Shown here: one piece after another, positions 1 to 64,000 of the stretch
Layout: each line of letters starts with the position of its first letter
Position numbering within the stretch: the first letter of the stretch is position 1
NCBI GenBank assembly: GCA_902594255.1
Contig: CACJLN010000001.1
Coordinates: 1-64,000 of the forward strand
Source: an uncultured Pelagibacteraceae bacterium
Lineage (GTDB): Bacteria; Pseudomonadota; Alphaproteobacteria; Pelagibacterales; Pelagibacteraceae
Reading direction: 5' to 3'
DNA: 64,000 bases
Made by a program: the position numbers and the translations under genes
The notes under the pieces: generated by a model
The model's database searches: none
Told to the model about the DNA's origin: nothing
The model's input: only the letters and a program-made list of their open reading frames with translations

Positions 1-525
1 AATAGAGTTCAGTTATTAAACAACTTAAATTTCATTTCTCCATATATAGAATTGCCAAAAAAATTAACTGTAAAACAAAATTTAATTGTATATGGCAAGC
101 TTTATGACATAAAAGACCTTAAAACAAAAATTGAATATCTTTCAGAAAAACTAAGACTTGGTGATATCATTAATAAGATTACTGGAGAACTTTCATCTGG
201 CCAAAAAAATAGAGTGAGTCTTGCTAAATCTATAATAAATGATCCATTAGTTTTACTTCTTGATGAACCTACTGCATCCCTTGATCCTGAAACAGGAGAC
301 TTTGTTAGAAGTTTTTTAGAAAATTATCAAAAGGAAAAAGGAACTTCTATTCTTCTAGCTTCGCATAACATGTCTGAAGTAGAGAGATTATGCTCGTCAG
401 TGCTAATGATGAATAATGGATCTATAATTGATCAGGGAAGTACTGGTAAATTAATCCAAAAACATGGTCGAAGAAATATGGAAGAAGTTTTTTTAAAGCT
501 TACGAGGAAAAATTATGAATTTTAA
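1..525 (+). CDS. ABC transporter ATP-binding protein (5' end outside window)
   Basis: This is the ATPase subunit of an ABC-2 type exporter. The reading frame is open from base 1, so the N-terminus and Walker A motif lie outside the window. Visible are the ABC signature LSSGQKNR, a Walker B with D-loop (LLLDEPTASLD) and the switch histidine in LLASHNM. The stop codon overlaps the start of the permease gene by 11 bases, so the two are translationally coupled and form one transporter. The substrate cannot be read from sequence. An internal TTG at base 52 is not a credible start, because the conserved frame continues upstream of it. Confidence 0.9.
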   Translation, partial: NRVQLLNNLNFISPYIELPKKLTVKQNLIVYGKLYDIKDLKTKIEYLSEKLRLGDIINKITGELSSGQKNRVSLAKSIINDPLVLLLDEPTASLDPETGDFVRSFLENYQKEKGTSILLASHNMSEVERLCSSVLMMNNGSIIDQGSTGKLIQKHGRRNMEEVFLKLTRKNYEF

Positions 526-1306
526 TAAAATGCACGGACTTTTCCTTAGACATTTTTTTTTAATAAAAAGTTCTCTGCCAAGGATTTTAGACCTTGTTTA
601 TTGGCCAACTATACAGATAATTCTTTGGGGTTTCATTTCTAAATTTTTTTCTATTTATAGCGATTATTACAACAACACTCTTGGAGTAATTCTTACTTGC
701 GCTATACTTTATGACATTCTTTTTAGATCAAGTATTAGTTTTAATATGCTTTTCTTGGAGGAAATTTGGAGTAGAAATTTTACTAATCTATTTATTGCAC
801 CATTAAAACTTAAAGAAATAATTACATCTTTAATTTTTACAGCTTTGATTAGAACTTTAATTGGATTAGTTCCTGCTATTTTATTGACCTCACCTTTGTT
901 TGGAATTTCTATATTAAAATTAGGATTTCCACTGCTTTTATTATTCTTAAGCTTATATATTTTTGGAATAACGTTAGGTTTATTTGTAAGCGCTGGTTTA
1001 ATGAGATTTGGACCGTCATTTGAAAATATTGCTTGGTCTTCACTATTTTTATTAGCTCCACTTGGTTGTATCTATTATCCAATAGAAATTCTTCCAACCT
1101 TTTTTCAAATTATAGCAAAGGGATTGCCTTTAGTTTATATTTTTGATGAAACAAGAAATATTCTATTAAATGGCTCAATAAATTATGAAAATTTAAACAA
1201 GGCATATTTATTAAATATTATTTACCTCGTTTGTGGGATTGGTTTATTTTATTTCTCTTTTCTAAAAGCACGTGTTAAAGGAACTTTGATCAATATGGGG
1301 GAATAG
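515..1306 (+). CDS. ABC-2 type transporter permease
   Basis: A 263-residue integral membrane protein with about six hydrophobic helices, typical of the ABC2_membrane (YadH/NodJ-like) family. It would form the transmembrane channel for the ATPase encoded just upstream. The ATG is preceded by a purine-rich GAGGAAA at a good distance and lies inside the last codons of the ATPase gene, which supports coupling. The gene ends two bases before the CCA end of an oppositely oriented tRNA. The exported substrate is unknown; drugs, lipids or polysaccharides are all seen in this family. Confidence 0.85.
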   Translation: MNFNKMHGLFLRHFFLIKSSLPRILDLVYWPTIQIILWGFISKFFSIYSDYYNNTLGVILTCAILYDILFRSSISFNMLFLEEIWSRNFTNLFIAPLKLKEIITSLIFTALIRTLIGLVPAILLTSPLFGISILKLGFPLLLLFLSLYIFGITLGLFVSAGLMRFGPSFENIAWSSLFLLAPLGCIYYPIEILPTFFQIIAKGLPLVYIFDETRNILLNGSINYENLNKAYLLNIIYLVCGIGLFYFSFLKARVKGTLINMGE

Positions 1307-1307
1307 A

Positions 1308-1384
1308 TGGCGCGCCTGCTAGGAGTCGAACCCAGAACCTCCTGATCCGAAGTCAGGCGCTCTATCCAGTTGAGCTACAAGCGC
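1308..1384 (-). tRNA. tRNA-Arg (anticodon TCG)
   Basis: The reverse strand folds as a full 77-nt cloverleaf. The acceptor stem GCGCTTG pairs with CAGGCGC (one G-T wobble). The D arm is GCTC/GAGC, the anticodon stem CCTGA/TCAGG encloses CTTCGGA, and the T arm carries TTCGACT. The anticodon TCG reads CGA, and with A34 absent it would read other CGN codons by wobble. The 3' CCA is encoded. The gene is convergent with the permease gene and divergent from rluD. Confidence 0.96.
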
Positions 1385-1407
1385 ATATAATATTAATATA
1401 ACATTTT

Positions 1408-2388
1408 ATGGGAAAAAAAATAAATTTGATAGTTAAAGAAAAAGATAAAAATCCTCGCATAGATGTTTTTATCAGTAATTACATCAAAGAAATGAGTCGT
1501 ACTAGAATTAAGAATTTAATTTTAGGTAAAAAATTAAAGCTGAATAATAAGATTATTTTAGATCCCTCTAAAAAAGTTAATTTCAATGATAATATAAAAT
1601 TAGTAGTACCTGAGCCACAAAAGAGCTCTCTAAAAGCTTATAAATATAAATTGGATATTATATATGAAGATGATGACTTAATTGTATTGAATAAACCTTC
1701 AGGAATAGTTATGCATCCTGGTGCGGGAAATTTTGATAACACAATTGTCAACGCTTTAGTGAATTACAATAAAAATTCATTATCAAATATCGGTGGTGAT
1801 TTGAGACCAGGAATAGTTCACAGGATTGATAAAAATACATCGGGGCTAGTTGTAGTAGCAAAAAATAACTACACTCATGAGAATCTATCACTTCAATTTA
1901 GCAGACATTCAATTACAAGAGTTTATCAATTGTTGGTTTGGGGTAAAATTAGACCCTTAAAAGGTAAAATAGAAACTTTAATCACGAGAAGTTCAAAAAA
2001 TCGACAAATGATGGCGGTCAGTAACTCTAAGGGCAAAAAGGCAATAACAAATTATCAGACAATCGAACTTTTTGAAAATAAAAATATTCCAACTTTAAGT
2101 TTATTAGAATGTAAACTTGAAACAGGGAGAACTCACCAAATTAGAGTTCATATGAATTACTTAGGCAATAGCATTGTAGGTGATGATAAGTACAAAAAAA
2201 AATTTAAAAAAATAAAAGATATTGACATATTATTGGAAGCAAGCATTATTAATTTAAAAAGACAATTTCTTCATGCGAAAACGATTGGCTTTATTCATCC
2301 AAAAAAAAATAAAGAAATGATATTTCACTCTAATTTACCGCAAGAACTTGAAAATATTCTCAAAATGCTAAGAAAAACAAGCAAATAA
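1408..2388 (+). CDS. rluD: Ribosomal large subunit pseudouridine synthase, RluA/RluD family
   Basis: A 326-residue enzyme that isomerises uridines to pseudouridine in 23S rRNA. An S4-like RNA-binding domain occupies roughly residues 15-70. The catalytic motif HRIDKNTSG is at 138-146 with nucleophile Asp141. The later ETGRTHQIRVH motif is typical of the RluA family. Length and S4 domain favour RluD (helix 69) over RluA. It sits directly upstream of rpoH, a common alphaproteobacterial arrangement, and is divergent from tRNA-Arg. RluC remains possible as the exact paralogue. Confidence 0.92.
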   Translation: MGKKINLIVKEKDKNPRIDVFISNYIKEMSRTRIKNLILGKKLKLNNKIILDPSKKVNFNDNIKLVVPEPQKSSLKAYKYKLDIIYEDDDLIVLNKPSGIVMHPGAGNFDNTIVNALVNYNKNSLSNIGGDLRPGIVHRIDKNTSGLVVVAKNNYTHENLSLQFSRHSITRVYQLLVWGKIRPLKGKIETLITRSSKNRQMMAVSNSKGKKAITNYQTIELFENKNIPTLSLLECKLETGRTHQIRVHMNYLGNSIVGDDKYKKKFKKIKDIDILLEASIINLKRQFLHAKTIGFIHPKKNKEMIFHSNLPQELENILKMLRKTSK

Positions 2389-2428
2389 AATATTGAAAAA
2401 AATAAAATATTAATTAGATAAACTTGTT

Positions 2429-5423
<2,995 letters not shown>

Positions 5424-5424
5424 A

Positions 5425-6756
5425 TTATTTAATCTTTTTTAGAACAATATTAACACATTTTAAAAGAAGATTTCTATTCTCACTTTCTCCCATTATTCTT
5501 ATTTTTGACTCTGTTCCTGATTTTCTTACAAGTATTCTTCCTTGGCCTTTTATAAGTTTAGTCGCTATTTTAATTGAGTTTTTAATTTCAGACTTATTGA
5601 TAATATTTTTATTCCTAACCTCAACGTTCTTAAGTAACTGAGGAGTTTTTTTAAATATATCAAAAAACTCACTAGCTTTTTTTCCTTTTCTTATCGCAAA
5701 CAAAGACTCTAAAGCAACAAGCAAGCCATCTCCTGTTGTTGCAAATTTACCTAAAATAATATGACCTGACTGTTCACCACCTAGATTAAATTTATTTTTT
5801 TGCATCTTTTCTTTCACATATCTATCACCCACTTTAGTGCGGATAAATTTAATACCCTTTTTTTTTAAATATATTTCAAGGCCGTAATTCGACATTAGTG
5901 TTCCAACCACACCACCTTTCAACATCTTTTTACTTTTCCATCTTGTTGCTAAAGCAGCAATAATTTGATCTCCATCTATAATATTACTTTTTTCATCACA
6001 CATGATTATTCTGTCAGCATCTCCATCCAAAGAAATTCCTATATGAGCCTTGTGTTTTTTGACTGCAGATCTAATCTTTGTAGGAAATGTAGAACCACAA
6101 TTTTTATTAATATTTAAACCATTTGGATTTACTCCAATTGCAATCACTTTAGCTCCTAAAGATTTTAATAATTCAGGTCCAGCTTTGTATCCAGCTCCAT
6201 TTGCACAATCAATCACGATTCTAAGACCTCTTAAATTAAATTCCTTAGTAAAATTTTTTTTTAAAATTTTAATATAATCTTGAGTGCCTGTTTCTAATCT
6301 TTTTACCCTTCCTAATTTTTCTGGTTTTGAAAGATTTTTAATAATCTTTTTATCTATTAATCTTTCAATTTTTTTTTCTATTTTATCTGACAATTTCATT
6401 CCATCTGGTCCAAATAATTTTAAACCATTATCATTGTGCGGATTATGAGAGGCTGTAATCATAATCCCCATATTCGCCTTCATAATTCTTGTTAGCATTG
6501 CCAAACCATTTGTTGGCAAAGGTCCTAGGGTAAATACGTGCATACCTGCTGATGTCAATCCAGATACTAGTGCTGGTTCTAAAGTATAACCTGACAATCT
6601 TGTATCTTTAGCAATTATTGCAATTTGTTTTCTTTTTTTTTGAGATTTGAAATATGTTCCACTTGCTAAACCAAATTTAAAAAACATATCTCCGTTTATA
6701 TTTTTAGTATTGATAGCTCCTCTAATACCATCAGTGCCAAAATATTTTTTTGTCAT
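5425..6756 (-). CDS. glmM: Phosphoglucosamine mutase
   Basis: A 443-residue alpha-D-phosphohexomutase converting glucosamine-6-P to glucosamine-1-P for UDP-GlcNAc, hence peptidoglycan and the surface glycans encoded later in the window. The phospho-serine is Ser103 in TASHNPHNDNG. The metal loop DGDADR and the sugar-binding GGEQSGH motif are present, and the C-terminal phosphate site RKSGTESKIR is intact. The start codon overlaps the folP stop by one base. The order ftsH-folP-glmM is widespread in proteobacteria. Confidence 0.96.
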   Translation of the reverse strand: MTKKYFGTDGIRGAINTKNINGDMFFKFGLASGTYFKSQKKRKQIAIIAKDTRLSGYTLEPALVSGLTSAGMHVFTLGPLPTNGLAMLTRIMKANMGIMITASHNPHNDNGLKLFGPDGMKLSDKIEKKIERLIDKKIIKNLSKPEKLGRVKRLETGTQDYIKILKKNFTKEFNLRGLRIVIDCANGAGYKAGPELLKSLGAKVIAIGVNPNGLNINKNCGSTFPTKIRSAVKKHKAHIGISLDGDADRIIMCDEKSNIIDGDQIIAALATRWKSKKMLKGGVVGTLMSNYGLEIYLKKKGIKFIRTKVGDRYVKEKMQKNKFNLGGEQSGHIILGKFATTGDGLLVALESLFAIRKGKKASEFFDIFKKTPQLLKNVEVRNKNIINKSEIKNSIKIATKLIKGQGRILVRKSGTESKIRIMGESENRNLLLKCVNIVLKKIK

Positions 6757-7811
6757 TAATTATTCACAATTTTTTTAAAAATCTTTAAGCCTTGTTTTAC
6801 TTCATTTACATCATGTATTCTTAAAATTTGAACACCTTGCATCATTAAATAAATTGATGATGATATTGTTCCTCCAATTCGAGATTTACTATCATTTTTT
6901 TCTGATAAATCTCTAATAAACCTTTTTCTTGAGTTACCTACAAGTATAGGAAAACCAAGAGAATGAAAAATAGAAATATTGTGAATTAAACTCATATTAT
7001 GTTTCAAATTTTTTCCAAAACCTATACCTGGATCTAATATTATATTGTTATGTTTAATACCTTTTGATCTTATGAATTTTATTTTATCCTCAAAAAAATC
7101 ATAAATATCTAATAACGCATTTTTATAAGTTGGTTTTTTTTGCATGTTCTCTGGAAGGCCTTTGGTGTGTTGAATAACAAAAGGGACTTTATATTTCTTC
7201 AGTATACTTATCGTATTAACGTCAAAATCTAAACCCGAAACATCATTAATTAATCGGACACCTTGGTTTATACCTTTCTCCATAATATTTGATTTTCTTG
7301 TATCTAAAGATAATGGTATTTTTTTTTTAATTAACAGTTTTAAAATTTTATTAATTCTTTTCCACTCTAAACTTTCAGAAATTGCTTTTGATCCTGGTCT
7401 TGTTGACTCACCACCAACATCAATTAAATCTGCTCCACTTTTTATAAGATTAACTGCATGATAAACTCCTCTTTTCTTTGTATTAAATTTTCCACCATCG
7501 GAAAAACTATCTGGTGTTAAATTTAATATACCTAATAAATTAGGACACTTTCTAAAATTAAAATTTGAAAAATTTTTTTTTTTAGATTTAATCTTTTTTA
7601 AATCTAAGCTTATTTTTCTTCTTAACGATTTTGACAAGTTTTTAATTTGATTTATAAAAATTCTTCTTTTTGATTTTCTAGTTAAAACTTCAATTTGATC
7701 AAATGAGATTTCTTTTCTCTGACATAATGGTAAGGTTTTTTTTTTATTTACTAATTTTATTGAATGGTTGCCGTAATAGAAATTACACGCCCTTGTGTAA
7801 TATCTCAACAT
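6756..7811 (-). CDS. folP: Dihydropteroate synthase with N-terminal extension
   Basis: A 351-residue enzyme that condenses p-aminobenzoate with dihydropterin pyrophosphate in folate synthesis. The core starts near residue 90 with LLGILNLTPDSFSDGG. It continues with GGESTRPGS, LSLDTRK, INDVSG, LDPGIGFGK and the C-terminal RIHDV. The roughly 85-residue N-terminal part (beginning MLRYYTRACNFYYG) resembles the extension seen in other alphaproteobacterial FolP proteins rather than a separate enzyme. That extension is basic and has no recognised function. Confidence 0.93.
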   Translation of the reverse strand: MLRYYTRACNFYYGNHSIKLVNKKKTLPLCQRKEISFDQIEVLTRKSKRRIFINQIKNLSKSLRRKISLDLKKIKSKKKNFSNFNFRKCPNLLGILNLTPDSFSDGGKFNTKKRGVYHAVNLIKSGADLIDVGGESTRPGSKAISESLEWKRINKILKLLIKKKIPLSLDTRKSNIMEKGINQGVRLINDVSGLDFDVNTISILKKYKVPFVIQHTKGLPENMQKKPTYKNALLDIYDFFEDKIKFIRSKGIKHNNIILDPGIGFGKNLKHNMSLIHNISIFHSLGFPILVGNSRKRFIRDLSEKNDSKSRIGGTISSSIYLMMQGVQILRIHDVNEVKQGLKIFKKIVNN

Positions 7812-7816
7812 TAAAA

Positions 7817-9718
7817 TTAATGAACAATTTTTGGTTTTAAGCCTAATGCTCCCATTGCAGAGCCTTTATCTTCTTCAACTTGTAAATTATCTTTATCAGT
7901 AGGATAAATGTTTTTATTAATTATATTCTCAATTTCTTCACCAGATAAAGTTTCATAAGTCATAAGTGCTTTTGCAATCTTATGCAAATCATCAATTTTT
8001 TCTGTCAAGATTTCTTTAGCTTTATTGTAGCCTTCATCAACTAATTTTCTAATTTCTTTGTCTATTTTTTGAGCTACTTCCTCAGAAACAGATTGGGTTT
8101 GTGTGACTGATCTTCCTAAAAATACCTCTTCCTGATTTTCCCCATATTCAACAGGGCCCATTTCCTCACTCATTCCATATTTTGTTACCATCGCTCTAGC
8201 AAGTTGTGTAGCTTGATTTATATCAGAGCCATTTCCACCTCCAGCTCCAGTAGAAATATTATCTTTTCCAAAGATCACTTCTTCAGCCACCCTTCCACCA
8301 AAGCATACTGCAAGCCTAGCTTTCAAATATTTTATAGAGTGACCGTGTTTGTCTCTCTCAGGTAAATTCATCACCATTCCCAATGCTCTTCCTCTTGGGA
8401 TAATTGTAGCTTTATGAATAGGATCGTAACTAGGCATATTAAACGATACTAGAGCATGTCCACCCTCGTGATAAGCAGTCAATTTTTTTTCATCTTCAGT
8501 CATTACCATTGAACGTCTTTCAGCTCCCATCATGACTTTATCTTTTGCTTCCTCAAATTCATTTAATGTAACTATTCTCTTATTTTTTCTTGCAGCCAAA
8601 AGTGCAGATTCATTTACTAAATTTGCTAGATCAGCTCCTGAAAAACCTGGTGTTCCTCTTGCAACAGTTCTCAAATTTACATCTGGAGCCATTTTAATTT
8701 TCTTAACATGCACTTTTAAAATTTTTTCTCTTCCAATTATGTCAGGATTTGAAACTACCACTTGGCGATCGAATCTTCCTGGTCGTAACAATGCAGGATC
8801 TAGAACATCAGGTCTGTTAGTTGCAGCAATTATAATTACACCTTCATTGGTATCGAAACCATCCATTTCAACAAGTAATTGATTAAGAGTTTGTTCCCTC
8901 TCATCATTGCCTCCCCCAAGTCCGGCTCCTCTACTTCTTCCTACTGCGTCTATTTCATCTATAAATATTATACAAGGTGAATTTTTCTTTCCTTGTTCAA
9001 ACATATCTCTTACTCTGGATGCGCCCACTCCCACAAACATTTCAACAAAATCAGATCCTGAAATTGTAAAAAAAGGAACCCCAGCTTCTCCAGCAATAGC
9101 TCTAGCCAACAAAGTTTTTCCAGTGCCTGGCGGTCCGACTAATAAGGCGCCCCTTGGTATTTTTCCACCAAGTCTACTAAATTTTCTTGGGTCTTTTAAA
9201 AATTCAACTATTTCCTCTACTTCCTCTTTAGCTTCCTCGACACCAGCGACATCATTAAATGTAACTTTGCCTTTCAGTTCGTTCATCATTTTCGCTTTTG
9301 ATCTGCCAAAGCCCATTGCTCCACCTTTTCCACCTTGCATCTGTCTCATAAAAAAAATCCAAACAGCAATTAACAGAAGCATTGGAAACCATGAGAGCAA
9401 AACGCCAAAAAGAGAAGGCATTTTTTCATCAATGGGTGCTGCAGAAATACTTACTCCCTTCTCAGAAAGTTTTTCAATAAGGTTTGGATCCTCTGGTGAA
9501 TATGTAGAAAAGCTATTTCCATTTGAATACACTCCTTTTATATTGTTACCTTGAATTTCTACCTTTACAACTTCCCCATTTTCAACAGAGGTTAAAAATT
9601 CTGAAAATATAACTTTGTTACCCTTTAAAGTGTTAGGTTGAGGGTTTTTAAACATATTGTAAAGCCCTATAGTTAATAGAACTATTATTGCCCACATTGC
9701 TATATTTTTTATGTTCAT
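7817..9718 (-). CDS. ftsH: ATP-dependent zinc metalloprotease FtsH
   Basis: A 633-residue membrane-bound AAA+ protease that degrades misfolded membrane proteins and regulators such as RpoH. Two transmembrane segments (about 5-21 and 103-124) bracket a periplasmic domain. Walker A GPPGTGKT is at 195-202, Walker B IIFIDEID at 250-257, the second region of homology at 299-318, and the zinc site HEGGH at 417-421. It is full length for the family. It lies between tilS and folP, the usual proteobacterial order. Confidence 0.98.
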
Positions 9719-9780
9719 AAGGATAAAATAAGAATTATTATCAATTAAACAAGTGGCAATTTTGGTCTTTATTCATTAAT

Positions 9781-10809
9781 TTAACGTTCTTTTGACAATA
9801 TTACTGTTTGATTTACTTTTTCTATAATACAACCACCTAAAGTTTGTTTATAAAACCTATTATTTTCAATTTTTGAGATAATTTTAGCTAGTTTTTTTCC
9901 TCTTACTGAATAGCTTCTTTTTCCAATAAGTTTTATTGACTCAGAAAGAGATCTTAAAATTACTTCAAAAGGTTGTTTGAAATATTGGCTTTTAATAATC
10001 AGCTTCTTTTTTTTTGATGAAAAAAAAGAATTTTTTTTTAAATTTTCATTTACATAATAATCTATAGCATTGTTTGAATGCTTTAAATTTTTAATTGTAG
10101 TAATAAATTTTTTTCGATCGAGGCCTTTATTTTGAAATTCTTTGATTAATTTTCTTACTTGAACTCTCAAATACTTATCATCTTTATTAGAAGGATCATC
10201 TATACAAAAATTAAATACTTTTTTAGAAATAAATCTTAAATCCTCTTTTTTTTCATCAATTAAAGGTCTTAATACATTTTTTCCATTTATTACGACTTTT
10301 CTATCAAGAGAAACTAAACCCTTTAGCCCACTTCCTCTTAACATCCTAATAAAAAAGTTCTCAAAAAGATCATTTTCGTTATGTCCTAGTAGAATATTAT
10401 TAGTCTTAAGTTTATCAGACTCTAAAAACAATAATTGATATCTCTTTTCTCTAGCTATTGACTGTATATTTTTAAGAGGCTTTTTTCCAATCCAAGTTAA
10501 TATTTTAGTATCTATAAAAAAATTTTTTAAAATTTTTTGTGTTTTTTTTGCTTCTTTAGTGGAGGCTTTTCTCAGTTTGTGGTCTACAATGAAAAACTTT
10601 GCAATTAATCTTTTTTTAATTGAGTATATTTTTGCTAGAAATGCAAGAGCCAGACTATCTGGACCTCCTGAAACTGCAACAATAAATTTTTCAGAAATAT
10701 TAAGATTTTTTTCGAAACTTTTATAAATTTTTTTTATTCTTTTGTGATTTAAATTTTTTTCAAAAGTCTTAGGAATTTTGTTTGCTACATTCGAATTTTT
10801 GAGACTCAT
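9781..10809 (-). CDS. tilS: tRNA(Ile)-lysidine synthase
   Basis: A 342-residue N-type ATP pyrophosphatase that converts C34 of tRNA-Ile(CAT) to lysidine. The PP-loop SGGPDS is at residues 47-52, and LLGHNENDLFENFFIRMLRGSGLKG is the conserved tRNA-binding stretch. The protein is shorter than the E. coli enzyme because the C-terminal domain is largely absent, as in other small-genome bacteria. The predicted ATG overlaps the 3' end of cpoB by 41 bases. No better start is seen, because the next Met is past the catalytic loop. Confidence 0.93.
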   Translation of the reverse strand: MSLKNSNVANKIPKTFEKNLNHKRIKKIYKSFEKNLNISEKFIVAVSGGPDSLALAFLAKIYSIKKRLIAKFFIVDHKLRKASTKEAKKTQKILKNFFIDTKILTWIGKKPLKNIQSIAREKRYQLLFLESDKLKTNNILLGHNENDLFENFFIRMLRGSGLKGLVSLDRKVVINGKNVLRPLIDEKKEDLRFISKKVFNFCIDDPSNKDDKYLRVQVRKLIKEFQNKGLDRKKFITTIKNLKHSNNAIDYYVNENLKKNSFFSSKKKKLIIKSQYFKQPFEVILRSLSESIKLIGKRSYSVRGKKLAKIISKIENNRFYKQTLGGCIIEKVNQTVILSKER

Positions 10810-11758
10810 ATTTGGCTTTTTGAATTACAGATTGGTTAGCATCTGGATATTGATTTTCGACACCATTGATCATTTTACAACCCTGATCTTTTTCGCCAAT
10901 CTGAACCATTGATACACCAAGCTTTAATAAATTTATAGGGGCTTTTTCTCCTTTTGGATATTTTTGATATCCTTCTAAATACGCAGATGCAGCGTCTGTA
11001 TAAAGTTGTCGAATTCTGAATGTTTCTGCATACCAGTACTGAGCATTTCCAGCCAATTCATGATCTGGATTAGTTAAAACAAATTCTCTAAAAGCTCTCT
11101 CAGCCGTTGTGTAATCTCCATTTTTTAAAAAACTGGTTGCGAAGGCATACTGTGACTCAATCGGTGCATCAGGTAATATTTTTTCTTCTGCTTGAAATGT
11201 TTCTGTCACAATTGATGCAGTTGTTTCAACAGACTCTATTTTTTGAGTTTTTTCCGATGTAGAAGTATCTTTATAAGACACTGTACCCAAATCTTGCGGT
11301 TGAGAACTTCCAGGTAGTTGTTGTTCATCTGTTTTCTTGGAAACTTTAATCTCCACGTTATTATCAGAAGTTGAGTTTTCTAAGTCTTGAAATCTAATTT
11401 GGTTATCAGCTTGTACCTTAGATAGTCTACTTGATAACTTATCTAATTTAAAGTTTATCTCCTCAAATTTATTAGTTAGTTCTTGAAATTGATTTTCAAT
11501 TTCAGAAAGCTTAAGTAAATGCCTAGTTAAAACATCTTCTGAATTAAATTCAGAAGTAACTGAACTATCAAAATTATTATTTGAAGAATTATTTGTTTGA
11601 GAGTAAACTGCTTTTTCAAGGGTTTTAAGATCCTTTTGAATTAAACTTAACACCTCATAAACATCATGATTGTCAGCTTTAGTATTAAAATTTGTTAAAA
11701 AAGCTGAAATTAATAATAAACTTAAGAATGAAATCTTTTTTTTAAAGTACATTATCAA
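10769..11758 (-). CDS. cpoB: Cell division coordinator CpoB (YbgF), Tol-Pal associated
   Basis: A 329-residue periplasmic protein. A signal peptide covers about residues 1-28 (hydrophobic SFLSLLLISAFLT, probable cut after KA). A coiled-coil, Ser/Gln/Asn-rich trimerisation region follows to about residue 125. TPR repeats fill residues 195-325 (AERAFREFVLTNPDHELAGNAQYW and successors). CpoB links peptidoglycan synthesis with Tol-Pal constriction. It follows pal but is separated from it by a strong terminator-like hairpin. Met3 is an alternative start. Confidence 0.9.
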   Translation of the reverse strand: MIMYFKKKISFLSLLLISAFLTNFNTKADNHDVYEVLSLIQKDLKTLEKAVYSQTNNSSNNNFDSSVTSEFNSEDVLTRHLLKLSEIENQFQELTNKFEEINFKLDKLSSRLSKVQADNQIRFQDLENSTSDNNVEIKVSKKTDEQQLPGSSQPQDLGTVSYKDTSTSEKTQKIESVETTASIVTETFQAEEKILPDAPIESQYAFATSFLKNGDYTTAERAFREFVLTNPDHELAGNAQYWYAETFRIRQLYTDAASAYLEGYQKYPKGEKAPINLLKLGVSMVQIGEKDQGCKMINGVENQYPDANQSVIQKAKYESQKFECSKQNS

Positions 11759-11781
11759 TAACTAGAAAATATAATGATGGC

Positions 11782-11820
11782 AAAAAAAAGACCCTTAGGA
11801 ATGAAGCCTAAGGGTCTTTT
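11782..11820 (-). terminator. Intrinsic terminator between pal and cpoB
   Basis: The reverse strand forms a perfect 14-bp stem (11820-11807 with 11799-11786) around a 7-nt loop. The GC-rich core is ACCCTTAGG/CCTAAGGGT, and a run of eight U follows. It is the clearest rho-independent terminator in the window. It lies 13 bases past the pal stop and 23 bases before cpoB, so transcripts should mostly end after pal, with some read-through into cpoB. Confidence 0.92.
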
Positions 11821-11833
11821 CAATTTAAATTAA

Positions 11834-12313
11834 TTAGTTTGCTTTTACAGTGACTGATCTTCTGTTTTTAGACCAGGATAGTGGATTAGATCCTGAATCA
11901 ACAGGTCTCTCTTTACCATAACTTAAAACTGAAATTCTGTCTGAAGACACACCATATGTCATAAGGTAATCTTTAGCTGCATTAGCTCTTCGCTCACCTA
12001 AAGCCAAGTTGTATTCTCTTGTTCCTCTTTCATCTGCGTGTCCTTCTAATACAATATTTATTTTTGAATTTTTTCTCAACCATGCGGCTTGTTTTCTCAA
12101 AGTTTCTCTTGATGCTGTGGTTAAGACTGACTCATTTGTGGCAAAAAATACTCTATCAGGAACTCCTGATGCTAAATATTCAACTGTGTCTGTACCAGTG
12201 TAGACATCTCCTTGCATCTGACCTGTTCCTGCTTTTTTGGTTGCACAAGCAGAGAGTGCCAAACATGCAACAATTACTAAAAGTGCATTTTTTACAATTT
12301 TGTTAAATTCCAT
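11834..12313 (-). CDS. pal: Peptidoglycan-associated lipoprotein Pal
   Basis: A 159-residue outer-membrane lipoprotein. The lipobox is LSAC with the acylated Cys at residue 23. An OmpA-like peptidoglycan-binding domain fills the C-terminal two thirds, with GHADERGTREYNLALGERRA carrying the conserved Asp and Arg that bind diaminopimelate. It anchors the outer membrane during division with TolB. A strong AAGGAG lies four bases before the ATG, unusually good for this region, and a strong terminator follows. Both suggest high expression. Confidence 0.97.
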   Translation of the reverse strand: MEFNKIVKNALLVIVACLALSACATKKAGTGQMQGDVYTGTDTVEYLASGVPDRVFFATNESVLTTASRETLRKQAAWLRKNSKINIVLEGHADERGTREYNLALGERRANAAKDYLMTYGVSSDRISVLSYGKERPVDSGSNPLSWSKNRRSVTVKAN

Positions 12314-12388
12314 AAATCTCCTTGATCAATTTACTTAAGTATAATCTTCCATAACTTGATAGATGTTTCAAGTCTAAAAATCAAGTTA

Positions 12389-12423
12389 ATTTATCTAATT
12401 AATTTATTTAATTTATCTAATTA
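12389..12423. repeat. 14-bp direct repeat in the tolB-pal gap
   Basis: The sequence AATTTATCTAATTA occurs at 12389-12402 and again at 12410-12423, 21 bases apart. The second copy runs into the tolB stop codon. Just upstream, TAACTTGA (12352-12359) and TCAAGTTA (12381-12388) could form an AT-rich hairpin. The role is unknown, and low complexity could explain the repeat. Confidence 0.45.
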
Positions 12424-13757
12424 CTTAATAAAGATGACCAAGATGGGTCTGAAGCATCTGTTGGCGTCTTAACCTCACGCTCATTATAGCCAGTAAGGTC
12501 TATGGACCATAGTTTTGCTGAGAAGCCCTTCCCTTCATTATCTGTTTTAGTTTCTCGATAAAAAATTAAAACTCTACCATTTGGCGACCAAGATGGTGCT
12601 TCCTGATAAAAGTTTTCTGTAAGCAATCTTTCTCCTGATCCATCAGTTCTCATAACACCAATGTAGAATTTACCTTTATGTAATTTAGTAAAAGCAATCA
12701 AATCTCCTCTAGGAGACCAAACAGGTGTTCCATAAAGTCCTTTTCCAAATGAAATTCTTTTTACATTTTTTCCACTACTTTCCATAACATATATTTGTTG
12801 ATAACCGCTTCTATCAGAATTGAAAGAAATAAATTTACCATCAGGAGAATAAGATGGTGAAGTATCAATTGACGGATGATTTGTTATACGATCGACAACC
12901 CTGCTATCTAGATCCATAGTATAAATGTCAGAATTTCCATCTTTTGCAAAACTCATAATAATTTTTTTTCCATCAGGGGAAAATCTTGGAGCAAAAGTCA
13001 TACCTGGAAAATCACCAACCACTTCTTGAGTACCTGTTTCTATATCGAGTAAATAAACTCTTGGTAAGTTTTTAAAATAAGAAAGATAAGTCACCATTTG
13101 ACTAGTTTTATTAAATCGGGGAGTTAAAACTAACTCGTTTCCAAGTGTCAAAAATTTATTATTAAAACCATCTTGGTCCATAATTGCCAATTTTTTTACT
13201 CTTTGAGTTTTTGGTCCTTCTTCAGCAACGTAAATAATTCTAGTATCAAAATAGCCCTTTTCACCAGTTAATCTCTCATAAACTTTATCAGAAATTATGT
13301 GACCAACTCTTCTCCAGTTAGTGGGCACTGTTGTAAACGCTAAAGCCATCATTTCTCTTCCTGCTAAGATATCCCACAACCTAAATTCAACTCTTAGTTT
13401 TTCGTCTACATAGTTAACCTTGCCTGTAATTAATGCTTGAGCCTTAATTAATTTCCAATCCTCAAATCTTGGTTTTAAATTCGCAATATCAGGTTTTTGA
13501 AGAAAGGCCTCTCTATTCAATGGATTAAATAATCCAGAAGTTTTGAGATTTTTTTCGACAATTATTGATATTTCTGAGCCAATATCTTTTTTGTTTAAAA
13601 TTTCATCAAATTTAGTTTTTGACTCATTATCTATTGCTAAAGGTGAAACCGCTAAAGGAAGTGGATCTAAATTCCCCCTTGTAATATCAACTTTGATCAA
13701 ACCATGTGCATTAAAAGGTAATAAAATAAAAACAAGAAGAATTATTTTTTTTATCAT
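12417..13757 (-). CDS. tolB: Tol-Pal system beta-propeller protein TolB
   Basis: A 446-residue periplasmic protein. The signal peptide is about residues 1-19 (MIKKIILLVFILLPFNAHG). An N-terminal alpha/beta domain reaches about residue 165. A six-bladed propeller of WD40-like PD40 repeats follows (FSPDGKKI, YSPDGKFI, WSPRGDLI, WSPNGRVL). TolB binds Pal and TolA. The downstream gap to pal is 103 bases with direct repeats. Full length, no disruption. Confidence 0.96.
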   Translation of the reverse strand: MIKKIILLVFILLPFNAHGLIKVDITRGNLDPLPLAVSPLAIDNESKTKFDEILNKKDIGSEISIIVEKNLKTSGLFNPLNREAFLQKPDIANLKPRFEDWKLIKAQALITGKVNYVDEKLRVEFRLWDILAGREMMALAFTTVPTNWRRVGHIISDKVYERLTGEKGYFDTRIIYVAEEGPKTQRVKKLAIMDQDGFNNKFLTLGNELVLTPRFNKTSQMVTYLSYFKNLPRVYLLDIETGTQEVVGDFPGMTFAPRFSPDGKKIIMSFAKDGNSDIYTMDLDSRVVDRITNHPSIDTSPSYSPDGKFISFNSDRSGYQQIYVMESSGKNVKRISFGKGLYGTPVWSPRGDLIAFTKLHKGKFYIGVMRTDGSGERLLTENFYQEAPSWSPNGRVLIFYRETKTDNEGKGFSAKLWSIDLTGYNEREVKTPTDASDPSWSSLLSN

Positions 13758-13765
13758 AATTAATT

Positions 13766-14575
13766 TTATCCCTCTAACATCTCTCTTGCATCAAAATTTA
13801 ATTGTAAATCTTTCCATCTTTCATATCCTGTCGATGGGACTCGTAAAGGTTGACAAAGTTTTATTGCTCTTAGAGCGCTTTCTGCTAAAACCTTATAAAA
13901 GCCCTGCCCTGGTTTATTCATCCTGGCATGATCTAAAATCTCTGAACTTATAACACTACCATCGGGTTTTAATTCCAACTTAATCCTTACTAACAAATCT
14001 TCATTATATGGTAAACCCAAAGGTATACTCCAACATCCAAAGATCTGAGCTTTGAGTGCATCTTCTTCGCTTAAACTTAAGCCCGTATTTTCAATATTTC
14101 TATCCTGATCTTGAGTAATCTTATCTGTTTTTTTTAAAGTCTCAGCGCTTTCAACTTTAGACTTATCAATTAGTGCAGCAATGTTATTAGGGTCAAACAG
14201 CTCTTTTTTTTCAAATTCTGAAACTTGCTTCACTTCATTGTCGATTTTTTCTGGATTTTGTTTGTCCTCTTCAACTTTTTTAATCTTCTTTATATTCTCG
14301 TCTGGCATTGGAATAGAGTCAGGTTTTATTTTTTTTACTTTTTTAGGTGGTGCTTGTTCTGAAACCAATTTTTTCTCTTTTTCTTTAATCTTTTCTATTG
14401 TTTTTTGTGCTTTTGGTGCAAATGGAATATTTGTTTTGTCTGATATTTGTATCAGCTCAACTGATACTATTGGAGGTAAGTTAATGGGTTTTTTTGCTAA
14501 AAATGGTAAGCTCATAGCCGTAATCAAAATTAAAATTAAATGTAAAACAGAAGATATAAGAATACTTCTAGTCAA
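13766..14575 (-). CDS. tolA: TolA-like energy transducer (TonB C-terminal type)
   Basis: A 269-residue protein with one N-terminal membrane anchor (about residues 5-24). A long Lys/Glu/Pro-rich helical spacer covers about 50-150 (APPKKVKKIKPDSIP and similar). A compact C-terminal domain follows, of TolA/TonB type, with PDGSVISSEILDHARMNKPG. Position between tolR and tolB identifies it as TolA despite weak sequence conservation. It carries force from TolQR to Pal/TolB across the periplasm. It is shorter than the E. coli protein because the spacer is reduced. Confidence 0.85.
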   Translation of the reverse strand: MTRSILISSVLHLILILITAMSLPFLAKKPINLPPIVSVELIQISDKTNIPFAPKAQKTIEKIKEKEKKLVSEQAPPKKVKKIKPDSIPMPDENIKKIKKVEEDKQNPEKIDNEVKQVSEFEKKELFDPNNIAALIDKSKVESAETLKKTDKITQDQDRNIENTGLSLSEEDALKAQIFGCWSIPLGLPYNEDLLVRIKLELKPDGSVISSEILDHARMNKPGQGFYKVLAESALRAIKLCQPLRVPSTGYERWKDLQLNFDAREMLEG

Positions 14576-14581
14576 TTTGAC

Positions 14582-14998
14582 TTACCTTTCTTTATATGGC
14601 TCTGAGATAAGTGCTACTTTAGTAAAACCAGATCCAGATAAAAGGCCCATAATTTCAAGAACCCGCCCATAATTTATTGTTTTATCGCCTCTTACATAAA
14701 TTCTTGTGTCAGTCCTATTTTTTGAAACAGCCAAAACTTTTGCAATAATTTTTTCATATTCGACTTTAGACTCCTGAATAAAAATTTCACCTTTTGAATT
14801 TATAGTTAAAGTAAGTGGTTCAGCTTCCTCTGGAAGTGAGTCAGCAGAACTCTCAGGTAAATCTACTTGAACCCCTACAGTTAATAAAGGTGCAGTTACC
14901 ATGAAAATAATCAAAAGTACTAACATTACATCTACAAATGGCGTTACGTTTATTTCACTCATTGGCTCATTTTTTGAACGATTGAATTTAAAAACCAT
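14582..14998 (-). CDS. tolR: TolR proton-channel subunit (ExbD/TolR family)
   Basis: A 138-residue inner-membrane protein with one transmembrane helix (about 21-40). The proton-carrying Asp23 sits in TPFVDVMLVLLIIFMVTAPL, the family hallmark. A periplasmic domain follows with the typical VYVRGD-like stretch (IYVRGDKTINYGRVLEIM). It works with TolQ to energise TolA. Spacing to tolQ is two bases, and tolA follows six bases on, so the four tol genes are one operon. Confidence 0.95.
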   Translation of the reverse strand: MVFKFNRSKNEPMSEINVTPFVDVMLVLLIIFMVTAPLLTVGVQVDLPESSADSLPEEAEPLTLTINSKGEIFIQESKVEYEKIIAKVLAVSKNRTDTRIYVRGDKTINYGRVLEIMGLLSGSGFTKVALISEPYKER

Positions 14999-15000
14999 TT

Positions 15001-15675
15001 TTAAATTATTGTTAAAAATCTTTTAGAAAAATTTTCTAACTTTTGAGAATATTTAATAGAGTCGTAATTAAACTTATTATAAGCGATTACTGCAGGTATT
15101 GCGGCTAACAAACCAAGAGCAGTTGCAAAAAGTGCTTCTGCTATACCGGGGGCAACAATTGCCAAACTTGTATTTCTTGAAATTGCTATAGATTGAAATG
15201 AATTCATAATTCCCCAAACTGTTCCGAACAATCCAATAAAAGGTGCTGTTGAACCCACTGTTGCTAAAAATGTAAAACCTTTACTAATTTTAGACATTTG
15301 TTTTTCTATTCCAGTTTCTAACATAGTTGTCATTCTGGCATTTAAGTCTGTTTTTGATTTTCTTTTTAGCAAATTTTGCATTGCATCTTTGAAAACTAAA
15401 GCCATTGGATCTTCAGGGTTCGCTGGCAAACTATTATACATTGATTCTGCAGATTTAGAATTCCAGAACTTTTTCTCAAACTCTTCAGAAGATTGATTTA
15501 TTTTTTTAAATAATCTAAATTTTTCAATAATAACAGCCCAAGAGTAAACTGAACAAACAATCAAAAGTATGATTACAGATTTCACTATGATATCTGCTCT
15601 TATAAATAAATTCATTAAAGAGAAGTCAGCACTCGATGCTAGACCAACTGCTTGAGTAGATATATCTGCTTCCAT
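15001..15675 (-). CDS. tolQ: TolQ proton-channel subunit (ExbB/TolQ family)
   Basis: A 224-residue protein with three transmembrane helices: about 30-50, 130-155 (FLATVGSTAPFIGLFGTVWGIM) and 170-195 (IAPGIAEALFATALGLLAAIPAV). It forms the stator with TolR. Usually ybgC, ruvA and ruvB lie upstream of tolQ. Here a 52-base gap and ruvC are found instead. The ATG at 15675 is the first good start before the N-terminal MNLFIRADIIVK region. Confidence 0.95.
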   Translation of the reverse strand: MEADISTQAVGLASSADFSLMNLFIRADIIVKSVIILLIVCSVYSWAVIIEKFRLFKKINQSSEEFEKKFWNSKSAESMYNSLPANPEDPMALVFKDAMQNLLKRKSKTDLNARMTTMLETGIEKQMSKISKGFTFLATVGSTAPFIGLFGTVWGIMNSFQSIAISRNTSLAIVAPGIAEALFATALGLLAAIPAVIAYNKFNYDSIKYSQKLENFSKRFLTII

Positions 15676-15727
15676 GATGTCTTCTCACACTTAAATGTGT
15701 CATGAATTTGTCTTAAAATTTTAACTA

Positions 15728-16222
15728 TTAATCCTCTTTTTTATAGGTTTCATAATAAAAACTTGAAATTAAAATTGCATCAGCTTTATTAGAGTCCTTT
15801 TTTTTTGATAATTGGTGAGAAAAATAAGGAAATATCTCAATAGCTTTAGTCCTGCTAGCGTCTTTTTGGGAATTTAATAAATTAAAATATTTTTTCCATT
15901 TGGCTGGTCTTACAAAATACATCGGCAATTGCATTGACGAGCAAATTCCCTTTAAAATCCCAAACGATTGACCAAAATTAAACATACTTGTAACACCTTG
16001 GCCAGGCATTGCTGAGACTTGTTCTATTATGACTCTGATCTCATGATTTTCAAATTTACTAATTCTTTTTGAAATTTCATTATAGATCTGAGATCCATTT
16101 ACTTGTTTTTTATTTTTTTTTCCCTCGATCATTGTAGGCATCTCAACCACGTCAATAATTTTGCCATTCTCAAAAAAGCAAATTGAACCAGAAATACCAG
16201 GGTCTATTCCAATTATTAACAT
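15728..16222 (-). CDS. ruvC: RuvC-like Holliday junction resolvase (phage-type subgroup)
   Basis: A 164-residue RNase H-fold nuclease expected to cut Holliday junctions. Acidic residues match the active site: Asp7 in GIDPG, Glu67 in IIEQV, and the C-terminal DSNKADAI with Asp143 and Asp148. The central MPGQGVTSMFNFGQSFG stretch resembles the RuvC-like proteins of phages and some alphaproteobacteria more than classical E. coli RuvC. It is next to yebC as in many genomes, but ruvA and ruvB are not adjacent. Confidence 0.85.
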   Translation of the reverse strand: MLIIGIDPGISGSICFFENGKIIDVVEMPTMIEGKKNKKQVNGSQIYNEISKRISKFENHEIRVIIEQVSAMPGQGVTSMFNFGQSFGILKGICSSMQLPMYFVRPAKWKKYFNLLNSQKDASRTKAIEIFPYFSHQLSKKKDSNKADAILISSFYYETYKKED

Positions 16223-16225
16223 AGT

Positions 16226-16948
16226 TTAATTATTAAATTCTACGTTTGAATAAACATTTTGTACATCATCATCCTCTTGTAATGACATAAAAAAATTTAT
16301 CAAATCTTCCTTTTTTTCTTTAGTTGGCTTTACCTTATTTAAAGGTACCCACTCAATTGCTGTAGATATAAAGTTGGTAATTTCTTTCTCTATTTCTTTT
16401 TTTACTTTGTAAATATCATCGACTGAACATTGGATTTCATGAAAGTCGGGATTTGATTTGCACTCATTTGCTCCAGCTTCAATTGCTAATTCAAGAATAC
16501 GTTCCTCAGAAACCTCTTTGGCGTCTATTTTAATTATCCCTAACTGATTAAAATTATGTGAAGCAGAGCCCTGGGTACCAAGACTGCCACCTGCTTTCTG
16601 AAAAATGGTTCTTATATTTGATGCGGTTCTATTTTTATTATCAGTGAGAGTCTCTACAATAACTGCAATTTTCTCGGGTCCAAAGCCCTCATATCTTAGA
16701 CTTTCAAACTTCAATTCCGTGTTCAATGAAGATTTGTCAATAGCTCTTTCAATGTTGTCTTTAGGCATATTTGCAGATCTAGCTGCTTGTATTGCAGATC
16801 TTAGTCTTGGGTTCGTATTCGGGTCTTTGTCACCATGCTTAGCAGCTACAGTAATTTCTTTGGATAGTTTTGAGAAAATTTTAGATCTTTGCTTGTCAGC
16901 TTTGCCTTTCTTATGTTTAATACCTGCCCAATGTGAATGTCCTGCCAT
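16226..16948 (-). CDS. yebC: YebC/PmpR/TACO1 family protein
   Basis: A 240-residue cytosolic protein beginning with the family signature MAGHSHWAGIKHKKGKAD. Three-domain length and the conserved YEGFGP and TDNKNRTASNIR motifs are intact. The family has been described both as a DNA-binding regulator and, more recently, as a translation factor that relieves ribosome stalling. It lies four bases upstream of ruvC in the same orientation, the classical arrangement. Confidence 0.95.
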   Translation of the reverse strand: MAGHSHWAGIKHKKGKADKQRSKIFSKLSKEITVAAKHGDKDPNTNPRLRSAIQAARSANMPKDNIERAIDKSSLNTELKFESLRYEGFGPEKIAVIVETLTDNKNRTASNIRTIFQKAGGSLGTQGSASHNFNQLGIIKIDAKEVSEERILELAIEAGANECKSNPDFHEIQCSVDDIYKVKKEIEKEITNFISTAIEWVPLNKVKPTKEKKEDLINFFMSLQEDDDVQNVYSNVEFNN

Positions 16949-16951
16949 AAA

Positions 16952-17758
16952 TTAAAACTTATTATTTAGAAGATTTCCATAAATATAACTTTTTATTTTT
17001 GAGGCAAGTCCAGTTTCTAAATCACAATCAACAATCACACCACTTAAAGTGGCATCACCTTTTGCGGGAAAATGTTTAATTGAATCTTTTTTCATAAATC
17101 TGTTTAACGAATTATATTTATTCATTCCTATCACTGAGTCATAGTCACCACACATCCCTGCATCTGTTTGAAAAGCTGTTCCATTTTTTAATACTCTTGC
17201 ATCATTTGTTGGTATATGAGTATGAGTTCCAATCACCAAAGTAGCCTTGCCGTCAAAAAAATGACCTATTGCATTTTTTTCGCTTGTAATTTCTCCATGA
17301 AAATCAACTATAAGTAAATCATAGTCCTTTTTTAACTTAAACTCCTCTAAAAATTTTTTTGAAGTTTCAAAAACATCTTCACATTTTTTCATAAAAACGT
17401 TTCCCATTAAATTAAGAACGCCTATCTTAATATTATTTTCAGTATTGAAAATTTCAAACCCCGATCCAGGAGCAGGTTCAAATAAATTTTTTGGCCTTAA
17501 TAATCTATTTTCTTTATCAATAAAATTCATTATTTCTTTCTGATCCCAAACATGATTTCCAGTTGTAATTACATTTACACCGCATTTAAAAAAATCCTCA
17601 CATATTTCTTTCGTTAGACCTACTCCAGCTTCTGCAGCATTTTCTCCATTTACTATTACGAAATCAATTTCATTTACTTTGATTTGATCAAGTAAGTTGT
17701 TCATAATTTTCGAGCATCCAGAAATACCGACTACATCACCTAAAAATAATATTCTCAT
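16952..17758 (-). CDS. YmdB-family metallophosphoesterase
   Basis: A 268-residue calcineurin-like phosphoesterase of the TIGR00282/YmdB type. Metal-binding residues appear in LFLGDVVG, NGENAAEAGVGLT, TTGNHVWDQ, VDFHGE and GTHTHIPTND. Bacillus YmdB hydrolyses 2',3'-cyclic nucleotides, but the physiological role in Alphaproteobacteria is unsettled. Its start overlaps the stop of the upstream cyclo-ligase gene by one base, so both belong to the same operon. Confidence 0.9.
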   Translation of the reverse strand: MRILFLGDVVGISGCSKIMNNLLDQIKVNEIDFVIVNGENAAEAGVGLTKEICEDFFKCGVNVITTGNHVWDQKEIMNFIDKENRLLRPKNLFEPAPGSGFEIFNTENNIKIGVLNLMGNVFMKKCEDVFETSKKFLEEFKLKKDYDLLIVDFHGEITSEKNAIGHFFDGKATLVIGTHTHIPTNDARVLKNGTAFQTDAGMCGDYDSVIGMNKYNSLNRFMKKDSIKHFPAKGDATLSGVIVDCDLETGLASKIKSYIYGNLLNNKF

Positions 17759-18306
17759 TAATTTTTACTTTTCACTGTGTTTGTTATTATGAAATCTAAT
17801 TGAACATCATATTTAGTTACTGGTATTTTTTTAACTTTTTGAAAAGAATATGCCAGGCCTATTGTTATAATCTTTTTCTTTTTTTTTAACTTCTTAATAT
17901 ACCTGTCGTAAAATCCTCCTCCATAACCAATTCTATTACGGTTATTATCAAAAGCGACTAAAGGTACCAATAAAATGTTAGGTGACTTAATAACATCTGA
18001 AATAGGCTCAGGTATTCCATAATCATTTATTTCTAGCGGGTCTTTTGTTGACCACTGAAAAAAGTTCATTTGATAATTTTTTCTTATCTTTGGCAATGAT
18101 AATTGATAATTTAATTTTTCTAATTTTTTAAAAATTTCTATAGTGTCACACTCATAATTATATGGGTAATATCCTCCAATAACCCTGTTATCTATTTTTG
18201 TTTTTTTCAAAATTTTTACCAAAGAATTAAAATTAATTTTTTGATTTTTATGATAATTAATTTTTCTAATCTTTAATATTTTTTTTCTTATTTCTGATTT
18301 ATTCAC
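17758..18306 (-). CDS. 5-formyltetrahydrofolate cyclo-ligase
   Basis: A 182-residue enzyme (YgfA/MTHFS family) that converts 5-formyl-THF to methenyl-THF with ATP. The substrate and ATP sites show as IGGYYPYN, LVPLVAFD and RIGYGGGFYDRY. It is the usual neighbour of zapA. In many proteobacteria the 6S RNA gene sits between them, but here the gap is only six bases, so 6S RNA must be elsewhere or absent. Confidence 0.93.
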   Translation of the reverse strand: MNKSEIRKKILKIRKINYHKNQKINFNSLVKILKKTKIDNRVIGGYYPYNYECDTIEIFKKLEKLNYQLSLPKIRKNYQMNFFQWSTKDPLEINDYGIPEPISDVIKSPNILLVPLVAFDNNRNRIGYGGGFYDRYIKKLKKKKKIITIGLAYSFQKVKKIPVTKYDVQLDFIITNTVKSKN

Positions 18307-18312
18307 TTGAAA

Positions 18313-18759
18313 TTATTTTGGTAAATCCTCTAAATTTACTCTCTCGACAAAACTTGAGATTTCATTGGCAGCTTCATCTATTAATTTTTCATAGTTTTTT
18401 TGATTTTCTTCAATTTCATTTTTAAGTTGACTATGGTTTTTTTTAATTTGTTCTATTTCTTCTTCTTTTTTATCTCTATACTCATAAATTAATGATTTCA
18501 ATTCTTTAAATTTATTTGAAAGATTCCTTAATTCATCTTTTTTTTGCTCAACTTTTTTTTTAGTTTCATGATATTCATCCATTACTTTGACTGCCGTAAT
18601 TAACAGAAGCTTATTTTCTCCAAGATTTCCAAGATCATTTTTAAGTTCGTTAAATTTTCTATTGATCTGTATTAGTAATTCCTCAAGATGCTCCTCTTGA
18701 CCATCTTCACAAGATAATAAAAACTCTTTTCCATTAAATTTAATACTTACGTTTGCCAT
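18313..18759 (-). CDS. zapA: Cell division protein ZapA
   Basis: A 148-residue protein whose first 90 residues match ZapA: VSIKFNGKEFLLSCEDGQEE, then a helical dimerisation region with LLITAVKVMDEYHE. ZapA crosslinks FtsZ filaments. The C-terminal 60 residues are an extra Lys/Glu-rich coiled coil, longer than in typical ZapA. Its start overlaps the preceding coiled-coil gene by 13 bases. Confidence 0.88.
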   Translation of the reverse strand: MANVSIKFNGKEFLLSCEDGQEEHLEELLIQINRKFNELKNDLGNLGENKLLLITAVKVMDEYHETKKKVEQKKDELRNLSNKFKELKSLIYEYRDKKEEEIEQIKKNHSQLKNEIEENQKNYEKLIDEAANEISSFVERVNLEDLPK

Positions 18760-19070
18760 TTATCAAACTCGTTTAATAAATTATCTGTTTCTTGATTTAA
18801 TTCATCAATTTTTTGAGAAAATTGCTCTTGTTTTTTTATCTCGTTTTTCTCCTGATGCTTTATTTCGCTAAGTCTATCGTTTAAACTATTATAGTCTTCA
18901 AGCAATCTTTTGTATTTCTCCTCTAATTCTTGTTTTTCAATTTGTAATTGATTTTTCTGTTCATCTAAATTTTCTAAGTTTTTTTTTATACTCAAATTTT
19001 TATAATTCAAATTTTTTAATTTTGTTAACGCTAAAGTTAATTTTTTTTCTTTTTCGATTACAGAATTCAT
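18747..19070 (-). CDS. Small coiled-coil protein upstream of zapA
   Basis: A 107-residue, highly charged protein that is almost entirely predicted coiled coil (residues 15-103, rich in Lys, Glu, Gln, Leu). There is no signal peptide or membrane segment. A small coiled-coil protein (DUF4164-like) commonly precedes zapA in Alphaproteobacteria, and overlap with zapA suggests co-translation and a division-related role. Function is not established. It is divergent from transketolase across a 54-base gap. Confidence 0.8.
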   Translation of the reverse strand: MNSVIEKEKKLTLALTKLKNLNYKNLSIKKNLENLDEQKNQLQIEKQELEEKYKRLLEDYNSLNDRLSEIKHQEKNEIKKQEQFSQKIDELNQETDNLLNEFDKWQT

Positions 19071-19124
19071 ATATATATGTTTATATTATTAAATTGAATC
19101 TTCTTAGTCTAGACAGGATAATTT

Positions 19125-21068
19125 TTGAGCAAACAATATAGAGATTTAGCCAATTGCATTAGATTTTTGTCAATTGATGCTGTTCAGAAAGCTAACTCTG
19201 GACACCCAGGAATGCCTATGGGAATGGCAGATGTAGCAACCGTTTTATTTAAAGATTTTTTGAATTTTAACCCCAAAAATCCTAATTGGATTAATAGAGA
19301 CCGATTTGTTCTATCTGCAGGTCATGGTTCAATGTTGCTTTACAGTCTCCTATATTTAACTGGTTATAAAAGCGTTTCTTTAAATGATATTAAAAATTTT
19401 AGACAGTTAGATTGTATTTGTGCTGGTCACCCGGAATATCACCCTAACACTGGGATAGAGACAACCACCGGTCCACTTGGACAAGGAATATCTAATGCTG
19501 TTGGTTTCGCAATATCAGAAGAAATTTTAAAAAAAAAACTCGGAAAAAAAATTATAAACCATAAAACATATGTATTAGCTGGCGATGGATGCTTGATGGA
19601 AGGAATAAGTCATGAAGCTTTAAGTCTAGCGGGCCATTTAAAATTAAAAAATCTTATTCTTTTATTTGATAATAATTCTATATCTATTGATGGTCCAACT
19701 AATTTAGCAGTTTCGGACAATCATGAGGAAAGGTTTAAGAGTTACGGTTGGAATTATTTAAAAGTTAATGGTCATAATTATAAAGAAATTTCAGTTGCAT
19801 TAAAGAAAGCTCAAAAAACCAACAAGCCCATTGCAATTTCTTGTAAGACAAAAATTGGTTATGGGTCTCCAAATAAAAGTGGTAAAGCTTCATCACACGG
19901 GAGTCCTCTAGGTGAGGATGAAATCAAGTTAGTTAGAAAAAAACTTAAGTGGAATTATGAACCTTTTAAGATACCTAATGAATTATTGAGGAAATGGAAA
20001 AAAATTGGAGAAAAATCCTCACAAAAGGCGAGAAGGCATGAAATTAAACATAAAAATGTTTTATCTAATTTTAAAGACTTAAGCTCATTAAAAAATTTAA
20101 TTAAAAAAATAACGAGTGATTTTTTAAAAAACCCAAAGCCGATGGCAACAAGAAAATCGTCTGAAATGTTTTTAAATATTATAACAAAACTTCCAAATGT
20201 AATCGGCGGTTCAGCTGATTTAGCAGGATCAAACAACACAAAGACTAAAGATCATAAAATTATTAAACCTCAAGATTTTTCTGGAAATTATATTCACTAT
20301 GGAGTTAGAGAACACGCGATGTGTGGAATAATGAATGGAATTGCGCTACATAGCAATTTGATTCCTTATGGAGGTACATTTTTAATATTCAGTGATTACT
20401 GCAAACCATCAATAAGATTAGCAGCGATGATGAAACAAAGAGTAATTTATGTTTTTACTCACGACTCCATTGGTTTAGGCGAGGACGGCCCAACCCATCA
20501 ACCAATTGAGCAATTGACAAGTTTAAGATCTATTCCAAATTTGAATGTATTTAGACCAGCAGATACGATCGAAACTTTTGAATGCTGGCAATTAGCAATC
20601 AAAAGTCAAAAGGCTCCAAGTGTAATAGCTTTAACTAGACAAGGGATCAATCCTTTAAGACTTAAAAATTCATCTAAAAATGAGTCCTCTGCTGGTGCTT
20701 ATGAAATTTTTAGAACTGGAGAGAACATAAAAGTAACGATCTTAGCAACTGGATCTGAAACTAGTTTAGCTAGTGATGTGGGACATAAATTGGCCACAGA
20801 TGGCATCTATTCCAAAATAATATCAATGCCCTGTCAGGAACTATTTGATCAACAAAATAAAGATTATAAAAATGAAATTTTATCTGAAACTGAATTAGTT
20901 GTTTCAATAGAGGCCTCTGAAACTTATTATTGGAAAAAGTACACTGGTGCTTCAGGATTAAATTTTGGTATCAATGATTTTGGAAAAAGCGCGCCTTACA
21001 AAAAAATTTATGATCATTTTGGATTAAATGCTGACACCATAGTCAAAAGGATTAAGGAAAGATTATGA
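19125..21068 (+). CDS. tkt: Transketolase
   Basis: A 647-residue thiamine-diphosphate enzyme of the pentose phosphate pathway. The ThDP motif starts at GDG (153-155) and ends at Asn183-Asn184. GPLGQGIS (117-123) and the PP-domain [14 protein letters not shown] are conserved. The start is a TTG behind AGGAT, as no ATG or GTG gives a full N-terminus. It opens the tkt-gap-pgk-fba operon and overlaps gap by four bases. Confidence 0.97.
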
Positions 21069-22066
21069 AAATAAAAATTGGAATTAATGGAATGGGTAGA
21101 ATTGGTAGAATGATTATCAGGTCTATAGTAGAAAATGATAATAAAAATTTAGAAATTAAGCATATTAATAATAGAACGAATTCTGAAACTTGTTCTTCTT
21201 TATTAAAATATGACTCTATACATGGAAAATTTAATGCAGACATAAGTTTTGATGATAAACATCTATTCATAAACAAAAATAAAATATCATTCAGTCAAGA
21301 AACAGATTTAAACAAAATTAATTGGAAAAAGTTTGATGTCGATTATGTTTTTGAATGTACAGGGAAATTTAACTCAAAAGAAAAATTGGAGCCTCATCTT
21401 AAAAATGGAGCGAAAAAAGTTATTGTCTCAGCCCCATGTAAAAAAGCTGATAAAACTGTTGTATTCGGAGTAAACGAAACAAAATTGAAAAAAAACGACA
21501 AAATAATTTCTGCTGCATCATGTACTACAAATTGTCTTGCTCCAGTAGCTCATGTTCTAAATGAGAACTTCGAAATCGAAAGAGGTTTTATGACAACTAT
21601 CCATGCTTTTACAACTGATCAAAGACTTTTAGATAATTCACATAAAGATCCTAGAAGAGCTAGATCCGCAAGCCAATCGATTGTGCCTACCTCAACAGGT
21701 GCCTCTAAGGCAATCGGTGAGATTATTCCATCTTTAAAAGGAAAATTAGAAGGTGTCGCAATGAGAGTTCCCACACCCAATGTTTCTTTAATTGAACTTG
21801 TTTTTTGTACCAAGAAAGATTTAAGTGTTGAAAAAATTAATTTAGCATTTCACAATTTTAGCAAAAAAAATAAAATACTTGAGATTACTAAAGAAAAACT
21901 TGTATCTATAGACTTTAATCATAATCAAGCTTCATCAATAATTGACGCTAATTTAACAAACGTAATTGGAAAAAATATGGGTAAAATTTCAGCTTGGTAC
22001 GATAATGAATGGGCTTTTTCAAATAGGATGTGTGATATTGCAGAATACATTCACAAAAATTCTTAA
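21065..22066 (+). CDS. gap: Glyceraldehyde-3-phosphate dehydrogenase, type I
   Basis: A 333-residue enzyme interconverting GAP and 1,3-bisphosphoglycerate. The Rossmann motif is [10 protein letters not shown] (residues 6-15) and the catalytic Cys153 lies in [13 protein letters not shown]. The Asp that normally ends beta strand 2 and binds the adenine ribose of NAD is replaced: the segment reads INNRTNSET (residues 35-42 region). This suggests relaxed or NADP preference as in GapB-type enzymes, an inference. ATGA overlap with tkt and stop/start overlap with pgk indicate tight coupling. Confidence 0.95.
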
Positions 22067-23253
22067 TGAAAAATATAAAAGACCAAGAAAATCTAAGTCA
22101 AAAAATAGTTTTGTTGAGACTAGATTTAAATGTTCCATTAAAAAATGGCTTTATCACTGATGAAACTAGAATTGATAAAATTGTTCCTATTTTAAACTTC
22201 TTAATTAAAAAAAAATCTAAAATTATAATTATCTCTCATGTTGGAAGACCGAGAGGAGAATTTAATAAAATTTTTTCGCTTAAACCAATATGTGAGAATT
22301 TAGAGAAAAAGCTAAAGAAGAAAATTCAATTATTAGATGATAATATCTTTAAACTTACAAAAAAAGATTTGTTTAAAAGCCCTAAGAATCAAATAGTATT
22401 TTTAGAAAATATTAGATTTTATAAAGAAGAAGAAAAAAACGATGTATTTTTTGCGAAACATTTAGCTAGTCTTGCTGATTTATATGTAAATGACGCATTT
22501 TCTTGTTCTCATAGACTCCACGCATCTATAAGCAAAATTACAGAATTTTTACCCTCATATGCTGGTCTTCAATTAGAGACAGAAATAAATGCACTTAAAA
22601 AGGTTACAACAGAAATTAAAAAACCAATTACTTGCATCATTGGAGGATCGAAAATTTTAACAAAAATTAGTATAATTAAAAATTTAATACCAAAATTTGA
22701 TAATATTATAATTGTTGGGGCAATGGCCAATAGTATCATAAATTATAAAGGATACAACATTGGTAAGTCAATAAAGGAATTAAATTGTGAAACTGCGGTA
22801 AAAGAGATTTTTAAAACTTCAAAAAATCACCCTTGTGAAATTACTTTTCCTGAGGATGTTTTGGTTGGAAAAAATATAAATGATCTTTCAAAAGTTAAAA
22901 AACTAAATGATATTGAAAACAATGACATAATTTTGGATATTGGACCAACAACAGTTCAAAAAATAAAAGAAATTATAAAAATAAGTAAAACAGTTTTATG
23001 GAATGGTCCAGCAGGTTATTTTGAGAATCCAAATTTTGCGGGTGGAAGTTACGAAATTGCAAAGGCGATTGTAAAAAAAAATAAAGAAAAGTCAATTTAC
23101 TCTGTAATAGGTGGAGGTGACACCATAGCTTTGATAAACCAACTAAATGTAATTCAAGATTTTAACTTTGTTTCAACTGCTGGTGGAGCATTTTTAGAAT
23201 ATCTTGAAGGAAAAGAACTTCCTGGTATAAAAGCCTTAAATCAAAATGTCTGA
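22066..23253 (+). CDS. pgk: Phosphoglycerate kinase
   Basis: A 395-residue two-domain enzyme transferring phosphate between 1,3-bisphosphoglycerate and ADP. The N-domain has LLRLDLNVPL and SHVGRPRGE. The hinge shows the substrate-binding NDAFSCSHR. The C-domain has GPAGYFE and the glycine-rich GGGDTIAL nucleotide loop. Length is normal. The gene starts on the last base of gap and ends eight bases into fba, so it is in a four-gene triose/pentose operon. Confidence 0.97.
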   Translation: MKNIKDQENLSQKIVLLRLDLNVPLKNGFITDETRIDKIVPILNFLIKKKSKIIIISHVGRPRGEFNKIFSLKPICENLEKKLKKKIQLLDDNIFKLTKKDLFKSPKNQIVFLENIRFYKEEEKNDVFFAKHLASLADLYVNDAFSCSHRLHASISKITEFLPSYAGLQLETEINALKKVTTEIKKPITCIIGGSKILTKISIIKNLIPKFDNIIIVGAMANSIINYKGYNIGKSIKELNCETAVKEIFKTSKNHPCEITFPEDVLVGKNINDLSKVKKLNDIENNDIILDIGPTTVQKIKEIIKISKTVLWNGPAGYFENPNFAGGSYEIAKAIVKKNKEKSIYSVIGGGDTIALINQLNVIQDFNFVSTAGGAFLEYLEGKELPGIKALNQNV

Positions 23254-24253
23254 ATTACACGATATAGTATTAAAAATTCTTGAAAGAGGTAAGGGAATTT
23301 TAGCTGCTGATGAAAGTACAGGAACAATGACAAAAAGATTAGAAAATGTAAATGTTCCATCAACTCCAGAAAATAGATTATTATTCAGAGAAACTCTATT
23401 TAGCTCATCAGGTATGTCTGACTGTATCGGAGGAGTAATATTATACGATGAAACTATAAAACAGGAGACTTCAAAGAAAATAAAAATACCAGAATTGATT
23501 TCTAAAATGGGAAGCACTCCAGGTATTAAAGTTGATACTGGTGCAAAAGTTTTGGCTGGATCGCCAAATGAAAAAATTACAGAAGGTCTTGACGGATTAA
23601 GAGAAAGATTAAAAGAATATCACAAACTTGGTGCAAAATTCACAAAATGGCGTGGCGTTTACATTATAACAAAAAATACTCCAAGCAGACTGTCGATACA
23701 ATCTAATGCTCATGCTTTAGCAAGATATTCAGCTATTGTTCAAGAATGTAAAATGGTCCCAATAGTTGAGCCTGAGGTCTTAATGGACGGCGAACATTCT
23801 GCTAGAGAATGCTATGAAAAAACTTCAGAGGTAATAAAAAAATGTTTTGATGAATTAATCTTACATAAGGTTGATTTAAAAGGAATTATTCTAAAACCCA
23901 ATATGATATTGGCTGGTAATAAATCTAAAGATAAAATTTCAAACGAGGAAGTTGCAAAATTAACAATTAAATGTTTAAAAAATTCTGTCCCATTTGAAGT
24001 TCCTGGAATTGCTTTTTTATCTGGGGGTCAATCAGAAATTGAAGCGACAGAAAATCTAAACTTAATAAACAAATACAATGACACTGATTTTATAATGAGT
24101 TATTCTTATGGTCGAGCACTTCAACAAAGTGCTCTAAAGTTTTGGTCAAAAAATATCAAAGACATTGAAGGCACTCAAAAAGTTTTTAACCATCGAGCAA
24201 AAATGAATACTTTAGCAGCTCAAAGTAAATGGTCTAAAGATCTTGAAGTATAA
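23246..24253 (+). CDS. fba: Fructose-bisphosphate aldolase, class I
   Basis: A 335-residue Schiff-base aldolase resembling the animal/plant class I type. GILAADESTGTM lies at 17-28. Catalytic Glu175 sits in VEPEVLMDG, and the Schiff-base Lys217 sits in GIILKPNMILAG. Class I use avoids a divalent-metal requirement. In SAR11, which lacks classical phosphofructokinase, the tkt-gap-pgk-fba group more likely runs toward gluconeogenesis. The C-terminal Tyr typical of muscle aldolase is absent. Confidence 0.95.
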   Translation: MSELHDIVLKILERGKGILAADESTGTMTKRLENVNVPSTPENRLLFRETLFSSSGMSDCIGGVILYDETIKQETSKKIKIPELISKMGSTPGIKVDTGAKVLAGSPNEKITEGLDGLRERLKEYHKLGAKFTKWRGVYIITKNTPSRLSIQSNAHALARYSAIVQECKMVPIVEPEVLMDGEHSARECYEKTSEVIKKCFDELILHKVDLKGIILKPNMILAGNKSKDKISNEEVAKLTIKCLKNSVPFEVPGIAFLSGGQSEIEATENLNLINKYNDTDFIMSYSYGRALQQSALKFWSKNIKDIEGTQKVFNHRAKMNTLAAQSKWSKDLEV

Positions 24254-24857
24254 TAAAAAAAAATTTATTTATCTTATTTCTCCCTCAAAAATAAACAACG
24301 CTTTCTATAATAATTTATATAAAGTTCTAGGATCAAAAAAAGTTAGTTTTTTTCAATTAAGACTTAAAAAAGAAAGTTTTAAAAAGAAATATACAATTGG
24401 AAAAAAAATCAAAAAAATATGTAAAAAATTTAATGTTAAATTTTTAGTAAACGATGATGTTTTGCTTGCAAAAAAACTAAATGCTGATGGCTGTCATTTG
24501 GGCCAGAAGGATATGAATATTTTAAAAGCTAGAAAAATTATTCAAGGTAAAATAATAGGAGTCACTTGCCATAACTCAATCAAATTAGTCAAGAAAGCTG
24601 TTATAAATAAAGCTGATTACATAGCTCTAGGAGCATTCAATTATACAAAAACTAAAAGAGTTAAATATATAGCTACAATTAATCTTCTTAAAAAAGTAAG
24701 AAAAATAACAAAAACTCAGATTGTCGCCATAGGGGGTATCAATTCTCATAATTATAAAAAACTACTATTGAATAAAGCTAACTTTTTAGCTATCTCAAGC
24801 TACATTTGGAGAAATAAAAAGCAAAAACCAATCGATGCTATTCAAAAATTAAAATGA
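24243..24857 (+). CDS. thiE: Thiamine-phosphate synthase
   Basis: A 204-residue TIM-barrel enzyme coupling HMP pyrophosphate with thiazole phosphate. Family features are FFQLRLK, FLVNDDVLLA, GCHLGQKDM, GVTCHNS and AIGGI. The gene starts at a TTG inside the last codons of fba, as no ATG exists near the conserved N-terminus. It shares a four-base overlap with efp. Transketolase in the same operon needs the thiamine product, a sensible grouping. Sequence is divergent and very Lys-rich. Confidence 0.88.
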   Translation: MKYNKKKFIYLISPSKINNAFYNNLYKVLGSKKVSFFQLRLKKESFKKKYTIGKKIKKICKKFNVKFLVNDDVLLAKKLNADGCHLGQKDMNILKARKIIQGKIIGVTCHNSIKLVKKAVINKADYIALGAFNYTKTKRVKYIATINLLKKVRKITKTQIVAIGGINSHNYKKLLLNKANFLAISSYIWRNKKQKPIDAIQKLK

Positions 24858-25414
24858 AAATAAATGCTAGTGAAATAAGAGTAGGAATGCTGATAGAGTA
24901 TAAAAATGATTTATGGCAAGTGCTAAAGTCTCAACATGTAAAACCTGGAAAAGGTGGTGCATTTGCACAAGTAGAAATGAAAAGTATAAATAAAAATACT
25001 AAATTAAATGAGAGATTTAGATCGAGCGAGACTGTTGAAAAAGCATCACTTGATGAAATAAAATATAATTTCTTATATGAAGATGAAAATAATTATTTTT
25101 TCATGGATCCAGTTTCATTTGAACAAATAGAAATGAAGAAAAATATAGTTGGTGAGAAAGGAAAATTACTCACAGAAAATTTAGAGGTATTAATAAGTTT
25201 TTATAATGAAAAACCTTTTTCTGTGGATTTACCAAATCAGGTGACTTGCAAGATTGATGTAACCGAGGCAGCCTTAAAAGGTCAAACTGTTTCATCCTCA
25301 TATAAACCTGCAGTTTTAATCAATGGCTTGAGCGTCCAAGTACCGCCATTTATTGAGCCAGGTGATGAGATTATAGTTGATACTAGAAATCTTGAATACG
25401 TAAAAAAAGTTTAA
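24854..25414 (+). CDS. efp: Elongation factor P
   Basis: A 186-residue, three-domain translation factor that rescues ribosomes stalled at polyproline. The modified-lysine loop reads HVKPGKGGAF with Lys33 at the tip, the type lysylated by EpmA in bacteria with that system. The C-terminal signature INGLSVQVPPFIEPGDEI is complete. It starts within the thiE stop (ATGA) and is followed four bases later by suhB. Confidence 0.97.
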   Translation: MKINASEIRVGMLIEYKNDLWQVLKSQHVKPGKGGAFAQVEMKSINKNTKLNERFRSSETVEKASLDEIKYNFLYEDENNYFFMDPVSFEQIEMKKNIVGEKGKLLTENLEVLISFYNEKPFSVDLPNQVTCKIDVTEAALKGQTVSSSYKPAVLINGLSVQVPPFIEPGDEIIVDTRNLEYVKKV

Positions 25415-25418
25415 GTTT

Positions 25419-26159
25419 ATGAACACTATTTCTGCAAATCTTAACATAATGATTAAAGCAGCAGAAAAAGCATCTAAAATATTGATTAGAGATTTTGGTG
25501 AAATTGAAAAATTACAAGTTTCTAAAAAGGGTCCTACAGATTTTGTAACTAATTCCGATTTAAAAGCTGAAAAAATAATCATCGAAGAATTAAAAAAAGC
25601 TAAACCTCATTATTCAATTATTAGTGAAGAGAACGGAATAGAAAATAATAAAGACAAAAATAATACATGGATTATTGACCCTATTGATGGAACTATAAAT
25701 TTTCTACATGGAATACCGCACTTTGCGATATCAATAGCTCTGAAATCGAATGAAGAAATAATTTCTGGAATTATATTTGACCCGATAAAGAACGAAATGT
25801 TTTATGCTGAAAAAAATAATGGATCATACTTTAATAATCATAGAATAAGAGTTTCACAAAAAAACGAAATTAATGACTGTTTGTTTGTTACAGGAGGTAA
25901 AATTTATAATGAGCCTGATCTAGCTTACAGAAAAACAGGATGTGCAGCTCTAGATATGGCCTACGTGGCTTCAGGACGATATGATGGTTACTTTCAACAA
26001 AATTTAAATTTATGGGATATAGCTGCAGGAATAATTTTAGTGAAAGAGGCAGGAGGTATTCTAAATGAAATAGATCTTTCAATACATCAATGCATCAAAA
26101 TTGTTGCTTCAAGTACTAATATTAGTTCAAAATTGTCAGAAAAACTCGTTAACTTTTAA
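25419..26159 (+). CDS. suhB: Inositol monophosphatase family protein
   Basis: A 246-residue Mg-dependent phosphatase. Metal ligands appear in ISEENG (69-73) and in DPIDGTINF (87-95). The second motif [15 protein letters not shown] is near the C-terminus. Its substrate may be inositol phosphate, another sugar phosphate or a nucleotide such as PAP. SuhB also has an rRNA transcription role in E. coli. Position between efp and rpmE with translation genes is compatible with either. Exact substrate is uncertain. Confidence 0.9.
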
Positions 26160-26194
26160 TTGTTTTAAAAATTTGTTTTGCTATAAGTTTCCTC

Positions 26195-26425
26195 ATGAAA
26201 AAAAATATTCATCCAGATTATCACAACATCAAAGTTGAAATGACAGATGGAAGTCAGTTTGAGACGAAATCAACATGGGGTAAGGAAGGGGAAATATTAA
26301 AATTAGAGATAGATCCTAAGTCTCATTCTGCTTGGACTGGAGGTAAACAAAAATTAATGGACAAAGGGCGTATCAGTAAATTTAACAAAAAATTCCAAAA
26401 ATTTAAATCAGATAATAAAAACTAA
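26195..26425 (+). CDS. rpmE: 50S ribosomal protein bL31
   Basis: A 76-residue ribosomal protein recognised by [19 protein letters not shown] at the N-terminus and the [20 protein letters not shown] core. It has no cysteines, so it is the zinc-independent form, fitting a metal-poor ocean lifestyle. The stop overlaps the start of the TrcR gene by one base (TAATG). Confidence 0.95.
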
Positions 26426-27000
26426 TGTCTAACACTCCATTAATGCCAATGGCAACTGCTGTTTGGTTAGTTGAAAATACAACACTAACATTCAAACAGA
26501 TAGCAAATTTTTGCAATATGCATGAAGTCGAAATTCAAGGTATCGCAGATGGAGAGGTTGCTAAAGGCATTAAAGCTTACAATCCTATAATTTCAGGTCA
26601 ACTTTCAAGGGATGAAATAGAGCTTTCTTCTAAGGACGAAAATAGACCGCTTCAGATTAAAAGTGCCGATATAGAAATTTCTAATGTTGAACAAAAGATA
26701 AAAAAATATGTGCCATTATCGAAAAGACAAGACAAACCTGACTCTGCATTATGGCTGATTAAAAATCACAATATTTTAAAAGATTCTCAAATTGCGAGAC
26801 TAGTGGGAATAACAAAAAACACAGTTACATCAATAAGAAATAAGAGTTATTGGAACTATAACAATCTAAATCCAAAAGACCCTGTTGCATTAAATCTATT
26901 TTCTCAAAAAGATTTAATTGAGGCTGTTGAGAAAGCCGAAAGACGTATCAAAAGAGAGAAAAAAGAAAAAGAAAAACAAAAAAACACAAATACTGTCTGA
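26425..27000 (+). CDS. trcR: TrcR-like cell cycle transcriptional regulator (DUF1013)
   Basis: A 191-residue protein of the DUF1013 family, nearly exclusive to Alphaproteobacteria. The N-terminus PLMPMATAVWLVENTTLTF and the following helix-turn-helix-like block are highly conserved. A second wHTH-like block ALWLIKNHNILKDSQIARLVG is near residues 107-130. A Lys/Glu-rich tail closes it. TrcR has been tied to CtrA/GcrA-type cell-cycle control in Caulobacter relatives. Its DNA targets here are unknown. Confidence 0.88.
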   Translation: MSNTPLMPMATAVWLVENTTLTFKQIANFCNMHEVEIQGIADGEVAKGIKAYNPIISGQLSRDEIELSSKDENRPLQIKSADIEISNVEQKIKKYVPLSKRQDKPDSALWLIKNHNILKDSQIARLVGITKNTVTSIRNKSYWNYNNLNPKDPVALNLFSQKDLIEAVEKAERRIKREKKEKEKQKNTNTV

Positions 27001-27053
27001 TGGTGAAAATTAATAGACATATTTTTTTAAAAGTGTTATCTAATCGTTCTTTT

Positions 27054-27058
27054 GGAGG
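27054..27058 (+). promoter_or_regulatory. Shine-Dalgarno that sets the rpsU start
   Basis: GGAGG at 27054-27058 is a full anti-16S match. It lies five bases before an in-frame ATT at 27064, and it overlaps the only upstream TTG (27052), which therefore cannot be the start codon. Confidence 0.75.
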
Positions 27059-27063
27059 TATTT

Positions 27064-27258
27064 ATTAAGATAGAAGTAAAAGATAACAATGTTGAACAAG
27101 CTCTTAGAGTTTTAAAAAGAAAACTTCAGAGAGATGGTTTTTTTAAGATTATAAAACTTAAAAATACATATGAAAAACCATCAGAAAAGAAAAAAAGAAT
27201 TTTACAAGAAAACATTAAAAGAGTTAAAAAGTTAAATAAACTCAAAAACAGAATTTAA
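27064..27258 (+). CDS. rpsU: 30S ribosomal protein bS21 with ATT start codon
   Basis: A small basic ribosomal protein identified by IEVKDNNVEQALRVLKRKLQ and the Lys/Arg-rich tail. From the chosen start it has 64 residues. No ATG or GTG precedes the conserved KIEVKDNN. The TTG at 27052 falls inside the GGAGG ribosome site. ATT at 27064, five bases past the site, gives the family's usual N-terminal length. The alternative ATA at 27070 would be further away. The gene is followed by tRNA-fMet. Confidence 0.88.
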   Translation: MKIEVKDNNVEQALRVLKRKLQRDGFFKIIKLKNTYEKPSEKKKRILQENIKRVKKLNKLKNRI

Positions 27259-27264
27259 ATATAC

Positions 27265-27341
<77 letters not shown>

Positions 27342-27342
27342 A

Positions 27343-28593
27343 TTATATCAAATAAAATTTTTTAAAAATTCTTAAAGAAATGTAAAATAAACTAAAACCA
27401 TATAGATAAATTAAGTTTCTCTTTTTTGAAAAAAAATTTCGATAATCCAGATTATTAAACAGAATAAAAACCATGATCAAAATTAATGGCTCATAATATT
27501 TGTGATAAATAGTATTTTGTATATTAGATAAAACTAACAAAAAAATTAATAAAAAATTGTCTATGTGCACGCTTGATAAATATATAATTACTAAAAAACT
27601 AAAAAAACTAATTATAAAAAAAAGTAAATTATTATTAAATAAAATTTGTGATAACTGAAAAAAAACCCCACCCCCAGTAAAGCTCATTTGGTAGTTAAAG
27701 AAATAGACTAAAATTAGAAAAGGTATTGAGATAAAAACCAAATTTTTTTTACAAAATAAAATCATTTTTTTATAATCTAATAAGAAAAATAAAATCGGGA
27801 TTAAATGAAAAAATATTATTGAACTGATAATCAATAATTTATTAGATATATTAAAATTTAAACTTGCTCCAATCATATCTAAACCAGGTGTTTTTCCAGC
27901 CGCAATAAAGTTGATGTCTAAAAAAAAAATATAATAAATCATTGGTAATGATGCGGCAAAACTAAAAAGAACAAATAACAAAAAATCTTTAAATTTTAAT
28001 TTCTTAAAAAAATAATAAATCAAAAAAATAAAGAATAATGAAAAATTTGGACTTATATAAGAAGAAATTATAATTGAAATGAGAGAAAGCCAAACGAATT
28101 TCTTATTGTTTTTAGTTGATATTAAAAATTTTAAAAAAAAATATATCGACAAAGTGAAAAAAATTAACCCAGGAATCCTGCTATCAGGCCAAATAGCTAG
28201 GGAGCGAAAAGTGGGAGAGAGAAAAATTGATAAGGCTAATATTTTTAGAATAGTGCGATTTGTGTCTCTAAATTTTAATTTAAGGCAGCTATAAAATATT
28301 ACGATTAAACTTAAAGACATGTGCAAATGGACTAGTCTTATAAAATCGAAACTTAAACCAAATTTTAATAAAACCGATAAAAAAATAATATAAATAGGAG
28401 AATGTCTTTGACCATAACTATCGTAACTTAAAAAAGTATTTTTAAAATCTTTTGAAAAACTTTCAATAACAGGATTGTAAGCATTTACCCAATCTAAATA
28501 AGATCCATGATTTAAATTTTCTCCAAAGTAAAAACCAATTAATAATGAGGTATATAATAAAAATAATAAAATTTTTTCTCTAGAAATTTGCAC
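27343..28593 (-). CDS. Polytopic membrane protein, possible GT-C glycosyltransferase
   Basis: A 416-residue protein with about ten hydrophobic helices and a basic C-terminus. The first periplasmic loop after helix 1 carries acidic residues (YLDWVNAYNP), and a later loop reads WPDSRIPG. This layout recalls the GT-C fold of lipid-linked sugar transferases (PMT-like), but no specific family is recognised. It abuts the 3' end of tRNA-fMet with one base between and is flanked by core genes, so it may be a small accessory insertion. Function not assigned. Confidence 0.6.
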   Translation of the reverse strand: MQISREKILLFLLYTSLLIGFYFGENLNHGSYLDWVNAYNPVIESFSKDFKNTFLSYDSYGQRHSPIYIIFLSVLLKFGLSFDFIRLVHLHMSLSLIVIFYSCLKLKFRDTNRTILKILALSIFLSPTFRSLAIWPDSRIPGLIFFTLSIYFFLKFLISTKNNKKFVWLSLISIIISSYISPNFSLFFIFLIYYFFKKLKFKDFLLFVLFSFAASLPMIYYIFFLDINFIAAGKTPGLDMIGASLNFNISNKLLIISSIIFFHLIPILFFLLDYKKMILFCKKNLVFISIPFLILVYFFNYQMSFTGGGVFFQLSQILFNNNLLFFIISFFSFLVIIYLSSVHIDNFLLIFLLVLSNIQNTIYHKYYEPLILIMVFILFNNLDYRNFFSKKRNLIYLYGFSLFYISLRIFKKFYLI

Positions 28594-28605
28594 TTTTAAG
28601 TTTTT

Positions 28606-29304
28606 CTAAATTTTAAATTTAGATTTTTTACTGTCAATTAAAAAAGCTTTTACTGTATCTATTGTTAAAGCTTTAAAAGATTTTCCAAATTTTTCAATTT
28701 TTTCAATCATTAATGGAGGTACTGTAATTATACTGCATCCTAATTTTCTGGCTTGTATTAAATTGTACGGCTCTCTCACGCTTGCCCATAAAATTTCAAC
28801 ATTTTTAAATCTTTTCGAGATTGATATACTTTTATTAATTTCTGGTATTGGATCTTTACCAACATCTGCAGCTCTACCAGCGAAAATTGAGATGATAACC
28901 CGTGTTTTTTTGTCAATTACACTCAATATCTTTTTAGTTTGACTTGAATTGTAGACTGCAGTTATGTTTAATTTTATTTTTCGTCTATTCAATTCTTTTA
29001 TAACCTTTCCAGTGAATTTTCCTTTTGAATTAACTACTGGTATTTTCACATATACATTTTTGCCCCAAGTGCTTATTTTTAGGCCTTGGTCAATCATTTC
29101 GTCAAACTTATCACCAAAAACTTCTAGTGATACTGGTTTTTTTTTACAAATTTTCAGTATTTTTTTTGAGTATTTTTTGTAATCTTTTGCTCCAGCTTTT
29201 CTCATTAAGCTTGGATTAGTTGTAAAACCTTTTACTATTTTTTTTTTATTAAACTTTTTAATTTGATTTATTTCTGCGATATCACAATATATTTTAGTAT
29301 GCAT
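28606..29304 (-). CDS. tal: Transaldolase family protein (short TalC/MipB type)
   Basis: A 232-residue TIM-barrel Schiff-base enzyme. KIYCDIAEI and GFTTNPSLM at the N-terminus, catalytic Lys87 in VYVKIPVV, and ISIFAGRAADVGKDP identify the short transaldolase/fructose-6-phosphate aldolase group. It probably completes the non-oxidative pentose phosphate pathway with transketolase at 19 kb. Family members divide between transaldolase and F6P aldolase activity, not resolvable by eye. Confidence 0.88.
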   Translation of the reverse strand: MHTKIYCDIAEINQIKKFNKKKIVKGFTTNPSLMRKAGAKDYKKYSKKILKICKKKPVSLEVFGDKFDEMIDQGLKISTWGKNVYVKIPVVNSKGKFTGKVIKELNRRKIKLNITAVYNSSQTKKILSVIDKKTRVIISIFAGRAADVGKDPIPEINKSISISKRFKNVEILWASVREPYNLIQARKLGCSIITVPPLMIEKIEKFGKSFKALTIDTVKAFLIDSKKSKFKI

Positions 29305-29310
29305 TTATTG

Positions 29311-30708
29311 TTATAAATTTTTAGTAATATCTTCTGTCATTTTTTTTGCATCGGCAAATAACATAAGAGTATTCTCTTTATAAAAGAGGTCATTATCAAT
29401 TCCTGCATAACCTGGCGATAGACTTCTTTTTACAAATAAAACCGATTTACATTTTTCAACATCAAGAACTGGCATTCCATAAATTGGACTCTGAGGATCA
29501 GTTTTTGCAACAGGATTTGTTACATCATTCGCTCCAATTACAAAGGCTACGTCTGCGTTAGCAAAATCGTTATTTATTTCCTCTAGCTCAAAAACTTCAT
29601 CATAAGGCACATTCGCTTCAGCAAGTAACACGTTCATGTGTCCAGGCATACGACCAGCGACTGGATGTATTGCGTAGGATACTTTAATATCATTTTTTTT
29701 TAAAGTGTCGACCATTTCTCTCAACGCGTGTTGAGCTTGAGCAACTGCCATGCCGTACCCAGGAACTATTATAACTGAGGACGCATTTTTCATTAAAAAA
29801 GCTGCATCATCTGCATTACCACTTTTAACAGGTCTCTGTTCTTTATTTTTCTCTTTAGAAGATTGATCTGTTGCACCAAAACCTCCCAAGATTACATTAA
29901 AGAATGATCTATTCATTCCTTTACACATTATATAGGATAAAATTGCACCTGATGATCCAACAAGAGCACCTGTAATTATTAACGCAGTGTTCTCTAATGT
30001 AAAACCAATACCTGCTGCAGCCCAACCTGAGTAAGAGTTTAACATTGAGATAACCACGGGCATATCAGCTCCTCCTATTGGAATAATTAAAAGTAACCCA
30101 ATCAAGAACGAAACTACAATTAAAACCCAAAATAATTTAGATGATTGAGTTGCACATAGAAAATAAGTCAAAATAACAATAGAAATTAATATTAAAGCAT
30201 TTAATAAATGTTGACCTTTAAAAGTAATTGGAGCTCCAGACATTATGCCCTGAAGTTTCAAAAAAGCTATAATTGAACCTGAGAATGTAATTGCTCCTAC
30301 AGCTGCCCCTATCGACATTTCAATTAAGCTTGCAAGCTTGATATTCCCAGGAGATCCAAGATTAAAAGCCTCTGGGTTTATGAAGGCTGAAATTGCAACA
30401 AAAACCGCTGCGAGACCTACCAGACTATGAAAGCCAGCTACTAATTCGGGCATCGCTGTCATTGGAATTTTAAAGGCTATAAAAGCTCCAATACTACCTC
30501 CAACTAATAAAAAAATAATTACATAAAAAAATCCAGATGAGAAATTTCCTACAGATAGAAAGGTGACGGTAACGGCTATTACCATTCCAATAATACCATA
30601 AAAATTACCTTGTCTCGACGTCTCAGGAGAAGATAAACCTCGTAATGCAAGTATAAAAAGTACACCAGAAATTAAATAAAAAGTTGCAGATAAATTTGCT
30701 GATATCAT
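29311..30708 (-). CDS. pntB: NAD(P) transhydrogenase subunit beta
   Basis: A 465-residue inner-membrane subunit with about nine helices (residues 1-270) and a cytosolic NADP-binding domain III (about 290-465). Domain III begins VIIVPGYGMAVAQAQHAL and includes HPVAGRMPGHMNVLLAEA and the GANDVTNP loop. It uses proton-motive force to make NADPH from NADH. Its start overlaps the pntAB stop by four bases. Full length. Confidence 0.97.
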   Translation of the reverse strand: MISANLSATFYLISGVLFILALRGLSSPETSRQGNFYGIIGMVIAVTVTFLSVGNFSSGFFYVIIFLLVGGSIGAFIAFKIPMTAMPELVAGFHSLVGLAAVFVAISAFINPEAFNLGSPGNIKLASLIEMSIGAAVGAITFSGSIIAFLKLQGIMSGAPITFKGQHLLNALILISIVILTYFLCATQSSKLFWVLIVVSFLIGLLLIIPIGGADMPVVISMLNSYSGWAAAGIGFTLENTALIITGALVGSSGAILSYIMCKGMNRSFFNVILGGFGATDQSSKEKNKEQRPVKSGNADDAAFLMKNASSVIIVPGYGMAVAQAQHALREMVDTLKKNDIKVSYAIHPVAGRMPGHMNVLLAEANVPYDEVFELEEINNDFANADVAFVIGANDVTNPVAKTDPQSPIYGMPVLDVEKCKSVLFVKRSLSPGYAGIDNDLFYKENTLMLFADAKKMTEDITKNL

Positions 30709-31016
30709 TTTTTATCTTTCTTTTTTTTTTTATACATAGCAAGCATTCTCTGTGTAACTAGAAACCCCCCAAATATATTTACAGCAGCTAAAGTTATAGC
30801 CAAATATCCAAATAAAGTTGATGAGGTAAAAATATTTCCATCTATATTTGAAAGAGCAGCAATTATAGCACCTACTATAATAACTGAGGAGATTGCATTA
30901 GTTACAGACATCAAAGGTGTATGTAGGGATGGAGTCACACTCCAAACAACATAATAACCCACGAATATAGATAAAATGAATATACTTAATCTAAAAATAA
31001 AAGGATCTATTTCCAT
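30705..31016 (-). CDS. pntAB: NAD(P) transhydrogenase subunit alpha part 2
   Basis: A 103-residue membrane subunit with three to four helices. It contains TPSLHTPLMSVTNAISSVIIVG, the conserved proton-channel helix of transhydrogenase domain II. Splitting of PntA into two genes is typical of Alphaproteobacteria. It lies between pntAA (two-base gap) and pntB (four-base overlap). Confidence 0.96.
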   Translation of the reverse strand: MEIDPFIFRLSIFILSIFVGYYVVWSVTPSLHTPLMSVTNAISSVIIVGAIIAALSNIDGNIFTSSTLFGYLAITLAAVNIFGGFLVTQRMLAMYKKKKKDKK

Positions 31017-31018
31017 AA

Positions 31019-32107
31019 TTATTTAACCAATGTTTTTTCTATTATTTCGTCTTCTAAGTTTATATTAATTTTACCAGTTTTCTTATCTAATAAATTTGAG
31101 ACAAAGTTAAACAAATTTTTTGCATATAATGTTGAGGCAGAAATTGGTAATTTGTTTAAAATGTTCATTTCTCCTATTATTTTAACTCCTCTATGATCAA
31201 TTATTTTATCAACTTCTGTATAAGCTGTATTTCCACCCTGAATGGCTGCTAGATCGTAAATTACCGATCCCATTTGCATATTTTTAATCATATCTTCTTT
31301 TATAATTACTGGGGCTTTTTTTCCAGGTATTAAAGCTGTGCATATTACGATATCAATTTTTTTTAAAGTTTCACTCAAAAGATCTTCTTGTTTTTTTTTG
31401 AACTCTTCAGAGGCTTCTTTGGCGTAACCACCTTCAGTTTCAAGATTTTCAGATCCCTCTACAGTCAAAAATTTACCTCCTAAACTCTCAACTTGTTCTT
31501 TCGAGGCCATTCTTACATCGGTCGCAAAAACAATTGCACCCATTCTTTTTGCAGTTGCTATTGCTTGTAAACCCGCAACACCCGCTCCTACAACTAAAAC
31601 TTTTGCCGCTGGAACTGTTCCAGCAGCTGTCATCATCATTGGTATAGCTTTTTCAAAATTCGCAAACGACTCAATAACGGCTTTATATCCCGCTAGATTT
31701 GCTTGTGATGAAAGGATATCCATTGATTGAGCTCTTGTAATTCTAGGAAGCAACTCCAAAGAAAAATTGTTTATTTTTTTTTTTGATAATTTTTCCAATT
31801 TTTCTTTATTTAAAAAAGGATTTAGCACTCCAATTAAGTTTTGATTTTCTTTTAATAAAGATAAATTATCATCCGATGGTAAACCTAATTGTAATATAAT
31901 ATCGCTATTAGTTAAAATATCTTTTCCATTTTCAAAAATATTTACTCCTTGAGATTTATATTGTTCATTACCGAAACCTAGGTGAAGACCATAATCTTTA
32001 GAGAGCAAAACCTCAAAGCCTAGTGAAATATATTTTTTAGCTATCTCAGGAGTTATTGCTACTCTTTTTTCAATATTTAAATCTTCGGATAAGGAACCTA
32101 TTTTCAT
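31019..32107 (-). CDS. pntAA: NAD(P) transhydrogenase subunit alpha part 1
   Basis: A 362-residue soluble NAD-binding subunit (domain I), related to alanine dehydrogenase. The N-terminal RVAITPEIAKKY, the RITRAQSMDILSSQANLAG signature (122-140) and the NAD Rossmann loop GAGVAGL (174-180) are intact. It is preceded by the tiny aa3 oxidase subunit IV-like gene. Together with pntAB and pntB it makes the complete transhydrogenase, the only NADPH-generating proton pump visible here. Confidence 0.96.
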   Translation of the reverse strand: MKIGSLSEDLNIEKRVAITPEIAKKYISLGFEVLLSKDYGLHLGFGNEQYKSQGVNIFENGKDILTNSDIILQLGLPSDDNLSLLKENQNLIGVLNPFLNKEKLEKLSKKKINNFSLELLPRITRAQSMDILSSQANLAGYKAVIESFANFEKAIPMMMTAAGTVPAAKVLVVGAGVAGLQAIATAKRMGAIVFATDVRMASKEQVESLGGKFLTVEGSENLETEGGYAKEASEEFKKKQEDLLSETLKKIDIVICTALIPGKKAPVIIKEDMIKNMQMGSVIYDLAAIQGGNTAYTEVDKIIDHRGVKIIGEMNILNKLPISASTLYAKNLFNFVSNLLDKKTGKININLEDEIIEKTLVK

Positions 32108-32116
32108 AAGATTATT

Positions 32117-32227
32117 CTACAATAAGAATATTGCCATAAGAACTAAAACTATGACAACAGCGACAGTTCCCCACAATACAAATTTAGTGAAATTATTCCA
32201 AGTTTTTTTATGGTCTTCATTATCCAT
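32117..32227 (-). CDS. aa3-type cytochrome c oxidase subunit IV-like small protein
   Basis: A 36-residue protein, MDNEDHKKTWNNFTKF followed by one transmembrane helix of about 19 residues. The acidic/amphipathic N-terminus with a Trp/Phe-rich KTWNNFTKFV stretch before the helix matches the alphaproteobacterial aa3 oxidase subunit IV (COX4_pro_2) pattern. This gene often sits next to pntAA. It lies nine bases before pntAA in the same direction. The family match is by pattern only. Confidence 0.68.
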   Translation of the reverse strand: MDNEDHKKTWNNFTKFVLWGTVAVVIVLVLMAIFLL

Positions 32228-32232
32228 AAAAA

Positions 32233-32358
32233 TTACTTCTGTCTTGCTTTAAATTTTGGATTGGTTTTATTAATAATATAGACTCTTCCTCTTCGCCTTA
32301 CTAATTTGGAGTTTAGATCTCTTTTTTTTATCGATTTTAATGAGCTTTTAATTTTCAT
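32233..32358 (-). CDS. rpmJ: 50S ribosomal protein bL36 (cysteine-free form)
   Basis: A 41-residue basic protein, [19 protein letters not shown] then [21 protein letters not shown]. This is the alphaproteobacterial bL36 pattern lacking zinc-ligand cysteines. It lies five bases upstream of the oxidase subunit-like gene and 12 bases downstream of the 5S gene, all on the minus strand. Confidence 0.95.
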
Positions 32359-32370
32359 AAAAATTTGTAT

Positions 32371-32484
32371 GCCGGCAATGACCTACTCTTCCATATCTTA
32401 AGACAAAGTACCATCGGCGCTGAAAGGCTTAACTTCCGAGTTCGGAATGGGATCGGGTGTAACACTTTCGCAATAATCACCGGC
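32371..32484 (-). rRNA. rrf: 5S ribosomal RNA
   Basis: The reverse strand carries the conserved 5S segments: terminal stem GCCGGTGA / TTGCCGGC, loop B-C CCCGATCCCATTCCGAACTC, GGAAGTTAAGCC, and CGCCGATGGTACT with GGAAGAGTAGGTC. Mature ends may extend by a few bases on each side. No 23S or 16S precedes it within the remaining 31.5 kb; instead polysaccharide genes follow. This fits the SAR11 arrangement in which 5S is separated from 16S-23S by a hypervariable island. Confidence 0.96.
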
Positions 32485-32543
32485 GAGGAATTTATATAGA
32501 TAAATTATTTATTGTAAACAGGGATTTATTATAAAAAACCTTA

Positions 32544-33431
32544 TTATTCTATGCTTTTTACGAAATTTTTTACATAGTCTCTCAAATTTATTTTTCCATA
32601 GGCTCTATAAATCTTATTTGATAAACTAAGAGTTGTTAAGGCCGATGCATATCTCTCACCTTTTCTAGCAGGTAAAAACTTTATTTTTTTACCAAACATT
32701 TTTGCAACCTCTAAAATAGTAAAACTTTCTTTATTTGAAATACTATAAAATCTCGATTTATTGATTTTCCAGGCGGTATAACAAACCTTTACAGTGTCGG
32801 TTATATGTGTGAATCTTCTTGACTGAGAACCAGGTCTAACAACTGGTAAAGGTAAGTTTCTCGAATAGCAATCTTCAAAAATTCCAATTACAGTTGCCAT
32901 TTTTCCTTTAGTAATTTGACCTGGGCCATAAACATTATAAAAGAAAATTACTTCATATTTGAAATTAAACCACATTTTTAAATTTTCTAGAAGTTCTAAA
33001 TTTTTAGACTTTGTAAACGCATATGGAGAAAGATTTTTATCTTTTCCCTTATTGCCTAACGATGCAGAGGTGGCTGAGTATACTAGTTTTATTTTATTCT
33101 TCAAACAAAAATTAAAAACTGCATTGGTTCCAATAGAATTTGATTTAATACATTTGTCCATATCTAAAAAACTTTGATAAATTCTTGAAAATTCTCCAAA
33201 ATGGAAAATTGAATGAATTCTATGAGCATATTTTTTTAATATCTTATCTATATCTTTAGTATTACCTTTTACATATTGAACTTTTTTCGACTTAATATGA
33301 TTTTTTTTGGTACCTGAAGAATAATCATCAAGACTAATAATATCATATTTAGTTTTTTTAATTAAATATTCAATTAAATTACTACCAACAAAACCACTTC
33401 CTCCAGTAACAACTATAAATTTTTTCATCAT
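32544..33431 (-). CDS. NAD-dependent sugar epimerase/dehydratase
   Basis: A 295-residue extended short-chain dehydrogenase. The nucleotide loop GGSGFVG is at 10-16 and the active site YAFTK has Tyr137 and Lys141 behind a Thr121/Ser122 pair. It acts on a nucleotide sugar, probably as a UDP-hexose 4-epimerase or 4,6-dehydratase-like enzyme. It is the first protein gene of the glycan island after 5S rRNA. Two bases separate it from fcl, so it shares that operon. Substrate not determined. Confidence 0.82.
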   Translation of the reverse strand: MMKKFIVVTGGSGFVGSNLIEYLIKKTKYDIISLDDYSSGTKKNHIKSKKVQYVKGNTKDIDKILKKYAHRIHSIFHFGEFSRIYQSFLDMDKCIKSNSIGTNAVFNFCLKNKIKLVYSATSASLGNKGKDKNLSPYAFTKSKNLELLENLKMWFNFKYEVIFFYNVYGPGQITKGKMATVIGIFEDCYSRNLPLPVVRPGSQSRRFTHITDTVKVCYTAWKINKSRFYSISNKESFTILEVAKMFGKKIKFLPARKGERYASALTTLSLSNKIYRAYGKINLRDYVKNFVKSIE

Positions 33432-33433
33432 TA

Positions 33434-34369
33434 TTAACTAATTTTTTTTAAATAATCATCGTAAGTTAAATCAAAACCCTTATTTAAACTATATTTTGAT
33501 TTCCACCCATATTTTTTTGCTAAACTAAGATCTAATTTTTTTCTTGGTGTTCCATTGGGTTTTTTTTTATCTAACTTTATTTTCAAATTAACTCTTAATT
33601 TTTTAATTATAAATTTACAATATTCTAAAATTGTTTTTTCTTGGCCACTGCCAATGTTGATTAGATAATGTTTTGTTTTTTTTTTAAGAAAGAATTCACA
33701 TGCATCTGCAAGATCATCTACATACATTAATTCTCTTTTGGGAGTACCATCACCCCAAATTTTAATCATTTTATATTCATTTTTTATAGCAAAATGAGTT
33801 TTTTTAATTAAAGCTGGAAAAAAATGAGAAGATTTTGAATTATAATTGTCATTTGGCCCATATAGATTTGTTGGCATTAGACATATATAATTAGTCTTAT
33901 ATTGTTTGTTATAAGCTTCACACATTTTATAACCTGCTAATTTGGCGACAGCATAAGCGTCGTTAGTCTCTTCTAGTTTCCCTGTCATTAAATATTTTTC
34001 TTTGATAGGTTGTTTTGAATATTTTGGATAGATACAGCTTGAACCTAAAAAAATAAGTTTTTTAACACCAGTTAAAAAAGACGAATGAATCAAGTTTGTT
34101 TGTATCATAATATTTTCGTAAATAAATTTTGCTTTTTCTTCTTTGTTAATAAATATTCCGCCGACTTTTGCAGCTGCAATTATCACAAAATCCGGTTTTA
34201 TTTTTTTTAGGTATGAATAAGTTTTTTTTTGATCTATTAAATTCAAAGATTTTCGGCTTTTACAGAATAAATTTTGATAACCCTTCCTTTTAAAGTGTCT
34301 CAAAACTGATGAGCCCACCATGCCATTATGGCCTGCAATGAATATTTTACTTTTTTTATTTAGTTGCAT
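33434..34369 (-). CDS. fcl: GDP-L-fucose synthase
   Basis: A 311-residue epimerase-reductase that turns GDP-4-keto-6-deoxymannose into GDP-L-fucose. The loop GHNGMVGS is at 13-20 and the catalytic Tyr139/Lys143 sit in YAVAK. FLGSSCIYPK and LMPTNLYGPNDNY are typical of the WcaG group. Its start overlaps gmd by 14 bases, the usual gmd-fcl pair. Confidence 0.95.
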   Translation of the reverse strand: MQLNKKSKIFIAGHNGMVGSSVLRHFKRKGYQNLFCKSRKSLNLIDQKKTYSYLKKIKPDFVIIAAAKVGGIFINKEEKAKFIYENIMIQTNLIHSSFLTGVKKLIFLGSSCIYPKYSKQPIKEKYLMTGKLEETNDAYAVAKLAGYKMCEAYNKQYKTNYICLMPTNLYGPNDNYNSKSSHFFPALIKKTHFAIKNEYKMIKIWGDGTPKRELMYVDDLADACEFFLKKKTKHYLINIGSGQEKTILEYCKFIIKKLRVNLKIKLDKKKPNGTPRKKLDLSLAKKYGWKSKYSLNKGFDLTYDDYLKKIS

Positions 34370-35402
34370 TTAACATTTTGTATTCTGACTCAATCATTTC
34401 GTGAATTAACAAATTAATATCGTTTTTAGGTTTCCATTTCAGTAATTTTCTCGCTTTTCTTGCATCACCCAGTAAGGTATTTACATCTAAAGGTCTTACA
34501 TAATTTTTATCACATTCAATTATTGGGTAACCAAACTCGTTATAACCTTTTTCTTTTATTCCTTTTCCCTTCCAAACGACTTTCATACCTAATTTTTTTG
34601 CAGTTAAATTTATAAACTCTTTGATTGAGTATTGTTTTCCTGTTGCTATGACATAATCGTCTGGTTTTTTTTGCTGGAGCATCTTCCACATAGCATAACA
34701 ATAGTCTTTGGCATGACCCCAATCTCTTTTTGAATTTAAATTCCCCAAAAATAATTTTTTTTGCCTTCCCTCTTTAATCTTACAAAGTGCAGAAATAATT
34801 TTTTTTGTTACAAATGTTTCACCTCTTCTCGGACTTTCATGATTAAATAAAATTCCATTACAAGCAAAAATGTTATAAGCTTCTCTATAGTTCTTTGTAA
34901 TCCAATGGGCATATAATTTTGCAACTCCATAAGGGCTTAAAGGATAAAAAGAAGTTTTTTCATTTTGAGGTGAACTTTGAACTTTACCATACATTTCTGA
35001 AGTACCTGCCTGATAAAATTTTGTTTTTTTCTCAAGTTTATGAAATTTAATTGCCTCTAGTATTCTAAGAGCACCCAATGCATCAGCATTTGCAGTATAT
35101 TCTGGAACTTCAAAAGAAACTGCTACATGTGATTGAGCTGCTAAATTATAGATTTCGTGAGGTTTAATTTTTTTTATGATGTTTGAAACTGATAAAGAAT
35201 CAGTCACATCCCCATAGTGAAGTCTAAATCTGTAATTCTTATCATGTGGATCTTGATAGATATGATCTACCCTAAAAGTATTAATACTTGAGGACCTTCT
35301 TATTACTCCATGAACAATGTAATTTTTTTTTAATAACAATTCTGCTAAGTAAGATCCATCTTGACCCGTGATACCAAAAATTAATGCTACTTTTTTTTTC
35401 AT
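34356..35402 (-). CDS. gmd: GDP-mannose 4,6-dehydratase
   Basis: A 348-residue enzyme making GDP-4-keto-6-deoxy-D-mannose. GITGQDGSYLAELLL is at 10-24, the TSEMYG triad residues Thr134/Glu136 and the YGVAK Tyr158/Lys162 are present. The RRSSSINTFRVDHIYQD loop is diagnostic. With fcl it supplies GDP-fucose for the surface glycan. It is full length and starts 46 bases from the downstream end of the next membrane gene. Confidence 0.97.
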   Translation of the reverse strand: MKKKVALIFGITGQDGSYLAELLLKKNYIVHGVIRRSSSINTFRVDHIYQDPHDKNYRFRLHYGDVTDSLSVSNIIKKIKPHEIYNLAAQSHVAVSFEVPEYTANADALGALRILEAIKFHKLEKKTKFYQAGTSEMYGKVQSSPQNEKTSFYPLSPYGVAKLYAHWITKNYREAYNIFACNGILFNHESPRRGETFVTKKIISALCKIKEGRQKKLFLGNLNSKRDWGHAKDYCYAMWKMLQQKKPDDYVIATGKQYSIKEFINLTAKKLGMKVVWKGKGIKEKGYNEFGYPIIECDKNYVRPLDVNTLLGDARKARKLLKWKPKNDINLLIHEMIESEYKMLNATK

Positions 35403-35448
35403 TTTTCAGATTTATTTTAATATTTTCCTCTTCATTGTTTAAATATAA

Positions 35449-37113
35449 TCATTTATCCTTTTTTAAGATATAGTAAATATTTTTTTTATTAACCGATATT
35501 CTGCTGAAGCTTTTACAATTTATTTTATCTATATCCTTACAATTTTGATAATTCAGTATTAGGCTATTTAGAAATTTATCAACTCTAAAATGCGTTTTGT
35601 CTAATTGGTAGTATGGTTCAGAAAAAAAATTATAATTGTATTTTTCCGTTTCGTTCTTAATTCTATTTAAATTTCTTCCAACAAATATCATCAAAGATAA
35701 TACAATCAAAAAAATAATTTTCTCTTTAAAAAACTTTATAGAAATAAATTTTGAAAGATATATTGAGAATGGCATAAATATAATCAGTGCTATCAAACTG
35801 TAGCCACCGTACCTTAAACTTGGATGATTATAAAACCACTCTAGAAATAAAATAATAGCTATAAAATAAATTAAGTAATTCTTTTTTTCAAATTTTATTT
35901 TTATTTTTTTTTCTGAATAAAATGTTAAAAAAACAATTAGTATTAATAGAAGTATACCAAATATAAAGTCACTTACTTTATTAAAAAAATACATATCAAT
36001 CCAATTTGAAACCCAATTAAATCCTTTTATATAATTTTCTGGATTATCTACTCGATGGTTTGGGCCTGCCCCAGCTTTAGCCCATTGCTCAAACCATTCG
36101 TTAGATGATTTAGCCTCATTGAATAAAGACCATTCAAAATTAGAGAAGCAAGTAATACTTACAGGATATATGATACAACCAGAATTAAAAATATTTACTA
36201 TAATTAAAAAAAAACCAATAGAGCAGAAAAGATAAAAGTAAAAATTTTTAAGTAATTCTAAAAAATACTTATGCTTTTTAAAACTTATAAGTATTGGAGT
36301 AAGAAACATTAAATACAAAACATAAAAAGCTTTAAGAGAAACAATTAAACCAAGTAAAATAAGAATCTTTGAAAAAATTTTACCCTCAATTATTGATTTT
36401 CTAGATAGTGTTAAAACCTCTATAAATAAAAGAAGAATTAATATTTGAGCAGAACGATCAGTTCCATGTTCAGCTATTCTGTAAAAAAATATGTTAATAA
36501 ATAAAAAAGATAAAAGCGTTAAGAAAAATATGAAATCATATATCTTATTCTGATAATCATTTTTTAATTTAAAAATTAAAACTAGATTTGAAAACCCAAA
36601 TATAAGAATTGCCCCTAAACTAAATGAAAAATATTTTATACCAGGAAGATAAAATAACGAGTTAAGATAAAAAATTGAGGAAGGAGTCCTAAATGCATGA
36701 ACTAAGTTTCCTACGCCAATAATTAGATTTTCTTGTGTTAAATAATAAATATAAGGGAAATGATAATAAGAAAAATCATCGTGTGTTTTAGCCGCTAAAA
36801 GTGCAAAAATAAATATTCCAAAAATTAAAAAAATATACTTCAAATATCTGTTTAATAATTTCTTGTTATTAAAAAAGTTAAATATGAACGAAATAATCCC
36901 TATGGTTAAAATGATTGTATTATGAACAAATCCGTGTTTAAAAAAAAAATGTGTGAAATATGACAAGCATGTCAAAAAAAATAAACTTCCAAGAAGATTG
37001 TACTCAAATTCAATATCTATGGAATTTTGTAAAATTTTTTGAAAAAACAAACCATATCCAAGAATTGAAAGTATTATTATTACGTAAGATGATAAATAAA
37101 TTGACAATTCCAT
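35449..37113 (-). CDS. Large polytopic membrane protein, unassigned
   Basis: A 554-residue protein with roughly 11-12 hydrophobic helices and a short polar C-terminus. A central extracytoplasmic loop (about residues 325-375, including the WFEQWAKAGAGPNHRVDNP stretch) is polar and may carry the active site. The layout is like GT-C transferases or polysaccharide polymerase-type proteins in glycan islands, possibly the LIC_10190-like family. I cannot assign a family. It is divergent from a GT2 gene across a 128-base AT-rich gap. Confidence 0.6.
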   Translation of the reverse strand: MELSIYLSSYVIIILSILGYGLFFQKILQNSIDIEFEYNLLGSLFFLTCLSYFTHFFFKHGFVHNTIILTIGIISFIFNFFNNKKLLNRYLKYIFLIFGIFIFALLAAKTHDDFSYYHFPYIYYLTQENLIIGVGNLVHAFRTPSSIFYLNSLFYLPGIKYFSFSLGAILIFGFSNLVLIFKLKNDYQNKIYDFIFFLTLLSFLFINIFFYRIAEHGTDRSAQILILLLFIEVLTLSRKSIIEGKIFSKILILLGLIVSLKAFYVLYLMFLTPILISFKKHKYFLELLKNFYFYLFCSIGFFLIIVNIFNSGCIIYPVSITCFSNFEWSLFNEAKSSNEWFEQWAKAGAGPNHRVDNPENYIKGFNWVSNWIDMYFFNKVSDFIFGILLLILIVFLTFYSEKKIKIKFEKKNYLIYFIAIILFLEWFYNHPSLRYGGYSLIALIIFMPFSIYLSKFISIKFFKEKIIFLIVLSLMIFVGRNLNRIKNETEKYNYNFFSEPYYQLDKTHFRVDKFLNSLILNYQNCKDIDKINCKSFSRISVNKKNIYYILKKDK

Positions 37114-37241
37114 TAATATATTTCTATATTTTTTTTTATTATATTACAAAAGAGTAATTGAAATTATTTGATTTAAAAAAGTTAAAAATATGAGATAAAT
37201 CAATTTATAGTAACTTTAAAAATAAAAAAAATCTTGTATTT

Positions 37242-37913
37242 GTGAATAATCTAACACTATTAATTCCAGCTAAAAATGAAAAAGAGTCTCTTCCTAGAGT
37301 ATTAGATGAGTTAAAAAATTATAATCTAAAAATTTTGGTTGTTTTGGAAACAGAAGATAAAGAAACAATTGAGTCAATAAAAAATTATAATTGTCAAATT
37401 CTTTTTCAAAAAGGTAAAGGTTATGGTGATGCTTTGATTGATGGTATCAACTCAATTAAAACAGAGTTATTTTGTATATTCAATGCCGACGGATCATTCG
37501 ATCCAAAGGAGTTGATTAAAATGTTTGACCAACTAAATAATAAAAAAGCTGATTTTGTTTTTGGGACAAGATATGAAAAAAACTGTGGAAGTGATGATGA
37601 TACAATCATAACACTAATTGGTAATTTTATTTTTACTAAAATGGGAAACTTATTATTTGGTTTAGATTTAACAGATATTTTATATACCTACGTTATAGGT
37701 AAAACATCCAAAGCTAGAGACTTGGGTTTAATATCTAAAGATTTTAAATTTTGTGTCGAATTACCAATTAAAGCTAAAAGAAAAGGGTATAAATTGGTAA
37801 ATTCCAAGGCTTACGAACGATTAAGACTTGGTGGAAAGAAAAAGGTTAATCCATTTAAAGACGGATTGATAATATTAATCTATTTAATCAAACTATTTTT
37901 TATTAGAAATTAG
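37242..37913 (+). CDS. Glycosyltransferase family 2 (DPM1-like)
   Basis: A 223-residue GT-A enzyme with the order LLIPAKNEKESLP, then GKGYGDALIDGI, then FNADGSFDP (the DxD-type metal site). This matches dolichyl/undecaprenyl phosphate sugar transferases. It starts at GTG. A hydrophobic C-terminal stretch (LIILIYLIKLFFI) could bind the membrane. It likely passes a sugar to a lipid carrier. Its 3' end overlaps the convergent WecA-like gene by 21 bases. Confidence 0.83.
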   Translation: MNNLTLLIPAKNEKESLPRVLDELKNYNLKILVVLETEDKETIESIKNYNCQILFQKGKGYGDALIDGINSIKTELFCIFNADGSFDPKELIKMFDQLNNKKADFVFGTRYEKNCGSDDDTIITLIGNFIFTKMGNLLFGLDLTDILYTYVIGKTSKARDLGLISKDFKFCVELPIKAKRKGYKLVNSKAYERLRLGGKKKVNPFKDGLIILIYLIKLFFIRN

Positions 37914-38927
37914 TATTTTGTATTTAAACTTAAATAATTTTAAATATACTAAGGTGTATACTAAAATATTAACTAAAATTAAAGTAATCAGAAGTTGGGT
38001 GTTATAGATATTGTGACTTCCAAAAAGTAAAACTATTAAATTATAGAAATTAATTATAAGGCTGGAATAATTATTACAATTTAGATCGTTCAATTTAAAT
38101 TTTTTTTTCAAGAAATAAAATAATAAATGATGAAAATGTTTGCTGTCTGGAGAAACTGGAGACTTGCCTAGTTTAAATTTTCTTAAAATTGAGAATAAAT
38201 TTTCAAAGCATGGATACCACAATAATAATGCTACAAAAAAAGGAGATATATTAGGATTAAAATTATGTATTTTTATTAAAATAAACCCAATTAACAATCC
38301 TAATAAATAAGCCCCAGAGTCACCTAAATAAAATTTATTAAAAAAATTAAAAACAATTAAAACAAATAAAAAATAACAAAAGTAAATAAAATTAAGGTCA
38401 GTGAAGTTAATCCCAACTAAAAGATTTAACTTATAAAGTATAGCAAGAACTATTAGATAATATGTAAGTACCAAGCCATTTAATCCATCAATGAAATTAG
38501 TACCATTAATTAAGATTATTAAACAAAAAGCACTGAAAAAAATACTTACATAATAATTCTGTAAAGCTTGATCAATGAATATAATTCTGGTCGAAATGGT
38601 ATCAAGTGTTGAAAAATGAACAAATAATACAATCAAGATTAATTGATACAATAATCTTCTCGAGGGTACAGATAAAATTTTCAGATCAGAGAATAATCCT
38701 AGCACAAAAATTAAAATCAAAAAAATGAATGTAATTATATCTTTATCTATGAAGATGATTGATAAAAATAGGATTAAAAAAATTCCACCAGATAAGGGTG
38801 TATTTTTCGTTCCTAAAATCTTTTGATGATTTTCACCAGAAAAATTAAGAAAGTATCCGTTTTTTACAATGAAAAAATTAACACTGTAAATTAAAACTGG
38901 AGTTAAAAAAAAAACCAGGAGATCCAT
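37893..38927 (-). CDS. MraY/WecA-family polyprenyl-phosphate sugar-1-phosphate transferase
   Basis: A 344-residue, about ten-helix enzyme that loads the first sugar-phosphate onto undecaprenyl phosphate. NGTNFIDGLNG (141-151), GDSGAYLLG and the KHFHHLL histidine motif are conserved. The usual DDxxD reads FSDLK at about 79-83, so the first Asp is Ser. It is the probable initiating enzyme for the island's glycan. Two bases separate it from a GT2 gene. Confidence 0.85.
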   Translation of the reverse strand: MDLLVFFLTPVLIYSVNFFIVKNGYFLNFSGENHQKILGTKNTPLSGGIFLILFLSIIFIDKDIITFIFLILIFVLGLFSDLKILSVPSRRLLYQLILIVLFVHFSTLDTISTRIIFIDQALQNYYVSIFFSAFCLIILINGTNFIDGLNGLVLTYYLIVLAILYKLNLLVGINFTDLNFIYFCYFLFVLIVFNFFNKFYLGDSGAYLLGLLIGFILIKIHNFNPNISPFFVALLLWYPCFENLFSILRKFKLGKSPVSPDSKHFHHLLFYFLKKKFKLNDLNCNNYSSLIINFYNLIVLLFGSHNIYNTQLLITLILVNILVYTLVYLKLFKFKYKILISNKK

Positions 38928-38928
38928 A

Positions 38929-39693
38929 CTATTTTTTTAAAAAATTAATACTTAAACATATCACATAGTAAAACGATTTGATAAAATTAAATTTCATGTA
39001 GTAATTATAAACTTTAAAAGCATCTTTTATTTTTTGCAAAACTGAACTTGAAAGCGAATTGTCAAGTTTTCTCCAAGATGTGAGAGTTTCGTTTAAAGAC
39101 CCTATAAAAATATTTCTTTGGAGAATTTTAAGCCATAAAACAAAATCTTCTTTAGTTTTAAGATTTGGAAATTTAGTTTGATGATCAAATATTTCTTTTT
39201 TTAAGATTACCGTTGATAATCCAATATCACATGAAAAAATTAGATCATTAACTTTTTTAAAATTTCTAGAAATTCTTTCACCTAACACTTTATCATTTTC
39301 ATCGATTATTTCATATGAGGTATGAGTAATTTTAAGATTTTCCTGTTTCATAAAATTAATTTGACTTTCTAACTTAAGTTTTTTCCAAATATCATCTGCA
39401 TCTATGAAAGCAATAAATTCGCCTTTAGCATTTTCAACTCCTCTATTTCTTGAAAAACCCGCACCAACAGTTTGTGAATTTTTTAAGATTCTGATTTTTT
39501 TATAAGACTTAAATAAACTTTCTAAATAACTCAATTCAGATAGATTTTCATCATCATAAACAATTATTATTTCATAATGATTATAAGATTGATTTAAAAT
39601 CGAATTTATTGTTTTTTGTATATATTTTTTTTTTCTGTAATATGGAATTATTATAGATACCAAATCTTTAGTAATTTCAATTGTATGTTTCAT
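38929..39693 (-). CDS. Glycosyltransferase family 2
   Basis: A 254-residue GT-A transferase. It begins VSIIIPYYRKKKYIQKTINS and has SRNRGVENAKGEFIAFIDADD, the classic GT2 nucleotide-sugar site with DxD. The C-terminus includes WLKILQRN and a weak hydrophobic tail. Acceptor and donor are unknown. It is nine bases from a methyltransferase gene upstream and adjacent to the initiating transferase, which suggests an early glycan assembly step. Confidence 0.87.
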   Translation of the reverse strand: MKHTIEITKDLVSIIIPYYRKKKYIQKTINSILNQSYNHYEIIIVYDDENLSELSYLESLFKSYKKIRILKNSQTVGAGFSRNRGVENAKGEFIAFIDADDIWKKLKLESQINFMKQENLKITHTSYEIIDENDKVLGERISRNFKKVNDLIFSCDIGLSTVILKKEIFDHQTKFPNLKTKEDFVLWLKILQRNIFIGSLNETLTSWRKLDNSLSSSVLQKIKDAFKVYNYYMKFNFIKSFYYVICLSINFLKK

Positions 39694-39702
39694 TAAGACA
39701 TT

Positions 39703-40347
39703 TTAATCTTTTTTTGCTATAGCCCATACTTGAACTGGAAAATTTTTTTCGTTCTTAAGATCTCTGCGAAACCAAACCCTAGACCAGGTATCGTCTGTTC
39801 TAAGATTAGATATAACACACTTTTTATTTCCCCAAGAATTGGTAAAAATATTTTTAATCTTAAATCCACATTCTTCTAAATGATATTTCAATCCATCCTC
39901 TGTCCATCTAGAGCAATCAATTGGAACATTGTGAACTCTGATTAAAAAAGGAACTATTACTAGAAAGTAACCACCTTGATTTAGTAAATCGAATACATTT
40001 TTTGTGGCTTTATATGGATATTTCAAATGCTCCCAAACATTATCGGCTATAACTAAATCAAATTTTTTATCTAACTTATTAGTTTTACAAATATCAAAAT
40101 CTGGAAAATTAAGTTGTGTAAATGATTTAAAATTAAAATTTTCTTTCCAATATTCTCCTGCTGAAATTTCAAGTGTATCAAAGTTGCTTAAATCTAAATT
40201 TTCAATATCCTTCTTAATTTGTTTATATGTTGGATATCTTTCCCAATGTTCTAAATTCAAACCGACTTTTTTTGAGAGTCTTTTTAAATTTTTGACAAAT
40301 TTTCTGTTTGGGCCTATTTTTTTTTCAAAAAATCTTTGAAAGCTCAT
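39703..40347 (-). CDS. Class I SAM-dependent methyltransferase
   Basis: A 214-residue Rossmann-like protein. The SAM motif I is degenerate (FDTLEISAGEYW), but motif post-II to IV shows KFDLVIADNVWEHLKYPYKA and motif V LLNQGGYFLVIVP, typical of Methyltransf_11 enzymes. The Trp- and His-rich C-terminal half (DCSRWTEDGLKYHLEECGF) is common in glycan-cluster methyltransferases. It probably O-methylates a sugar. It lacks signal or membrane segments. Confidence 0.78.
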   Translation of the reverse strand: MSFQRFFEKKIGPNRKFVKNLKRLSKKVGLNLEHWERYPTYKQIKKDIENLDLSNFDTLEISAGEYWKENFNFKSFTQLNFPDFDICKTNKLDKKFDLVIADNVWEHLKYPYKATKNVFDLLNQGGYFLVIVPFLIRVHNVPIDCSRWTEDGLKYHLEECGFKIKNIFTNSWGNKKCVISNLRTDDTWSRVWFRRDLKNEKNFPVQVWAIAKKD

Positions 40348-40446
40348 TATTATATATATAACTCTAAATTTTATATTAGAATATGTTAATTTTGGGAAAA
40401 TCTGATAATTAATTTTGATAAAATAAACCTCTTTATACCTAATAAA

Positions 40447-41547
40447 ATGATAAGAAAAAATATATTACTCTTCGCTCCAGAACTTGGTGGAGGTGGAGTC
40501 GAAAAAAATCTTTTTTTAATTGCCAATTATTTTTCAACTAAATTCCAAAAAGTGACGATTATATCAGCATCCCCAGAATATAAAAATAAATTTAAAAAGA
40601 ATATTGAGTTTATAACTCCAAAAAGTGAATTCTGGATTGGAATAAAAAATAGGAGGCTAAAAATAATTGTGAGTTTATTTTTGCTAATTAGATATCATTT
40701 AAATAATCGAAAATTTACCGTGCTTTCATTTAAAGGAAATCTATACTGTTGTTTAATCTGCAAAATTTTAGGGGTTAAAGTTATATTAAGATCAAATGCC
40801 TCTATAACTGGTTGGTCAAAAGGTTTTCTTAGGCATTTTTTTTATAAAAATATCTCCAAAATGGCAGACAAAATTATAGTTAATAGTTTAGAGTTTAAAG
40901 ATGAGTACAAAAAAAAATTTAAGATTAAAACTCATTGTATTTATAATCCACTAAATAAAAATGAAATTATAAAAAACTCAAAAAAAAAAATCGTTTTTTC
41001 TTTTTTTAAGAGAAATACAATTAATTTCATAAGTATTGGTAGATTAGTTGATCAAAAGGATCAAATTACAATACTTAAATCCTTTAAACTATTAAAAGAA
41101 AAAACAAATTATAAATTTAAATTATTGATAATTGGTAATGGTATTAATAAAGATTTTTTAAAAGAATTCATAAAAAAAAATAACCTAAGTTTACATATAA
41201 AAATAATGAATTTTCAAAAAAACCCTTTTCCTTATCTAAAAAAATCTGAAGTGTTAATCTTATCCTCTTTATTTGAGGGGTTGCCTAATGTTTTGCTAGA
41301 AAGTCTGTCTTTGAAGAAATTTGTGATTTCAAGTGATTGTCCGACAGGCCCAAAAGAAATTTTAGATTATGGAAAAAACGGTTTATTATTCAAAGCGAAT
41401 GACGAAAATGATCTGTTAAAAAAGATTATCTACTATCTTCAAAATAAAAAAAAATGTGAATATTTATTAAGCAACGGAGTCAAAAGATTGTGGAGATTTA
41501 ATTATCGTTCTAATTTGCAAAAATATGTAAAATTGATGGACTCATAG
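40447..41547 (+). CDS. Glycosyltransferase family 4 (GT-B)
   Basis: A 366-residue GT-B transferase. The N-domain opens LFAPELGGGGVEKNLF. The C-domain has FISIGRLVDQKDQ and the donor-binding LFEGLPNVLLESLSLKKFVISSDCPTGPKE with the EX7E motif. It belongs to the WbnK/PglA-like GT4 set of surface glycans. An 11-A run interrupts codons at 40980-40990. It is divergent from the methyltransferase and seven bases before the next GT. Confidence 0.88.
   Translation: MIRKNILLFAPELGGGGVEKNLFLIANYFSTKFQKVTIISASPEYKNKFKKNIEFITPKSEFWIGIKNRRLKIIVSLFLLIRYHLNNRKFTVLSFKGNLYCCLICKILGVKVILRSNASITGWSKGFLRHFFYKNISKMADKIIVNSLEFKDEYKKKFKIKTHCIYNPLNKNEIIKNSKKKIVFSFFKRNTINFISIGRLVDQKDQITILKSFKLLKEKTNYKFKLLIIGNGINKDFLKEFIKKNNLSLHIKIMNFQKNPFPYLKKSEVLILSSLFEGLPNVLLESLSLKKFVISSDCPTGPKEILDYGKNGLLFKANDENDLLKKIIYYLQNKKKCEYLLSNGVKRLWRFNYRSNLQKYVKLMDS
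40980..40990 (+). repeat. 11-A homopolymer inside a GT4 gene
   Basis: Eleven consecutive A bases within the coding region. Replication or sequencing slippage here would shift the reading frame. Confidence 0.75.
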
Positions 41548-41553
41548 TCATAC

Positions 41554-42642
41554 ATGAAAAAAAAAAAGAAAATTTACTATGTTGCAGAATTAAATCTACC
41601 AAGCAAGTCTGCTTATTCTATTCATGTCATGAAAATGTGTGAGGCTTTTTCAAAACTTAACTTCGATACTAATCTTTTTGTTATAAATAAAGAAGATATA
41701 AACAAAATCAACAAGATTTATAACATAAATTATAAGTTCAAAATTATTTCAGTTTTTAATAATTTTATCTTATTAAATTTTATAATTAGAATATTATTTT
41801 CAATTAAAATTCTCTTAAAAAAAACAGAAAAAGACGCCTTATTTCTTTCACGAAGTATAATTTTTTCTTTAATTGCCTGTCTTTTTAAAAAAAAAATCAT
41901 CTTAGAATTACATCATGAAATCACAGGTCTTTCAAAAATAATATATTGGTTACTTAAAAATTTAAAATTAATTGAAAATTTAAAATTTATATTTTTAAGT
42001 AAAAATTTAAATGACATTTATAAAATTAATAGATCAAGCTTTATAGTCCTTGATGATGCTGTAAGTATAATTGATTTTAATTTTAAAAAGCAGGTAAAAC
42101 ATAAAAAGACGTGTGTATATATTGGAAGTTTTTTCGAAGGAAAAGGTATTGAACAAATATTTAGATTAGCCAAGAAAAATCAGGAAATTTTTTTTCATAT
42201 TTATGGAGAGAAACAATATTTAACATCAAAAAAAAAAGAAAAAAATATTAAATTTTTTGGTTATGTGCATTACTCAAAAATACCAAAGATCCTATCAAGA
42301 TATGAAGTTGCACTTATGCCTTATCAAAAAAAAATTAGAGGTAGAGGTTCAATTTGGTTGCAAAAATATATGTCGCCATTGAAGATGTTTGATTATATGG
42401 CGGCAAAAATGATTATAATTGCCTCAAACTTGAAAGTGTACAAGCACATACTCAAAAATAATTATAATTGTATTTTAGTTAATATAAATGAAGACGAGAA
42501 ATGGTCAAAAGCAATTCAGTATGCTTTTAAAAAAAATTACAAAAATCAATTTTTGAAAAACAATGCTTACGAAACTGCCAAAAAATATACATGGGACAAG
42601 CGATGCCAAAAAATAATTAATTTTTTGGAAAAGAAAAAATGA
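41554..42642 (+). CDS. Glycosyltransferase, GT-B type
   Basis: A 362-residue protein with GT4-like architecture. The N-terminus YVAELNLPSKSAYSIHVMKMCE is the nucleotide-fold entry. The C-domain has YIGSFFEGKGIEQIF, FFGYVHYSKIPKILSRYEVALMPY and SPLKMFDYMAAKMIIIASNL. The canonical EX7E is replaced by a K/D pattern, seen in divergent GT4 members. An 11-A run follows the ATG directly. It likely extends the same glycan as the upstream GT4. Confidence 0.8.
   Translation: MKKKKKIYYVAELNLPSKSAYSIHVMKMCEAFSKLNFDTNLFVINKEDINKINKIYNINYKFKIISVFNNFILLNFIIRILFSIKILLKKTEKDALFLSRSIIFSLIACLFKKKIILELHHEITGLSKIIYWLLKNLKLIENLKFIFLSKNLNDIYKINRSSFIVLDDAVSIIDFNFKKQVKHKKTCVYIGSFFEGKGIEQIFRLAKKNQEIFFHIYGEKQYLTSKKKEKNIKFFGYVHYSKIPKILSRYEVALMPYQKKIRGRGSIWLQKYMSPLKMFDYMAAKMIIIASNLKVYKHILKNNYNCILVNINEDEKWSKAIQYAFKKNYKNQFLKNNAYETAKKYTWDKRCQKIINFLEKKK
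41557..41567 (+). repeat. 11-A homopolymer at the start of a glycosyltransferase gene
   Basis: Directly after the ATG, eleven A bases encode Lys residues. Slippage would abolish translation almost from the first codon, a typical layout for on/off switching, though AT-rich composition may explain it. Confidence 0.75.
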
Positions 42643-42678
42643 TTTCAATAATGACTTTTATAACTAGTGAAATTTTTA

Positions 42679-43659
42679 CTAAGTGAAAATTTTTTTATTT
42701 CTAAAGAACCAATCACACGTATTTTTAACACCGTGTTTGTAGCTAGTAAGTAAAATTTTTTTTCCTAGAAAATTTCTTATCTTTTTATTATCACCATAAG
42801 TTTTATAAACATCAGCCTTATCTCTTGGCTTATTAATGATTAACGGTTTTGGCGAATATTTGTCTATTTCCTTTAAAATTTTGGTGATATGTAATGGTTT
42901 TGAAGAACAAATGTTAAAAATTTCAAATTTCTTTCTAGTTTTTTTGTTTAACAATGAAATGCAAAGATTTATAGCATCATCAATATAGGTAAAATCCCTA
43001 TAATGATCTCCATTGTTAAAAAGAGGAAAACTTAATTTTTTATAGGCTGCAATAAGATATTTTAGTATCATCATATCTGGCCTACCCCATGGTCCGTAGA
43101 TGGTAAAGAATCTTAGCCCAATCATTTTAGTATTTAATTTTTTACTAATCGATTTTGCAAATTGTTCATTAGATAATTTTGAGAGAGAATATAAATTTAT
43201 CGGATTAACATCTGAATTTTCTGTTTTAGGAAATGGGTTTTGGTCTCCATAAATAGAACTTGAAGAGGCAAAAATTAATTTATCTATCTTAAAATTTCTA
43301 GTCACTTCGATCAAATTAATAAAACCTATGATGTTTGAGTCAGTATAAGATTTTGGATTCTCAAACGAATATCTCACTCCAGCTTGGGCAGCAAGATTAA
43401 AAACAATATCGAAATCATGTTTTTTAAATAAATTATAAAGTTTATTTTTTTCTATCAAATCAATTTTATAAAACTTCAATTTTTGTTTTTTTAAGAGACT
43501 TAATCTTTTTATTTTTAGTTTTTTAATGTAATAAGAATTTAAATTGTCTATTCCAATTACATCATACTTTTTTAATTCAATAATTTTTTTCGCTAGGGAA
43601 AAACCTATGAAGCCAGCAACGCCAGTGATTAATATTTTTTTCTTCTTTTTAATTTTCAT
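42679..43659 (-). CDS. NAD-dependent epimerase (UDP-glucuronate 4-epimerase-like)
   Basis: A 326-residue extended SDR. The loop GVAGFIG is at 13-19 and catalytic Tyr157/Lys161 sit in YSLSK, with Ser133-135 before them. AAQAGVRYSFENPKSY and GPWGRPDM are hallmarks of UDP-glucuronate 4-epimerases (GalE/CapI group). It would provide UDP-galacturonate or a similar acidic sugar. Its start overlaps the neighbouring GT4 stop by 11 bases. Confidence 0.88.
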   Translation of the reverse strand: MKIKKKKKILITGVAGFIGFSLAKKIIELKKYDVIGIDNLNSYYIKKLKIKRLSLLKKQKLKFYKIDLIEKNKLYNLFKKHDFDIVFNLAAQAGVRYSFENPKSYTDSNIIGFINLIEVTRNFKIDKLIFASSSSIYGDQNPFPKTENSDVNPINLYSLSKLSNEQFAKSISKKLNTKMIGLRFFTIYGPWGRPDMMILKYLIAAYKKLSFPLFNNGDHYRDFTYIDDAINLCISLLNKKTRKKFEIFNICSSKPLHITKILKEIDKYSPKPLIINKPRDKADVYKTYGDNKKIRNFLGKKILLTSYKHGVKNTCDWFFRNKKIFT

Positions 43660-44785
43660 TAATAATATTAGATAATTTTTTTGAATTGTAGAAACAAGTA
43701 TATAATTTTGATCTTTTTTTTGCGTTAATTAACTTTTTATTAATGCTATCTTCTGATGAAATAATAAATTCATCAAGTGCCTTTTTAAAACTAACCTCAT
43801 CATTTGAATTAAATATAAATCCATTTTCATTTTTGCCAATGAACTCCTTAGGACCACTAGGGCAATCAGAGGATATTATTGGTGTGCCTACACAAGCGCT
43901 TTCAATCATTATAAAACCAGGATCTTCCCATAAAGAGCAGGAGATCACACATTTGGCATTATATAAATAGTTAAAAATATTTTTTTTATAGCCTAAAATT
44001 TCAATTCTGTTTTCTAGCTTCTTGTCCTTGATAGTCTTATAATACTTATTTTCAAGCTCTCCCTGTCCAATAATAACCAGCTTATAATTCTCCAAATATT
44101 GTAAATTTTTTGAAAAAAAATTAATTAAAAAAATATGATTTTTTTGTTTTGTAAATCTTCCAACGCTTAAAAAAAAAGGTTCTTTAAATTTAGTTTCTAA
44201 TTTTTCTTTTTTAAGAATATTAATTTTTTTAATATCTAATATAGGATCTGGTATAAATATCAATTGTTTCTTATCAAAAATTTTTTTTTTTAACAAAAAA
44301 TTTTTTGTTTCCTCAGTTGGACAAATCACATATTTTATTTTGGTCGAAGCAATTTTCCAGAGATGAAGTCTAAAAAAATTAAGTTTTGGATAACCTGATA
44401 TTCTAAGAATTAATTCTGTTTTAAATTTATTAAAAATAAACAATAAAATTGGTATTGAGGTGATTAAATGAATAATTAAAAAATCTGGTTTATTTTTAAC
44501 TAAAATCCTTTTTAAAGGCAAATAAGATGATAAAAAAATTAAAAAGTATAAAAATCTAGAGTTAATAAAACCTTTGAATTTTTTATTTTTTAAATTCTTA
44601 TTAGAAGTTAAATTGATTTTATTAACATTTATAAAATTATGCTCATCCCATTCACCAAAAACATTTATTAAAAAATTTTGTGATTTTTTTTCGTACCTGG
44701 CTAAAGAATTTAATGAATTTGAGACCGACTTTAACGTTGCAACCTGTGGATCAATATGTGGTGACCAAAAATAATTTTTCATCAT
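43649..44785 (-). CDS. Glycosyltransferase family 4
   Basis: A 378-residue GT-B enzyme. The linker LSVGRFTKQKNHIFLINFF and the C-domain SLWEDPGFIMIESACVGTPIISSDCPSGPKE with its EX7E motif identify GT4. The N-terminal domain contains a hydrophobic stretch (YFLIFLSSYLPL) that could touch the membrane. It overlaps the upstream methyltransferase gene by four bases (ATGA). Confidence 0.88.
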   Translation of the reverse strand: MMKNYFWSPHIDPQVATLKSVSNSLNSLARYEKKSQNFLINVFGEWDEHNFINVNKINLTSNKNLKNKKFKGFINSRFLYFLIFLSSYLPLKRILVKNKPDFLIIHLITSIPILLFIFNKFKTELILRISGYPKLNFFRLHLWKIASTKIKYVICPTEETKNFLLKKKIFDKKQLIFIPDPILDIKKINILKKEKLETKFKEPFFLSVGRFTKQKNHIFLINFFSKNLQYLENYKLVIIGQGELENKYYKTIKDKKLENRIEILGYKKNIFNYLYNAKCVISCSLWEDPGFIMIESACVGTPIISSDCPSGPKEFIGKNENGFIFNSNDEVSFKKALDEFIISSEDSINKKLINAKKRSKLYTCFYNSKKLSNIINEN

Positions 44786-45957
44786 TTTGTTATAATTCTT
44801 GGATATGGAATGTGTGTAATAAATTTGCCAGAATTATCATAAAAATAATTTTCTTTATTTATGATTTCTTTATAAAAATTCCATGCTCCTAAAAAAACAT
44901 ATATTTTATTATTCTTAAGTTTTTTGTATTTCAGGACCTTAATTTTTGTTCCAGGCAAAAATTTGCCAATTTTTTGTTTTGTAGTATCATAAAAATAATC
45001 AAAATAATCTTCTTTTAAATTACAATAATTAATAATTGTTACTGCCTTAGCAGAAGCACCATAACCAATGATCCTTTTATTATTCCTTTTAAGTTTTTTA
45101 AATAATTCAATCAATTTCAATTTAGAACTTTTTATTTTTTTTGAAAAATTTTTATAACAAGAAAATTTATGAAGCCCAAATTTTTTTTCTAAAATAAAAT
45201 TTTTTTTAAAACTTTGTGAAATTTTAATCTTTTTATTTTTTATCTTTTTTATGTAATAACGGTTAGAACCACCATGAACTTTAATGTTTTCAACATCATA
45301 GATTTCTAAATCATTTTTTTTTAAAATATTCTGTAAAGCTATTGTCGAAAAAACGTAAATATGTTCGTTATAAAATTGGTCATATGAATTTTTTTTAATT
45401 GTTTCTAACAACGAAGGTTCTTCAACGATAAATGTGCCATTATCTGAGAGGATTTTAGCTACATTCAAAAAAACTGAATTAATGTCTGATATATGTGTAA
45501 TAGTATTTGCTGAGAATATCATATCAAATTTTTTGTGGTCTTTTTTCAATTTTTTAACTAATAAATCGTCGAAATATTCAACATAAACCTTTAGACCTTT
45601 TTTTTTTGCTTCAACAGCTACGTCACCACATGGTTCTATACATGTAATATTTCTTTTATTAAAGTTTGAAGCAAATGTTCCATCATTACATCCTATTTCT
45701 AAAATATTTTTTGGTTTAAATTTTTCTTTTATTTTCTTTGATAATTCTCTAAATAATTTTTCTACTAATTTTGATTTAGAAGATCTGTACGGGTATGATT
45801 TATTAAACATTTTTTCCTTCTTAACGTGTTTATTAATCATTACCAATTTAGAATTAGTATCAAATTTGACTTTAAGCCTGAATGAAGGGGAAATATATTT
45901 TGTACTAAAATTATTAGCAAGAGGTTGCATACCAAGATCTAAAAAAGTTTTTTTCAT
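44782..45957 (-). CDS. Sugar C-methyltransferase-like protein (Methyltransf_13/14 architecture)
   Basis: A 391-residue protein. It starts FLDLGMQPLANNF, followed by the SAM domain ILEIGCNDGTFA (about 97-108) and FNEHIYVF-type segment, and a C-terminal domain RIIGYGASAKAVTIINYC. This is the NDP-4-keto-sugar 3-C-methyltransferase layout. The N-terminal zinc domain normally has two CxxC pairs. Both are missing here, so the zinc site is lost. It likely methylates a nucleotide sugar or an attached sugar. Confidence 0.8.
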   Translation of the reverse strand: MKKTFLDLGMQPLANNFSTKYISPSFRLKVKFDTNSKLVMINKHVKKEKMFNKSYPYRSSKSKLVEKLFRELSKKIKEKFKPKNILEIGCNDGTFASNFNKRNITCIEPCGDVAVEAKKKGLKVYVEYFDDLLVKKLKKDHKKFDMIFSANTITHISDINSVFLNVAKILSDNGTFIVEEPSLLETIKKNSYDQFYNEHIYVFSTIALQNILKKNDLEIYDVENIKVHGGSNRYYIKKIKNKKIKISQSFKKNFILEKKFGLHKFSCYKNFSKKIKSSKLKLIELFKKLKRNNKRIIGYGASAKAVTIINYCNLKEDYFDYFYDTTKQKIGKFLPGTKIKVLKYKKLKNNKIYVFLGAWNFYKEIINKENYFYDNSGKFITHIPYPRIITK

Positions 45958-46958
45958 ATACTACCAACAAAGTTTTCTATTTTTTTTATTGTTTTATAAT
46001 TAAAATCATCACTTTCAAAATTTTTTTGTTGTGAAATTAGAAGTTTCTGTATTTGATCTGAGTTATTTAAAAAAAAGTTAATTTTTTCCTCCATATCTTT
46101 TAAAGAAACAAAACAAGTTTTATTAAATAAATCTTTAAATATTTCTTTACTATCTTTGTGAATAGATTGGAACAATAATCCCCCACTCTCAACAATCTTG
46201 CAGCTTCTTGGGTAAATACATTTTTCACTATTTTTACTTCCAAAATCAACACATATGTTACCTCTATAAAGGTCTCCTATAAATTTATCAGAGTAATTAG
46301 TCTCTAATGCATTTGGATAGTTTTTTTTCCAATTAGATCCTACTAATACAAACTTGTCCTTAAGTATATTGTTTAATGTGCTAACAAGCTCAAGCCTTAT
46401 TAAAGATTTTATATCAACATAAAAGCTCTGAGCACTTTCATTATTAATATCTATAAGTTTTTTCCAAAATTCTAAATTATCAATTAAAGAAAGATTGTTT
46501 AAAATTTTGTCTTTATTTTTTTTCCAAATTTTTAAAGAGTCTTGATTTTCAATTTTTCTATTTTCTGAAACATAAACAAATTTATAATTACTATTTATTT
46601 TATTATGAGAAATATTAGTAGGAAAAAATGTTAGTAATCTAGACTCGTCTGTAAATATTGTGCTAGCTGAAACAAAGTTATTTCTATATTCTTTATACTC
46701 ATTAGGTATTTTATAACTTGTACCTCCCATCCATAAATTAATAGAATTTTTTGCCCTATGAAGGTAATCAAGGCCATCACAAGAAATGAAAATTACTTTT
46801 TTCGATCTTAAGAAAAAATATAAAAAATTACCTATTAAATAAAGAATTGGTCCAGAAAGATTCAATATGGAAATATTTTTTACTCTTTTAACATAAAGAA
46901 AGTTATTAAGAGTTTTTTGTCTAAATCTTCGCTTGAAAACAAATACTAAATATTTCAT
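45954..46958 (-). CDS. Predicted GT-B glycosyltransferase-like protein
   Basis: A protein of about 334 residues from the chosen ATG; an upstream ATG at 46988 would add ten residues but would overlap the divergent gene. The C-terminal part (KFIGDLYRGNICVDFGSKN, YPRSCKIVESGGLLFQSIHKDSKEIF) resembles the Glyco_trans_1_2 domain with its invariant Glu in the R-x-x-K-x-x-E-x-x-x-x-G pattern. The N-terminus contains a hydrophobic stretch. Probable glycosyltransferase, acceptor unknown. Confidence 0.6.
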   Translation of the reverse strand: MKYLVFVFKRRFRQKTLNNFLYVKRVKNISILNLSGPILYLIGNFLYFFLRSKKVIFISCDGLDYLHRAKNSINLWMGGTSYKIPNEYKEYRNNFVSASTIFTDESRLLTFFPTNISHNKINSNYKFVYVSENRKIENQDSLKIWKKNKDKILNNLSLIDNLEFWKKLIDINNESAQSFYVDIKSLIRLELVSTLNNILKDKFVLVGSNWKKNYPNALETNYSDKFIGDLYRGNICVDFGSKNSEKCIYPRSCKIVESGGLLFQSIHKDSKEIFKDLFNKTCFVSLKDMEEKINFFLNNSDQIQKLLISQQKNFESDDFNYKTIKKIENFVGSI

Positions 46959-46986
46959 AAAAGATAGTAATATAATATTTACTAAC

Positions 46987-47799
46987 ATGAAAAAAAAAAT
47001 TATTACAGTATATCTTTGCTCTCCATATGTTCCAAAAAAATGCTTTAAAGATTTTTTGTACCATTATAAAAGATACAAATCTGGAATTAAACATGATCTT
47101 CTTATTTGTTACAAGAATTTGTCAGAATGTGAGATACTTAAATTTAGAAAAAAATTGAAAGGGACAAAACATATAGAATTTTTAGATACAGAAAAAAAAA
47201 ATGATTTTGATTTTGGAACCTTGAAAAGAGTAGCTAAAAGATACAAAAATTACCTAATTTTTTTTATGAATGGTCATTCTTACCCAGTAAAAGACAATTG
47301 GTTAAAATACTTTTATAAAAATCACAAAACAAAAACTATCATAGTCTCAACCGCGTCTTATGAAAGTTTATCATCAAATTCTAGATATAGATTTAAGGGT
47401 GATAATTATTTTAAATATTTTTATAAAATTATAAAATATACTTTTTTATTTCCACTATTTCCAAATCCACATTTTAGAACTACAAATTTTCTTATCAATG
47501 CTAATGATTTTTTAAGTTATGATTTTCCTAAAAAATTGAAGTCTAAAGAGGAAGCTTGGATGGTAGAAAGTGGAAGAAGGAGTATATATAATTTTTTTAA
47601 AAAAAAAAAATTTAACATTTTAGTTGTTAACTCTGACAACAAATTATTTAACGAAAAAAATTGGTTCAAAAGTGAAACTTATGCTTATAAAGAGCAAAAT
47701 AAGAAAATTATGTCTGATAATCATGTAAGAAAATACATAAAACTAAATAAAGAAAAAAAAGCTAAAAAAAGTATTACTGTTTGGGGCCGTGTAGGTTGA
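46987..47799 (+). CDS. Glycosyltransferase-like protein, unassigned (slippage-prone)
   Basis: A 270-residue protein starting MKKKIITVYLCSPYVPKKC. The middle FFMNGHSYPVKDNWLKYF resembles the DxD region and acceptor loop of GT2-like transferases, but Asp residues are replaced, so catalysis is doubtful. I chose the ATG at 46987 because the upstream ATG (46933) lies inside the divergent gene. Ten A follow the start codon and a T7A12 run occurs near residue 205. No firm family. Confidence 0.55.
   Translation: MKKKIITVYLCSPYVPKKCFKDFLYHYKRYKSGIKHDLLICYKNLSECEILKFRKKLKGTKHIEFLDTEKKNDFDFGTLKRVAKRYKNYLIFFMNGHSYPVKDNWLKYFYKNHKTKTIIVSTASYESLSSNSRYRFKGDNYFKYFYKIIKYTFLFPLFPNPHFRTTNFLINANDFLSYDFPKKLKSKEEAWMVESGRRSIYNFFKKKKFNILVVNSDNKLFNEKNWFKSETYAYKEQNKKIMSDNHVRKYIKLNKEKKAKKSITVWGRVG
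47599..47610 (+). repeat. 12-A homopolymer within a glycan gene
   Basis: Twelve A bases preceded by seven T inside the coding sequence at 46987-47799. It is the longest A run noted in the window, and an indel would truncate the protein. Confidence 0.8.
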
Positions 47800-47809
47800 A
47801 ATAAAAAAA

Positions 47810-48451
47810 TTATCTAATCTTTACCAAAACTAAAGAATTAAGTATTTCTTTGTTTTTAATACTTACAATATCACTTGAGGGAAGGATTTTTGCTACATAT
47901 TTTTTTTCAAGATTGTCAATAATTCGCTTCGAACCAAATTTTCTACTTATCTTATCATCACTATAATAATCATCAAAAATAACGATGCTTTTTTTATTAA
48001 TCAATTTTTTTACATTCTGCCAGTCTTTTTTAATAGTTTTTACTGAGTGACCACCATCAATAAAAATAAAGTCTATTTTTTTTTTAGTTTTAAATCTTTT
48101 TAAAGTTGTGATGGTATTTCCTCCTATCAACTTTATTTTTGATTTTGGAAATGACTGGGAGAGCATTTTAAAAATTTCTTTTTTACTTGATGGATTTTTG
48201 CTAAATTCTATTTTTATTTTCTTTTTTGTAATTTTTTCAAACAAATCAAAACCGTAAAATTGAATTTTTTTATTTAAAGATTGCGCTAAATCTATCATTT
48301 CAGAGGATCTTTTTCCTTTATACACTCCTATTTCCAAAATAGATTTTGGTTTAATTGCTACAATAAATTTAAACAAATATCTATAACGCGAATATTTTGA
48401 GAGAGAATATTTAAGCCACAAAAGTAAAAATTTTAAATTAATATATCTCAT
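47810..48451 (-). CDS. Class I SAM-dependent methyltransferase (Methyltransf_24 type)
   Basis: A 213-residue protein with SAM motif I ILEIGVYKGKRSSEM. The acidic DFIFIDGGHSVKTIKKDW segment is typical of Methyltransf_24 and catechol-type O-methyltransferases, where Asp and His help bind metal. VIFDDYYSD completes the site. It likely O-methylates a sugar in the island. The start overlaps the stop of the upstream gene by one base. Confidence 0.82.
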   Translation of the reverse strand: MRYINLKFLLLWLKYSLSKYSRYRYLFKFIVAIKPKSILEIGVYKGKRSSEMIDLAQSLNKKIQFYGFDLFEKITKKKIKIEFSKNPSSKKEIFKMLSQSFPKSKIKLIGGNTITTLKRFKTKKKIDFIFIDGGHSVKTIKKDWQNVKKLINKKSIVIFDDYYSDDKISRKFGSKRIIDNLEKKYVAKILPSSDIVSIKNKEILNSLVLVKIR

Positions 48452-49527
48452 TATTCAAACCATACCTTTTGTCTTATTTTTATTAAAATTTTTTTTTGTT
48501 TGTTTGATTTATTAATCACATTTTTGATATCATTTACTTTCGAGGAAAATACGATCCTATCAGTAATATAATCTTTTAAAATTGGTTTTTTTTCATAAAA
48601 TAAAATCGGAATTATATAAAAATAGCTAGATTCCAAAAGTAATGAGGAATTAGAAGCTAATAAATAATTAATTTTGTATTTTTTAAATAATTCATAAATA
48701 TTTTCTTGATGAAAACAATTAACATTATTTTTTATCAAAAATCTTTTCAAATTTTGATCTATTCTATTATTGGGTCTGAATTTAAAGTATATATTTGTTT
48801 TTTTAATTTTTTTTATTCTTTTAATTAAATTAATTATTACACTATTTTTTATTGAATCCTCCTGTATAATTAAAATTTCTTTGTGCAAAAAATTTTTTTT
48901 ATAGCTCTTAATATTTGAAAATTTTTTAAAAACAGAAATATTTTTATTCGAATATTCATAGTTAAATTGAACTAGTTTTTTTTTAAAATAATTGCTCCAC
49001 ACATAATATTTTTCAAATGTCAAATCTTTTAATGTTTTTTGATATCTGAGACTTGGTGATATCCTTGCATGTTGGTAAATAAATAATTTTGACTCACTAA
49101 GTTTGCAGGCTCTCGAGAATATTTGAATATTTCTATAATCATCAATCGAATAAAATTTTTTAATTTGAATTAATTTTAAAATTTTAGAGAGCAAAAATAT
49201 GTAATTTTGCTTAATTTTATCTTTTCTTGTGCCTGAAAGAGATTCTAGATATTCTAAAATATTAAAAATGTGATTAAAAAAAATGACGTTATTGATACTA
49301 AAATAAATCTTAATCCCTCCATAAAAACTTTGTGCTCTAACAAAATTAACGAAATTATTAATATTGTCTTTTTGGTAAATCTTTAATCTTAAATCAATAA
49401 GATTAGGACTATTTTCCTTTAAAATAACTAGTTGTGCTTTTTTTTTATTTATAAAAAAACACTTTAGTATTGTATTTAATGATAGAAATAAAAAGATAAA
49501 ACTTTTTAGAATTTGAAATATTTTCAT
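48451..49527 (-). CDS. GT-B-fold surface carbohydrate protein, unassigned
   Basis: A 358-residue protein, strongly basic, with an N-terminal hydrophobic segment (about 8-24). The second half has IYFKFRPNNRIDQNL and INYLLASNSSLLLESSYFY, patterned like the C-terminal domain of GT-B enzymes such as capsule sialyl- or phosphoglycerol transferases. No family signature is complete. It may be distantly related in fold to the 508-residue protein at 59.3 kb. Function is open. Confidence 0.55.
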   Translation of the reverse strand: MKIFQILKSFIFLFLSLNTILKCFFINKKKAQLVILKENSPNLIDLRLKIYQKDNINNFVNFVRAQSFYGGIKIYFSINNVIFFNHIFNILEYLESLSGTRKDKIKQNYIFLLSKILKLIQIKKFYSIDDYRNIQIFSRACKLSESKLFIYQHARISPSLRYQKTLKDLTFEKYYVWSNYFKKKLVQFNYEYSNKNISVFKKFSNIKSYKKNFLHKEILIIQEDSIKNSVIINLIKRIKKIKKTNIYFKFRPNNRIDQNLKRFLIKNNVNCFHQENIYELFKKYKINYLLASNSSLLLESSYFYIIPILFYEKKPILKDYITDRIVFSSKVNDIKNVINKSNKQKKILIKIRQKVWFE

Positions 49528-49549
49528 TAAAGTTTAAATATTTATATTT

Positions 49550-50395
49550 ATGAAAATTTACATACAAAGCAACAGAATTCAAGAAATTGCAGCAAAAGTT
49601 TCCTCAGAGACATTTAATTCCTTTGGCCTAAGTTCAAAAATTGTATTTGTTGAAGATTATAAGGAAATAACAAAATATTTTGGCAAGTCATATTTAAGAA
49701 AAGGTAAAAAAGTAATTTTTAAAGACGATTTACAATCTTTTACATTGTTAAGATTTTTAATACCAGAGTTGTCAGACTCAAAAAGTCCAATTATGATTAT
49801 CGATCCAGACATATTTGCAATTAAAAACCCAATATCAATTTTAAATGAAATAAAAAATGATCAGAAATTATATTGCACATTTATAGATAATAAACCCAGA
49901 ACCGAAATGATGGTTTTAAATCCAAAGAGTAAATTTTGGAGTTTTGAAAAAATCTTAAAAGATTTGTTTGATTTAAAAATTGATTATGATGATTTATTTA
50001 AACTCAAATTCTTAAGTTATAGTTCTTTGGAGAAATTAGACAGAAAATATAATTCTTTAGATGAAATTAATTATGAAACAGTTTTGCTTCATACAACTAA
50101 TAGAAAAACACAACCATGGAAGGAAGGTCTTAAAATTGATTTTGAAGTACATGCTTCAAAATTTAATAAATTTTGTAATTATTTTAAAAAAATAATTGGG
50201 CTTAAATACAATGAAGAAATCATTGGAAATTATTATAAAAAACATCCAAATAATGAGGTAATAGATTACCTTGTAAAGATTTTTAATAATGCATATAAAA
50301 ATAATGTTATAAGCAAGGATGATCTTTTGAATTTTTCTAAAAAAAGATATATTTCAAATGATTTCCTAAAAAAACTTGAACTCTCAAATAAATGA
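49550..50395 (+). CDS. Glycosyltransferase family 8-like protein
   Basis: A 281-residue GT-A-type protein. The DxD motif lies in MIIDPDIFAIKNPI (Asp85, Asp87). A later HTTNRKTQPWKEGLK (from His181) matches the HxxGxxKPW signature of GT8 galactosyl/glucosyltransferases. It opens a plus-strand cassette and ends four bases inside the next gene (ATGA), showing coupling. The similarity is by motif only and donor sugar unknown. Confidence 0.6.
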   Translation: MKIYIQSNRIQEIAAKVSSETFNSFGLSSKIVFVEDYKEITKYFGKSYLRKGKKVIFKDDLQSFTLLRFLIPELSDSKSPIMIIDPDIFAIKNPISILNEIKNDQKLYCTFIDNKPRTEMMVLNPKSKFWSFEKILKDLFDLKIDYDDLFKLKFLSYSSLEKLDRKYNSLDEINYETVLLHTTNRKTQPWKEGLKIDFEVHASKFNKFCNYFKKIIGLKYNEEIIGNYYKKHPNNEVIDYLVKIFNNAYKNNVISKDDLLNFSKKRYISNDFLKKLELSNK

Positions 50396-51351
50396 TTATT
50401 AAAAAAATTTTGATATTTTTTTTAAGCAAATTTTTTACAGGATCAATTAATAACATTTTAGAAAAAAAAAATATTATCGTACTTTATAGAAATGGTTCAG
50501 CTGTAGGTGAACTAGTTTATATGACAGCTATAATAAAAGAAATTTCTATTCAAAAAAAAAAGAAAATATTTCTCTTTACAAATAATCGCGAAATATTTCT
50601 AAATAACATTAGAATTTCAAAATTATTTTATATATCCAGCAAGAGTTTTATTTGGTTTTTTTTGAATAATTTAAATGGAAAGTCAATTAAAGAATTTAAC
50701 AGTATTCATGCTACAAAAAAAAATCATGAAAAACTAAGAAAATATTTCCTATATTTTCATTCAAATAATAGAATACATTTGGCTCATGCCATGTCAGAAC
50801 ATTTTAATTTAGATCTCGATTATAATAATATAGAAAATGAATTTTTTTTAACTAATGAAGAAATAAAAAAATTTAACGATAAAATTAATCTTCCATCAAA
50901 GTTTTCACTTATTCAATCAACAAGCAAACTTTCTTTTACAAAAAATAAAGAGTGGAAAATAGAAGGTATGCAGTCGATCGTAGACTATTTTAAAAATATT
51001 AAATGGATCCAAATAGGCAAATATGGAGAGCCGGTCTTAAACAATTGTGAAAATATGTTAAATTTGAATTTAAGAGAAGTGGCTTTTGTAATTTCAAAAT
51101 GTGATTTTATAGTTACTTATGAGGGCCTCTTTAATCATTTAGCTTCTTGTTTTCGTAAAAAAAGTTTTGTAATACATTCAGGCTTTCTGCCAGTAGAGGC
51201 TTTTAAATATAATAATAATATCATAATTGAACAAAATTCAAAAATGGATTGTTACCCTTGTTTTAATTTAGATTGTAATGAACATTCAAAAAAATTTTTA
51301 AATAATTTAGACAGCAAATATGTAATTAATGAAATAGAATTAAATTTATGA
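50392..51351 (+). CDS. GT9/heptosyltransferase-like protein
   Basis: A 319-residue protein. IVLYRNGSAVGELVYMTAIIKEI at the N-terminus resembles the GDAV/GD-type loop of heptosyltransferases. The C-terminal half has VAFVISKCDFIVTYEGLFNHLASCF, like the GT9 SxxxxxDxGxxHxAA block with Glu in place of the usual Asp. Cys residues cluster near the end (CYPCFNLDC). It probably acts on surface glycan. Overlap of four bases on both sides. Confidence 0.55.
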   Translation: MIIKKILIFFLSKFFTGSINNILEKKNIIVLYRNGSAVGELVYMTAIIKEISIQKKKKIFLFTNNREIFLNNIRISKLFYISSKSFIWFFLNNLNGKSIKEFNSIHATKKNHEKLRKYFLYFHSNNRIHLAHAMSEHFNLDLDYNNIENEFFLTNEEIKKFNDKINLPSKFSLIQSTSKLSFTKNKEWKIEGMQSIVDYFKNIKWIQIGKYGEPVLNNCENMLNLNLREVAFVISKCDFIVTYEGLFNHLASCFRKKSFVIHSGFLPVEAFKYNNNIIIEQNSKMDCYPCFNLDCNEHSKKFLNNLDSKYVINEIELNL

Positions 51352-52184
51352 TTAATTTAAATATTTTACAAAATTTTGATAAAAAATTTTATTTTTCAAA
51401 TCCATACCCATATTTTGTTATTGAAAAATGCTTTTCTGATAAAATTTATAACTTATTATATAGAGATTATAATTTGATAATTAATTATTTAAAAAAAGAT
51501 TATGATTTTAAAAATCTTAATAATGTAAGATTGCAAATCAACTCGGAAAATCTGCTGAAAGAAGAAATTTTTAAAAAAACAATTTGGTATGATTTTATTA
51601 AATACCATACCTCAAAAAAATTTTTTTTAGATTTAATAGAAATATTCCATGATGACTTAAGCGATTATTATCCTAAAATATTTTCTTCTTTAAAGATACA
51701 TCAAAATGATGAAAATTTTTTAAAGGTAAGGAGTAGAGAAAATCATAATCACAAATTTGTTATTGATTGTCAGCCTGGAATAAATACCTATGTGCGTAAG
51801 AAATCTAAGGTCAGAGGTCCACACGTTGACAATCCTGTAGAAATATTTGGAGGTTTATTTTATCTACGTGATAATGATGATACTTCCCAAGGTGGTGACC
51901 TGGAAATTTATGACACTGAAGATAAAAAAATTTTATTTGAAGGTAAGGCTGAAGTCAAAAATAGAGATTGTTTAAAAAAAGTTAAAACTTACAAATATGG
52001 AAAAAATAAATGTATATTTTTTTTAAATTCTCTAAAAACTATACATGGTATATCAGAAAGATCTGAGACAAACTTTACTAGAAATCTTACTAATTTTACA
52101 ATTGAAACATATTTTTTTAATAAATTATTTGATATTGAAAGAGGTGGAATAAAAAATTTACTTAAAAAAATATTGAAAAGATGA
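51348..52184 (+). CDS. 2-oxoglutarate/Fe(II)-dependent oxygenase-like protein (copy 1)
   Basis: A 278-residue cytosolic protein. The iron triad is seen as His159-x-Asp161 in RGPHVDNP and His233 in TIHGIS, with a candidate 2OG-binding Arg245. The core FGGLFYLRDNDDTSQGGDLEIY is typical of the prolyl-hydroxylase-like 2OG superfamily. It is clearly paralogous to the next gene. Substrate may be a glycan, a lipid or a protein residue. No signal peptide. Confidence 0.75.
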   Translation: MINLNILQNFDKKFYFSNPYPYFVIEKCFSDKIYNLLYRDYNLIINYLKKDYDFKNLNNVRLQINSENLLKEEIFKKTIWYDFIKYHTSKKFFLDLIEIFHDDLSDYYPKIFSSLKIHQNDENFLKVRSRENHNHKFVIDCQPGINTYVRKKSKVRGPHVDNPVEIFGGLFYLRDNDDTSQGGDLEIYDTEDKKILFEGKAEVKNRDCLKKVKTYKYGKNKCIFFLNSLKTIHGISERSETNFTRNLTNFTIETYFFNKLFDIERGGIKNLLKKILKR

Positions 52185-52197
52185 TACTTACAAAAAC

Positions 52198-53079
52198 ATG
52201 GAAAAGATAAGTATATTAAATAACTTTGATAAATCTAAATATTTTTTGGATCCTTATCCACATCTGATTATAGATAAGGTATTTGATGATAAAATTTACG
52301 AAGAATTAGAAACAGATTTTCAAAAATATCTTATAAATGAGTTTCAACGTAAAAAAGAATTTTTAAATGAAAATACTAGAGTACAACTTGCAGCTTCAGA
52401 AATTTCAAAAAATAAAAATTTGAAAAGTAAAATTTGGAAAGACTTTGTTGACTATCACTGTTCAAAAGAATTTTTCCTAGAATTTTTTAAAATATTTGAA
52501 AATGAAATATATAGATTATTACCCGATGTTTATAAAAAAATTCAACAAAACCAAAGTAAAGAAAATTTTATCGAGATGAGAGGTGGTTATCACAAATCTA
52601 GAGCTGAGTTAGCGAAACAAAATTCAAAATGTGACTTTGTTCTTGACTGTCAACCTTCTATTACGACACCAAATATTAATGGTCAAAAATCAGTAAGAGG
52701 TCCACATGTTGACAGTCCATTCAAACTTTACGCAGGATTATTTTATCTTAGAAATCCTAAAGACCAATTAGAGGGGGGAGATATAGTTTTATACAAACCT
52801 AAAAATAAGGTTAAATTTAATAACAAAACAAATGTAATTAACTACAATGATCTAGAGCGGAGTAAAGTTTTTAAATATGGAATAAATAATCTTGTTATGC
52901 ATCTGAACACCCCATTAACAGTTCATGGAGTTTCAAAAAGAGCTACAGGTAATTTTAATAGAAACCTCGTTAACATTATTGCTGAAAGTTATAGAGAAGA
53001 TAAGCTATTCAATCTTAATTACCAAAACAACATTTTTGCAAATATATCGAATAAATTTAAAAAATATTTGAACTTGTAA
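52198..53079 (+). CDS. 2-oxoglutarate/Fe(II)-dependent oxygenase-like protein (copy 2)
   Basis: A 293-residue paralogue of the preceding protein. Both share an N-terminal FDKxxYFxxPYP block, DCQP before the active site, the RGPHVD motif (His170, Asp172), YAGLFYLR, and the distal TVHGVS (His243) and Arg255. Iron and 2OG ligands are intact in both copies, so both are probably active. Divergence is wide outside motifs, suggesting different substrates. Gap from copy 1 is 13 bases. Confidence 0.75.
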   Translation: MEKISILNNFDKSKYFLDPYPHLIIDKVFDDKIYEELETDFQKYLINEFQRKKEFLNENTRVQLAASEISKNKNLKSKIWKDFVDYHCSKEFFLEFFKIFENEIYRLLPDVYKKIQQNQSKENFIEMRGGYHKSRAELAKQNSKCDFVLDCQPSITTPNINGQKSVRGPHVDSPFKLYAGLFYLRNPKDQLEGGDIVLYKPKNKVKFNNKTNVINYNDLERSKVFKYGINNLVMHLNTPLTVHGVSKRATGNFNRNLVNIIAESYREDKLFNLNYQNNIFANISNKFKKYLNL

Positions 53080-53088
53080 TTTGGTTTG

Positions 53089-53991
53089 ATGCGGAAAATT
53101 ATATTCCACATAGGAAATCACAAAACAGGCTCATCAACACTACAAAAATTTTTATATAAAAATAAAAAAATTTTAAATAATAACAAAATTCTTTATCCAA
53201 ACGAATGTATAAGATATGGGGATTATGCACACCACAATTTGGCTTTTGAACTAGCTAATTTTAATCAATATAACCGTAAATTTGGAAACTACAAAAAATT
53301 TTTAAAAATTGTTAGAGAAAATAAAAAAAAGGATATCTTAATAAGTTCAGAAAATTTTGAAAAACTAAAGTTTAATCATAAATTTAGTAAATTCATTCGT
53401 AAAATAAAAAAAATGAATTATAATTTTATAGTTATTTTTTTTTTTAGAGAAAGAATATCTTTATACCAAACTATGATCGCTGAACTGGTGAAATCTGGCT
53501 ATATCTTTAAAAATTCAGATCATTTTAAAAATATAAGAATGATTAAAAAAAACGGTTATTTTGAATATGATAATCATAAATTTTGGTTCAGCAAAAAAAA
53601 GGAGGTAATTGAAATTTTGAAATATTTCCCTGTTTCTAAAAAAAATATTGTTTGTATTAATTACAAAAAAAATAAAACTGTGAATTTATTTTTAAATCAA
53701 ATTTTAAATAACAAAAAAAAAATAAATTTTTACAAAAGTAATTTAATTTTCCCAAAAAATATCAATTTACGTAATGGATATTATAAAATCCATCAAATTA
53801 ACTCTTTAAATAAAATTAGAAAGATAATATTTGAAATTAATTTTGAAAACTTTATCTTCTCTTTTTTTCAACTAATTTTAACTATTTCAAAACTTTCTTA
53901 TTTTAAAGTTAGATCGGCTATATTTGAGGATTATAAAAAACAAATTTTACCAAATAAATACATATCAAAATTACAATCGCTTAGGTTATAA
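53089..53991 (+). CDS. Sulfotransferase-like protein
   Basis: A 300-residue P-loop protein. KIIFHIGNHKTGSSTLQKFL near the start resembles the 5'-phosphosulfate loop of sulfotransferases. FIVIFFFRERISLYQTMIAEL is the counterpart of the 3'-phosphate-binding segment with an Arg. It would transfer sulfate from PAPS to a glycan or protein hydroxyl. A TTG three bases earlier is not needed; the ATG is chosen. It is the fifth gene of the cassette. Family assignment is moderate. Confidence 0.72.
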   Translation: MRKIIFHIGNHKTGSSTLQKFLYKNKKILNNNKILYPNECIRYGDYAHHNLAFELANFNQYNRKFGNYKKFLKIVRENKKKDILISSENFEKLKFNHKFSKFIRKIKKMNYNFIVIFFFRERISLYQTMIAELVKSGYIFKNSDHFKNIRMIKKNGYFEYDNHKFWFSKKKEVIEILKYFPVSKKNIVCINYKKNKTVNLFLNQILNNKKKINFYKSNLIFPKNINLRNGYYKIHQINSLNKIRKIIFEINFENFIFSFFQLILTISKLSYFKVRSAIFEDYKKQILPNKYISKLQSLRL

Positions 53992-54066
53992 TATTTTTAA
54001 AGTTTAAATTATTATAATTATAGATTTACTTAATAGAATTAATATAATAAATAATTAATAATTTTT

Positions 54067-55122
54067 ATGATGCAGAAAGACAAATATCAATATAGTGTAG
54101 AAATTGCTGGAAGCTGCAATTTAAGGTGTCCGTCATGTCCTGTAGGAAATATGAGAGACAAAAAAGAAGAGAGACCTACCCAGCTAATTGAAAGCGACCT
54201 TTTTTATAAAATAATTGATAAAATTGTAGAAGAGTCTATAAACAAAAATTGTTTTGTTTCTGTATTTGATTGGGGAGAACCTACACTTCATCCTGAACTA
54301 CCTAAATTTATTTCCTATATTAATCAAAAAGGTCTCAAATCTAGAATTTCAAGCAATTTAAACCATGAAGCAGATTTTCGTTCAATTATAAAATCTAATC
54401 CAACAGAATTTCAAATTTCAATTTCTGGTTTTTCATCTGACATTTATTCTACTACTCATGCTAGAGGAAACATTTTTAAAGTAAAATCCCATATGTACAA
54501 GTTAAGACAATATGCAAATCAGTTTAAAAGTAATACTGAATTTCATGTTTGTTACCATGTTTATAAACACAATTTTTCAGAAGATTTTGAAAATATGAAA
54601 AAATTAAGTAAAGAACTCAATTTTAAATTTATTCCAATTTTGGCAAAATTAATGCCTATTGAAAAAAATCTTGCATATATAATGAATAAAAAAGTTGACG
54701 GAAATAAATCTATCAGTCAAAAAAATACTATTAATGAAGAAGATAAAAAATTAATTGATTTGTTATTTGTAGATCCCTACGAAGAATATAAAAACTGGAA
54801 GAAACAAACAGCGTCAAAAAGAAATAATTTGACAAGTTATTGTACTAAGCGTGAATACAAAACACCTATTAGAGTTGATGGGAGTGTTGGCCTTTGTTGT
54901 GCGGTCTACAATACGAAATTAAAAGTTGTAAATAATTTTTTAGATCTTCCACATAATGAAATTCATGAGTTAAGAAAAAAAAATGACTATTGTGGTACTT
55001 GTATGGAACATGGTTTACACGATAACTGGAAAATGAAGCAATCTCAATTTTTTTACAAAAATTTGCTAGGAAATAATTTTATTTCAAAAATTCAGAGAAA
55101 AATATTTAAAAAAATTGTTTAA
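54067..55122 (+). CDS. Radical SAM/SPASM domain protein
   Basis: A 351-residue enzyme. The [4Fe-4S] motif CNLRCPSC has Cys17, Cys21 and Cys24. VFDWGEPTLHP is the conserved glycine-containing strand. The C-terminal part (about 275-335) holds a SPASM-like set of Cys, with GLCCAVYN and CGTCMEHGL. Such proteins modify peptides or sugars with extra clusters. It lies at the end of the cassette, after a 75-base AT-rich gap, and its stop shares TTAA with a convergent gene. Substrate unknown. Confidence 0.87.
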   Translation: MMQKDKYQYSVEIAGSCNLRCPSCPVGNMRDKKEERPTQLIESDLFYKIIDKIVEESINKNCFVSVFDWGEPTLHPELPKFISYINQKGLKSRISSNLNHEADFRSIIKSNPTEFQISISGFSSDIYSTTHARGNIFKVKSHMYKLRQYANQFKSNTEFHVCYHVYKHNFSEDFENMKKLSKELNFKFIPILAKLMPIEKNLAYIMNKKVDGNKSISQKNTINEEDKKLIDLLFVDPYEEYKNWKKQTASKRNNLTSYCTKREYKTPIRVDGSVGLCCAVYNTKLKVVNNFLDLPHNEIHELRKKNDYCGTCMEHGLHDNWKMKQSQFFYKNLLGNNFISKIQRKIFKKIV

Positions 55123-55871
55123 TTAGGCAATAATATAAAATGTCTTTTAGTTATATTCCTGATTGTGTAGTTATTTTTTCTTATGAGATCAGTAATATTG
55201 TCTAAATCTTTACTTTCCACAAAAATTTTTGGTCTCTTATTTTTTGAGTAAAATTCAAAAATCTGTTTTAATATATTGATTTCATTTCTAACTATTTCGC
55301 CTTTTAAATTTCTTGCATCTACATCTATAAAAATAAAATCTAAATCTTTGTTAATATTTTTATTAAAAAAATTTTCAAAAGATATAGTTTTAACATTTTT
55401 ACCTTTTACATCTATGGTGTTTTCGTCACCTATAGCATCACAAAATAACTTTACATTATTAAGATTATTTATCTCAATATTTTTTGTTAAATAATTTTCA
55501 TAATAATTTGAATTAGGTTCAACAGCGTAAATTGTTCCATTTTTTGATAATTTTGCAAATTGAATTGTAAAATAACCATAAGCTGATCCTATTTCGAGCA
55601 CATTATAATTTTCTTTAACATATTTTTTTAAAACAAGTGAAGTAAGAGGTTCATATAGCCCCCACGTTCTAAAAAGTTTTGTTGGAAATTTGAATTTTTT
55701 TGGATCTTCAATATCTATATAAAATTTAAAATTATTTAAAGTTGATTTTACAAGAACATTTCTAATTCTTTTTTCCCGATGATAATTGATTTGTCCAATT
55801 AATGTAATAAACTTTATAATTAATCTTAATCCAAAACCATCAAAGATAAATTTATAAAATGGATTTATCAT
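55119..55871 (-). CDS. FkbM family methyltransferase
   Basis: A 250-residue SAM enzyme. VLEIGSAYGYFTIQFAKL (motif I), IYAVEPNSNYYENYL (motif II) and DFIFIDVDARNLKGEIV (motif IV) follow FkbM order. It usually O-methylates sugars or polyketide-like hydroxyls. It is the most downstream gene of a nine-gene minus-strand operon from the right edge and ends convergently with the radical SAM gene. It overlaps the TylF-like gene by four bases. Confidence 0.88.
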   Translation of the reverse strand: MINPFYKFIFDGFGLRLIIKFITLIGQINYHREKRIRNVLVKSTLNNFKFYIDIEDPKKFKFPTKLFRTWGLYEPLTSLVLKKYVKENYNVLEIGSAYGYFTIQFAKLSKNGTIYAVEPNSNYYENYLTKNIEINNLNNVKLFCDAIGDENTIDVKGKNVKTISFENFFNKNINKDLDFIFIDVDARNLKGEIVRNEINILKQIFEFYSKNKRPKIFVESKDLDNITDLIRKNNYTIRNITKRHFILLPN

Positions 55872-56647
55872 TTAATAATAAAACGACTATTATTATCAAT
55901 CTTACATAATAAATATTTTTTATTTTTAAAGAAATCATCAATAGCTTTTTTTGCTCCTAACCAATTTGAGTAATCGTCGAAAATGATTACACCACCTTTG
56001 GAGACTCTTTTAAAGAGATAATTTAATTCAGTTCTTGTCGAGTTATAAAAATCTGTATCAAGCCTGAGAAGACATATTTTTTTTGGCAAATTTTTTTTAA
56101 TCTTTAAGGTATTTTCAACTTTTCCTTTAATAAATTTAAATTTCTTTAAACTTTTTTTTCCACAAAATTTTGAAATATTTTTTTTGACATCAACTATAGG
56201 AGAAAAATTCCAGCCTTCCTTTGTGTTAGATGTTTTTTTCCATTTTTCTAGAACTTGTGACAGATTTTTATTAATTTTTTTATCATGTTTGCTAGGTTCT
56301 GGCATACCTTCAAATGTATCATACAAGTAAAAGTTTTTTTTCATTTTAAATTTTTCTGAAAATGTTAAATAGCTTAAAATACTAACACCTCCTTTCCATA
56401 TACCTGTTTCAGCATAGTCACCATGAATTTTATTTTTTTTAATATATTTTATTGCAGACAATAAAAACGTTAAATTACTTGAACTTACCATTGTTAAATT
56501 CAAAATTTTTTTAACTCTTCTAATTTCATTTTTAGTGAGGTCATCTAAAGTTATAGGTTTTTTAATATCCTCTACAATGATTCTTAAATTGTGTTTTTGT
56601 AAAATTTTATTAAGTTTTAAAATTATTTTTTTAATAATTAATCTCAT
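55868..56647 (-). CDS. TylF/MycF-like O-methyltransferase
   Basis: A 259-residue enzyme of the metal-dependent TylF family. GDYAETGIWKGGVSILSYL gives the SAM site, LYDTFEGMPEPSKHD is diagnostic, and LLRLDTDFYNSTRTELNYLF with IIFDDYSNW supplies the metal-binding Asp pair. TylF-type enzymes O-methylate sugars in macrolides and glycans. It overlaps the ABC transporter and FkbM genes by four bases each. Confidence 0.9.
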   Translation of the reverse strand: MRLIIKKIILKLNKILQKHNLRIIVEDIKKPITLDDLTKNEIRRVKKILNLTMVSSSNLTFLLSAIKYIKKNKIHGDYAETGIWKGGVSILSYLTFSEKFKMKKNFYLYDTFEGMPEPSKHDKKINKNLSQVLEKWKKTSNTKEGWNFSPIVDVKKNISKFCGKKSLKKFKFIKGKVENTLKIKKNLPKKICLLRLDTDFYNSTRTELNYLFKRVSKGGVIIFDDYSNWLGAKKAIDDFFKNKKYLLCKIDNNSRFIIK

Positions 56648-58389
56648 CTTTTGATCTCTAATACTTTTTTATTCTCTACTTTGTAAACTTTTTCAAAAAT
56701 TTCTCTCAAATTTGGGTCATGAGTTACAAGAATTAATGTTAAATCTTGATTTTTCAAAAGATCATTGAGAATTTCTTTTTCTAATTTCTTATCTAAATTT
56801 GCTGTTGTTTCGTCTAATAAGACAATCTTTTTATTAAAATAGAATAACCTTGCTAAAGCTAATCTTTTTGCCTGACCTTCGGAAATATTTTTAAAATTTG
56901 GATTTATCTTAAAATCAAATAATTTCGAATTATCACAGAATTCTTTTAATCCTCCAAACATTAGTGATTCTTTTGCTTTTTCAATATCTATTTCATCAGC
57001 TTTTTTTCCAAAAGCAACATTTTCAATTAATGGCGCATTAATAAATGAGATGTTTTGAGAGATTAGTCCAATCTTAGTTTTAAGAGAATTAAGTGTTTCA
57101 TTATCTATCTTTTTACCATTTATTAAAACTTCTCCACTAAAATTATCTCTAAAACCACAAATTATTTCTAACAAAACTGATTTACCTTCACCTGAGTCTC
57201 CATAAATTAAGATTTTTTCACCTTTGTTAATATCTAGATTTAAATCTTCAAATACAATCTTATCCTTAAACTTAAAATTAATATTTTTTAATTTTATATC
57301 CTTAATTTCAAAATCATCCTCAAATTTTTTATTTTGTCTACTCTCATTTTTAGAAATTGCCTCTTTTACAATTCGCTTATTGAGATATATTTTTGGATAA
57401 TCTTGTTTAAGGAAATTAATGATATACACCTGGGCTCCTAATATTTCTAAATAATTTCTAGTAATTTGAACTATATAAGGAATAATTCTAATCAAAGCAA
57501 AAACTAAGGTAGCAAAAAAAATAAAAGTTTCATCTTTTGAGCTTGTCTGCGAAAAATTTATAAAAAAAATTGTAATAATTATTATTAAGCAAAATTCAAT
57601 TAACAATTTTGGTAAATTTCTTAAGATTATTAATTTAAGTTGAGATCTGTATAATTTGTTTGAACTTTCATAAAACTTTTTTGCAAAAAAACTCTCAGCA
57701 AAAAATAATTTAATTTCTTTAAAGTTTTGAATAATATTTCCTGGAGATAAAAAAGTATCAACATTATAAGACCTCTCCAACGTAGAAATTTTACTAAAAA
57801 TCTTATTTATTTGAGGAGTAAAAAGTATAGAGAATATTATTACACAAAATATAAGGATATAAATTGTATAAAAGTTAAAATATACTAGATAAGCGAAAAC
57901 AATTGAAATAATTATTAAATTTTTTAGTATTATACAAAATGATCCAAATCCAGTAGTTAGAAACTTACCTGGATCAATATTGATTTTGTTTATCAATTCA
58001 TTCGTAGGAATATTTGCGATTTCTTTAAAATCCTTTTTAATATATTCATTAAAAACGTATGTTCTGAAATGTAAATACTTTTTTGAAATGATTTTTTGAA
58101 TCAAATAATTGCTAAAAAAAGACGTGAAAATATTTAATGTAAATAAAATTACGAAAGTAATTATCACAAAGTTTTGATTAGGCATTAATTCATTTAATGA
58201 AATTATTTTTGACAATATGTTATTGTTTGCCTCACCCTCAGCAAAGATAGTTGCCATAAGATAACTAAAAGCACCTAGTCCTAATAGTTCCAATACTGCG
58301 GCAAATAAAGAGATAGAAATAACATAAAAAAATTCCTTTTTGAGATCTGTCTTATTGATACCATTTATTAAAATTTTAAGTATTTTCAT
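56644..58389 (-). CDS. ABC transporter, fused permease and ATPase (PglK-like flippase)
   Basis: A 581-residue half transporter. About six helices occupy residues 20-310. The ATPase has Walker A GDSGEGKS (397-404), Q-loop Gln445, signature ISEGQ (502-506), Walker B KIVLLDE (521-527) and His557. In this context it likely flips lipid-linked glycan to the periplasm. The Walker B is followed by TT rather than P, as in exporters. It forms a homodimer, as no partner gene is seen. Confidence 0.87.
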   Translation of the reverse strand: MKILKILINGINKTDLKKEFFYVISISLFAAVLELLGLGAFSYLMATIFAEGEANNNILSKIISLNELMPNQNFVIITFVILFTLNIFTSFFSNYLIQKIISKKYLHFRTYVFNEYIKKDFKEIANIPTNELINKINIDPGKFLTTGFGSFCIILKNLIIISIVFAYLVYFNFYTIYILIFCVIIFSILFTPQINKIFSKISTLERSYNVDTFLSPGNIIQNFKEIKLFFAESFFAKKFYESSNKLYRSQLKLIILRNLPKLLIEFCLIIIITIFFINFSQTSSKDETFIFFATLVFALIRIIPYIVQITRNYLEILGAQVYIINFLKQDYPKIYLNKRIVKEAISKNESRQNKKFEDDFEIKDIKLKNINFKFKDKIVFEDLNLDINKGEKILIYGDSGEGKSVLLEIICGFRDNFSGEVLINGKKIDNETLNSLKTKIGLISQNISFINAPLIENVAFGKKADEIDIEKAKESLMFGGLKEFCDNSKLFDFKINPNFKNISEGQAKRLALARLFYFNKKIVLLDETTANLDKKLEKEILNDLLKNQDLTLILVTHDPNLREIFEKVYKVENKKVLEIKR

Positions 58390-59330
58390 TATAGTTTAAT
58401 TGAATTTTTTTCTAATTTTTTACAGATTTTAAATGTATTTTTTTTTATATTTAAAATTTGTTTTTTATTTAAATCATTTTTATATCTTCTAGTAACATCT
58501 TTTATAATTCCATATTTATCGGTTTTTTGTTTTTTAAATGAACTGTCATTTTCAATCAACTCACCATTAAATGTTGGGTACATTAATTTTTTATCAAATT
58601 TGATAAAAAACTTTTTACAAACATATTTCATTATTTTTATTCTATTATTTATTAAATCATCAAATTTAATAATCAAAACTCTGTTTCGAAATTTAGATTT
58701 TGCAGCTAAAACTTCTAATTGTGATGATATCCAATATTTTTTTATTGAATTAATATCTTTATAGATATCTTTAAAGTTCTTAGCAGAATACCACCATGAA
58801 TAAGGATCTCTATAAATATGAATTATATTTAATCTTTTATGAAAATTTAGTTGTTTAATCAAATTACCTTTACAAAAAAAGGGTGAGAAACCTGTTATTA
58901 TTTTTTTTTCTCCGTTATCATTTTTAAAATTAGTCCAATATTTAAAAAAATTATCAAAATAATTATCAAAAAAATGTTTATCATATCGTTCTCTAGATAA
59001 TATCTGAGTAAATTCTGAGGTTAAAAAGTGAAATCTATGTTTTTTTTTTGCAAATTTTCCCTTTCTATAACCATCTCTCATTAAACGAGTAAATTCTTTT
59101 TCTGTTTTTAAAATTTTGTTAGGAATATTGTCTACACCTTCTTTATAAACCATGATTTCCCAAGGATGTGCTAGGATTTCTGGGTGATTGTCAAAAAGTT
59201 GAGAAATTAATGATCCACCACTTCTTTGGAGTTGTGAAGAAATTAATACTGGTAAATTTTTCTTATATGAAAATAAAGATTTATTTTTATTTTGGTTATG
59301 CTTTTTTCTTTTTATTAAATTAAATATCAT
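58389..59330 (-). CDS. Sulfotransferase domain protein
   Basis: A 313-residue protein. LISSQLQRSGGSLISQLFD resembles the 5'-PSB loop and NIIHIYRDPYSWWYSAKNF the 3'-PB loop with the conserved Arg-Asp-Pro. The lengths between loops suit carbohydrate sulfotransferases. It differs clearly from the sulfotransferase-like gene at 53.1 kb. It sits directly beside the ABC flippase, sharing one base, and overlaps the next gene by 11 bases, so sulfation may precede export. Confidence 0.8.
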   Translation of the reverse strand: MIFNLIKRKKHNQNKNKSLFSYKKNLPVLISSQLQRSGGSLISQLFDNHPEILAHPWEIMVYKEGVDNIPNKILKTEKEFTRLMRDGYRKGKFAKKKHRFHFLTSEFTQILSRERYDKHFFDNYFDNFFKYWTNFKNDNGEKKIITGFSPFFCKGNLIKQLNFHKRLNIIHIYRDPYSWWYSAKNFKDIYKDINSIKKYWISSQLEVLAAKSKFRNRVLIIKFDDLINNRIKIMKYVCKKFFIKFDKKLMYPTFNGELIENDSSFKKQKTDKYGIIKDVTRRYKNDLNKKQILNIKKNTFKICKKLEKNSIKL

Positions 59331-60846
59331 TGAATTTTTTCTTTATTTTAAAGTAAAAACCATCTTTAAGGTATTTGGCTTCAAAATCTTTATTATTAAG
59401 GTGATTTAATTTTAAGCTTAATTCAAAATCATCCTTTTCTATTTTTTGTTGTTGTCCTGACATTCGATAAGCTGAGTGATCTGAAAAATTACTATAAAAT
59501 AAACATTTGTATAAACATGCAAGAAAATTTCTTTTTGTAAAAATGTAAACAAACATTTTTTTTGGGGAAAATCTAAATTTGTCTAAAAATTTTTTATAAT
59601 CTTCTTGTTTAATTTCATAATATTTTTTTTTCTTTAATTCTGTTAAATATGAAAAGATATCTTTGAGACAATATCTTAAGACAAATTGTAATAATCTTTT
59701 TATTAATGATATTTTTAAATTTTTTTTGATACTCTTTTCATAGATTATATTTGATATATTTCTACTAGCATTCATATCGTAGGATAATAATGTTGAAATT
59801 TTATTATCAATTTTATTGATAATATTTTGGTTATCGCTTTTTTTAATTAATACATCAAAATTTTTTTTAAATTCATCAAAGTCTTTACAGTAATTTAAAT
59901 TTGACAAGTCACTCCCAAAATGGCCTTTATATTCCTTAGCATAATCAAAAACATTGCCTAAGAAGCTTATGCTCTCTTTTTTTAGTAAATGACTTTCAAC
60001 AGCAACAAAATCTAAACCACAAATCAAAAGTTTACTTTGTGAGATAAAATATAAAACATTAGACTCAGTATTAAATATCATATTATCGCAATCTTTGAAA
60101 AAAGATTCGTATTTTTTTTCATACTCTTTATCAGTCGGATGTACTCTAAGAATAAATTTATATTTTGAATTTTGCTTAACCATTTTTTTTAGATTTATCA
60201 AAAATTCTCTTACATATTTATATCTACCTTTTCTGAATTCATAATTTCTTATTGCTAAACTACCCACCTCTGAGTTTTTTTTGATTTTTAATAATAACAA
60301 GAAACTTCTAAATATATTTTCTGGTAGACAGACTAATACATAATCATCTTTAATAAAAAAATTTTTATCTAAGATTTTTTTATTGTCTAAAACATTTTTT
60401 ATAAAATCAATTCTTGGATGACCTGTTTTATATATTTTACTAATATTTGAATTCATATGTCTCTTTGCGACCTCATAATTTTTATCACCTAAAACAAACT
60501 TCCCTTGAATTAATTTGCCAAATTGTTCACTCAAAAATCTTAATTTAATAATGCCCTCATTTTTCATATATGAAATACCTATTTCTTCTTCATCAATTAC
60601 ATAATATTCACAGCCAAAAAATGAAAGTAATTTCATAAATGGAAATTTATAATCATAATTATTGCAATCAATTATTATAATTTTTTCTTTATTTGAAAAA
60701 ATTGATTTAAATAACTCAAAGAAAATATTCTTATGCCACCCGATATGAACTTCTTGTATTTCTTTTTTTTTCAAAAGTTCTGAAGCTAAAAATAATCTTC
60801 CATTAAAATCTCTTTTGCTGTTCTCATAACTTAAAAAGATTTTCAT
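59320..60846 (-). CDS. Surface carbohydrate biosynthesis protein, GT-B-like
   Basis: A 508-residue protein. Residues 1-170 include FLASELLKKKE and GCEYYVIDEEEIGISYM. Residues 225-330 include KYKFILRVHPTDKEY and LLICGLDFVAVESHLLKKESISFLG, typical of CDP-glycerol/polysialyl-type GT-B proteins and of the surface carbohydrate family found in LPS islands. The C-terminal 130 residues are basic and unique. Position between neuA and the flippase makes it a candidate nonulosonate transferase, an inference. Confidence 0.6.
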   Translation of the reverse strand: MKIFLSYENSKRDFNGRLFLASELLKKKEIQEVHIGWHKNIFFELFKSIFSNKEKIIIIDCNNYDYKFPFMKLLSFFGCEYYVIDEEEIGISYMKNEGIIKLRFLSEQFGKLIQGKFVLGDKNYEVAKRHMNSNISKIYKTGHPRIDFIKNVLDNKKILDKNFFIKDDYVLVCLPENIFRSFLLLLKIKKNSEVGSLAIRNYEFRKGRYKYVREFLINLKKMVKQNSKYKFILRVHPTDKEYEKKYESFFKDCDNMIFNTESNVLYFISQSKLLICGLDFVAVESHLLKKESISFLGNVFDYAKEYKGHFGSDLSNLNYCKDFDEFKKNFDVLIKKSDNQNIINKIDNKISTLLSYDMNASRNISNIIYEKSIKKNLKISLIKRLLQFVLRYCLKDIFSYLTELKKKKYYEIKQEDYKKFLDKFRFSPKKMFVYIFTKRNFLACLYKCLFYSNFSDHSAYRMSGQQQKIEKDDFELSLKLNHLNNKDFEAKYLKDGFYFKIKKKFNDI

Positions 60847-60856
60847 AAGATAACTA

Positions 60857-61540
60857 TTACTTGTGTATATAATTTGTCTTTTTTAGAAGTTTAAAATCGT
60901 CTAAAGTATCAATATCTATAGATCTAAATCTTGGCATAAAATAGCCCTTCAATTTTGGTCCAATAAAACTATTATGTTTTAGAAAACTTTTAACTTCTGC
61001 TGCATAAATGCTACCGTTATCGACGAAAAATGTATTATTCTTAAATACTTTTTTATTAATCAATTTTGCCCAAACAGGTACCAAAGTTTTTTCTTTTAAA
61101 ATCAACGCATGATGTGGATAATGATCGAAACTTGTTATACCAATTGCAAATTTGGTATTTTTATTGAGTAATTTCATTGTTTTCCTAATATCTAATGAAT
61201 TTCTTAAAGGAGCAGTCGGATATAAGACGCAAATATATTTTAACTTAATTTTTTTTTTTCTATACTCACTAATCAAAAACTTACAAACTTGATTAATTGT
61301 AGATTTATCTGTTGCTAGTTTTTTTGGTCGATCATGAATAGTGACAGGAAATTTTTTTGATATTTTTTTTATTTTTTTGGAGTCTGTTGAGACAACTATT
61401 TCATCAAAAACATTACTTTTGACTGCAGATTTAATTGTATGAACAATTAAAGGTAAGCCTAGAAATTTAAGAATATTTTTGTTTTTTAGACGTTTAGAAC
61501 CCTCTCTTGCTGGTATTATTGCAATTGTTTTTTTTTTCAT
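60857..61540 (-). CDS. neuA: Acylneuraminate (nonulosonate) cytidylyltransferase
   Basis: A 227-residue enzyme activating a nonulosonic acid as CMP-sugar. IIPAREGSKRLKNKNI is the nucleotide loop, VVSTDSKKI and YPTAPLRNS bind CTP and sugar, and DIDTLDDFKL closes the active site with the metal-binding Asp. Given the PseB/PseC neighbours it may be PseF (pseudaminate) rather than sialate-specific. The gene starts within the upstream synthase stop (ATGA). Confidence 0.92.
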   Translation of the reverse strand: MKKKTIAIIPAREGSKRLKNKNILKFLGLPLIVHTIKSAVKSNVFDEIVVSTDSKKIKKISKKFPVTIHDRPKKLATDKSTINQVCKFLISEYRKKKIKLKYICVLYPTAPLRNSLDIRKTMKLLNKNTKFAIGITSFDHYPHHALILKEKTLVPVWAKLINKKVFKNNTFFVDNGSIYAAEVKSFLKHNSFIGPKLKGYFMPRFRSIDIDTLDDFKLLKKTNYIHK

Positions 61541-62598
61541 TTAAAGTCTTTTCTATTCAATTGATTACCTTTTTTTACATTTCTCTTAAGTTTCAGGTTT
61601 TGTATTTTTTCAAATTCATCAGATTGAATACCCGTTCCTGGTCTTCTAAAAATAATGTTGCAAGCACTTAATCTTTGTCCTTTTTTTTCATCACTCATAA
61701 AAAAGGCACTTCGTCTGACTAAATTCCTCTTTTTTTTATCTTTAGCACTAATATACTTAAAATATTTTCCTCTAGCTTTTTCAACATTTCTTATTGATTG
61801 AACAAAACTTTTCATCTCATTAATTTCAATTGACATCATATGTTCGACCTGGGGAGTAGCCCTATTCTCGGTTACAGTTTTTTCAATTAAATCAACACCC
61901 ATTGCTAGTGCTACCAAATCCATCTCAATTCCAGGTGAATGATCAGAGTATGCAATAGGAAATCTAAATTTAGATTTTAAAGTTTTTATTATGTTCAAAT
62001 TAACATTATCTAATTTAGCTGGATAATCCGAAGGACAATGATGAATTATTATTTTTTTATTTCCTTGTTTTGTTATGGCATTAACAGCTTTTTGAATTTC
62101 TTCAATCGTTGACATGCCAGTATCAATTTGAATTGGTAATTTTGTTTTTGCCGCATATCTTACCAAAGATAAATGATTAATGTCCGCTGAAGATATTTTA
62201 AGAGATTGACAGCCAATAGATTTCAAAAAGTCTACCTCTTCCTCATAACCAACTGTGGAAAAAAAAGCTAAACCAAGCTTATCACACAGTTTCTTCAAAG
62301 AAATCCATTGATTTTTTTTTAAACATCTTCTTTTTAATATTTTAAATAGTGGTTCTGTTTTTTTAATAACAATATTTTTTTTTTTATTTTTAAGTATTGA
62401 ATAAGAAAATAACTGACTTTTATCAGATACTAATTTTTCCGGATCAAAAATTTGAAATTTTACTGCATCTGCTCCTGCTTCTGCGGCTTTTCTAATCATT
62501 CTTTGAGCAGATTTAAAACCTCTGTGAGTTGCTCCTAATTCAAAAGTTATAAAACAACGCTGATTATGGCCTATTTTTTTTTTTCTAAATTTAATCAT
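61537..62598 (-). CDS. neuB: Nonulosonic acid synthase (NeuB/PseI family)
   Basis: A 353-residue enzyme condensing phosphoenolpyruvate with a 6-carbon amino sugar. The TIM barrel shows ELGATHRG, EAGADAVKFQIF, LKISSADINHL, PIQIDTGMS and SDHSPGIEMDLVALAMG. A C-terminal SAF domain (RRSAFFMSDEKKGQRLSACNI, RPGTGI) completes it. It could be NeuB, LegI or PseI. Context with pseB- and pseC-like genes favours pseudaminic acid, not proven. Confidence 0.92.
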   Translation of the reverse strand: MIKFRKKKIGHNQRCFITFELGATHRGFKSAQRMIRKAAEAGADAVKFQIFDPEKLVSDKSQLFSYSILKNKKKNIVIKKTEPLFKILKRRCLKKNQWISLKKLCDKLGLAFFSTVGYEEEVDFLKSIGCQSLKISSADINHLSLVRYAAKTKLPIQIDTGMSTIEEIQKAVNAITKQGNKKIIIHHCPSDYPAKLDNVNLNIIKTLKSKFRFPIAYSDHSPGIEMDLVALAMGVDLIEKTVTENRATPQVEHMMSIEINEMKSFVQSIRNVEKARGKYFKYISAKDKKKRNLVRRSAFFMSDEKKGQRLSACNIIFRRPGTGIQSDEFEKIQNLKLKRNVKKGNQLNRKDFK

Positions 62599-63761
62599 TT
62601 TTTAAAAAAATCTTTAACTATTTTTACTATATATCTTAAATTTTTTTTACTTAACTGATTATAGAGCGGTAAACTAAAAGCTGTTTTTGAAAAAACTTCA
62701 GTATTTGAAAAATCTTTTTCATTCATTCTAAAGGATTTAAAATATCTGTGGGTAAAGATTGGAATGTAATGAAATCCAACTTGAATATTATTTTTATTCA
62801 GATAATTAACAAGCTGTAATCTTGTCTTATTTGTTTTTTTTGTCTCTATTCTCAAAATATAAAGATGGTAACCAGATTTGCTTTTTAAATCTAAAACTTG
62901 TGGAATTAAGGGTAAATCTTTAAAAGCAGAATTATAATATTCGACAATTTTTTGTCTTTTTTTGACAATTTCTTTTAATCTTTTTAGCTGACTTCTTGCT
63001 AAAGCTGCTTGGAAATCTGTCATTCTATAATTATATCCAAGCATTATTTGTTCATAATGAGTTGGTAAAATCTTGAATCTTCTTTTAACAAAAAATTTTT
63101 TTTCAAAAGAAATACCATGGCTTCTTAGTAATTTTAGTTTATCTGCAATAACTTGGTTATTTGTCAAAACTGCCCCTCCTTCACCCGAGGTAACATTTTT
63201 TATCGCATGAAAACTAAAGGTGGTAATATCACTATACTTACAACTACCTATTTTGTGTTTTTTGTACCTAGCCGACAGCGCATGACAAGCATCTTCAATA
63301 ATTTTAAATTTATATTTTTTTGATAATTCAAAAATTTTTCTCATTTCACATGGTTCTCCCCCAAGATGAACTACAACAATAATTTTTGGTAATTTTTTTT
63401 TGAGTTTTGCTTTTTGTAATTTTTTAGATAAGGCGCCTACGTCAATATTATAATTATTCAAATTGATATCAATAAAATCTACCTTAGCTCCACAGTATAA
63501 TCCACAGTTTACAGACGCAACAAATGATACTGATGTTGTCCATAAATAATCACCTCTTTTTAAATCTAGTGCCAAACATGAGATATGTAATGCAGATGTA
63601 CAGCTATTAACTACAGTGGCAAATTTTGAATTGCAAAACTTTTTGAGATCTTGTTCAAATAATTTAACTTCTTTTCCTTGAGTTAAATTGTTTGATTTTA
63701 AAGATTTTGTGACTGCTCTAATATCATCATCATTAATCTGATGTTTAGCATAAGGAATCAT
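62595..63761 (-). CDS. pseC: UDP-4-amino-4,6-dideoxy-sugar transaminase (PseC-like, DegT family)
   Basis: A 388-residue PLP aminotransferase. The opening MIPYAKHQINDDDIRAV is typical of PseC. Asp157 in EDACHA and the PLP Lys188 in SFHAIKNVTSGEGGA are present. It aminates the 4-keto product of PseB using glutamate. It overlaps neuB by four bases and lies eight bases after the pseB fragment. Other DegT sugar transaminases are possible but less likely. Confidence 0.85.
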   Translation of the reverse strand: MIPYAKHQINDDDIRAVTKSLKSNNLTQGKEVKLFEQDLKKFCNSKFATVVNSCTSALHISCLALDLKRGDYLWTTSVSFVASVNCGLYCGAKVDFIDINLNNYNIDVGALSKKLQKAKLKKKLPKIIVVVHLGGEPCEMRKIFELSKKYKFKIIEDACHALSARYKKHKIGSCKYSDITTFSFHAIKNVTSGEGGAVLTNNQVIADKLKLLRSHGISFEKKFFVKRRFKILPTHYEQIMLGYNYRMTDFQAALARSQLKRLKEIVKKRQKIVEYYNSAFKDLPLIPQVLDLKSKSGYHLYILRIETKKTNKTRLQLVNYLNKNNIQVGFHYIPIFTHRYFKSFRMNEKDFSNTEVFSKTAFSLPLYNQLSKKNLRYIVKIVKDFFKK

Positions 63762-63769
63762 TTTTGCAT

Positions 63770-64000
63770 TTATCTATATTTTAAAATTTCTTTGACTAAT
63801 AAAAAATTTTCATTTGATCCAGAATTATATTCAAAACCATCTTTAACTTTTTTACCTTTTTCTTTAAGGTTGGTGATATTTTCTAATTTTTTGCTCCCTT
63901 TATCTACAAAAGAAATAGATGGTTTTATGATATAAAAACTTTTGTATTCAAAAGTATGCTCACACTCTTCCTTAATACACATTGTTTCATGTAATTTTTC
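63770..64000 (-). CDS. pseB: UDP-GlcNAc 4,6-dehydratase C-terminus (PseB-like; N-terminus outside window)
   Basis: A 76-residue fragment open to the window edge. YIIKPSISFVD and the closing DGFEYNSGSNENFLLVKEI match the C-terminal tail of PseB/FlaA1-type dehydratases, where GFEYSSGTNxxFL is common. It lies directly before pseC, the standard order. The internal ATG at 63982 is not a real start. The call rests on a short C-terminal match and on context. Confidence 0.7.
   Translation of the reverse strand, partial: EKLHETMCIKEECEHTFEYKSFYIIKPSISFVDKGSKKLENITNLKEKGKKVKDGFEYNSGSNENFLLVKEILKYR

Follow-up and report, generated by a model that had tools for sequence, protein, structure and literature searches.

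What does a SAR11 bacterium do with six adjoining genes that bring together putative sugar transferases, two Fe(II)/2-oxoglutarate (2OG) oxygenases, a putative sulfotransferase and a radical SAM enzyme? The question is raised by the genome of an uncultured Pelagibacteraceae bacterium (GCA_902594255.1), of which we analysed a stretch of 64,000 nucleotides (contig CACJLN010000001.1, positions 1 to 64,000; "the window"). An earlier note on this DNA had described the genes as a self-contained module that might modify a surface glycan or a secreted peptide. Our analysis favours, with a probability of roughly 0.7, a tailoring branch inside the island for O-chain (surface polysaccharide) biosynthesis.

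The cassette lies inside an O-chain biosynthesis island

The cassette (positions 49550–55122) consists of six ORFs of 281, 319, 278, 293, 300 and 351 aa, all on the plus strand and separated by −4, −4, 13, 9 and 75 bp (ORF5 counted from its ATG at 53089; a TTG stands at 53086). The direct neighbours on both sides lie on the minus strand. The co-directional, overlapping or nearly touching arrangement and the opposite direction of the adjoining genes are therefore as the earlier note had them.

The six genes are located in the SAR11 5S-to-23S O-chain biosynthesis cluster (HVR2/OBC). One border of the island is a 5S rRNA gene (32370–32484, minus strand; Rfam RF00001, 95.8 bits), while the other, made up of 23S (RF02541) and 16S (RF00177) rRNA genes and two tRNA genes (RF00005), is found further along the contig, outside the window. 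The GC content of the island is 23.9%, against 29.9% for window positions 1–32000, and the families matched in it include GT2, GT4, GT1, epimerase, NeuB and PseC as well as methyltransferases and an exporter. In PMC2217521 and PMC11898729, HVR2/OBC is likewise bordered by 5S and 23S/16S rRNA genes, and the island shares with the Pelagibacterales OBC described there the site between 5S and 16S/23S, the length of about 40 kb, the low GC content and the glycan genes.

Upstream, the divergent neighbour (48451–49527, minus strand, 358 aa) encodes a putative glycosyltransferase-like protein that matched no family in Pfam or NCBIfam. Downstream, all on the minus strand, come convergent genes for FkbM- and TylF-family methyltransferases (55119–56647; TIGR01444, 43.1 bits with a cut-off of 37.7; PF05711, 115.9 bits), an MsbA/PglK-like ABC exporter with fused transmembrane and ATPase parts (56644–58389; PF00005/PF00664), a sulfotransferase gene and, at 60857–63761, nonulosonic-acid genes recognised by profiles: a PseC aminotransferase (447.2 bits, cut-off 423.5), a PseF-like cytidylyltransferase and a NeuB/PseI-like synthase, the last two scoring below cut-off (169.5 against 205.7 and 275.0 against 399.65 bits). 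Identities to the Pelagibacteraceae single-cell genome AH-326-D09 are 70–71% for the methyltransferases and 68% for the exporter.

Two oxygenases and a twitch-type radical SAM enzyme

ORF3 (51348–52184) and ORF4 (52198–53079) encode two copies of an Fe(II)/2OG oxygenase, paralogs of about 40% identity that arose by tandem duplication. The HxD motif, the following H and a further R are invariant in 8/8 aligned proteins (ORF3, ORF4 and six others), at H159-x-D161, H233 and R245 in ORF3 and at H170-x-D172, H243 and R255 in ORF4, confirming the intact triads read earlier. The profile search proposed for them gave a divided answer: the residues agree with PF13640, but the scores (25.0 bits for ORF3, 15.5 bits for ORF4) fall under the 27-bit cut-off, ORF3 reaching 27.2 bits in a genome search that included its neighbours in frame. 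The pair thus resembles PF13640-type oxygenases in HxD, H and R and departs from them in score and in its low identities, which for ORF3 are 21–27% to four aligned relatives outside the query genome and AH-326-D09. Among solved structures, the 2OG profile found one match only, a prolyl-4-hydroxylase-domain protein (E 0.046), and searches with the single proteins or with two- to four-row profiles returned nothing or chance rows. A 2OG enzyme that acts on an LPS sugar is already known, the Kdo 3-hydroxylase KdoO, although no sequence link between it and ORF3 or ORF4 was found. The family is not restricted to glycans, since a relative with 24% identity in Azospirillum TSH100 lies two genes from a lasso-peptide B2 gene and close to an asparagine-synthase-related gene. 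The 2OG profile also matched proteins in three further SAR11 genomes (G143, G399 and G132; 34.7–37 bits), which by our reading of the ORFs stand amid dehydrogenase and aldolase genes outside the glycan islands.

ORF6 (54067–55122) scored 31.7 bits against PF04055 (cut-off 29.5) and carries the CxxxCxxC motif as C17, C21 and C24, in agreement with the radical SAM assignment of the earlier note. These three cysteines and four C-terminal ones (C259, C277, C309 and C312) are conserved in 7/7 alignment rows, and the C-terminal pattern, C259-x12-G272-x4-C277 plus C309-x2-C312, corresponds to the C-x12-G-x4-C...CxxC twitch motif given in PMC6231123. A SPASM domain, by which we mean a seven-cysteine motif, two auxiliary clusters and PF13186, had been proposed for this protein; because only four C-terminal cysteines are conserved, the auxiliary domain is instead predicted to be of the BtrN-like twitch type with one Fe-S cluster, and PF13186 had no match to ORF6 up to E 0.1.

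BtrN, the twitch radical SAM dehydrogenase that acts in butirosin biosynthesis, shares both CxxxCxxC and the four-cysteine pattern with ORF6, whereas ORF6 aligns to it over the N-terminal core only and sits in a marine surface-glycan island. With a seven-row radical SAM profile, BtrN was matched at E 3.4e-6 over that core (profile positions 4–80) and the archaeal lipid synthase 7tol, the best solved match, at E 5.1e-7; solved DesII and cytosylglucuronate decarboxylase, which act on sugar carbons, were matched as well. In the same search, ORF6 by itself and profiles of two to four rows yielded no match above chance. Most of the distant radical SAM relatives that we examined are found amid rfbF/rfbG-type or other polysaccharide genes.

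Putative sugar transferases and sulfotransferases

ORF1 (49550–50395) is a putative GT-A-like transferase with an IDPD stretch, and we call it a sugar transferase provisionally. It had no match in Pfam (E 0.1), NCBIfam or PHROGs, its AH-326-D09 ortholog (71% identity) had only chance Pfam matches up to E 10 and a relative in the SAR11 genome G051 had no Pfam match at E 0.01. PF01501, the Pfam GT8 model, was thus unmatched by all three, leaving the GT8-like label of the earlier note unproven and the family unnamed. The G051 relative (45%) adjoins an ORF2-like gene, and relatives with 26% identity in Roseomonas and Diaphorobacter adjoin ELM1/GtrOC1 glycosyltransferase genes. The AF2 model of ORF1 was unusable (pLDDT 35.6).

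The GT9-like (heptosyltransferase family) assignment of ORF2 (50392–51351) holds by a weak margin: the protein scored 22.5 bits and its AH-326-D09 ortholog (71% identity) 24.8 bits against PF01075 (GT9; cut-off 22), and the G051 relative had no Pfam match at E 0.01.

ORF5 (53089–53991) is provisionally assigned as a putative PAPS sulfotransferase. In favour of the sulfotransferase-like call made earlier are an N-terminal HIGxxKT loop and an FFR...S stretch, both kept in three SAR11 proteins, and about 30% identity over residues 1–137 to "sulfotransferase domain-containing" proteins in four of six matching plasmid records (E ~1e-5); against it, no Pfam sulfotransferase model matched up to E 10. 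The structural model is P-loop-like and of low confidence (pLDDT 53, pTM 0.45). Foldseek ranked a GTPase first (E 2.2e-4) and retinol dehydratase with PAP next (E 3.9e-4 and 9.7e-4), and in VIA-align adenylate kinases came first (Z up to 9.1), ahead of 3-O-sulfotransferases (Z 7.7–7.9), so that the model does not separate a sulfotransferase from a kinase. Solved-structure searches with ORF1 and ORF5, as single proteins or as two- to four-row profiles, returned nothing or chance rows. A second sulfotransferase gene nearby (58389–59330, minus strand; 77% identity to AH-326-D09) belongs to the PF13469 family (38.7 bits, cut-off 27), which ORF5 itself did not match.

A proposed tailoring route

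Taken as enzymes acting on one product, the six proteins suggest the following order of steps. ORF1 and ORF2 would transfer sugars. With Fe(II), O2 and 2-oxoglutarate, ORF3 and ORF4 would carry out oxidations, most likely hydroxylations, at two C-H positions or on two substrates. ORF6, working in a BtrN-like manner with one auxiliary Fe-S cluster, would employ a 5'-deoxyadenosyl radical in the oxidation or epimerisation of a carbinol carbon. ORF5, with the second sulfotransferase, would probably sulfate a hydroxyl, and the MsbA/PglK-like exporter would release the product as a component of the O-chain. The best reading is one of the two uses suggested earlier: tailoring of a glycan, the presumed substrate, through 2OG oxidation, radical chemistry and probable sulfation.

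A narrower form of this reading, whose odds overlap with those of the reading as a whole, is that the set modifies a Pse-type nonulosonic-acid precursor before its transfer. ORF3, ORF4 and ORF6 would then work on a sugar linked to CMP or UDP, and ORF5 would add sulfate to it. We regard this as possible, with the odds against it. The PseC, PseF-like and NeuB-like genes lie about 6–9 kb away in both the query and AH-326-D09, and in the SAR11 genome G038 a weak 2OG relative clusters with genes for a DAHP/NeuB-type synthase and a SPASM radical SAM enzyme and with a CMP-transferase-related gene. These associations provide no direct link, however: the G038 2OG protein is just 28–32% identical to ORF3 and ORF4, and the radical SAM protein beside it has no match to ORF6 at 1e-5 (35% over 80 aa at E 8e-4).

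Conservation and distribution

AH-326-D09 carries intact copies of all six genes in unchanged order, at 66–86% identity. This recurrence and dN/dS values of about 0.05–0.19 place them under purifying selection. Whereas the earlier note had held that absence of the set from other genomes would count against it, a second genome does contain it. The block and its flanks are largely collinear between the two genomes, apart from a PseB-like gene that lies elsewhere (47%), a few genes that differ and two GT genes just below 50%; window positions 45.3–49.0 kb were not recovered in AH-326-D09, whose contigs end there. The divergent neighbour is 70% identical over 160 aa to its AH-326-D09 copy, which is cut by the contig end, and has a 33% relative in G051 near the ORF1-like gene. 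Because AH-326-D09 shares flanking genes on both sides, a self-contained module is not supported; the conserved block runs on into adjoining genes of the surface-polysaccharide island on either side. Two island contigs of AH-326-D09, where the island is fragmentary, carry 26 ORFs of at least 100 aa; 19 of these are shared, fewer than a single OBC type would require under the rule stated in PMC11898729 (90% or more of the genes in common at 50% identity and 70% coverage).

The full set was found in two genomes only, the query and AH-326-D09, and the co-occurrence could therefore reflect block inheritance of one island. Among 397 genomes sampled from the order Pelagibacterales, only the query's own has the radical SAM gene at E ≤1e-20. 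In a 20-kb stretch of G051, the only counterparts are ORF1-, ORF2- and weak 2OG-like genes. They are rearranged and accompanied by genes for a PhyH oxygenase and an FkbM methyltransferase, and blastp at 1e-5 matched neither ORF5 nor ORF6 there. Such a distribution, with flanks that are common to the two genomes as well, would fit a chance stretch of a reshuffled island, in which the six enzymes, each with its own sugar or lipid substrate, form no functional unit. We consider this unlikely, since gene order, two 4-bp overlaps and the 22-bp spacing between the start codon of the divergent neighbour and ORF1 have been kept although dS exceeds 1 for all six genes, and since the two oxygenases (81 and 82%, ORF4 with a dN/dS of about 0.05) and the radical SAM enzyme (86%) are the best conserved of the block, against 53–77% for the compared flanking genes.

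In tblastn searches of phage records, ORF6 matched three Campylobacter phage records at 27% and ORF4 and ORF5 matched none. Scans of IMG/VR with ORF4, ORF6, the 2OG pair, ORF5 and ORF1, which detect close relatives only, yielded no confirmed relative in support of a phage origin.

Discussion

The secreted-peptide option of the earlier note would be a RiPP-like cassette, in which radical SAM and 2OG enzymes modify a precursor peptide before its sulfation and glycosylation. Two points favour it: RiPP pathways often contain SPASM radical SAM enzymes (PMC9012708), and the Azospirillum relative lies near a lasso B2 gene. We consider it very improbable, because the gaps between the six genes do not exceed 75 bp (less than a precursor gene usually needs), no RiPP-maturase profile of NCBIfam matched ORF6 near its cut-off and no RiPP partner exceeded cut-off in the searches made, MsbA and PglK were the best exporter profiles among 25 of 177 listed, ahead of peptide exporters (all below cut-off, MsbA and PglK far below), and the surrounding genes are glycan genes.

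The tailoring branch within the O-chain island is an unusual combination in a known kind of surface-sugar island and not a new system. Our literature search, which covered few subscription papers, found no paper title describing the six-gene set, and the main text of PMC11898729 has no word starting with sulfotransferase, radical SAM or oxygenase, a query that "dioxygenase" would escape. According to the same source, SAR11 bacteria are among the most abundant in the ocean and their O-chain islands differ strongly among strains.

Sulfotransferases in these bacteria need a source of PAPS. SAR11 has been reported to be without sulfate assimilation; its aprBA genes are widespread and have a role in sulfite disposal. 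In the present genome (81.6% complete), AprA scored 992.9 bits and the APS-kinase match is partial (profile positions 4–90 of 152). A bolder proposal, which we regard as a long shot, is that this cassette produces SAR11 O-chain sugars of a new class. The two 2OG enzymes and the twitch radical SAM enzyme would edit them by C-H activation, and their sulfate would come from PAPS formed from sulfite, via AprBA running towards APS and then by a small APS-kinase-like protein. The set predicts a testable chemistry, namely 2OG-oxidised, radically edited and sulfated SAR11 surface sugars, and sulfite-derived PAPS, if true, would give SAR11 aprBA a biosynthetic role besides sulfite disposal.

Six plus-strand genes in a surface polysaccharide island

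ORF reading of the window gave six genes on the plus strand: ORF1 (49550–50395), ORF2 (50392–51351), ORF3 (51348–52184), ORF4 (52198–53079), ORF5 (53089–53991) and ORF6 (54067–55122), with spacings from ORF1 to ORF6 of −4, −4, 13, 9 and 75 bp. As the earlier note had stated, both immediate neighbours lie on the other strand; the start codons of ORF1 and the upstream divergent gene are 22 bp apart, and ORF6 overlaps the convergent downstream gene by 4 bp.

The 5S rRNA ends at 32484, and the 23S rRNA, two tRNAs and the 16S rRNA follow beyond the window on the same contig. The stretch between 5S and 23S spans about 40 kb and has 23.9% GC, compared with 29.9% in window 1–32000. This is the same arrangement as that of HVR2 (excerpt of PMC2217521) and of the Pelagibacterales O-chain biosynthesis cluster, OBC (excerpt of PMC11898729). 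Together with the matching locus in the genome Pelagibacteraceae AH-326-D09, it points to a SAR11 bacterium. At the island border, a pntA sRNA (RF01810, 85.3 bits) adjoins the 5S rRNA at 32170–32231. The island also holds Pse-type nonulosonic-acid genes (window 60857–63761 and, further along the contig, L032 1770–6839), with PseC above cut-off and PseF-like and NeuB/PseI-like genes below; by eye, the set further includes a PseB-like, a second NeuB-like and a PseG-like gene.

Enzyme classes of the six genes

For ORF3, ORF4 and ORF6 there is good evidence of enzyme class. ORF3 and ORF4 score 25.0 and 15.5 bits against PF13640 (cut-off 27), yet all eight aligned 2OG proteins (ORF3, ORF4, their two orthologs in the single-cell genome Pelagibacteraceae AH-326-D09, two proteins of other SAR11 genomes and two of Azospirillum) share an invariant HxD...H iron triad and 2OG arginine; the proposed twin 2OG oxygenases with intact triads hold despite the sub-cut-off scores. 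The two are paralogs (~40%), and their duplication is older than the split between this genome and AH-326-D09 (orthologs 81–82%). Outside the island, this genome has three more PF13640 matches, on contigs C10, C2 and C4 (L001, L002 and L004), two of them above cut-off.

ORF6 matches PF04055 with 31.7 bits (cut-off 29.5), and C17, C21 and C24 as well as the C-terminal C259, C277, C309 and C312 are conserved in all seven alignment rows. The pattern C259-x12-G-x4-C277 plus C309-x2-C312 corresponds to the initial part of the seven-cysteine SPASM motif (excerpt of PMC6231123), the remainder of which is absent from ORF6. Twitch domains hold one auxiliary cluster, ligated in BtrN by four cysteines (excerpt of PMC9012708), and by its cysteine pattern ORF6 is a radical SAM enzyme of this twitch type. 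The earlier description is accordingly borne out in part: the six genes, the 2OG triads and the radical SAM assignment stand, but the SPASM assignment does not, given four C-terminal cysteines and an incomplete motif. Searched against solved structures, the seven-row ORF6 profile found 17 sequences at E 0.1 or better, led by an archaeal lipid synthase (5.1e-7) and including BtrN (3.4e-6), DesII (0.00096) and cytosylglucuronate decarboxylase (0.019); the BtrN alignment is limited to the N-terminal core. ORF6-related paralogs also occur in tandem in polysaccharide-type clusters, at six places on the Deltaproteobacteria Smac51 plasmid (L028) and three in genome G534 (L021), several with an additional N-terminal stretch.

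The GT9-like label of ORF2 holds by a small margin (22.5 bits, Pfam cut-off 22; 24.8 bits for the AH-326-D09 ortholog). ORF1, previously called GT8-like, matches no family at E 0.1 in Pfam, NCBIfam or PHROG, and that label remains provisional; its IDPD stretch would fit a GT-A transferase. Relatives of ORF1 at 26% on Roseomonas and Diaphorobacter plasmids adjoin ELM1/GtrOC1 glycosyltransferase genes and are surrounded by acyl-carrier and acyl-ligase genes. ORF5 likewise has no family match at E 0.1 in the three collections; among plasmids (tblastn), it matched six records, and in four of these the matching protein (~30% over residues 1–137, E ~1e-5) is named "sulfotransferase domain-containing". 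Its N-terminal HIGxxKT loop and FFR...S stretch, which we take to be PAPS-binding motifs, are conserved across three SAR11 proteins.

Proposed route and sulfate donor

In the best-supported route, ORF1 and ORF2 would transfer one or two sugars, ORF3 and ORF4 would oxidise C–H bonds, ORF6 would perform a radical oxidation or epimerisation and ORF5 a sulfation, and the product would finally be exported with the O-chain; beyond the enzyme classes of ORF3, ORF4 and ORF6, the route is deduced from weak homology and gene context. For the six-gene set, a peptide substrate is unlikely, because the gaps between the genes are too small for the usual precursor gene and the best matches of the exporter, among 25 of 177 profiles listed, are MsbA and PglK (both below cut-off), even though in Azospirillum TSH100 a 2OG relative (24%) and a lasso-peptide B2 gene are two genes apart. 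On that plasmid (L071 7980–9892), an ORF4-related 2OG oxygenase, an unnamed 228-aa gene and the B2 gene are consecutive; genes for an ABC transporter and for a relative of asparagine synthase lie in the vicinity.

A literature search returned three titles, none of which deals with PAPS supply for SAR11 sulfotransferases. We found AprA above its cut-off in 47 of the 66 genomes searched within the order, among them this one. At 1e-5, 75 of the 97 genomes searched have an APS-kinase match, but by our count only 18 have one that extends to profile position 128 or further; in this genome (81.6% complete) the match is partial only (profile 4–90 of 152). It lies in a small P-loop ORF on contig C6 (L058 6911–7802) that by eye adjoins a small nucleotidyltransferase-like gene. 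Partial matches over the same range recur in many of the 97 genomes, and the SAR11 cysC label may therefore need checking. Small APS-kinase-like genes (L061 7177–7686, L060 7134–7661) lie within apparent SAR11 glycan islands and not beside sulfur genes. According to a text excerpt of PMC5069961, "Ca. Pelagibacter ubique" is without cysDNCHIJ and sat and has aprBA, proposed to serve sulfite disposal; Table 3 of that paper, its columns flattened, appears to list cysC and aprA for HTCC1002, 1062, 7211, 9565 and HIMB5.

Distribution and conservation

Among the genomes searched, all six genes occur together in two only. ORF6 at E≤1e-20 was found in one of 397 genomes of the order and the exporter at 1e-90 in one of 197, in both cases this genome; ORF1 and ORF5 at 1e-6 each in two of 147 (this genome and one other); ORF4 at 1e-5 in two of 247 genomes of the family (this one and G038, 32%); and the 2OG profile at 1e-8 in four of 297 of the order (this one and three weak). 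At 1e-15, ORF6 relatives occur in five of 398 genomes of the phylum, this one included; together with two plasmid loci, these are mostly surrounded by polysaccharide genes (ORF reading by eye; plasmid annotation). In another SAR11 genome, G051, relatives of ORF1 (45%), ORF2 (37.5%) and the divergent neighbour (33%) occur in a different arrangement, beside genes for a PF13640 protein (28.4 bits), a PhyH protein and a methyltransferase of the FkbM family; ORF5 and ORF6 have no match in this 20-kb stretch. Parts of the set therefore recur across SAR11 glycan islands. A glycan-type cluster of G038 (L027 3647–11756) holds the 2OG relative, a SPASM radical SAM protein (PF13186, 49.2 bits), a DAHP synthase (181.6 bits), a gene related to CMP-transferase and, named by eye, aminotransferase-like and shikimate-dehydrogenase-like genes; its product could be a DAHP-derived surface group.

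A genome-collection scan with ORF6 gave a single confirmed locus, in AH-326-D09 (L008), where ORF1–ORF6 are all present in the same order and orientation with identities of 71, 71, 81, 82, 66 and 86%; eight compared flanking genes share 53–77% and FtsH 86%. NG86 dN/dS ranges from ~0.05 (ORF4, ORF6) to ~0.19 (ORF5), and dS exceeds 1 in each of the six genes and is therefore near saturation. The shared order extends to the divergent neighbour, FkbM and TylF methyltransferases, the ABC exporter, a second sulfotransferase, a 500-aa protein and cytidylyltransferase, NeuB-like and PseC-like genes, and one PseB-like gene is placed differently. Another AH-326-D09 contig corresponds to window genes at 38.9–45.3 kb with a few differences. 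The two island contigs carry 26 ORFs of 100 aa or longer, 19 of which are shared (50% identity, 70% coverage), below the 90% threshold for the same OBC type (excerpt of PMC11898729). The earlier interpretation is partly supported: glycan tailoring remains the likeliest reading, but the module is not self-contained, as its flanks are conserved along with it. The six-gene set is a rare variant, under selection, within a known kind of island.
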